Shown here piece after piece: positions 1-20,808 of a stretch of 20,808 nt of DNA (positions within the stretch are counted from its first letter, which is position 1; each line of letters starts with the position of its first letter). A model generated the notes under the pieces. It was not told where the DNA came from and did no database searches. It was given only the letters and a program-made list of their open reading frames with translations. A program made the position numbers and the translations under genes. The stretch is taken from IMG/VR virus record IMGVR_UViG_3300047323_000503, positions 1 to 20,808 of that record; one strand, given 5' to 3'. This DNA comes from a virus.

Positions 1-2
1 GC

Positions 3-323
3 GACGAGAGCGGCGCCCCGCTGCTGGTATCCCTCGGCTCGAAGCACCCGGTCCCGCTTCCGGACATGTACCACGACCACGGCCCGCTGATCCCGATCTC
101 GCCCCGCCCCACCGTTGCGCAGTGTCTGGCAGCGGTGGACGTCGACCCGAACTACGCGGACAGCGTGGCCCGCGGCCTGTACGAGACGCACCCGCAGTAC
201 AGCAAGCGCATGGCGGCCCCGGTCCCGGTTCCGACCGCGCCAGGCCACGTCATCGCCCCCAGCCCGCTGGAGCAGACCGGGCTCCGACGCTTCATCAACA
301 CCCTCGTCCGGGGTGGTGCGTGA
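3..323 (+). CDS. Hypothetical protein, 5' end outside window
   Basis: The reading frame is open from the first complete codon at base 3 to the TGA at 321-323, so the N-terminus lies upstream of the window; the first ATG at 66 is unlikely to be the true start because the frame continues before it without a stop or an obvious ribosome site. The visible 106 residues contain no motif I recognise. They are rich in Pro and have a soluble character, with an HDHGP stretch near the first internal Met. The stop overlaps the ATG of the next gene by one base (TGATG), so the two are likely translated together. Function unknown. Confidence 0.7.
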   Translation, partial: DESGAPLLVSLGSKHPVPLPDMYHDHGPLIPISPRPTVAQCLAAVDVDPNYADSVARGLYETHPQYSKRMAAPVPVPTAPGHVIAPSPLEQTGLRRFINTLVRGGA

Positions 324-538
324 TGAGTACCGCTTGGGACGAGGACGACCTGACGGTCACCCGCTACATGCCGGCCCAGATCGAAGCCCGACTTATCCGC
401 AACCTGGCGCAGGTCAGGGCGAACGAGGCCAGCAACCACCCGGAGGCCTGCACCTGTGACCCGTGCCGGGTCCGCCGGATCGACAACAACCGTCGGCACA
501 CCGCCCGCCTCGTCGTACTCCACGGAGGCCGGTCGTGA
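323..538 (+). CDS. Small Cys-motif protein, 71 aa
   Basis: Function not recognised. The start is the ATG in the TGATG overlap with the preceding gene; the stop overlaps the next GTG. The protein has an acidic N-terminus, a helical middle (about residues 18-36) and a C-x-C-x2-C cluster at C43, C45 and C48 followed by a basic stretch (RVRRIDNNRRH). The same spacing occurs in the HTH proteins at 6813 and 7676, which suggests a small metal-binding or nucleic-acid-binding module. Whether the three cysteines actually bind zinc is inference. Confidence 0.75.
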   Translation: MSTAWDEDDLTVTRYMPAQIEARLIRNLAQVRANEASNHPEACTCDPCRVRRIDNNRRHTARLVVLHGGRS

Positions 539-786
539 GCTACGAGCTGGACCGGGCGTTCTGGGGCGACGAGACCCCGCTGCCGCCCATCACCACCGAT
601 CAGGAGCGCCGGACCGCTGTTCGTGCCGCGGACTTCGTGGCCGCCGAGCACCCGCACCCGCTCGACGACACCAAGCCTGACGTCGCCGGCCGCGAGTTGG
701 CCACCGACCCGCTCATCCGGGCCGGGCTCCTCGAACTCCTCGACGCACTCGGAATCCAGACCACCAGGGGGAACCGCAATGCCTGA
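535..786 (+). CDS. Hypothetical protein, 83 aa
   Basis: No family recognised. The GTG start at 535 overlaps the previous stop (GTGA) and lies six bases after a GGAGG at 524-528, a strong ribosome site for this start. The sequence is acidic and mostly helical, with a short hydrophobic segment near residues 66-74 (AGLLELLDALG) too short for a membrane span. It sits inside a tight co-transcribed run of small genes. The stop overlaps the next ATG by eight bases. Confidence 0.75.
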   Translation: MSYELDRAFWGDETPLPPITTDQERRTAVRAADFVAAEHPHPLDDTKPDVAGRELATDPLIRAGLLELLDALGIQTTRGNRNA

Positions 787-1255
787 GATCAAGCCCGACC
801 GCTCCGACAGCAACCGCTGCGTCTCCGTGCACTGGAACCTGCCCGTGCAGTGCGTGCTCCCGGCGGGGCACCGCGAGAACGACCACGAGGCGTGGCACCC
901 CACGACCGGGAACCGCATGCGCTACCGCCGCTCGATGGGCGTCTACCGCACCGAGGAGCTGCACCACGGCGAGTGGCACGACCTGGAGATCCCCCCGCCC
1001 GGCGGCTACTGCAACGACCAGCACGGCACGCAGTCCAATGTCCGCTGCACCCAGGCCTACGGGCACCCGGGGTGGTTCCACCAGGCCATGGTCGATGGCT
1101 GCCGCTACTCCTGGAACACCCCGATCCCGAAGGCCCTGAACGCCGACCAACTGTCGTCGGATGTGACGCAGCTGCGCGGTCTGGTCGTCCAGCTCACCGC
1201 TGAGAACGCCGAGCTGGAGAAGGCCCTCGGCCTCAACGAGGCAGCCGCCGGGTGA
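779..1255 (+). CDS. Protein with duplicated CCHH module and C-terminal coiled coil, 158 aa
   Basis: The ATG at 779 overlaps the end of the preceding gene and follows a purine-rich AGGGGGA. Two copies of one Cys/His pattern are visible: C14-x10-C25-x5-H31-x4-H36 and C78-x11-C90-x5-H96-x4-H101, each with a Gly-His core (PAGH and AYGH). Residues from about 122 to 152 form a Leu/Glu-rich heptad-like helix that could dimerise. A single copy of the same pattern occurs in the protein at 15570. I infer two small zinc-binding folds joined to a coiled coil, perhaps an adaptor. The biological role is unknown; this arrangement does not match a classic C2H2 finger. Confidence 0.85.
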   Translation: MPEIKPDRSDSNRCVSVHWNLPVQCVLPAGHRENDHEAWHPTTGNRMRYRRSMGVYRTEELHHGEWHDLEIPPPGGYCNDQHGTQSNVRCTQAYGHPGWFHQAMVDGCRYSWNTPIPKALNADQLSSDVTQLRGLVVQLTAENAELEKALGLNEAAAG

Positions 1256-1353
1256 GCGCGTACACGTTCGCCCCCGTCCCCGCCGTGATCGGTCTCGTGT
1301 TCTGCGCGATGGCCGTAGCCCCCAGCCTCTGGACCCGAAAGAAGCAGCGATGA
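1252..1353 (+). CDS. 33-residue single-pass membrane peptide
   Basis: A short frame starting with GTG at 1252 overlaps the previous stop (GTGA) and ends in an ATGA overlap with the next gene, the junction type used throughout this operon. The product has a hydrophobic segment of about 17 residues (PAVIGLVFCAMAVAPSLW) followed by a basic tail (TRKKQR). That order predicts a single membrane helix with the C-terminus inside. It is too short for most gene callers. Without a homologue its reality rests on junction geometry and hydropathy. No function can be assigned. Confidence 0.6.
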   Translation: MSAYTFAPVPAVIGLVFCAMAVAPSLWTRKKQR

Positions 1354-1826
1354 GCTTCAACATCGGCATACGCCGCAACAGCCGTCCGAAGCACCGGGCC
1401 GTCGACGCAGTTGCCCACCTGAGCGAGGAGAACCGGCGGTTGCGTGCGCAGTTGGTCGGTGCCTCCGCCGCGGTCGGTCAGCTCGACCAGCGGCTCGCCG
1501 CAGCGCACAACCAGCTGAAGGCCGCGCACGGGACCAACGTCAGCCTCGTCCGCCAGGTCAACGACCTTTCCACCGAGCGGGACCAGCTCGCCGACAAAAA
1601 CGAGGCGTTGGCCGTACAGCTCGCCCCGCACCTGGCGGCCGACGCCAACCGCAACGCCGTCACCGTCCCGCCCAGCGTCCGCGACACCACAGCCGGCGAG
1701 GACCAGGCAACCACCCCGATCGACGTGCGGGAGCTGCGCGAGCGGTTCAACACCGGCCCGATCGTCACCCTCCACCACTCGCCGCAGGCCGCCGACCCCA
1801 CGCACATCCCGGTCCCGGCCGCCTGA
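1350..1826 (+). CDS. Coiled-coil protein, 158 aa
   Basis: No family recognised. After a basic N-terminus (IRRNSRPKHR), residues 19-92 are rich in Leu, Gln, Glu and Arg with heptad periodicity, predicting a long alpha-helical coiled coil. The C-terminal third is Pro/Thr-rich and probably disordered. The start ATG overlaps the preceding membrane peptide, so the two may be co-translated. It ends the first operon segment, with a stem-loop shortly after at 1882-1908. A structural or scaffolding role is possible but not shown. Confidence 0.8.
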   Translation: MSFNIGIRRNSRPKHRAVDAVAHLSEENRRLRAQLVGASAAVGQLDQRLAAAHNQLKAAHGTNVSLVRQVNDLSTERDQLADKNEALAVQLAPHLAADANRNAVTVPPSVRDTTAGEDQATTPIDVRELRERFNTGPIVTLHHSPQAADPTHIPVPAA

Positions 1827-1881
1827 TCCTGCCGGGCCGGCGAATGCCACGAGATCCCCGGCCCGGCACACCAACACAGAA

Positions 1882-1908
1882 GCCCCGCCAATCCGAAGTT
1901 GGCGGGGC
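1882..1908 (+). terminator. Perfect 10-bp stem-loop
   Basis: GCCCCGCCAA at 1882-1891 pairs perfectly with TTGGCGGGGC at 1899-1908 around a 7-nt loop. No U-run follows, as is common for actinobacterial terminators. It lies in the 116-bp gap between the coiled-coil gene and the gene at 1943, so it may terminate, attenuate or define an mRNA end. Confidence 0.65.
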
Positions 1909-1942
1909 GTCCACCACCAAGCATCCCATGGAGGGATTCCCC

Positions 1943-2485
1943 ATGATCGGTGAAATCACCGAGTACAAGATGATCGCCCACGGCGAGCAGCGGTACACCA
2001 TCCGCGGCGCCATCGAGGCCGCGCCCGGGCTGGTCGTGTTCCGCATGCCCGTCGAGCACGCCATCAACGACCCGGCCCGCTGGCGGATCGGCCACCACGA
2101 AGGCCTCGGCATCGCCGAAGCGATGCGCCGCGAGGACGCGCTCAAGGGCGTGCAGATCCTCAAGGACACCGGCATCGACTGGACGCAGGACACCGACACC
2201 CTCAAGGCCACCGTCACCGGCAGTGCCGCCCGCGACCTGTACGCCAAGCTCTCCTACGCCTGGTGCGAGGAGCCCGGCAGCGCCTACATGCCCGGCAACG
2301 TGACCGGCAACGGCACCTACACCGACGCCGACATCGAGGCCGCGGCCGACGAGTTCAAGGCGGACCGCTTCAGCGCCTACGAGATCTTGCTCGCGATGAC
2401 CCACAGGGTCCCGTGGATGGGCCTCGACACCGAGCCGTTCAACGAGGCCCACAACCGCATCTCGCAGCTCGCCGACGCGGACTGA
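1943..2485 (+). CDS. Hypothetical protein, 180 aa
   Basis: No recognised domain. An in-frame ATG at 1928 exists, but the ATG at 1943 follows GGAGGG at 1930-1935 with seven bases between and is the better start. The protein is acidic and soluble with no signal peptide. It has a mixed beta/alpha N-terminal half (about residues 1-70) with an HHEGLGIAEAM stretch, and a helical C-terminal part rich in Asp, Glu and Ala. The gene is isolated by stem-loops on both sides (1882-1908 and 2533-2574) and is the last gene before the recombination block. Confidence 0.85.
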   Translation: MIGEITEYKMIAHGEQRYTIRGAIEAAPGLVVFRMPVEHAINDPARWRIGHHEGLGIAEAMRREDALKGVQILKDTGIDWTQDTDTLKATVTGSAARDLYAKLSYAWCEEPGSAYMPGNVTGNGTYTDADIEAAADEFKADRFSAYEILLAMTHRVPWMGLDTEPFNEAHNRISQLADAD

Positions 2486-2532
2486 CCCACCCCCAAGACG
2501 GCGGACGTCGAGCACCCCCGCTCCGTCTGCCC

Positions 2533-2574
2533 GCCGTGGGCCGCCACCCACCCCCCAGGTCGGCGGCCCACGGC
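2533..2574 (+). terminator. Perfect 13-bp stem-loop between genes
   Basis: Thirteen bases at 2533-2545 (GCCGTGGGCCGCC) are exactly complementary to 2562-2574 around a 16-nt loop. It is in the gap between the genes at 1943 and 2598. No U-tract follows. It could be a terminator with partial read-through, or an mRNA-stability element in front of the recombination genes. Confidence 0.65.
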
Positions 2575-2597
2575 ACCCACACCAACCGGAGAACCAC

Positions 2598-2735
2598 ATG
2601 AGCCCCAACCAAGACCCCATCCGGTGCCGCCGTTGCGGCAGCACCGCTGGACCGTTCATCCGCCTGCCGGGTCGCCCGCTAGTCCGAAGGCCCCTCTGCG
2701 AAGACTGCCTCGACGAACAGGACGGAAAGAAGTGA
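2598..2735 (+). CDS. 45-residue zinc-ribbon-like protein
   Basis: An ATG at 2598 preceded by GGAG (2588-2591) opens a 45-codon frame ending in a GTGA overlap with the exonuclease gene. The product has two CxxC pairs, C10-R-R-C13 and C34-E-D-C37, separated by a basic Arg/Pro-rich loop, and ends DGKK. This is the pattern of a minimal four-Cys zinc ribbon. Similar tiny ribbons accompany DNA-metabolism genes in many actinophages. Its partner and function are unknown. It is short enough to be missed by standard gene calling. Confidence 0.75.
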   Translation: MSPNQDPIRCRRCGSTAGPFIRLPGRPLVRRPLCEDCLDEQDGKK

Positions 2736-3631
2736 CCACCACCCAGCCTCTGCCCCCGGCCGGCGTTCTCCTCGGCCACTTCGAGCCCGGCACCGATGCC
2801 TGGCACGCAGCTCGCGCTAACGGCATCGGCGGCAGCGAGATCGCCGCTGTCCTCGGCATCAGCCCCTACGAGTCCCCGTTCTCCCTGTGGCACCGCAAGC
2901 AGGGCGGCATCGGCCCCGTCGAAGAGACCGACGTCATGTACTGGGGCAAGCTCCACGAGCCCACCATCTGCGACGAGTTCGCCCGCCGCCACCCCGAACT
3001 CCTCGTCCTCCCGTCCGGCACGTACACGGCCAACGACATGCCGTGGTGGATCGTCAACCCCGACCGGCTCGGCTTCACCGCCGAAGGCGACCTCGAAGTC
3101 ATCGAAGCGAAGACCGCCCGCGACGACTACGAGTGGGGCGAAGAAGGCACCGACCAGGTCCCCGTCCACTACAAGGCACAGGTCCGCTGGTACTGCGCCG
3201 CACTGGCCGCCCGACGCGCCCGCATAGCCGTCCTCATCGGGGGCTCCGACTACCGCGAGTACATCGTCGAGACGGACGACGCCGACACCGAACTGATGCG
3301 GACCAGCGGCCAGGCGTTTATGGACTCCCTTGCCGCCGGCGTCGCCCCTCCGATCGACGGCCACACCGCCACCTACCAGGCAGTGAAGGCGCTACCGGAC
3401 GGCATGGACGACGTCGACATCCAAATCGACCTCGCCCTCGGCCAGCGCTACTTCGCTGCCCTAGCCGACTTCAAGGCCGCCGAGGAAGAGAAGCGCTGCG
3501 CCTCCGGTCTCGTCCTCGACCGAATTGGAACCGGCCGCCGCGCCGTGATCGGCGCCGACAAGGTCGCCACCCGCACCGTCCGCGCCGGCCGCACCTACTC
3601 ACTCCAGCCCGCACGCAATAGGAGCATCTGA
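2732..3631 (+). CDS. YqaJ/lambda-exonuclease family nuclease
   Basis: Predicted 5'-3' double-strand DNA exonuclease of the PD-(D/E)xK superfamily. It would resect DNA ends to give single strands for the RecT protein encoded next. Visible family features include the N-terminal GIGGSEIAAVLGISPY block (residues 31-46), W71-G-K-L-H-E76-P, the catalytic Asp in NPDR (D111), E125-A-K127 as the E-x-K pair, and Q150 in YKAQVRWY. At 299 residues it has the usual YqaJ length. The GTG at 2732 overlaps the preceding stop and gives the expected N-terminus; ATG codons further upstream would run through the zinc-ribbon gene. It joins recT by a TGATG overlap, so the two are coupled, as in most phage exonuclease/annealase pairs. 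Confidence 0.95.
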   Translation: MTTTQPLPPAGVLLGHFEPGTDAWHAARANGIGGSEIAAVLGISPYESPFSLWHRKQGGIGPVEETDVMYWGKLHEPTICDEFARRHPELLVLPSGTYTANDMPWWIVNPDRLGFTAEGDLEVIEAKTARDDYEWGEEGTDQVPVHYKAQVRWYCAALAARRARIAVLIGGSDYREYIVETDDADTELMRTSGQAFMDSLAAGVAPPIDGHTATYQAVKALPDGMDDVDIQIDLALGQRYFAALADFKAAEEEKRCASGLVLDRIGTGRRAVIGADKVATRTVRAGRTYSLQPARNRSI

Positions 3632-4476
3632 TGACCGAGACCGTCACCGGCGCCATCGCCGTCCGCGACAACGGACCCGCCGCACAGATCGAGCAGTACC
3701 GCGACGAGTACGCCGCCCTCATGCCGTCCCACGTCAACCCCGACCAGTGGGTTCGCATGGCCGTCGGCGCCATCCGCGGCGACGTCAAGCTCGTCCAGGC
3801 CGCACAGAACGACATCGGCGCGTTCCTCCGCGAACTCCGCACCGCCGCCCGCCTCGGCCTGGAGCCCGGCACCGAGCAGTTCTACCTGACCCCGCGCAAA
3901 GCCAAGGGCCGCATGGTCATCAAGGGCATCGTCGGCTACCAGGGCATCGTCGAACTCATCTACCGGGCCGGCGCCGTCTCCTCCGTCATCGTCGAAGTCG
4001 TCCGCACCAACGACTCGTTCCGGTACGTCATCGGCCGCGACGGCAAGCCCGTCCACGAGATCGACTGGTTCGGCGACGACCGCGGCGACATGGTCGGCGT
4101 CTACGCCTACGCCGTCATGAAAGACGGCGCCACCTCGAAGGTCGTCGTCCTCAACCGGCGGCAGGTCATGGAGGCCAAGGCCAAGTCCGACGGCCGGAAC
4201 TCCGAGTACTCCCCGTGGAACACCAACGAGGAGTCGATGTGGCTGAAGACCGCAGTCCGGCGCCTCGCCAAGTGGGTACCGACGTCCGCTGAGTACATGC
4301 GCGAGCAGCTCCGTGCCCAGGCCGAAGTCACTGGCGCGATCACCGGGACCGCTAATGCTCCGCTCCCGCCGCAGCCGTCCGTCGAGCTCGACGACGAAGA
4401 CGACGAGCCGGTCGAAGCCGAGCTGGAGCCCGAAGGCGGCTGGCCGGCCGCAGCACAGCCCGGCACCGCCGCGTAA
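3631..4476 (+). CDS. recT: RecT-family single-strand annealing protein
   Basis: Predicted single-strand DNA annealing protein acting with the preceding exonuclease in phage recombination. The 281-residue protein carries the RecT core over about residues 20-215: QFYLTPRKAKGRMVIKGIVGY followed by QGIVELIYRAG and, later, NEESMWLKTAVRRLAKWVPTS, all characteristic of RecT. The start ATG overlaps the exonuclease stop, with GGAG at 3621-3624. Residues from about 250 form a strongly acidic, Pro-rich tail (ELDDEDDEPVEAELEPEGGW) that may be disordered; by analogy with acidic tails on single-strand binding proteins it might contact partners, but that is inference. A stem-loop follows the gene. I see no SSB gene nearby. 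Confidence 0.95.
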   Translation: MTETVTGAIAVRDNGPAAQIEQYRDEYAALMPSHVNPDQWVRMAVGAIRGDVKLVQAAQNDIGAFLRELRTAARLGLEPGTEQFYLTPRKAKGRMVIKGIVGYQGIVELIYRAGAVSSVIVEVVRTNDSFRYVIGRDGKPVHEIDWFGDDRGDMVGVYAYAVMKDGATSKVVVLNRRQVMEAKAKSDGRNSEYSPWNTNEESMWLKTAVRRLAKWVPTSAEYMREQLRAQAEVTGAITGTANAPLPPQPSVELDDEDDEPVEAELEPEGGWPAAAQPGTAA

Positions 4477-4486
4477 CCCACCCAAA

Positions 4487-4525
4487 GCCGGGGTCGCCCG
4501 CACCCAAATTGCGGGCGCCCCCGGC
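4487..4525 (+). terminator. 15-bp stem-loop after recT (one mismatch)
   Basis: Bases 4487-4501 pair with 4511-4525 over 15 positions with one mismatch, around a 9-nt A/T-containing loop. No U-run follows. It occupies most of the short gap between recT and the gene at 4544, a likely end or processing point for the recombination transcript. Confidence 0.7.
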
Positions 4526-4543
4526 CACACCAGGAGACCACAG

Positions 4544-4825
4544 ATGACCGCCAGGACCATGCACGAGACCGAGGCCAGGCTCCGCGCCGAGCTCACGACG
4601 CTCGCCCGCCGTTGGCAGCGCATCGCCGACTACGCCCCGGAACACCCCAAGTACCTGTCCCAGCCCACGCTCACCGTCGCGGAAAGGGCCGAGCACGACC
4701 AGGGCGTCGCCTACCGCAAGGCCGCAGAAGCCCTGTTCCACGTCCTGAACACGGGCCTGATCCCGCAGGAACTGATGACCGAGTTCGAGCGCAGGCAGCA
4801 CGGCATCGAGGAGTCCACGTCGTGA
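4544..4825 (+). CDS. Small helical protein, 93 aa
   Basis: Not recognised. The ATG at 4544 follows AGGAGA (4532-4537) at normal spacing; upstream in-frame ATGs lie inside recT. The sequence is predominantly helical and charged, with a Trp-containing first helix (LARRWQRIADYA) and a C-terminal helix ending EFERRQHGIEES. No Cys motif or membrane segment is present. It is the first gene of a long overlapping run and its stop overlaps the next GTG (GTGA). Confidence 0.8.
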   Translation: MTARTMHETEARLRAELTTLARRWQRIADYAPEHPKYLSQPTLTVAERAEHDQGVAYRKAAEALFHVLNTGLIPQELMTEFERRQHGIEESTS

Positions 4826-5559
4826 GCGTCCCTTGCCCGCACCCGACGAAGACCCGGTACGCGACCCGTGCGACCGCCGAGAGCGCGGCCAACCGCGTCA
4901 GCTTCCAGGCCGGCGTCACGCTCCGCCCCTACGAGTGCCCGTGCACCTGGTGGCACCTGACCAAGAGCGCCGCCGAGATCCTGCCCGACCCGGCGGACGC
5001 CAGCACCGCAGACGTGCAGCGCCTCGCCGCCCTGCCCGACATCGACTTCCGCGAGATCGTCGCCACCGACGCCCGCGGCGAAGGCAACCCGGTCGACCGG
5101 GCCGCTCTCCGTAACCAGCACAACCTGACCCGCTGGAAGAAGTACCTGGGCCAGCTCCACCAAGACCTCGACCAGCAGCTCCGAGACCGCCGCGGCGACA
5201 AGTCCCTCGCCGCTCACGACTGGCGGAAGCGCGTCGCCGGATACAGGGAAGCCATCGCCCTCCGCGCCAGCGAGTGCCGCCGGCTCAAGGCCGAAGCCCA
5301 CGCCGACATGACCCGCAACCAGACATTCCGGAAGCACGACATCGAGATAGCCATGGCGGCCGGAGCCAGCCTGCAGGAGCTGCGGCAGCAGGCAGGCGAC
5401 ATCGCCATCCGCCGGCTGATCGAAGCCCACTCGCCCGAGTTCAACGGCTACCTCGCCGAGATCTACGCCGACCTGGGGATCACCCTCCCCGAGCGAATCC
5501 GGCGACGCCTTCCCGCCCAGGCAGCGGCACCCACCCAGACCGAGGAGCAGGCCTCATGA
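4822..5559 (+). CDS. Protein with N-terminal Cys/His motif and long helical body, 245 aa
   Basis: The GTG at 4822 overlaps the preceding stop. The N-terminus has C5-P-H7, then, after a basic helix, RPYECPCTWWHLTK with C39, C41 and H45. The pattern of an aromatic residue, Cys-x-Cys and a Trp-His-Leu-Thr ending recurs in many actinobacterial phage proteins and is usually read as a zinc knuckle. Residues from about 60 to 235 are helical and highly charged with coiled-coil character. It may bind nucleic acid through the N-terminus, which is inference. No enzyme motif is visible. It is translationally linked on both sides. Confidence 0.85.
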   Translation: MSVPCPHPTKTRYATRATAESAANRVSFQAGVTLRPYECPCTWWHLTKSAAEILPDPADASTADVQRLAALPDIDFREIVATDARGEGNPVDRAALRNQHNLTRWKKYLGQLHQDLDQQLRDRRGDKSLAAHDWRKRVAGYREAIALRASECRRLKAEAHADMTRNQTFRKHDIEIAMAAGASLQELRQQAGDIAIRRLIEAHSPEFNGYLAEIYADLGITLPERIRRRLPAQAAAPTQTEEQAS

Positions 5560-5903
5560 CCACGACAGAGCAACCGGCCCTCGACGGCACGATCCCCGCC
5601 GCAGTCACGCCGCCCCGCCGCCAGTCCGAGGACTACGAGACGTGGGTCGCCGAAGTCTGGCCCCACTTCATAGCCGCCGCCGCCACAGGCCGAACCTTCA
5701 CCTGCTACGAGGTCGTCGACGCCAACCGGCTCCCCGACCCGCCAAACCCGCAAGCCCACTGGGGCCGGCTCATGACCCTGCTCCGCGACGAGGGCTACAC
5801 CCGAACCGCCGGATGGGCCACCTCCGACCGGCCGACCGTCCACCACTCCGGAGTCCGCACCTGGAAGGGCACCGCCGCCGCACGTCGGGAGGCCGCGGCA
5901 TGA
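5556..5903 (+). CDS. Hypothetical protein, possible winged-helix fold, 115 aa
   Basis: The ATG at 5556 overlaps the preceding stop (ATGA) and the stop overlaps the next ATG. After a disordered Pro-rich start, residues about 35-105 hold a helix (YETWVAEVWPHFIAAA), a TFTCYEVVDAN segment, a helix with HWGRLMTLLRDEGYTR, and a beta-like end (SGVRTWKGT). The order helix-helix-hairpin resembles small winged-helix proteins of phages in which the last helix precedes a beta wing, but I cannot name a family. DNA binding is a guess from this shape and the neighbours. Confidence 0.8.
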   Translation: MTTTEQPALDGTIPAAVTPPRRQSEDYETWVAEVWPHFIAAAATGRTFTCYEVVDANRLPDPPNPQAHWGRLMTLLRDEGYTRTAGWATSDRPTVHHSGVRTWKGTAAARREAAA

Positions 5904-6268
5904 GCACCCTCGACGCCCTCATCGACACCGGCCTCTACTACGGGCCCGGCGTCCTCCTCACCACCGCCGTGATCACCGCCGGACGCGGCTTCATGTGGGC
6001 CGCCGACCGCACCCACCAGCTGATCGACAACCGGGCCGCACGCCGGTACAAGGCCACCGCCGATCGACTCCACCAAGTCGCCAGCAACACCGACTTCATC
6101 ATCGCCGCAGCTGACGACCAACTCGCCAGCCGGCTCCTGCAGCAGATCTACGCCGACGACATGTGCCCCGAACTCGATCGCGATCTCGACACCTACGACC
6201 GCAGCATCCGCCACCTCTACGTCGGCGAACTGCACAACGAACTTCGGAAGGAGGCGAACGAGCTGTGA
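5900..6268 (+). CDS. Membrane-anchored small protein, 122 aa
   Basis: The ATG at 5900 overlaps the preceding stop. Residues about 13-35 (YYGPGVLLTTAVITAGRGFMW) are hydrophobic enough for one N-terminal membrane segment or anchor, though interrupted by Gly and Arg. The remainder is soluble, helical and charged (DNRAARRYKATADRLHQVASN and onward). No signal-peptidase site is evident. A tail-anchored or peripheral membrane protein is likely. The gene ends with a GGAAGGAGG that serves as ribosome site for the HNH gene. Confidence 0.8.
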   Translation: MSTLDALIDTGLYYGPGVLLTTAVITAGRGFMWAADRTHQLIDNRAARRYKATADRLHQVASNTDFIIAAADDQLASRLLQQIYADDMCPELDRDLDTYDRSIRHLYVGELHNELRKEANEL

Positions 6269-6816
6269 TCTGCAATGTCACCGAATGCATCCGCAAGGTG
6301 CACCGGCGCGGAATGTGCCAAGTGCACTACAACCAGTGGCGCCTAGAGAACCGGGACCAGGTCAGGTACCAACGCGCCAACGAGCCAGTGAACGAACGGT
6401 TCTGGCGCCAGGTGCAGGGGGACGGCGCAGACACTTGCTGGACCTGGATCGGCACGACGGACAGGGACGGCTACGGCAAGATCGTTGTGCACGGTCAGTG
6501 GATCTCCGCCCACCGCTTCGCCTACGAGGCCTTGCGCGCAGAGATCCCGGCTGGCCTGCAGATAGACCACCTTTGCCGCAACCGGGCCTGCGTGAACCCC
6601 TGGCACTTGGAGCCCGTCACGCATCGCGTCAACCAGTGGCGCCGCAACTTCTCTCTGGATGGCAGGCCCCTCCACTCCGACACTCATTGCCCAAGCGGGC
6701 ATGCACGCAACGAGGTCAACCTGTACGTCTCGGCGGGAGGCGTCCGATCTTGCCGCGCCTGCAATCGGGCGGCACAGCGCCGACGCAGGGCCCGCATCAA
6801 GGCGGTGACCCGATGA
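6265..6816 (+). CDS. HNH endonuclease (HNH_3 type)
   Basis: Predicted metal-dependent DNA endonuclease, of the free-standing kind that often behaves as a homing nuclease in phages. The GTG at 6265 overlaps the previous stop and follows GGAAGGAGG at 6246-6254. An N-terminal Cys/His cluster (C3, C8, C18, H21) precedes the HNH core: CWTWIG at 58-63, DGYGK, AHRFAYEAL (82-90), then I100-D-H102-L-C-R-N-R-A-C109-V-N111-P-W-H114-L. The catalytic His, Asn and second His are all present. The C-terminus has another Cys pair (C163, C166) and a basic AQRRRRAR tail. Codon use looks less GC-biased at third positions than the neighbours, consistent with later acquisition. A nicking or packaging role cannot be excluded. 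Confidence 0.92.
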   Translation: MICNVTECIRKVHRRGMCQVHYNQWRLENRDQVRYQRANEPVNERFWRQVQGDGADTCWTWIGTTDRDGYGKIVVHGQWISAHRFAYEALRAEIPAGLQIDHLCRNRACVNPWHLEPVTHRVNQWRRNFSLDGRPLHSDTHCPSGHARNEVNLYVSAGGVRSCRACNRAAQRRRRARIKAVTR

Positions 6817-7679
6817 CCACCATCCGCACCCTGCCCGACCACGGGACTCTCTCCCGGTACAAGCACCACGGCTGCAAGTGCGACACCTGCCGCGCCGGGT
6901 ACTGCGCCTACCAGCGCACCAGCCGCCGGCGCCGCGGCTACGGCACCTGGCAGCCCTTCGTCGACGCCGAACCCATCCGCCAGCACATCCTCACCCTCCA
7001 CGGCAGCGGCATGTCCTACGCCTCTATCGCGAAGGCAGCCGGCCTGTACGAGGCCACCGTCACCGGGTTCATCTACAAGCTCAGCCGCAAGGACCCCCTG
7101 AAGAAGCGCGCAACACCCGCAATCGCAGCGAAGATCCTCGCGGTCAAGGCAGACCCCCTCCTCTCCGGGCGTGTTGATGCCACCGGAGCACGGCGCCGCA
7201 TCCAAGCCCTCGCCGCCAACGGCTGGCCGATGGCGTCCCTTGCGGAAGCGATCGGCGTCAGCCCTGACACCGTCAACCGAATCACTCGGCAGCGAAGCGT
7301 CTACGTCGCAACAGCCCGCTCTGTCGCCGACGTCTTCGAGCGGTACAGCAACGAGGCGCCGCAGAACCACGGTGTGCCGCAGTGGAAGGTCGACCGCACG
7401 CGGAACGAAGCGCAGACGAAGCGCTGGCCGGACCCGGTGTGGTGGGAAGACATGGGGCACATCGACGACCCCAACTTCGACCCGAACGATGCCGAGAAGC
7501 GGCTCGGCCGCAACGAACTGGCCGCCCTCCGCCGCGCCGAAGTCGAGCACCTTGCCAGCTTCGGGTTCAACGCCGAGGAGATCGACGACCGCGTCGACCT
7601 GGCGCTCTCCACCATCCGCGCCATCCTCGCCGAGCTCCGCACCGGCCAGCGCCGCGACCGCACCAAGGCCGCAGCGTGA
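6813..7679 (+). CDS. Multi-HTH DNA-binding protein with N-terminal CxCxxC module, 288 aa
   Basis: Likely DNA-binding protein. The N-terminus holds HGTLSRYKHHGCKCDTCR with C21, C23 and C26, followed by a run of arginines. Helix-turn-helix segments are visible at about 68-90 (MSYASIAKAAGLYEATVTGF) and 140-160 (MASLAEAIGVSPDTVNRITR); a third HTH-like region lies at 245-275 (LASFGFNAEEIDDRVDLALS). In between is a WKVDRTRN/WPDPVWWEDMG segment. Starts and stops overlap neighbours (ATGA/GTGA). The architecture suits a sequence-specific regulator or a partner of the HNH nuclease; the target is unknown. The same Cys module occurs at the opposite end of the next protein. Confidence 0.88.
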   Translation: MTTIRTLPDHGTLSRYKHHGCKCDTCRAGYCAYQRTSRRRRGYGTWQPFVDAEPIRQHILTLHGSGMSYASIAKAAGLYEATVTGFIYKLSRKDPLKKRATPAIAAKILAVKADPLLSGRVDATGARRRIQALAANGWPMASLAEAIGVSPDTVNRITRQRSVYVATARSVADVFERYSNEAPQNHGVPQWKVDRTRNEAQTKRWPDPVWWEDMGHIDDPNFDPNDAEKRLGRNELAALRRAEVEHLASFGFNAEEIDDRVDLALSTIRAILAELRTGQRRDRTKAAA

Positions 7680-8083
7680 TCGCCACGCGGCCCGGTGCCG
7701 CTACGCCGCCCCGCATGTACCCGTCGACCACCGCCACGTTCAACGGCGACCTCGACTACATCGCCATCGAGCACGCCATGAACGGCGAACCCGCAGGGCT
7801 CACCCTCGCCGAGCGCGTGGAAGCAGCCCGGCAACTCGTCGCCCGCGGCATCTGCCTCGCCGAAGCCGGCCTGCGCGTCGGCTGCGCCCGCGAGACAGTC
7901 GCCGGCTGGCAGAACAACGGGTGGACAGCACTGGTCGCCGCCCCCGACCCGGACCCCATCGACATTGGCGCCGCACAGCATGGCCGCTCCGGCTACAGCA
8001 AGGGCTGCCGCTGCCGCGTCTGCAAGGACGGCGCAAGCGCCGCCCAGCGAGAGCGCCGCACCAAGCTCAAGGCGGCGGCATGA
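7676..8083 (+). CDS. HTH protein with C-terminal CxCxxC module, 135 aa
   Basis: The GTG at 7676 overlaps the preceding stop (GTGA). An HTH lies at about residues 42-80 (LTLAERVEAARQLVARG, then LAEAGLRVGCARETVAGW). The C-terminus carries HGRSGYSKGCRCRVCK with C111, C113 and C116 and then AAQRERRTKLK. This is the module found at the N-terminus of the previous protein, here at the other end. Probably a small DNA-binding protein; regulatory function is inferred. The N-terminal 40 residues match nothing I know. Confidence 0.85.
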   Translation: MIATRPGAATPPRMYPSTTATFNGDLDYIAIEHAMNGEPAGLTLAERVEAARQLVARGICLAEAGLRVGCARETVAGWQNNGWTALVAAPDPDPIDIGAAQHGRSGYSKGCRCRVCKDGASAAQRERRTKLKAAA

Positions 8084-8496
8084 ACACCCGCGCCGCGATC
8101 GTCGAGCTCCTCAAAGCCGGCCATTCCGACAAGGCCATAGCCAGGCAACTGCACGTCCACCGCAGGAAGGTGCAGGCAGCCCGCTTCGACCTCGGCCTGC
8201 CTGCGCACAAGCCCGGCCCCACCCCCAGCAACCCCGAAGACGTCTTCTGGCGACGCACCCAGCCGACCGACGACGGACACCTCCTGTGGACCGGACCCGG
8301 GCGGCAGATCCGCGGCGGCAGCAACAAGATCTCCGTCTACCAGCTGGCCTTCCGCATCCGCCACCACCGGGCGGCCGTCGGCAACGTCACCACCGGCTGC
8401 GGCCAGGCCGGCTGCGTCCACCCCGCCCACGTAGAAGACCAGCCCATGCGCCAGCAGTACGCAGCGATCTTCGGAGACATCGAGGCCACCGCATGA
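8080..8496 (+). CDS. HTH fused to a decayed HNH-like domain, 138 aa
   Basis: The N-terminal 40 residues form an HTH (IVELLKAGHSDKAIARQLHV, then RRKVQAARFDLGL). Residues 54-125 follow the layout of the intact HNH protein encoded at 6265: VFWRRT, HLLWTG (67-72), VYQLAFRIR, then GNVTTGCGQAGCVHPAHVED. The positions that hold the catalytic His pair and Asn in the intact enzyme are replaced (IDH becomes VTT, CVNP becomes CVHP, AHR becomes VYQ), while the fold-supporting Cys and the final His remain. I therefore read it as a DNA-binding protein that kept the HNH scaffold without nuclease activity. The ATG overlaps the previous stop. Confidence 0.82.
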   Translation: MNTRAAIVELLKAGHSDKAIARQLHVHRRKVQAARFDLGLPAHKPGPTPSNPEDVFWRRTQPTDDGHLLWTGPGRQIRGGSNKISVYQLAFRIRHHRAAVGNVTTGCGQAGCVHPAHVEDQPMRQQYAAIFGDIEATA

Positions 8497-8732
8497 TCCT
8501 CAACGACACCTGGCGCGAAGACGCCCTCTGCCGCCAAACCGACCCGGAGCTCTACTTCCCGGAACGCGGCGGCAACACCAGGGACGCCAAAGAGACCTGC
8601 ATGGCCTGCGAAGTCCGCACCCAGTGCCTCGACTTCGCCCTCGACACCGGCCAGAACCACGGCATCTGGGGCGGGGTCAGCGAACGCGAACTCCGCCGGC
8701 TCGCACGAGCCCGACGAGCGGAGGCGGCGTGA
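8493..8732 (+). CDS. WhiB-family iron-sulfur regulator
   Basis: Small actinobacteria-specific transcription factor that binds a [4Fe-4S] cluster and usually acts by contacting the principal sigma factor. At 79 residues it shows the full signature: four cysteines at C13, C36, C39 and C45 (C-x22-C-x2-C-x5-C), followed by the G57-I-W-G-G61 turn and a basic C-terminal helix (RELRRLARARRAEAA) that would touch DNA. The ATG overlaps the previous stop. WhiB-like proteins encoded by actinophages, such as the one of mycobacteriophage TM4, can interfere with host WhiB proteins. Whether this one regulates phage or host genes cannot be told from sequence. Confidence 0.95.
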   Translation: MILNDTWREDALCRQTDPELYFPERGGNTRDAKETCMACEVRTQCLDFALDTGQNHGIWGGVSERELRRLARARRAEAA

Positions 8733-8902
8733 CCACCGCCCCGGACCGCAACCCGGCGACTGGCCGCCTCAAGCCGCCCGTACTCCGTAAGCCGGAACGC
8801 GACAAGTGCGGTGCCGGAGTCACCCCATGCGGCGCACCCGCCCGGTTCTACCCCGCTGGCTGGCTTTGCAGTGATCACGCACCCGGCACCAAGACCGCCT
8901 GA
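8729..8902 (+). CDS. 57-residue Cys/His protein
   Basis: The GTG at 8729 overlaps the WhiB stop. The product has a basic N-terminal half and then C27, C34 and C47-S-D-H50, a C-x6-C-x12-C-x2-H pattern typical of a single small zinc site. No function is known to me. It is the last gene of the plus-strand run, followed by a stem-loop at 8915-8939 and the convergent minus-strand gene. Confidence 0.75.
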   Translation: MTTAPDRNPATGRLKPPVLRKPERDKCGAGVTPCGAPARFYPAGWLCSDHAPGTKTA

Positions 8903-8914
8903 ACGCACGACAAA

Positions 8915-8939
8915 GCCCCGCGGCTACCAGTCGCGGGGC
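8915..8939. terminator. Bidirectional terminator hairpin
   Basis: GCCCCGCG at 8915-8922 pairs perfectly with CGCGGGGC at 8932-8939 (9-nt loop). It lies exactly between the convergent stops at 8902 (plus) and 8963 (minus) and is symmetrical, so it can serve both strands. Confidence 0.8.
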
Positions 8940-8962
8940 AGGAAGGGAGGGGAGGGAACGTG

Positions 8963-9172
8963 TCAGGACTTCGACTGTGGGGCGATCTTCGCCACCCACT
9001 CGCGGGTGAAGCCGGTCAGCTTCGCCATGTGCGACGGGCCCTTCCCTTCGGCGCGCCCCTTCACGAGCAGGTCGCGCAGCTCTTCGTCAGCGCGCTTGAA
9101 GGCTTCCTCAGCCCGAGCGCGCTTCTTCGCTGCGGCCTGAATCTCCATGTCGAGGGTGTCCATGCAGTACAT
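8963..9172 (-). CDS. Small coiled-coil/HTH protein, about 69 aa
   Basis: Minus-strand gene between a shared terminator and a divergent promoter region. A charged helix (KKRARAEEAFKRADEELRDLLV) is followed by an HTH-like segment (MAKLTGFTREWVAKI) at the C-terminus. The start is uncertain: in-frame ATGs lie at 9277, 9250, 9172, 9163 and 9148 (5' ends), and none has a clear ribosome site. I choose 9172 because the longer forms would overlap the divergent fusion gene and its promoter. A helix-plus-HTH layout is shared with the minus-strand gene at 19776-20021. A regulator of the adjacent divergent gene is plausible but unproved. Confidence 0.75.
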   Translation of the reverse strand: MYCMDTLDMEIQAAAKKRARAEEAFKRADEELRDLLVKGRAEGKGPSHMAKLTGFTREWVAKIAPQSKS

Positions 9173-9200
9173 CGTGCCATGGATTGTCACGACCGCGCTA

Positions 9201-9253
9201 CGCGAACGCGCATTGTGGTCGCGAATCTCGACCGCGAACGCTATTCTCATCTC
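9201..9253 (+). promoter_or_regulatory. Leaderless promoter and candidate operator of the fusion gene
   Basis: TATTCT at 9242-9247 fits the TANNNT -10 consensus and ends six bases before the ATG at 9254, the spacing expected when transcription begins at the start codon. No Shine-Dalgarno sequence precedes that ATG. No good -35 is visible. The 9-bp sequence CGCGAACGC occurs at 9201-9209 and 9233-9241, 32 bp apart (three helical turns), the second copy touching the -10. The palindrome TCGCGA at 9219-9224 lies between them. Confidence 0.55.
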
Positions 9254-11086
9254 ATGCAGAGCGATTCCAGCCCTCATCCCTCGTCACTCCTGCGCGCCTT
9301 CCGGGCAAACCCGGACCGCCTCGACGCCCAGCGCAACCTCGCCAAGCACCTCCCCCTCCACTTCCCGATGCGCCGCCTGGAACGTGATGCCCCGACGGCG
9401 CAGCTGATGACAGTCGAAGAGAAGCGCCCCGTGGGCTGGCTCCCGCTCTGGCCGTACCTCTACCGCGCATACGACGCCGAGCTTCGACCGCTGTACATCG
9501 GCATCAGCAGCTGCTCACCCACCCGGCTCGACAATCACCGACGCCAGTCGGCGTGGTGGCCGCTGGCCGAGTACATCGCCATATCCGCCTATAGCACCGC
9601 CCGCGCGGTGGAAGAGGCGGAGCGTGCGGCCCTGCTGCACGAGCAGCCCCGCTTCAACAGGCGCGGGCTGCGCGGCCCGGCGAACCTCTCGATCCACGCT
9701 CACGGCGACCCGGAAGTAGCGGCAGCCCACTTGTTTCGCCAGGCGTCACCCCAGTTCGTGGCCGCCCTCGCGGACCTACTCGCACAGCCCGAGCGCTTCC
9801 CGCAGCCGACGCCGCCTCCGCCTGCCCGGTTCGCCTTGGCCCCCATGACCACCTCCACCAGCAAGGAGGACACCTTGACCACAGCGCTCGACCGTGCGCG
9901 TCAGCTCCTTGACCAGCCGCCGGCCGCCGTGCTTCCCGGCCAGCTCGCAGCACCCACCGGACCCCGCATCGGCTCCCTGTTCACCGGGACCGGCGTCTTC
10001 GACCTGGCCGTGATGGACGTGTTCGGCGGCGAGACCGTATGGCACTCCCAGTACGAGCCGCCCGACAGGAAGGGCCGGCCCGATACCAACCAGTACGCGG
10101 CAAAGATCCTCGCCCACCATTGGCCTGACGTTCCCAACCTCGGCGACATCACCGCCATCGACTGGGACGACGTCCTCGCCAAATACGGGCCTGTCGACAT
10201 CATCATCGGCGGCTTCCCGTGCACCGACGTCTCCACCGCCGGCGAGCGTGCCGGACTCACCTCCGAAACCCGCTCCGGCCTGTGGTCCCACATGGCCCAG
10301 GCAATCTCCATCCTCAAACCCGACCTGGTGGTTATCGAAAATGTCGAAGGGCTCCTCTCGGCGAAAGCTTCCAGCAACCTGGAACCCTGCCCGTACTGCG
10401 TGGGAGACGGACACGATCAGCCTCCACTGCGGGCACTTGGAGCCGTACTTGGAGACCTGGCCGTCCTCGGGTTCGATGCGGAATGGCAGGTGCTGGCCGC
10501 GTCCGAGGTCGATGCCGCCCACAAGCGCAAGCGCGTCATCATCTACGCCTGGCCGTCTGATGCCGACCCCGCGAACATCGGACACCAATGGGGCGGGGGC
10601 GCACGGCGACGGGGGCATGGATCTACGGACCGCGGTCTCACTGCTGCCCACACCGACAGCTTCATTCCCGGGAACGGCAGCGAACTTCCGGCCGGATGGA
10701 ACTCCATACAGCGAGGGGTACGGAATGACGCTCCTCGATGCAGTGCGACTTCTCCCGACGCCGACAGCCTCCGACGGCGAGCGGACATCCTCGACCTACG
10801 GCCGGGGCAACCCGACCTTGACTGGGGCGATTACGGACCCGCCATCCGACGGTGGGAAGCCACCCTCGGACGGCCCGTCCCCTGGCCCACTGACGCTCTG
10901 GGACGACTGACCCCCGTCTTCACCGAATGGCACATGGGCTACCCCGACGGCTGGGTCACCTGCACCCCCGGACTCACCCGCAACGCCATGCTCCGCGCCC
11001 TCGGAAACGGGGCTGTGCCGCTCCAGATGTCTGTCGGCATCCAGCTCCTCCGTGAGCGGGCCAACGGCATGCAGGCCGCCGCGTGA
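9254..11086 (+). CDS. GIY-YIG nuclease fused to C5-cytosine DNA methyltransferase, 610 aa
   Basis: One open frame joins two enzyme domains. Residues 62-137 are GIY-YIG: Y68-L-Y70, Y81-I-G83, R91, E123 and N135, the complete set of catalytic positions. A Pro-rich linker (about 175-235) leads to a Dcm-type methyltransferase: motif I FTGTG (243-247), motif IV GGFPC with nucleophile C323, motif VI E362-N-V, a CPYC insertion (379-382), motif VIII around Q412 and KRKR, and GNGAV (584-588). It would methylate cytosine at C5; the first domain could nick or cut DNA. The ATG at 9254 is chosen for its leaderless promoter; the open frame back to 8960 overlaps the minus-strand gene. Between residues 435 and 525 another frame carries family-like sequence (see findings). 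An internal ribosome site precedes the second domain. Gene fusion or read-through of two genes are the alternatives. Confidence 0.85.
   Translation: MQSDSSPHPSSLLRAFRANPDRLDAQRNLAKHLPLHFPMRRLERDAPTAQLMTVEEKRPVGWLPLWPYLYRAYDAELRPLYIGISSCSPTRLDNHRRQSAWWPLAEYIAISAYSTARAVEEAERAALLHEQPRFNRRGLRGPANLSIHAHGDPEVAAAHLFRQASPQFVAALADLLAQPERFPQPTPPPPARFALAPMTTSTSKEDTLTTALDRARQLLDQPPAAVLPGQLAAPTGPRIGSLFTGTGVFDLAVMDVFGGETVWHSQYEPPDRKGRPDTNQYAAKILAHHWPDVPNLGDITAIDWDDVLAKYGPVDIIIGGFPCTDVSTAGERAGLTSETRSGLWSHMAQAISILKPDLVVIENVEGLLSAKASSNLEPCPYCVGDGHDQPPLRALGAVLGDLAVLGFDAEWQVLAASEVDAAHKRKRVIIYAWPSDADPANIGHQWGGGARRRGHGSTDRGLTAAHTDSFIPGNGSELPAGWNSIQRGVRNDAPRCSATSPDADSLRRRADILDLRPGQPDLDWGDYGPAIRRWEATLGRPVPWPTDALGRLTPVFTEWHMGYPDGWVTCTPGLTRNAMLRALGNGAVPLQMSVGIQLLRERANGMQAAA
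9863..9877 (+). promoter_or_regulatory. Internal ribosome site and TTG start before the methyltransferase domain
   Basis: AAGGAGGA at 9863-9870 is followed five bases after its GGAGG core by an in-frame TTG (9875-9877, codon 208). An in-frame ATG at 9845 (codon 198) lies just upstream. Translation from the TTG would give a free methyltransferase of about 403 residues. This is the strongest Shine-Dalgarno match inside the gene. Confidence 0.6.
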
Positions 11087-11124
11087 CCCGCCCCCGGCCG
11101 CGACCGGCCCCCACCTGACGGCAC

Positions 11125-11142
11125 CGCGGCCCACAGGCCGTG
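11125..11142 (+). terminator. Weak stem-loop before the initiator gene
   Basis: Seven base pairs (one G-U) close a CACA loop at 11132-11135 in the 94-bp gap between the fusion gene and the replication initiator. No U-run. It may be a weak terminator or an incidental GC-rich fold. Confidence 0.35.
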
Positions 11143-11180
11143 TCCGGCAGACCTATCCACACCGCAGGAAAGAAGATCCC

Positions 11181-12137
11181 GTGAGCAAAGAGGCCATGGA
11201 CTGGGCGCTTGAATTCGCCCCGCCAATGCCGTCTCAGCTGGTCGCCACGCTGAGCGGACTCGCTCGGCATGCCGACAAGAAGGGCCGCGGCACCTATCCC
11301 TCTGTTGCTCGACTGGCCGCCTACGCCTGCAAGTCGGAGCGGTCTGTTCAACGGGACCTTGTCGAGCTCCGCAAGCTCGGGCTGATCCGCTACGGCGACC
11401 AGAGCAAGGCCAATCACCTCCCTGAAGGGAAGCGCCCGGAGGTCTACGACCTGGCCGTCGAGCGCACCGTTCCGGACGGCCGGGCTGGCAAGGATGAGGT
11501 GACGCGGGCGTCACTGGTGACGCTGACGTCGTCCCGTCGTCGCGGCGGGAAGAAGAAGCCCAGTTCAGACGAGTTCTCGGACTCCGGAACGGGTGACGTG
11601 GACGTCACCCCTGACGTCCACGTCACCGGTGACGCCGACGTCGCGGATGGGGTGACGTCCACGTCGCAGGAGGGGCGACGCCCACGTCACCCAAACCAAC
11701 TACCTGAACCAAAAGAAGAACCAAAAGACTCTGGCCCGCCTCCGGCGAGCGAGACCGATCCCGCCCCTCAGCCGCTCTTCGACTCGCCAGCCGCTCCGGC
11801 CGAGCCCACCGAAGAGCAGCAGCAGGAAACCGAGTTCGCCGCCTTCTACGCGGCCTACCCCCGCAAGGTCGCCAAGGGTGCAGCCCGCAAAGCATTCGCC
11901 GCCGCGGTCAAGCGCGGAGCGAAGCCGGCCGACCTTGCCGCTGCCGCCGTAGCGCACCGCGACTACTGGGCCCGCTGCAAGACCGAAGCCAAGTTCATCC
12001 CGTACCCGACGACCTGGCTCAACGGCGAGCGCTACGACGACGAGCTGCCCGCCCAGGCCAGCCACCGAGACGGCCCCGCCCCGACCGCCCCCCGCTACAT
12101 GAACGACGAGGAGAAGAAGCATGCACTCCGATTCTGA
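11181..12137 (+). CDS. Lambda-O-like replication initiator, 318 aa
   Basis: Predicted origin-binding protein that recruits the helicase through the loader. The GTG at 11181 follows AGGAAAG at normal spacing; upstream in-frame ATGs fall within the fusion gene. An N-terminal winged HTH covers about residues 20-75, with YPSVARLAAYACKSERSVQR (39-58) and the next helix LVELRKLGLI. Residues 106-215 are a low-complexity linker rich in Asp, Val, Thr, Pro and Glu. The C-terminal domain (217-290) contains FYAAYPRKVAKGAARKAF and FIPYPTTWLNGERYDDE, the signature shared by phage replisome organisers. The linker-coding DNA holds iterons, as in lambda O. The stop overlaps the loader ATG by 17 bases. DNA binding is inferred, not shown. 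Confidence 0.88.
   Translation: MSKEAMDWALEFAPPMPSQLVATLSGLARHADKKGRGTYPSVARLAAYACKSERSVQRDLVELRKLGLIRYGDQSKANHLPEGKRPEVYDLAVERTVPDGRAGKDEVTRASLVTLTSSRRRGGKKKPSSDEFSDSGTGDVDVTPDVHVTGDADVADGVTSTSQEGRRPRHPNQLPEPKEEPKDSGPPPASETDPAPQPLFDSPAAPAEPTEEQQQETEFAAFYAAYPRKVAKGAARKAFAAAVKRGAKPADLAAAAVAHRDYWARCKTEAKFIPYPTTWLNGERYDDELPAQASHRDGPAPTAPRYMNDEEKKHALRF
11498..11691 (+). repeat. Seven 18-bp dyad iterons: candidate replication origin
   Basis: Seven copies of an imperfect 18-mer, consensus GGTGACGNNNACGTCACC (two 8-nt arms around 2 nt), start at 11498, 11516, 11592, 11610, 11628, 11651 and 11674. Copies 1-2 and 3-5 are head to tail at exactly 18 bp; copies 6 and 7 are each separated by 5 bp (23-bp step). 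Copy 3 (11592-11609) is a perfect inverted repeat, GGTGACGT-GG-ACGTCACC. The array lies inside the initiator gene, in the part coding for its linker. This is the layout of the lambda origin. Confidence 0.85.
11692..11730 (+). other. A-rich stretch beside the iterons: candidate DNA-unwinding element
   Basis: Directly after the last iteron the plus strand becomes A-rich; by my count 24 of 40 bases (11691-11730) are A or T in otherwise strongly GC-rich DNA. It contains the exact 10-mer GAACCAAAAG twice, at 11706-11715 and 11718-11727, a 12-bp period. An A/T-rich segment flanking iterons is where lambda and many plasmid origins melt. Confidence 0.6.
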
Positions 12138-12738
12138 CGGCCCCGACCTCCGCAAGGAGTGGCTGCAGCAGCGCACCTACGGCGCCCTGACCCGCTTCCA
12201 CGACACAACGCCACTGATCTACCGGAAAGCGATCGACGTACCCCAGGAGGTCACCGACTGGGTGGCCGGCTGGGGCGGCAGCAGCCTGTTTCTCACCGGT
12301 GCGATCGGTGTCGGCAAGACCCACACGGCGTGGGAGACGTGCCGCCGCTGGCTGAAGGCGTTCTACGGCCCGGACCGCCCGTGGAACGGGGCCGCGAACG
12401 TCTACACCTACCGGTCGACCGCCCTGTTCGATGCTCTGCGCCCCGACGGGCCGGACGAGGTTCGCCGCACCCTGATCAAGACGCTGCAGGAAGCTGAACT
12501 GGTCTACATCGACGACCTGGCCGCGGCGAAGGTCACCGAGTGGACGCAGGAGCGCCTGTTCGAGATCTTCGACGAGCGGTACATCAACCGACGGCCCGTC
12601 ATCGTCACCAGCGATGTCCTGCCGCCCGAGCTTGGACCGGTCACCGGCCCGCGGGTTGCTTCCCGTCTCGGCGAGATGTGCGGCCCGAGCGTCGTCCTCA
12701 TGGAGGGCGACGACCGCCGGCGGGGAGCTGCCGCATGA
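12121..12738 (+). CDS. DnaC-like AAA+ helicase loader, 205 aa
   Basis: Predicted ATPase that loads the replicative helicase onto the origin. Visible AAA+ elements are Walker A GAIGVGKT (60-67), Walker B LVYIDD (127-132), sensor 1 VIVTSD (160-165) and an arginine-finger-like RVASRLGEM (178-186). The length and order match phage and DnaC/IstB-like loaders. The ATG at 12121 follows GGAGAAGAAGC and overlaps the initiator gene by 17 bases; the stop overlaps the next ATG. The position between an O-like initiator and DnaB supports loading over transposase-helper (IstB) function; no transposase is nearby. Confidence 0.92.
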   Translation: MHSDSDGPDLRKEWLQQRTYGALTRFHDTTPLIYRKAIDVPQEVTDWVAGWGGSSLFLTGAIGVGKTHTAWETCRRWLKAFYGPDRPWNGAANVYTYRSTALFDALRPDGPDEVRRTLIKTLQEAELVYIDDLAAAKVTEWTQERLFEIFDERYINRRPVIVTSDVLPPELGPVTGPRVASRLGEMCGPSVVLMEGDDRRRGAAA

Positions 12739-12974
12739 ACGCCTACCCGCCCGCCGATGACCGGCTGAAGCACCTCCTTGCCCAGGAGATCAACCTCAGC
12801 GTCGACACCTGGAAGCTCGCGTTCTGGATCGCCGACGGCATCGTCAAGTCCCCCGAGATCCGCGCCGAGCTGGAGCGCATCGCCGCCGCACACACCGCCG
12901 GCCAGCCCTGCGGAGACCGCCACTGCCGGCACTGCTGGAACGCCCGCCTCGCCGATCAGGAGAACAGCGCATGA
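12735..12974 (+). CDS. Hypothetical Cys-motif protein between loader and helicase, 79 aa
   Basis: Not recognised. ATGA overlaps join it to the loader gene before and the helicase gene after. A helical body of about 50 residues (KHLLAQEINLSVDTWKLAFW and beyond) ends in CGDRHCRHCW with C59, C64 and C67 plus two His, a possible metal site. Being wedged between loader and helicase it may assist replication; this rests on position alone. Confidence 0.8.
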   Translation: MNAYPPADDRLKHLLAQEINLSVDTWKLAFWIADGIVKSPEIRAELERIAAAHTAGQPCGDRHCRHCWNARLADQENSA

Positions 12975-14335
12975 CCACCGACATGTGGGAAACCCCCGTC
13001 GACGACCAGTCCACCCGCGCCAACCCGGCCGCCGCCGCGGAACGAATCATCGCCGCTTCCGCGATGGCCCGCCCGGACCTGATCGACGAGCTGGCCGCCG
13101 AGTTCGACCCCGCCGACATTCAGGACGACCGGCTCCGCTGGGTATGGCACGCCGTCGACGAGATCCGGCAGAACCTCACCCAGGGCGAGATCCGGTGGGA
13201 GGCCGTCGACCGCCAGCTGCAAGCGTGGAAGGCGAACGGCTACATGCCGATCGCACCGCTCGACACCATCGCCCTGTCCGTCCTGTACGACGAGGCCGAG
13301 ACCAGCTACTCCGGTGCCGCGTACTGGGCGAAGACCGTCACGACCGAGTCGGTCCGCCGCCGCTACACCGGGCTCGGCGCCGACATCAGCCTCCGCGGCC
13401 GGTCCGCCGGCTTCGACGCCGAGACCGACATCGCCGCCGCACAAGACGCCCTCGACGGCCTTGCCCGCAACGAGAAGACCGACAAGACCAAGCTCGTCAG
13501 CGAGATCATCGGCGCCGCCCTCGAACGAGCCGTCACCAAACCGTCGAACGAGGACCGGGTCCCCACCGGATTCGTGGACCTCGACGTCATGTTCAGCGGC
13601 GGGTTCGCCCCCGGCCAGATGGTCGTTGTCGCCGCCCGGCCCGGCATCGGCAAGACCACCCTCGGCCTCGGGCTCGCAAGGGCCGCCGCAATCAAAAACG
13701 GGCTGCCCGTCCTCGTTGAATCCCTCGAAATGGGCGAAGAGGAACTCACCAACAGCATCCTCTCCGCCGAAGCCCGCATCGGCCTCCACCACATCAAGCA
13801 AGGCACCACCGATGACGCCGGTGTCGTCCGCGGCGCCCGCGCCATCGAGAAGATGAACGCAGCGCCGCTGTACCTCAGCGACGAATCCGACCTCAGCCTC
13901 CCCATGCTCCGCGGCAAGGTCCGACACCTCGTGCGGACCGCCGGGCTCCGCATGGTCGTCATCGACTACATCCAGCTCATGCAGGCCCCCAAGGCCGAGA
14001 CCCGGCAGGCCGAAGTCGCGAAGCTCAGCCGCGGGCTAAAGCTCATGGCCAAAGAGTTCGGGATCACCGTCGTCGTCCTCGCCCAGCTCAACCGTGGCCC
14101 CGAACAGCGCACCGACAAGAAGCCGATGAAGTCGGACCTCCGGGAGTCCGGGGCGATCGAGCAGGACGCCGACATCGTGATCCTCCTGCACCGAGAGGAC
14201 GCCTACGACAAGGAATCCGCGCGGGCCGGTGAAGCCGACTTCATCGTCGACAAGCACCGCGGGGGGCCGACAGGCATCGTGACCACCGCCGCACAGCTGC
14301 ACTATTCGCAGTTCGTCGACATGGCTGGCGTATGA
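12971..14335 (+). CDS. dnaB: DnaB-type replicative DNA helicase
   Basis: Hexameric 5'-3' helicase of the RecA-fold superfamily 4 that would unwind the phage replication fork. The 454-residue protein has the expected two parts: an N-terminal helical domain (about 17-130) and the helicase core from about 195. Motifs seen are TGFVDLDVMFSGG, Walker A ARPGIGKTT (222-230), ESLEM (250-254), Walker B MVVIDYIQLM (328-337), LAQLNR (370-375), DLRESGAIEQDAD (389-401) and the DKHRGGPTG end with K428 and R430. No intein or truncation is apparent. The start ATG overlaps the preceding stop; the stop overlaps the next ATG. With the initiator and loader upstream it completes an initiation set. Confidence 0.97.
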   Translation: MTTDMWETPVDDQSTRANPAAAAERIIAASAMARPDLIDELAAEFDPADIQDDRLRWVWHAVDEIRQNLTQGEIRWEAVDRQLQAWKANGYMPIAPLDTIALSVLYDEAETSYSGAAYWAKTVTTESVRRRYTGLGADISLRGRSAGFDAETDIAAAQDALDGLARNEKTDKTKLVSEIIGAALERAVTKPSNEDRVPTGFVDLDVMFSGGFAPGQMVVVAARPGIGKTTLGLGLARAAAIKNGLPVLVESLEMGEEELTNSILSAEARIGLHHIKQGTTDDAGVVRGARAIEKMNAAPLYLSDESDLSLPMLRGKVRHLVRTAGLRMVVIDYIQLMQAPKAETRQAEVAKLSRGLKLMAKEFGITVVVLAQLNRGPEQRTDKKPMKSDLRESGAIEQDADIVILLHREDAYDKESARAGEADFIVDKHRGGPTGIVTTAAQLHYSQFVDMAGV

Positions 14336-14625
14336 GCCCCGAGATCGAGGACATCGCTGCGATGCGGGCTGACGGCGACCTCCTCGACTTCATCCGATCG
14401 CTGACCGGCCAGCCGCCGAAACAGCGAACAGCCCCGGAACCCGAGCCGGCCCCCGTCATCCCACGATCCCGGCCCGGCGCCTGGCCCGACGGAACCTCAC
14501 CGCCCGGACCGCTCAAGCCCCAACCACCCGGGGCCTGGGAATTGGCGCTCGACCGGTACCGAACCGGAGCCGACCACAACGACCCGCCCTGCGAATGCGG
14601 TTGCCGAAACGGAGGACCCCCATGA
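14332..14625 (+). CDS. Pro-rich hypothetical protein, 97 aa
   Basis: Not recognised. A short N-terminal helix (IEDIAAMRADGDLLDFIRSL) is followed by a Pro-rich, probably unfolded middle (residues 27-72), a short helix (WELALDRYRTG) and a Cys cluster CECGC near the end. It overlaps dnaB by an ATGA and the next gene likewise. The helix-linker-motif plan suggests an adaptor or recruiting peptide, but no partner can be named. Confidence 0.75.
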   Translation: MSPEIEDIAAMRADGDLLDFIRSLTGQPPKQRTAPEPEPAPVIPRSRPGAWPDGTSPPGPLKPQPPGAWELALDRYRTGADHNDPPCECGCRNGGPP

Positions 14626-14780
14626 CGGACACCTGCCCGAACTGCACCCGCCGCGGAACCGCCCCCGTTGCCGAGCACCAGGACGGCGACCAGGTCAGCC
14701 ACCTCTACCAGTGCGCCAGTTGCGGCCACATCTGGTCGACGAACCGGGACCTGCGGTTCTACGGCAAGGAGGCGGCGTGA
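14622..14780 (+). CDS. 52-residue zinc-ribbon protein
   Basis: Two CxxC knuckles, C5-P-N-C8 and C31-A-S-C34 followed by GHIW, form a textbook zinc ribbon. The spacing of 22 residues between the pairs and the QCASCGHIWST end resemble the ribbons of transcription factors and of small phage proteins. The ATG at 14622 overlaps the previous stop, with GGAGG at 14611-14615 before it. It ends with AAGGAGG, the ribosome site of the next gene. Nucleic-acid or protein binding is likely; the target is unknown. Confidence 0.82.
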   Translation: MTDTCPNCTRRGTAPVAEHQDGDQVSHLYQCASCGHIWSTNRDLRFYGKEAA

Positions 14781-15007
14781 AGCGCACGTTGAGTCCCGAC
14801 CCGTCCGCCACAGCCCCTCGTTGCGCCGCCTGTAAGCGTCTCCTGCGCTCTCAGGCGTCCAGGGCCCTCGGACTTGGACCACGGTGCGCCAGGGCGCTAC
14901 GCGGGCGCACAGCCACCTCCGTGGCCGTGTCTGACGTCGCGCATGTCCCCGGCCAACTGGAAATACCCCTTCCGCCCATGCAACACGAACTCACCTGGAG
15001 CACCTGA
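14777..15007 (+). CDS. DUF6011-like Cys protein, 76 aa
   Basis: The GTG at 14777 follows AAGGAGG at 14766-14772 and overlaps the previous stop. The N-terminal half shows the pattern C16-x2-C19, RLLRSQASRALGLGP and C37, which I recognise as the layout of the small actinobacterial DUF6011-type proteins, thought to bind zinc. The C-terminal part is less ordered, with a Pro-rich LEIPLPP segment. No function is established for this type. The stop overlaps the next ATG (TGATG). Confidence 0.78.
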   Translation: MKRTLSPDPSATAPRCAACKRLLRSQASRALGLGPRCARALRGRTATSVAVSDVAHVPGQLEIPLPPMQHELTWST

Positions 15008-15489
15008 TGACCGAACAGCACGAGTCCGGGGCCTACTACTGGAACGCCGACACCAACGACTGCCCCCACGGCGCCGAGCCCAACATCGAGACCGACGGTG
15101 AAGCGTGGGACCTCTGGAGCGATCGGCACCCCGTCAGTGACGACGGCCGCATCTGCCTCGATGCGCCCGCCGGCGAAGCCTGCCTGGCCTGCTCCGCCGA
15201 GGACGGCGAGATGGTTGCGTGGGATGACTGCCGGGTCCGCGAGCACGCCCGCCCGAAGCAGGGTGTCGTCCCGAACCCGGGCATCGAGCACCAGCCGGTA
15301 ACGGTGTGGGTCGGCACGGTCGAGTGCCTTGAGCGCGAATGCGACGACTACTTCACCGAGGACGGTGACACCGACCCGGGCGTCGAACGCTGCTCGCACA
15401 TCCGCGAAGAAGACGTCTGTTCCTGCCAGCGCCAGGACGACGGCGAGTACGGCAGCACCCCGTGTCTCGCACTCCCCAACACGGTCTGA
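15007..15489 (+). CDS. Acidic Cys-rich hypothetical protein, 160 aa
   Basis: Not recognised. The ATG at 15007 overlaps the preceding stop. The protein is strongly acidic and has about twelve cysteines, including ACLACS, DDC, VECLEREC and VCSCQ, spread through its length, which suggests two or more metal or disulfide sites in a cytoplasmic protein without a signal peptide. A strong stem-loop follows at 15498-15530 and ends this operon segment. Confidence 0.82.
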   Translation: MTEQHESGAYYWNADTNDCPHGAEPNIETDGEAWDLWSDRHPVSDDGRICLDAPAGEACLACSAEDGEMVAWDDCRVREHARPKQGVVPNPGIEHQPVTVWVGTVECLERECDDYFTEDGDTDPGVERCSHIREEDVCSCQRQDDGEYGSTPCLALPNTV

Positions 15490-15497
15490 CCCCGGTA

Positions 15498-15530
15498 CCG
15501 CTCGCCCCGGAGGAAAGCAGGGGCGAGCGG
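15498..15530 (+). terminator. Perfect 11-bp stem-loop with purine-rich loop
   Basis: CCGCTCGCCCC at 15498-15508 pairs fully with GGGGCGAGCGG at 15520-15530. The 11-nt loop is GGAGGAAAGCA, which contains a Shine-Dalgarno-like GGAGGA. The next start codon is 40 bases away with its own ribosome site, so the loop sequence is not needed for that gene. Confidence 0.7.
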
Positions 15531-15569
15531 CCCGGACAGCCAACCACACCCCGAGCAAGGAGAACCCCG

Positions 15570-16262
15570 ATGACCGACCAGCCCGCCCGCAACGCCGTGT
15601 ACAGCGAGCTGATGTGGCCCAAGTGGAACCCGACCTCCGAGAGCTACGGGGCGGGCGAGGAGAAGACCAATGCGCTCCTCGACGCTCACGCCGCCGAAGT
15701 CCGAGCCGCAGTTGAACCCGCGCCCGTCGACCGGCGCCGCACTACGTGGCCGGCCGCGGTCGAGCTCCAGCAGGCGGCCGACACCCTGCGTGCCGTGGCA
15801 CCGCAGATCGAGGGCCGACTTGCCGGACTTGCCGACCCGGTAGCGGACTGGCTCGACGAGACCGCCAACGCACTGTCCTGCCTGGCCCCGTACCGCGACA
15901 ACGAGCCCGGCTACGGCATGTGGGAGACCGCCGTCGCAGTGGCCCGGAAGATCCTCGGCACCGTCGAACAGCAGTCCGCCGCCGACGGGGCGCAGCAGCC
16001 CGACACCGAGATGCAACCCGCCACTGTGATGGCCGCCGCCAACTGCCCATACGGCGAAGGCCCGGGTGATGGCTCCGGATGCATCAAACCTGCCGGGCAC
16101 GACGGCGACCACGTCGTCACCTCCGGCGTGGAGGTGGTCTCGTGCAGTCGAGCGGCACTTCGTCAGTCGCACATTCCGCACGCGTGGTGGCCCCAGCCCG
16201 GCATGACCACCGTCCACTGCCCCGGGGTCGCCCCTGCCGCCACCGAGGAGCAGACCCGATGA
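15570..16262 (+). CDS. Protein with ADWLD domain and CCHH module, 230 aa
   Basis: The ATG at 15570 follows AAGGAG (15557-15562). The first 55 residues are charged. Residues about 60-132 form a helical domain with DPVADWLDETA and VAVARKILGT, which recurs in the small protein at 16988. Then come C159-x11-C171-x5-H177-x3-H181, the same Cys/His spacing as the duplicated module at 779, and a HIPHAWWPQPGMTTVHCPG tail that I have seen in Streptomyces phage proteins of unknown function. It therefore looks mosaic, assembled from modules used elsewhere in this window. No enzyme motif. Confidence 0.85.
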   Translation: MTDQPARNAVYSELMWPKWNPTSESYGAGEEKTNALLDAHAAEVRAAVEPAPVDRRRTTWPAAVELQQAADTLRAVAPQIEGRLAGLADPVADWLDETANALSCLAPYRDNEPGYGMWETAVAVARKILGTVEQQSAADGAQQPDTEMQPATVMAAANCPYGEGPGDGSGCIKPAGHDGDHVVTSGVEVVSCSRAALRQSHIPHAWWPQPGMTTVHCPGVAPAATEEQTR

Positions 16263-16552
16263 CCACCACGTCCCTTCCGATCCCGGTCGTCGTCACCCGG
16301 CATCAGTGCCCGCACTGCCGGCGCACCTGGTCGAAGCCGGCCGCGGCGACCGCGCACATCGGGCGGTGCTGGAAGAACCCGGCCGCCTCCGGGTGCAAGA
16401 CCTGCGTGCACTTCGACCAGGAACCGACGGGCGAGTCGTGCATTCCCGGCCGCCCCTGCAACTGCAACGACGGCTACGAGCAGTGCGGGGTCGGCCGCAA
16501 CATCAGCGCCGGGCTGGTCATCCACTGCCCGCTCTGGGAGGCCTCCCCGTGA
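16259..16552 (+). CDS. Multi-zinc-site protein, 97 aa
   Basis: The ATG at 16259 overlaps the previous stop. Cys/His residues form a C2HC-like site C17-x2-C20-x12-H33-x3-C37 (QCPHCRRTW, then AHIGRC), followed by C46-x2-C49, C61, C67-x-C69, C76 and C90. Eleven potential ligands in 97 residues suggest two or three zinc sites. The first resembles a nucleic-acid-binding finger. No homologue is recognised. It ends in a GTGA overlap with a tiny membrane gene. Confidence 0.8.
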   Translation: MTTTSLPIPVVVTRHQCPHCRRTWSKPAAATAHIGRCWKNPAASGCKTCVHFDQEPTGESCIPGRPCNCNDGYEQCGVGRNISAGLVIHCPLWEASP

Positions 16553-16656
16553 CCGACTTCCTGCCCTCTGTCGCTGCTGCCGCCTGGATTTTCGTCTGGA
16601 CCGCGATGCTCACCGGCCACACCCTGCACCCACCCCGCTGGAAGAGGACCCGATGA
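16549..16656 (+). CDS. 35-residue single-pass membrane peptide
   Basis: The GTG at 16549 overlaps the previous stop and the stop overlaps the next ATG, fitting the operon's junction pattern. The product has one hydrophobic stretch (FLPSVAAAAWIFVWTAMLTG) and a basic C-terminus (PPRWKRTR), predicting one membrane helix with a cytoplasmic tail. Its plan matches the 33-residue peptide at 1252. Too short for standard gene callers. No known function. Confidence 0.6.
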   Translation: MTDFLPSVAAAAWIFVWTAMLTGHTLHPPRWKRTR

Positions 16657-16991
16657 CCGATCTGCCCGACGTTTCCGTCCAGGTCACCCGGTACGAGGTG
16701 TCGCTGCTCCCCGAGGGCGACGTCAACCGGCACGTCTTCACCATCGACGTCGAATACCGAGGCGCCGACCGGTGGGCCGTCACCCGTCACGGCTCCTGCC
16801 TTGGGTCCGACGGGACCTGGGACTTCGGGGTGAAGCAGTACGACCGCGGCGACGACTGGCTTGCCGCCCACCGCTTCGACCTGGACACCGCGCTCCGGCT
16901 CGCCCGCGACGCCGCCCCGCACGTCGTCGTCAACGGGCACACCGCCACCGACGCCTACCGCCGCACCCACCCCGAGGAGACGGCCCGATGA
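16653..16991 (+). CDS. Hypothetical protein, 112 aa
   Basis: Not recognised. The ATG overlaps the preceding stop. The N-terminal 65 residues alternate hydrophobic and polar residues (VQVTRYEVSLL, VFTIDVEYRG, RWAVTRHGSCLG), predicting a small beta sheet. A helix (DLDTALRLARDAAPHV) follows. There are no Cys motifs, membrane segments or catalytic signatures. It is coupled to its neighbours by ATGA overlaps. Confidence 0.8.
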   Translation: MTDLPDVSVQVTRYEVSLLPEGDVNRHVFTIDVEYRGADRWAVTRHGSCLGSDGTWDFGVKQYDRGDDWLAAHRFDLDTALRLARDAAPHVVVNGHTATDAYRRTHPEETAR

Positions 16992-17269
16992 CCGACACCA
17001 CACCCGCCGACGAATTCCGGGCCGCTGCCTTCCAGTTGCGGAACCCGTTCCACCTCCCCGGCCTGAAGGTCGTCGTCGACAGCGACCTCGTGGAGCCGCT
17101 CGCCGACTGGCTGGACGCGGCAGCCAAGTCCTACGACGCCACCGTGATCGGCGCCGCCAGCGTCTGGCGCCGGTCGGACGAGGTCGAAGAGCGTGACGCC
17201 TGGGTGGCCAAGCAGACCGACCGCCACGCCCTCGCACTGGCCCGGCAGATCAACGGGACCGCGCCGTGA
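16988..17269 (+). CDS. Small ADWLD-domain protein, 93 aa
   Basis: The ATG overlaps the preceding stop. The sequence has NPFHLPGLKVVVDSDLVEPLADWLDAAAK and a C-terminal ALALARQINGT. The ADWLD core and the final A-x-A-R-x-I-x-G-T are shared with the 230-residue protein at 15570, indicating a common domain. I recognise this as a type of small Streptomyces protein of unknown function, often encoded near phage or plasmid genes. Helical, soluble, no metal motif. Confidence 0.8.
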   Translation: MTDTTPADEFRAAAFQLRNPFHLPGLKVVVDSDLVEPLADWLDAAAKSYDATVIGAASVWRRSDEVEERDAWVAKQTDRHALALARQINGTAP

Positions 17270-17433
17270 CCGACCAGGAACCCCTGTGGACGGACGACGA
17301 ACTCGCCTACACCACCCGCCGTACCCGCATACCCGCCGACCACAGCCGGCCCGCCAACCGGCGCACCCGCGCCACCGACTACGACGCCAACCGTCGGCCC
17401 ATCGAAGACGTACCCACCGGGAGGTACCTGTGA
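17266..17433 (+). CDS. 55-residue Arg/Asp-rich protein
   Basis: The GTG at 17266 overlaps the previous stop and the stop overlaps the next GTG. The peptide is rich in Arg, Asp, Thr and Pro (TTRRTRIPADH, RTRATDYDANRR), has no hydrophobic core and is probably unfolded alone. The unbroken chain of stop/start overlaps is the main support. Function unknown. Confidence 0.6.
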   Translation: MTDQEPLWTDDELAYTTRRTRIPADHSRPANRRTRATDYDANRRPIEDVPTGRYL

Positions 17434-17594
17434 CCGCACCGAGCAGCAGTCCCCGGGGTGAGCGAGCCGGCCGCTCCGGGGTCCAGTGGGAGACCGAACT
17501 TCGCACCACCGGCGAGCAGGTCATACCCGACGACGCACCCACACCCCAGCCCAACCGAGCCAGCCGACGAGCAGCACGACGGAGGACGAAGTGA
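17430..17594 (+). CDS. 54-residue basic protein
   Basis: The GTG at 17430 overlaps the preceding stop; the stop overlaps the GTG of the next gene. The peptide is mostly polar and ends in a very basic NRASRRAARRRTK tail, which could contact nucleic acid. The ending closely resembles small Streptomyces proteins with an NRR/SRRxARR tail. No fold or function assigned. Confidence 0.6.
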   Translation: MTAPSSSPRGERAGRSGVQWETELRTTGEQVIPDDAPTPQPNRASRRAARRRTK

Positions 17595-18217
17595 CCACCC
17601 GCATCGCCTCGGACGTTGCCGAGGCCCGTCTTAACCACCTCATCGACCGCGCCCGACGCGGCGCGCTCCTCCCCGCCGAGGCCGACCAGTTCACCACCGG
17701 ACTCCGCGACCTCGTCCGGCGGCTGGAGGACACCGAGGACGACCTGCGCCGCGTGCAGCAAAAGGCCTGCAGCGCCGCCGAAGCCCTGCGGCTCAACTCC
17801 CGGCGGCTGGATGCCGTCCTCGCCGACCGGGAGAACGAGCGGGCAGCGCGGGCCGCAGAGGAGAAGTTGCACAAGGCACTGAAGCGGGCACACGTCGCAG
17901 CGGCCGAACAGGGAGGCAAGGACCAAGCCGCCATCGAACGCGTGCGGGCCACGTGCAGCCAGCTGCGGGCCGCCGCAGTCCTTGCCGATGGCGAGCCCCA
18001 CACCGACCGTGAACGCGGCATCACCGCGGCCGTCACCCGCGTCCTCGACGCCCTCGATGAGCAGCGGCCCACCACGTCGTGCGGCCACTGCGACCACCCA
18101 GCCGACTGGCACGACTTGCACGAAGGCTGCGTAGGGCCCAACGGGATCGGGGGCCTCGGCTCCGGCGACTGCACCTGCACACGCAGCCCCGACCAGATGC
18201 AGCAGCCCACCGCCTGA
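17591..18217 (+). CDS. Coiled-coil protein with C-terminal Cys/His module, 208 aa
   Basis: The GTG at 17591 follows GGAGG (17581-17585) and overlaps the previous stop. Residues about 10-160 are helical with heptads (LRDLVRRLEDTEDDLRRVQQ), predicting a long coiled coil. The last 45 residues contain C164-x2-C167, H169, H174, C180 and C194-x-C196, a compact zinc-binding tail found on several actinophage proteins. A scaffold with a terminal zinc head is a reasonable picture; function is unknown. It closes the plus-strand run, with a terminator just after. Confidence 0.85.
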   Translation: MTTRIASDVAEARLNHLIDRARRGALLPAEADQFTTGLRDLVRRLEDTEDDLRRVQQKACSAAEALRLNSRRLDAVLADRENERAARAAEEKLHKALKRAHVAAAEQGGKDQAAIERVRATCSQLRAAAVLADGEPHTDRERGITAAVTRVLDALDEQRPTTSCGHCDHPADWHDLHEGCVGPNGIGGLGSGDCTCTRSPDQMQQPTA

Positions 18218-18231
18218 CCCACAGCACGACA

Positions 18232-18261
18232 GCGGCCCCCACCCAACCGGGTAGGGGCCGC
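18232..18261. terminator. Terminator hairpin between convergent genes
   Basis: GCGGCCCC at 18232-18239 pairs with GGGGCCGC at 18254-18261; inside, ACCC (18241-18244) pairs with GGGT (18249-18252) around AACC, with one mismatch between the two helices. It lies between the plus-strand stop at 18217 and the minus-strand stop at 18276, so it probably serves both strands. Confidence 0.8.
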
Positions 18262-18275
18262 ATTCGTGTGTGTGC

Positions 18276-18494
18276 TCACCGTGGATACGTATCCGGGTAC
18301 TTCGCCCGCAGAGTGTCGAGCGTGGTGCTCTCCCACTGCACCTTGAGCCGGTCACCGGCAAGTGGGAACCACGGGCAGAAAACCCCGTCCCACTGCTCGG
18401 TGAAGTGCTCCGCCCCGTACTCGCCGTCGAAGCTGGGCTGGCCGCAACTGCCGCACACGTACACAGTCCCGGTGTGGTCTCGAATGGACGTCAT
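18276..18494 (-). CDS. Hypothetical protein with CxxC motif, 72 aa
   Basis: Minus-strand gene, not recognised. The N-terminus has VYVCGSCGQPSFDGEYGAEH, one CxxC knuckle, with a lone Cys later (FCPW), so a half zinc ribbon or a dimeric site is possible. The C-terminal part is mixed. The start at 18494 has no clear ribosome site; the 80-bp gap to the Nudix gene upstream contains a strong terminator, so it probably has its own promoter. It closes the minus-strand cassette. Confidence 0.65.
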   Translation of the reverse strand: MTSIRDHTGTVYVCGSCGQPSFDGEYGAEHFTEQWDGVFCPWFPLAGDRLKVQWESTTLDTLRAKYPDTYPR

Positions 18495-18530
18495 GCTGCA
18501 TCAACAGCAATTGGCCACAAGGAGTCACGA

Positions 18531-18557
18531 AGCCCCCGACCAGCTCGGTCGGGGGCT
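18531..18557. terminator. Strong intrinsic terminator
   Basis: AGCCCCCGACC at 18531-18541 pairs perfectly with GGTCGGGGGCT at 18547-18557 (5-nt loop). On the plus strand it is followed by TTGTTG, a short U-rich tail. For the minus strand it lies just after the Nudix gene stop at 18575, so it would end the Nudix transcript before the 72-residue gene. Confidence 0.8.
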
Positions 18558-18574
18558 TTGTTGCGCGTCCAGGG

Positions 18575-18985
18575 TCAGTGGGGGAGCGCCTCGTCGAGGT
18601 ACTCCTGCACCCGCGGGTATAGCCCGTAGGGCACGTAGTCGGGGATCTGACTGTGGCTGATCCAGGCCACCTCGGCAATCTCGTCCGGGTCGCCGATGCC
18701 CGCTTCGCCGGTGATCGGCTCGCACGCCACATACGTCATGTGGACGCGAGTGTCCGGGTGGACCCGCTCGCCCAGAACCCGCACGGCCTTGACCTCCAGC
18801 GTTACCTCTTCGGCCGTCTCCCGGACCGCGGCCTGCTCCGGGGACTCCCCGGCCTCGATGCCGCCGCCAGGGAACGCCCACCGAAGCCGGCCCTCCCGCT
18901 CACGCCGCCTGATCATCAAGACCCGCCCGGCATCCACGATGATCGCCGTAGACACGGGGGGCTGGGTGTCGGTCTTCTCGGTCAC
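18575..18985 (-). CDS. Nudix hydrolase, 136 aa
   Basis: Predicted pyrophosphohydrolase acting on a nucleoside diphosphate linked to another group; the substrate is unknown. The Nudix box is G41-x5-E47-x7-R55-E56-x2-E59-E60, complete in its metal-binding Glu residues, with only the usual final Gly replaced (T62). Length is normal for a stand-alone Nudix domain. The ATG overlaps the stop of the HTH-Nudix gene upstream (ATGA), so both are co-translated. The region with GERVHPDT, Y85, CE and TGE matches the neighbouring protein, indicating duplication. Nudix proteins are used by some Streptomyces integrative elements, notably Pif of pSAM2, in immunity to incoming copies; a similar role here is speculative. 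Confidence 0.92.
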   Translation of the reverse strand: MTEKTDTQPPVSTAIIVDAGRVLMIRRREREGRLRWAFPGGGIEAGESPEQAAVRETAEEVTLEVKAVRVLGERVHPDTRVHMTYVACEPITGEAGIGDPDEIAEVAWISHSQIPDYVPYGLYPRVQEYLDEALPH

Positions 18986-19626
18986 GCGGCCTCCAGGGCG
19001 CTCAAGATCGGCTCGAAGATTCGTTCTGCGGGAATGAAGCGGGTCAAGGCGGCGACGGGCACCCAGGCAACGTCGACGTTCTCTTGCGGATCACGGTTCG
19101 CCACCTCGCCCGTCAGGTACTCGCAGAGGTAGTACGCGGCAAGGACATCAGTCGACGGGTGCAGTCGGCCACCGAGATGCTGGCGGACTGCGCAGTGGAC
19201 CCCGGTCTCGGCCAGCGTCTCCTGTACGGCCACGGCTTCCGGGTTGCCGCCCGGCTTGACCATTCCGGCCGGGAACTGCCAGGAGAGGTCCGCGTCCCCG
19301 CGGCGGCACACGAGGAGCACCTCGTCGCCCCGGAGGACCACGGCGATCGCGATCCGTAGCGCCTGGGCCCGCGACTCCGCCGGCTCGAATGATGCTGGCC
19401 GGAGCAGGCGGCTGAATCTTGTCTGCACGTACTCGGATGCTCCCTCGTAGGTGGTGTCGAGGGCCTGCTGCATCTCGGGACGCGGGACAAGGCTTGGGCT
19501 GCGATGCCACCCGGCGACCGTGCGCGGCGCGACTCCGAGACGCTCGGCAAAGCTCTCGTTCGTCTCGCGGAGCGCGGCCTGTAAAGCGCAAGCTGCGCGG
19601 CCGGTCCACGTGGTTACAACGATCAC
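18982..19626 (-). CDS. HTH-Nudix fusion protein, 214 aa
   Basis: The GTG start at 19626 follows GGGAG (19634-19638 on the plus strand as CTCCC) with seven bases between. Residues 5-60 form an XRE-like HTH (WTGRAACALQAALRETNESF, then ERLGVAPRTVAGWH and EMQQALDT). Residues 90-214 are a Nudix domain, but its box is degenerate: G121-x5-G127 instead of Glu, Q135-E136 instead of Arg-Glu, and A139-E140 instead of Glu-Glu, with G142 kept. Loss of these metal ligands suggests weak or no hydrolysis, so the domain may sense a ligand and control DNA binding. HTH-Nudix proteins of this kind are frequent in Streptomyces. First gene of the Nudix operon. Confidence 0.9.
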   Translation of the reverse strand: MIVVTTWTGRAACALQAALRETNESFAERLGVAPRTVAGWHRSPSLVPRPEMQQALDTTYEGASEYVQTRFSRLLRPASFEPAESRAQALRIAIAVVLRGDEVLLVCRRGDADLSWQFPAGMVKPGGNPEAVAVQETLAETGVHCAVRQHLGGRLHPSTDVLAAYYLCEYLTGEVANRDPQENVDVAWVPVAALTRFIPAERIFEPILSALEAA

Positions 19627-19657
19627 TATCCGGCTCCCGGAGTCGTGGCGCTCGGGT

Positions 19658-19690
19658 ACTGCATCACAACTGCACTGCTACTGCACGGCG
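19658..19690. promoter_or_regulatory. Three 11-bp-spaced ACTGCA repeats upstream of the HTH-Nudix gene
   Basis: ACTGCA starts at 19658, 19669 and 19680, exactly 11 bp apart, so all copies face one side of the helix. A related CTGCACTGC lies at 19701-19709. The array is 32 bp upstream of the HTH-Nudix start, in the expected promoter area. It is a good candidate operator for the HTH domain encoded downstream or for a host regulator. Confidence 0.5.
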
Positions 19691-19736
19691 GGCGGATCCG
19701 CTGCACTGCCACCGCATCGTGGGCTCATGGTTCGGT

Positions 19737-19752
19737 AAGCCGGTCGCGGCTT
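19737..19752 (-). terminator. Short stem-loop after the minus-strand HTH gene
   Basis: AAGCCG (19737-19742) pairs with CGGCTT (19747-19752) around GTCG. On the minus strand it follows the HTH gene stop at 19776 by 23 bases. Six base pairs and no U-run, so only a weak terminator candidate. Confidence 0.4.
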
Positions 19753-19775
19753 CACTCGAAGACATGACGACGCGT

Positions 19776-20021
19776 TCATCGCCCAGTGGCCAGCTGCTCC
19801 GCACGGGAGCCGCTCACGCCGATCATTCTGCCGACCTCTGCCCAAGTCCTGTCGGCCTTGAGGGACTTGACGGTCCGTTGCTGGATGAGCCGGAGTTCGC
19901 GGTCTCCGTCGGCGATTTGGCCTCGGATTTCGCGTGCGGCGTTGTAGCGCTCGACCGGGTCGGCGATGGCGGCCACGTGTTCGGTGGCGGTCTCGATGGT
20001 GGTGGTGAGCGCGTCCGTCAT
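19776..20021 (-). CDS. Small coiled-coil/HTH regulator-like protein, 81 aa
   Basis: The ATG at 20021 is preferred over an in-frame start at 20123 because a good promoter (TTGAAG, 17 bp, TACTCT) ends six bases before it, implying a leaderless mRNA. After a charged helical region (VERYNAAREIRGQIADGDRELRLIQQ) the C-terminus is an HTH: RTWAEVGRMIGVSGSRAEQL. I recognise the GVSGSRAEQLA ending as common in small Streptomyces HTH proteins of unknown target. It faces a divergent plus-strand gene across overlapping promoters, a layout typical of a repressor that controls both. The helix-plus-HTH layout resembles the gene at 8963-9172. Confidence 0.82.
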   Translation of the reverse strand: MTDALTTTIETATEHVAAIADPVERYNAAREIRGQIADGDRELRLIQQRTVKSLKADRTWAEVGRMIGVSGSRAEQLATGR

Positions 20022-20027
20022 GTGTTC

Positions 20028-20093
20028 AGAGTAGGCGCGAAGCGGGACATCTTCAAGGTGCCCTTGACATGTCGCCCAGACGCCTTCAAGATG
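20028..20093. promoter_or_regulatory. Overlapping divergent promoters with shared operator-like repeats
   Basis: Minus strand: -10 TACTCT (plus 20028-20033) and -35 TTGAAG (plus 20051-20056), 17-bp spacer. Plus strand: -35 TTGACA (20064-20069) and -10-like CAAGAT (20087-20092), 17-bp spacer. CTTCAAG occurs at 20051-20057 and 20084-20090, 33 bp apart, covering the minus -35 and the plus -10. An imperfect inverted repeat, GACAT-TCAAGG against CCTTGA-ATGTC, spans 20046-20073. Confidence 0.6.
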
Positions 20094-20110
20094 GGGTTGA
20101 AGCCGAACGG

Positions 20111-20190
20111 GACTCCACCCCAAAAGGCCTCAACCGCCGACTCCACCGGCACCTCACAAATGAAAACGGCCCCAGCTCAGCGACTCCACC
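20111..20190 (+). repeat. Three exact GACTCCACC repeats in an untranslated leader
   Basis: GACTCCACC occurs at 20111-20119, 20139-20147 and 20182-20190; the last two share the longer CGACTCCACCG. They lie in the roughly 135-nt region between the predicted plus-strand promoter and the ATG at 20234. No hairpin or open frame explains them. Apart from these repeats I see no gene in 20094-20233. Confidence 0.6.
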
Positions 20191-20233
20191 GCTGGCCAGG
20201 GCCTGACCACCAGGATCTTTGAGAGGACCCCTG

Positions 20234-20617
20234 ATGGCTTCCGTACAGCTTACGTCGGCACCCGCAAGCGCCGACCACCCGGTATCCCTGCCGTCGCCCC
20301 GCGAGATGTCGCCGGCCGACGTCGCCGCCCACCAGGCCGCGTCCTACGTCCGCCCGGCCCGCAACACCGGCACCGATCGTGCCGCGGTTCGCTTCAGGAT
20401 CTGCCGGGACACCATCGCCGAGCTGTCCGCCAAGGACGCCCGTGCGATGACGCCGGCCGACTTCGACCGCCTCGCACAGGCCCAGGCCGAGCTCGCCGAG
20501 ATCACGGCAACGCTCGTCCCGGTCGACTCCGACCCCGACGCCGACGAGGCGCTCCGCCGGGTCCGCGGCGGCCAGGCCCGTACCCGCCGCACCCTCGCGT
20601 CCGCCGGGAGCTGGTGA
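20234..20617 (+). CDS. Hypothetical protein, 127 aa
   Basis: Not recognised. The ATG at 20234 follows GAGAGGA (20221-20227); the in-frame ATG at 20219 has no ribosome site. The N-terminal 30 residues are Pro/Ser-rich and probably unfolded. Residues about 30-125 are helical and charged (RAAVRFRICRDTIAELSAKD, then PADFDRLAQAQAELAEITAT and DADEALRRVRGGQARTRR). No signal peptide, membrane helix or Cys motif. It is driven from the divergent control region and so may be under control of the facing HTH protein. Confidence 0.82.
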   Translation: MASVQLTSAPASADHPVSLPSPREMSPADVAAHQAASYVRPARNTGTDRAAVRFRICRDTIAELSAKDARAMTPADFDRLAQAQAELAEITATLVPVDSDPDADEALRRVRGGQARTRRTLASAGSW

Positions 20618-20619
20618 CC

Positions 20620-20751
20620 ATGTTCGGCTCCGCAGACCTCTGCCCCGCCGACTTGGCGACGCGCCGCAGGATCAGCCGCATCAAGGCGGCGGCCAAGCAG
20701 ATCGAGAAGGCCCGCGCCCAGCGTGAGGCACTCGAAGCAGCCCGCCGCTAA
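20620..20751 (+). CDS. 43-residue basic helical protein
   Basis: The ATG at 20620 lies nine bases after GGGAG (20606-20610); a GTG at 20614 in the same frame is only three bases from that site and is less likely. The peptide (MFGSADLCPADLATRRRISR, then IKAAAKQIEKARAQREALEA) is one long basic amphipathic helix. It is coupled closely to the preceding gene. Possibly nucleic-acid binding; no family known. A stem-loop follows. Confidence 0.65.
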   Translation: MFGSADLCPADLATRRRISRIKAAAKQIEKARAQREALEAARR

Positions 20752-20766
20752 CCCCACAGACCGCCG

Positions 20767-20808
20767 CGGTCGCGGGGAGCCCACATCCCCCGAGGCCACC
20801 CGCGACCG
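20767..20808 (+). terminator. 10-bp stem-loop at the window edge
   Basis: CGGTCGCGGG at 20767-20776 pairs perfectly with CCCGCGACCG at 20799-20808; GGGG/CCCC tracts inside the 22-nt loop can extend the fold. The window ends at the last paired base, so the outer limit is not known. It probably ends the transcript of the two preceding genes. Confidence 0.6.

Follow-up and report, generated by a model that had tools for sequence, protein, structure and literature searches.

The 610-residue open reading frame (ORF) described here, in which a GIY-YIG nuclease domain precedes a C5-cytosine methyltransferase (MTase), probably arose recently, by the in-frame joining of two actinophage cassettes that move independently of each other, and is so far without a second example; one cassette would be a regulated small GIY-YIG nuclease gene with a divergent HTH gene, the other an orphan phage C5-MTase gene. 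The ORF lies in a 20,808 bp stretch of viral DNA (hereafter the window), which is a complete IMG/VR record and a fragment of a viral genome. The genes around it are RecE-like, RecT-like, a replication initiator, a DnaC-like loader and a DnaB-like helicase; the window reads as the early/replication region of a high-GC phage, and as that of an actinophage by its relatives. The original prediction, that a single frame holds both a GIY-YIG and a C5-MTase domain, was borne out, as the frame is uninterrupted from 9254 to 11086 and both domains are matched within it (Table 1). Both halves are real genes beyond chance; that their joining is more than chance is doubtful.

Table 1. Features of the fused ORF and its surroundings (positions in the window)
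Feature	Position	Strand	Basis or remark
Cassette common to IMGVR_UViG_3300036835_000374 (L082/L087): divergent HTH gene and GIY-YIG gene	8933..9835	.	68.6% nucleotide identity
Small coiled-coil/HTH protein, divergent	8963..9163	-	Start codon inferred; HTH match weak
TATTCT, -10-like element	9242..9247	+	6 nt 5′ of ATG 9254; kept in L082
Fused ORF, GIY-YIG nuclease and C5-MTase, 610 aa	9254..11086	+	Stop-free frame, domain matches
GIY-YIG nuclease core, residues 66–136 (Y70, Y81, R91, H95, E123, N135)	9449..9661	+	PHROG, alignment, fold model
Junction/linker	9836..9874	+	Standalone relative stops about here
Shine-Dalgarno AAGGAGG for MTase	9863..9869	+	5 nt before TTG; kept in L113
C5-MTase from internal TTG, 403 aa	9875..11086	+	Aligns with annotated Darolandstone gene 38 start
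MTase N-terminal core, motifs I–VIII, residues 238–432	9965..10549	+	PF00145, alignment, structural match
Nested +1-frame ORF, 189 aa, LPTP repeats, phrog_1008-like	10341..10910	+	ATG inside motif VI
MTase C-terminal core, motifs IX–X, residues 520–600	10811..11053	+	PHROG, alignment, fold model

The nearest relative opens with an identical MQSD at the ATG corresponding to 9254, which makes this ATG the likely start of the fused ORF. A mechanical upstream extension of the frame to GTG 8960 was discarded, since it overlaps the divergent gene and the relative begins at MQSD. The -10-like element beside ATG 9254 suggests that the transcript may be leaderless.

Residues 69–140 of the nuclease half match PHROG endonuclease families (E about 1e-12 to 1e-13), with the catalytic Y, Y, R, E and N in the order of the GIY-YIG superfamily, and all 28 aligned relatives share Y70, R71, Y81, G83, R91, H95, W101, E123, P132 and N135. 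The Pfam GIY-YIG model (PF01541) matches 25 of the 28 family members, though not the window's own; the GIY-YIG part of the window had no Pfam match, nor any identifiable DNA-binding motifs of the homing type. In the predicted structure, confidence is high at the core (pLDDT about 88–95 at residues 71–130), and the structural search ranks UvrC GIY-YIG domains first (prob 1.00, TM by target 0.64, E only 0.08), UvrC being also matched by sequence profile (E 0.001); as modelled, the nuclease half appears to adopt the GIY-YIG fold, at a weak structural E-value. Among type II restriction enzymes with the GIY-YIG fold, the original prediction had named Eco29kI; no relation to R.Eco29kI or Hpy188I emerged from PDB sequence searches, the best 50 Foldseek matches listed or PADLOC, and the nuclease half matched no restriction-enzyme model in the tests made.

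Relatives of the nuclease are either standalone or bear HTH-, Phd-, GntR- or MerR-type parts, and the nuclease most likely acts alone, as do these unlinked relatives. The GIY-YIG gene of IMGVR_UViG_3300036835_000374 is 64% identical over 194 aa and shares the divergent HTH gene and promoter region, but it has its own stop codon and is followed by a replication gene instead of an MTase. In Streptomyces and related chromosomes (L090–L112, L143–L146), single GIY-YIG domains carry GntR, MerR/HTH or Phd-like C-terminal parts, and such proteins form an actinobacterial family that has been described only loosely. A small DNA-binding gene (coiled-coil/HTH or Phd antitoxin) repeatedly adjoins this type of GIY-YIG gene, often divergently, as at 8963–9254 of the window, 4706–5000 of L082, in L085 (phage Cornie gp25/gp24) and in L083; the two possibly form a regulated nuclease cassette.

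The MTase half is matched by PF00145 (E 9e-26) and phrog_363 (E 1.5e-55), and, in the structural search, M.HhaI matches the fusion model best (E 3.6e-12). Motifs I–X are complete, among them I, IV (PC, with C323), VI (ENV, with E362), VIII, IX and X, and G320/P322/C323, E362/N363/V364, H423/R425/R427 and G584/N585 are near-invariant in aligned MTase relatives. The catalytic residues named in the original prediction (Y70, Y81, R91, E123 and N135 of the nuclease; C323 and E362 of the MTase) are all correct, each being invariant or nearly so in relatives. Between motifs VIII and IX, where a C5-MTase would have its folded target-recognition domain, MTase-frame residues 443–502 have a pLDDT below 50 and are probably disordered; coding constraint in this stretch is stronger in the +1 frame.

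The nearest MTase relative, L113, is 69–73% identical in the N-terminal core, and its upstream DNA is unrelated to that of the window and holds no GIY-YIG gene. The leader CACCTCCACCA(G/A)CAAGGAGGACACCTTGACC is common to both, as is CACCTCCACCARCAAGGAGGACACCTTGACC, an ideal Shine-Dalgarno sequence 5 nt ahead of the TTG, and the annotated start of the Darolandstone MTase corresponds to residue 208 of the fusion. With the Shine-Dalgarno/TTG pair kept in L113 and the Darolandstone start at the TTG, the MTase probably starts by itself at 9875, and on these comparisons the MTase half belongs with the orphan phage MTases and has kept a start signal of its own. It most likely marks phage (and host) DNA against restriction, as orphan phage MTases do. 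The actinophage orphan C5-MTases Streptomyces phage Darolandstone gene 38 and mycobacteriophage Tweety gene 72 belong to the same family and have the same motif order, with Darolandstone also sharing the start, but both are standalone and lack a GIY-YIG part.

The border between the two halves is sharp. DNA homology to L082/L087 spans the divergent HTH gene, the common promoter region and the nuclease gene and ends at 9835; in L082/L087 no more than about 10 codons separate PPPPARFA from the stop of the nuclease ORF, and the replication gene comes next. From about 9848 onwards, the window matches not the nuclease cassette but the leader of another gene, the MTase. In Streptomyces (L106) the same GIY-YIG gene survives as a decayed remnant, whose ending at this same point, PPPPARFTDEA-stop, helps to place the original 3′ end. 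The linker is Pro-rich, and the junction can be crossed without a stop in just one of the three frames. The frame is open for at least 200 codons upstream of motif I in 16 of 93 MTase loci; such open frames are frequent above these high-GC MTase genes, so that two genes abutting in frame is in itself unsurprising. Assembly error, which the original prediction had named as a possible source of the frame, stays a rival, as a chimeric contig or as a stop lost by error at 9836–9874. We regard it as highly improbable: the junction comes from a single fragmentary record and has no independent copy, but base composition is even across it, codon-position GC is in phase with the ORF throughout, and it is a clean module border of the kind usual in phage mosaics.

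A search for the same domain pair in other phages, suggested by the original prediction, returned no second fusion. Among 986 phage records with the MTase, none covered the fusion to 80%, and in the viral-contig matches (80 viral loci) no MTase match begins before residue 178. The fusion query was matched in 102 of 393 Streptomyces genomes, nearly always via the MTase half, and this nuclease type was present in 20; no locus joining the two was found in these 393 genomes, which are a sample with short flanks, and the MTase is absent from all 23 Streptomyces GIY-YIG loci. When all ORFs of 113 MTase loci (898 kb) were compared with a nuclease-family profile, one nuclease emerged, in L019, where it is a separate gene about 3 kb upstream of the MTase. 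Two possible fusions, G140 and G280, with matches given from residues 123 and 150, were re-fetched and dismissed, having no GIY-YIG domain and real starts at 208 and 237. The profile searches covered the 393 Streptomyces and 392 order-level genomes; earlier contig scans for GIY-YIG relatives were insensitive (none came from the first, and nothing but two MTase pieces from the second), and a mixed 36-row alignment misplaced the GIY-only rows and was kept out of folding. Nuclease and MTase thus share a single frame in the window, as a type IIC or other one-chain restriction-modification (R-M) enzyme would require, and are unlinked in every homologue examined, which is one half of an outcome that the original prediction had named as refuting it, an assembly error being the other half.

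Taken together, the end of homology at 9835, the relative's stop, the MTase's own Shine-Dalgarno sequence and TTG, and the lack of any other fusion argue for a chance join of two genes. Recombination at the module border (about 9836–9850) would have taken away the last codons and stop of the nuclease gene, and the frames of the two cassettes would have matched by chance. Initiation at ATG 9254 would then give a 610-residue nuclease–linker–MTase chain, no stop being met before the MTase, and initiation at TTG 9875 a free 403-residue MTase. The likeliest picture is a free orphan MTase together with a fusion of uncertain usefulness. Counting against a chance join are the intact catalytic residues of both domains and the Pro-rich linker, which would suit a bifunctional chain.

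These same features bear on whether the ORF encodes a natural one-chain (type IIC-like) R-M enzyme, whose MTase would shield its sites from a linked GIY-YIG domain that cuts them in the unmethylated state. RM.Eco29kI, an engineered fusion with GIY-YIG ahead of the C5-MTase in one chain with a short linker, cuts and methylates, retaining 80% of the MTase and a third of the nuclease activity (PMC3039593); as it is active in both roles, the 610-residue chain could be active in both halves. RM.Eco29kI was, however, engineered from a cognate R-M pair, whereas the partners in the window are no known pair and the nuclease is not Eco29kI-like, in sequence or fold, by the tests made. GIY-YIG domains are also linked to an MTase in recurrent Lactobacillales fusions, but those combine a Slx1-type GIY-YIG with a different MTase family (COG4123), and the MTase is N-terminal (PMC1564403). 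What stands of the one-chain claim is the shared frame and the working engineered precedent of the same domain order; functional coupling is unsupported, with the partners unlinked everywhere else examined, the MTase retaining its own start, and no sign of a common target for the two halves. We therefore consider this reading weakly supported and unlikely.

It is likewise improbable that a selfish or freely mobile GIY-YIG cassette landed beside the MTase and left the fusion as a functionless by-product, the chain of which may be degraded. Single GIY-YIG fusions may reflect the mobility of the domain (a caution in PMC1564403), and the relatives adjoin unrelated genes (relaxase, Phd antitoxin and HTH genes), but the window's nuclease lacks identifiable homing-type motifs and no otherwise intact gene was seen interrupted. 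Should the fusion be functional, it would stand as a naturally occurring equivalent of engineered RM.Eco29kI, assembled from non-cognate phage parts; as it stands, it is an example of phage mosaicism making bifunctional ORFs by chance, and a caution that one-off fusions should not be taken for enzymes.

Most of the remaining interest lies with a putative gene nested in the +1 frame of the MTase, which may matter more than the fusion: it would be a long same-strand overlapping gene in a widespread MTase family, with codon-level evidence at dozens of loci, and would alter the annotation of these MTases and ideas on how DNA specificity is built. The 189-residue product matches phrog_1008 'DNA methyltransferase' (E 6e-22). 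In the spacer, the +1-frame LPTP repeats are better conserved than the MTase-frame reading, and in 30 of 34 loci they lie +1 to the N-terminal core with motif IX back in phase 0. DNA alignments place substitutions at MTase third positions in the N-terminal core and at LPTP third positions in the spacer, where window and L114 differ at 34, 15 and 9 of 89 LPTP positions 3, 1 and 2, respectively; this switch is clear in most, not all, of 13 pairs, L114–L003 being an exception.

Both frames are stop-free in 28 of 29 spacers, against about 4 expected from synonymous resampling, and over residues 363–432 the +1 frame of 34 loci contains 1 stop where 33 ± 5 would be expected. Because the loci share ancestry, such counts do not represent independent events, and MTase homology was the basis on which the alignments were picked. 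Synonymous variation in the MTase collapses at residues 375–414 (V383 is GTG in 23/23, A403 GCC in 63/65 and G406 GGG in 76/77). Motif VI (E-N-V) is spelled so as to create a +1 ATG in 35 loci, and in most cases GGTGGTGATCGA(A/G)A, which departs from a perfect Shine-Dalgarno sequence at one position, stands ahead of it. ATG 10476, considered as the nested start, was replaced by ATG 10341 because the synonymous constraint extends upstream of 10476. These codon patterns indicate a clear coding constraint on the nested ORF among relatives. A pair of compensating frameshifts in the spacer of the MTase, suspected because LPTP is in frame in L014, was rejected in view of the phase pattern shared by those 30 loci; L114 also reads the same frame as the window in the spacer, against a frameshift error.

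The nested ORF occurs at the same place in about 34 related loci (for example L113, L114, L119, L003 and L020), with an SD-like GGTGGTGATC, and the nested peptide is present in 144 phage records; in Darolandstone the frame is open yet unannotated. In Samy and in loci such as L011 and L124 the same +1 frame runs on into motifs IX–X as a second MTase gene. The split C5-MTases M.AquI (PMC3404938) and Samy genes 49/50 are like the window in that a second reading frame holds part of the variable region, and the nested product resembles the second subunit of split MTases. The window differs from them in that its +1 ORF stops at 10910, before MTase-frame motif IX, and lacks motifs IX–X, which remain in the MTase frame. 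Tentatively, and as a possibility rather than a probability, the locus may make three products (the fusion, the free MTase from TTG 9875 and the 189-residue +1-frame protein), with the nested gene, which is conserved among MTases of actinophages and prophages, supplying the target-recognition part in trans to an MTase whose own frame offers nothing but a disordered linker from motif VIII to motif IX. The literature searched, a partial coverage and so weak evidence of novelty, held no description of the nested gene, and a DNA search with the spacer alone gave no match.

A minority of MTases (L014, L019, L088/L089 and L013) have the conventional layout, with the LPTP repeats and both catalytic cores in one frame. 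LPTP modules such as ASDGEKGGPNQRGSSGDLMLPSAV appear shuffled between MTases (spacers of L114, L119, L003, L116, L011 and L014), which suggests modular recombination of the variable region.

What the first reader, a model, noticed from the sequence alone, without database searches (positions are those of the whole stretch)
11498..11691. Lambda-type origin: seven 18-bp dyad iterons inside the initiator gene
Seen directly: seven copies of GGTGACGNNNACGTCACC in strict register (18-bp steps, then 23-bp steps), one a perfect inverted repeat, all in the part of the initiator gene coding for the linker between the DNA-binding and loader-contact domains. Known: lambda O is organised the same way, with iterons in its own linker-coding sequence. 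Inference: this is the replication origin and the N-terminal winged HTH binds these sites as a dimer. The array is larger than lambda's four sites, and its two groups with 18- and 23-bp steps could give two binding modes. I know of no described Streptomyces phage origin with this exact plan.
Basis: partly seen in the sequence, partly recalled or inferred. Interest (0 to 1): 0.85.

Follow-up and report, generated by a model that had tools for sequence, protein, structure and literature searches.

The report
Phage replication origin inside initiator gene
A Streptomyces-type phage carries what is very probably its DNA replication start point inside the gene for its own starter protein, as seven mirror-symmetric docking sites followed by an easily melted stretch, and many other phages share this layout with different docking sequences.

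Summary
They lie in the linker-coding part of an HTH_36 initiator gene followed by DnaC-like loader and DnaB-like helicase genes. Close relatives keep them. Synonymous divergence falls from 0.33 to 0.06-0.08 over the sites and over an AT-rich tract directly 3' of site 7, but not over the spacer between the groups. In two relatives 14 and 12 of 14 half-sites have switched together with recognition-helix residue 57. An intragenic replication origin is by far the best reading; nothing was tested at the bench. It works like lambda ori but is not a lambda O member: the DNA-binding domain is HTH_36, not Phage_rep_O, and the loader is DnaC-like. New here: the 17/18-bp then 22/23-bp layout recurs in other HTH_36 initiator genes, and a strand-oriented tandem AACCRTCM repeat at 10-12 bp is strongly associated with such genes (57 of 80 scanned loci, control 2 of 80), in all three frames. 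The window has only a degenerate copy of it.

The parts
11181..12137 (+). replication initiator gene (GTG start, 318 aa); HTH_36 N-terminus, disordered linker, helical C-terminus
   Evidence: PF13730, 7.5e-09; phrog_270 2e-29, phrog_1032 1.7e-22; AlphaFold2
11259..11387 (+). HTH_36 domain coding segment (aa 27-69); recognition-helix residue Q57 coded at 11349-11351
11484..11750 (+). linker coding segment (aa 102-190), mostly predicted disordered, holding all iterons
   Evidence: pLDDT below 50 at 102-170, 178-185 and 187-189
11498..11515 (+). iteron 1 GGTGACGCGGGCGTCACT
11516..11533 (+). iteron 2 GGTGACGCTGACGTCGTC, abuts iteron 1
11592..11609 (+). iteron 3 GGTGACGTGGACGTCACC, perfect 7+7 inverted repeat
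11610..11627 (+). iteron 4 CCTGACGTCCACGTCACC, abuts iteron 3
11628..11645 (+). iteron 5 GGTGACGCCGACGTCGCG, abuts iteron 4; first of three sites at 23-bp steps
11651..11668 (+). iteron 6 GGTGACGTCCACGTCGCA, 23-bp step
11674..11691 (+). iteron 7 GGCGACGCCCACGTCACC, 23-bp step, next to the AT-rich tract
11692..11732 (+). candidate DNA unwinding element: AT-rich, T-poor tract; the lowest-GC 40-mer of the gene is 11693-11732; AACC at 11694, 11707, 11719 (spacing 13, 12)
   Evidence: (synonymous divergence 0.079); unwinding role is inference
11811..11978 (+). C-terminal helical domain (aa 211-266), inferred loader/helicase contact
   Evidence: the function is inference
12121..12738 (+). DnaC-like helicase loader gene
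   Evidence: phrog_50 6.7e-29
12971..14335 (+). DnaB-like replicative helicase gene
   Evidence: (DnaB_C 4.1e-82)

Best explanation
This is the phage's replication origin, placed inside its initiator gene. Proposed mechanism: (1) the N-terminal winged-HTH domain of the initiator binds each 18-bp dyad as a dimer. (2) Seven sites, abutting ones distal and 23-bp-spaced ones proximal, assemble a nucleoprotein complex. (3) This strains and opens the AT-rich tract directly 3' of site 7. (4) The initiator, or a partner, holds one melted strand through the AACC-type repeats. (5) The C-terminal domain brings in the DnaC-like loader with the DnaB-like helicase, and forks start. Shown by sequence: gene identity, layout, DNA-level constraint on the sites and the tract, and switching of the sites together with a recognition-helix residue. 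Inferred: dimer binding, opening, strand capture and loading.
For: Array beyond chance. Gene context initiator-loader-helicase. All seven sites kept at identical steps in relatives such as L003, L014, L018, L033 and L063, and eight sites in L027, L060 and L064. Synonymous shuffles reach the observed site number 0 of 500 times in each of 14 genes (L022 gives the same protein as L014, and L024 the same as L023). Synonymous divergence over 13 genes is 0.057 (sites 1-2), 0.074 (sites 3-7) and 0.079 (tract), against 0.329 (HTH) and 0.335 (spacer between the groups). L035 has G at position 3 in 7 of 7 sites and C at position 16 in 7 of 7, L105 in 7 of 7 and 5 of 7; both have R57, whereas the 11 other genes compared have Q57 (10) or E57 (1) and no G at position 3. 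The lowest-GC 40-mer of the gene starts within 20 nt of the end of the last site in 27 of 34 genes, window and lambda among them. In six larger phage records the core pattern is dense in the initiator array and otherwise scattered in the listed matches (list cut, G002 not shown), except for a second copy at a record end in G1089. Precedent: the rep region of pPR9, whose initiator has a pfam13730 N-terminus, supports autonomous replication (PMC5703833, passages).
Against: No binding, opening or replication start was measured. GC skew over the window shows no switch at the array, though co-directional genes confound it. L033 has E57 and keeps GGTGACG sites, so residue 57 is not a simple code, and the R57 case rests on two genes. 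The AT minimum lies elsewhere in 7 of 34 genes, L034, L035 and L066 among them. The window's AACC repeat is degenerate and weak alone (p=0.035), and L035 has no AACC cluster (p=0.81). Several distant relatives show no palindromic array above shuffles: L004, L006, L009, L011, L045, L047, L050, L052, L054, L040, L042, L048, L061, L062 and 7 of the 12 records L073-L084.
Confidence: 0.87

Rival explanations
1. The array is an operator: the initiator binds it only to control transcription of its own or downstream genes, and replication starts elsewhere.
For: Winged-HTH domain with weak fold matches to MarR- and Fur-type regulators; no direct origin mapping.
Against: The first site begins at nt 318 of the gene, not upstream of it; the array ends at an AT-rich tract kept from synonymous change; the plan matches lambda's annotated ori iterons; loader and helicase genes follow.
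Confidence: 0.07
2. The repeats are a by-product of a repetitive linker peptide (GDVDV/GVT type) in a GC-rich genome, without a DNA-level role.
For: Synonymous shuffles still leave 1.7 to 3.7 sites on average.
Against: 0 of 500 shuffles reach the observed number in each of 14 genes; three codon phases are used; synonymous divergence is 4- to 6-fold lower over sites and tract than over the HTH part and the spacer; half-sites switch symmetrically in L035 and L105.
Confidence: 0.02
3. The sites are mainly a copy-control, partition or incompatibility array bound by the initiator, and the tract with the nearest sites alone is the origin core.
For: The distal pair is 58 bp away; in Stx phages the two distal iterons are bound weakly yet needed for transformation by the plasmid (PMC7466680, passages).
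Against: Sites 5-7 run up to the tract; both groups are similarly protected from synonymous change (0.057 and 0.074).
Confidence: 0.04

Closest known systems
Phage lambda ori / O protein (Phage_rep_O, PF04492)
   Same: 18-bp iterons with dyad symmetry inside the initiator gene (annotated at 39034, 39054, 39078, 39101; steps 20, 24, 23), AT-rich tract directly 3'. O proteins exist as dimers (PMC7466680, passages). That gene P next to it is the helicase loader is recalled.
   Different: DNA-binding domain family differs; seven sites with 18- and 23-bp steps; different iteron sequence; loader DnaC-like; lambda's tract has no AACC.
Stx lambdoid phage origins (P27, 933W)
   Same: More than four iterons in gene O (six); the four near the AT-rich region bound strongly, the two distal ones weakly bound yet needed (PMC7466680, passages).
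   Different: O proteins very close to lambda O according to that paper; other sites and steps.
pPR9-type staphylococcal chimeric Rep (pfam13730 N-terminus) and RepA_N plasmids such as pSK41
   Same: pSK41: Rep boxes and origin inside the rep gene, coding a linker that is dispensable. pPR9: pfam13730 N-terminus in place of RepA_N, and its rep region supports autonomous replication (PMC5703833, passages).
   Different: Plasmids of staphylococci; the pSK41 C-terminus contacts DnaG. The pPR9 sequence was not fetched here, so its iterons were not compared.
HTH_36 phage and plasmid initiators (phrog_270, phrog_1032, phrog_391): JBD68, phiV10, Edno5, Arthrobacter phages, Streptomyces plasmid pCQ4
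   Same: Related N-terminus; in-gene repeats, often at 22-24 bp, and AACC units after them in many.
   Different: Iteron sequences differ by lineage; C-terminal domains differ (lambda-O-like in Edno5, DnaT in phiV10).
RK2 oriV / TrfA and F oriS / RepE
   Same: Iterons beside an AT-rich region with tandem repeats (13-mers in RK2, 8-mers in F); Rep binds one strand of it (PMC4081077, passages).
   Different: Another Rep family, and origin not inside the rep gene (both recalled); strand binding in the phage system is only inferred.

Membership tests
Lambda O / Phage_rep_O | PF04492 DNA-binding domain | tested here: not met
   window protein hits only PF13730 at E up to 0.01; lambda O hits PF04492
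Lambda O / Phage_rep_O | dyad iterons within the initiator gene's linker-coding part | tested here: met
Lambda O / Phage_rep_O | AT-rich tract adjacent to the last iteron | tested here: met
Lambda O / Phage_rep_O | P-type helicase loader next to the initiator | tested here: not met
   12121-12738 is DnaC-like, phrog_50
Lambda O / Phage_rep_O | dimer binding, opening of the AT-rich tract | not testable with these tools
   needs purified protein
HTH_36 phage initiators (phrog_270/1032) | PF13730 N-terminus and phrog_270/1032 match over most of the length | tested here: met
HTH_36 phage initiators (phrog_270/1032) | tandem AACCRTCM tract 3' of the iterons (proposed here, not an established criterion) | tested here: inconclusive
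   window has AACC x3 without RTCM, single-gene p=0.035; canonical form in relative L105
RepA_N plasmid initiators | RepA_N domain (pfam06970) | tested here: not met
   no such hit (E up to 0.01)
Iteron plasmid Rep (Rep_3, two winged-helix domains) | Rep_3 domain | tested here: not met
   no such hit (E up to 0.01)
Iteron plasmid Rep (Rep_3, two winged-helix domains) | strand-specific ssDNA binding in the DUE | not testable with these tools
   needs an ssDNA binding assay

The most novel reading that the evidence does not exclude
HTH_36 phage initiators use a two-key origin. The double-strand key (palindromic iterons plus recognition helix) changes freely between lineages, while a second, strand-oriented key, a tandem AACCRTCM repeat at 10-12 bp directly 3' of the iterons, is kept across many phages in all reading frames and with different C-terminal domains. 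It would serve as the single-strand capture element for helicase loading. The 17/18-bp distal and 22/23-bp proximal iteron steps would be a conserved geometry that points the complex at that strand.
Probability: 0.5. Interest if true: 0.8.

Novelty: new variant of a known kind. Interest (0 to 1): 0.62.

Why it matters
If true, origins of a large group of phages can be read straight from initiator genes. Initiator specificity could be studied through natural pairs (Q57 with GGTGACG sites, R57 with GGGGACG or GCGGACG sites). The AACC tract would be a sequence-defined single-strand element in phage origins, comparable to RK2's 13-mers, and a directly testable step in helicase loading. It would also explain how these linkers evolve: the peptide follows the DNA code.

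Tried and rejected
Lambda O membership: rejected on Pfam family and loader type. Linker-peptide explanation: rejected. GC skew as origin evidence: no switch at the array, uninformative. Structured RNA: no Rfam hit at gathering threshold in 10900-12300. Solved-structure relatives by sequence: none at E up to 1. Fold search: no match at E 0.001 or better; the top 50 are mostly winged-HTH regulators, with 4pt7 ('Structure of initiator') and 4pta ('Structure of MDR initiator') among them, which I recall as staphylococcal RepA. A universal residue-57 code: rejected, because L033 has E57 with GGTGACG sites, and Q at the matching helix position goes with GGGGACT-type sites in pCQ4 and GTGCAAC-type in JBD68. 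The single-gene AACC test is weak: 7 of 36 genes at p<0.02 against 1 of 36 for the GGTT control, so the claim rests on the collection scan and its reversed-pattern control. Literature: the ten searches made listed no paper whose title or abstract start describes the AACC tandem repeat, 15 of 365 papers holding any of the letter strings were listed. Most subscription papers are not held, and the pZL12 paper was not held. Of six papers I saw passages only; of all others only listings.

First-pass errors: one search used a start codon one base off (its phases are void, corrected). In one search seven loci from minus-strand genome hits (L035, L036, L038, L040, L041, L042, L048) were read on the wrong strand; re-read. 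In some searches the printed gap from last site to AACC includes the first two letters of AACC; gaps in this report are corrected by 2.

Rows dropped or duplicated: L001, L002 and L013 are the window; L016, L031 and L067 repeat L003; L032 and L044 repeat L014, and L022 gives the same protein as L014; L028-L030 repeat L010, L009 and L007; L055-L059, L065 and L068 repeat earlier contigs; L024 gives the same protein as L023. L015 (32 residues matched, MAG) was not analysed. L050 is read as a 105-aa ORF only. Step and phase counts are given for 53 genes and for 39 clusters at 60% identity. The search model h2 used was trained partly on the scan's own ORFs; the model made only from ten earlier proteins already finds 53 ORFs at E 1e-4.

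Full report
Observation. The seven sites stand at 11498, 11516, 11592, 11610, 11628, 11651 and 11674 on the + strand, each with 0 to 2 mismatches to GGTGACGNNNACGTCACC. The window has 21 matches with up to 3 mismatches on both strands, against a shuffle mean of 1.94 and maximum of 9 (0 of 100 shuffles reach it). The steps are 18, 76, 18, 18, 23, 23. The first two sites form one group; the other five form a second group after a 58-bp gap. Sites 3, 4 and 5 abut one another, as do sites 1 and 2.

Gene and surroundings. The sites lie in 11181-12137, a 318-aa protein with an HTH_36 domain at aa 27-69 and matches to phage replication initiators phrog_270, phrog_1032 and phrog_391. Next come a DnaC-like loader gene (12121-12738) and a DnaB-like helicase gene (12971-14335). 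AlphaFold2 on 21 sequences gives a confident winged-HTH (10-residue block means of at least 90 for aa 21-90), a mostly disordered linker (aa 102-189) and a helical C-terminus at 211-266; overall mean pLDDT is only 65 and pTM 0.35. The iterons are coded in the disordered linker. The window is a virus record of 20,808 bases, and a close relative lies in Streptomyces sparsogenes.

DNA-level constraint. Close relatives keep the array. L003, L014, L018-L021, L023, L025, L026, L033 and L063 have seven sites at steps 18, 76, 18, 18, 23, 23; in L017 the de novo detector missed site 2, which the consensus scan finds. L027, L060 and L064 have eight at 18, 63, 19, 18, 23, 22, 23; L034 and L066 show seven with the detector. 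When codons are redrawn for the same protein, 0 of 500 copies reach the observed number in each of 14 genes (two of the 14 repeat another's protein). Among 13 genes, codon pairs coding the same residue differ in 0.329 of cases in the HTH part, 0.418 in aa 96-105, 0.057 in sites 1-2, 0.335 in the spacer between the groups, 0.074 in sites 3-7 and 0.079 in the tract after site 7. The site starts use all three codon phases. These genes are related, so the counts are not independent.

Concerted switch. In L035 (63% identical to the window over aa 1-95) all seven sites have G at position 3 and C at position 16, at steps 18, 97, 18, 18, 23, 23. In L105 (68%) seven of seven have G and five of seven have C, at steps 18, 64, 18, 18, 23, 22. 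Both carry R at residue 57 of the recognition helix. Eleven other genes compared have Q57 (10) or E57 (1, L033); none has G at position 3, and C at position 16 occurs only at one site each in L027, L060, L064 and L066. L035 and L105 are 65% identical to each other. This is what coevolution of a binding domain and its sites looks like, but it rests on two genes, and L033 shows the residue is not a simple code.

AT-rich tract. The lowest-GC 40-mer of the window gene is 11693-11732, one nt past the end of site 7; in lambda the offset from the last annotated iteron is two nt. It starts within 20 nt of the end of the last site in 27 of 34 genes examined, and elsewhere in L034, L035, L066, L007, L043, L053 and L037. 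The window tract reads CAAACCAACTACCTGAACCAAAAGAAGAACCAAAAGACT, with AACC at 11694, 11707 and 11719.

Distant relatives. Genes found by protein similarity in phages and plasmids of Arthrobacter, Gordonia, Pseudomonas, Streptomyces, Amycolatopsis, Pseudonocardia and Thermobispora have repeats in the same place with other sequences, often at 22-24 bp: GGGGACT..AGTCCCC in pCQ4 and several Streptomyces replicons, GGGGTCT in Pseudonocardia, GTGCGAC in Thermobispora, GTGCAAC in JBD68. Not all show a palindromic array above shuffles: L004, L006, L009, L011, L045, L047, L050, L052, L054 did not, L040, L042, L048 not, L061 and L062 not. Among L073-L084 five of twelve exceeded all 30 shuffles (L077, L079, L081, L083, L084).

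A second repeat. By eye, many of these genes carry AACC units at about 11-13 bp directly after the iterons. The single-gene test is weak: 7 of 36 genes at p<0.02, against 1 of 36 for GGTT; the window itself has p=0.035 and L035 p=0.81. In 57 of 80 loci the motif lies in an ORF with the initiator HTH (E<1e-3), and it is sense in 71 of 71 ORF matches. With the same pattern reversed, 2 of 80 loci do. Initiator ORFs make up 6.3% of the bases of the 80 loci. In the single-ORF set, 53 of 82 ORFs match a model made only from ten earlier proteins (E 1e-4), 11 of the rest are low-complexity, and several of the other 18 look like cut-off initiators by eye. Pfam finds HTH_36 in 40 of 40 proteins scanned (the window plus 39 cluster representatives already chosen by that model). 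Codon phases 1, 2, 0 of the motif hold 22, 18, 13 of 53 genes and 19, 9, 11 of 39 clusters, so it is not one peptide. Unit spacing is 11 (60), 12 (49), 10 (13) and six others once or twice each (the pattern itself allows only 10-12 between its first three units). The tract is in the lowest 5% of GC 40-mers of its gene in 46 of 53 genes and 33 of 39 clusters.

Two-step geometry. Of those 53 genes, 41 have a palindromic array at p<0.05 between the HTH and the first AACC (29 of 39 clusters). Steps up to 30 bp, one gene per cluster: 3 x2, 14 x3, 15 x4, 16 x1, 17 x10, 18 x5, 19 x3, 21 x6, 22 x10, 23 x16, 24 x4, 26 x2, 27 x1, so peaks at 17-18 and 22-23. In 10 arrays with both classes, the 21-24 bp steps lie on the AACC side in 9; L133 is the exception. 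After correction by 2 nt, the gap from last site to first AACC is 1-4 nt in 26 of the 41. The window has the same order (18, then 23) and a 2-nt gap.

Mechanism. Best reading: initiator dimers load the iterons, the tract opens, one strand is held, and the C-terminus delivers loader and helicase. Dimer binding, opening and strand capture are inferred from lambda and Stx O proteins (PMC7466680, passages) and from RK2 TrfA and F RepE, which bind iterons together with one strand of the repeat-bearing AT-rich DNA (PMC4081077, passages; loop-back model in PMC10797057, passages). The AACC repeat goes with the HTH_36 N-terminus and different C-termini: phiV10 has a DnaT C-terminus, Edno5 a lambda-O-like one with a degenerate tract. 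One hit, L154, is another initiator type. What binds the repeat is unknown.

Known or new. In-gene origins are known in lambda, Stx phages (six iterons) and RepA_N plasmids, and the rep region of pPR9, with a pfam13730 N-terminus, replicates autonomously (PMC5703833, passages). By layout the window belongs to that kind; by family it is not a lambda O. The AACC tandem repeat and the two-step geometry as family-wide features did not appear in the listings of ten literature searches, which cover only openly licensed papers.

Noticed in passing
8960-11086: C5 methylase ORF in which LLPTPTAS-type repeats (about 10600-10910, by eye) read in another frame (ORF 10248-10910), and whose N-terminal part matches phage endonuclease families (phrog_16880, phrog_3312): possible frameshift and fusion.
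   Followed up: no
2624-4476: RecE/YqaJ-like exonuclease followed by an ORF (3631-4476) that looks RecT-like by eye, upstream of the replication genes.
   Followed up: no
L077 (Edwardsiella phage Edno5) 1147-1989: Initiator with HTH_36 N-terminus and lambda-O-type C-terminus (phrog_277 4.2e-62) next to an annotated replication protein P: natural combination of another origin-binding module with a lambda-type loader-contact module.
   Followed up: partly
L154 6540-7313: Tandem AACCATCAAGC repeat in a different initiator family (phrog_5810, with DnaD-like matches), so the repeat may not be limited to HTH_36.
   Followed up: partly
L060 contig (G1089) 1199-1398 and 68550-68631: Iteron matches near both ends of the 68,642-base record with the same spacing, suggesting terminal redundancy of the record.
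   Followed up: no
L035 gene, nt 533-566: Instead of AACC, the tract holds a 12-bp tandem AAAGGTCCTTTG, in the same gene whose iterons switched to G/C.
   Followed up: no
L027 and L033 against the window, C-terminal third: Initiators with a similar HTH and array carry a C-terminal part that looks unrelated to the window's, as if the origin-binding half is exchanged as a block (by eye).
   Followed up: no
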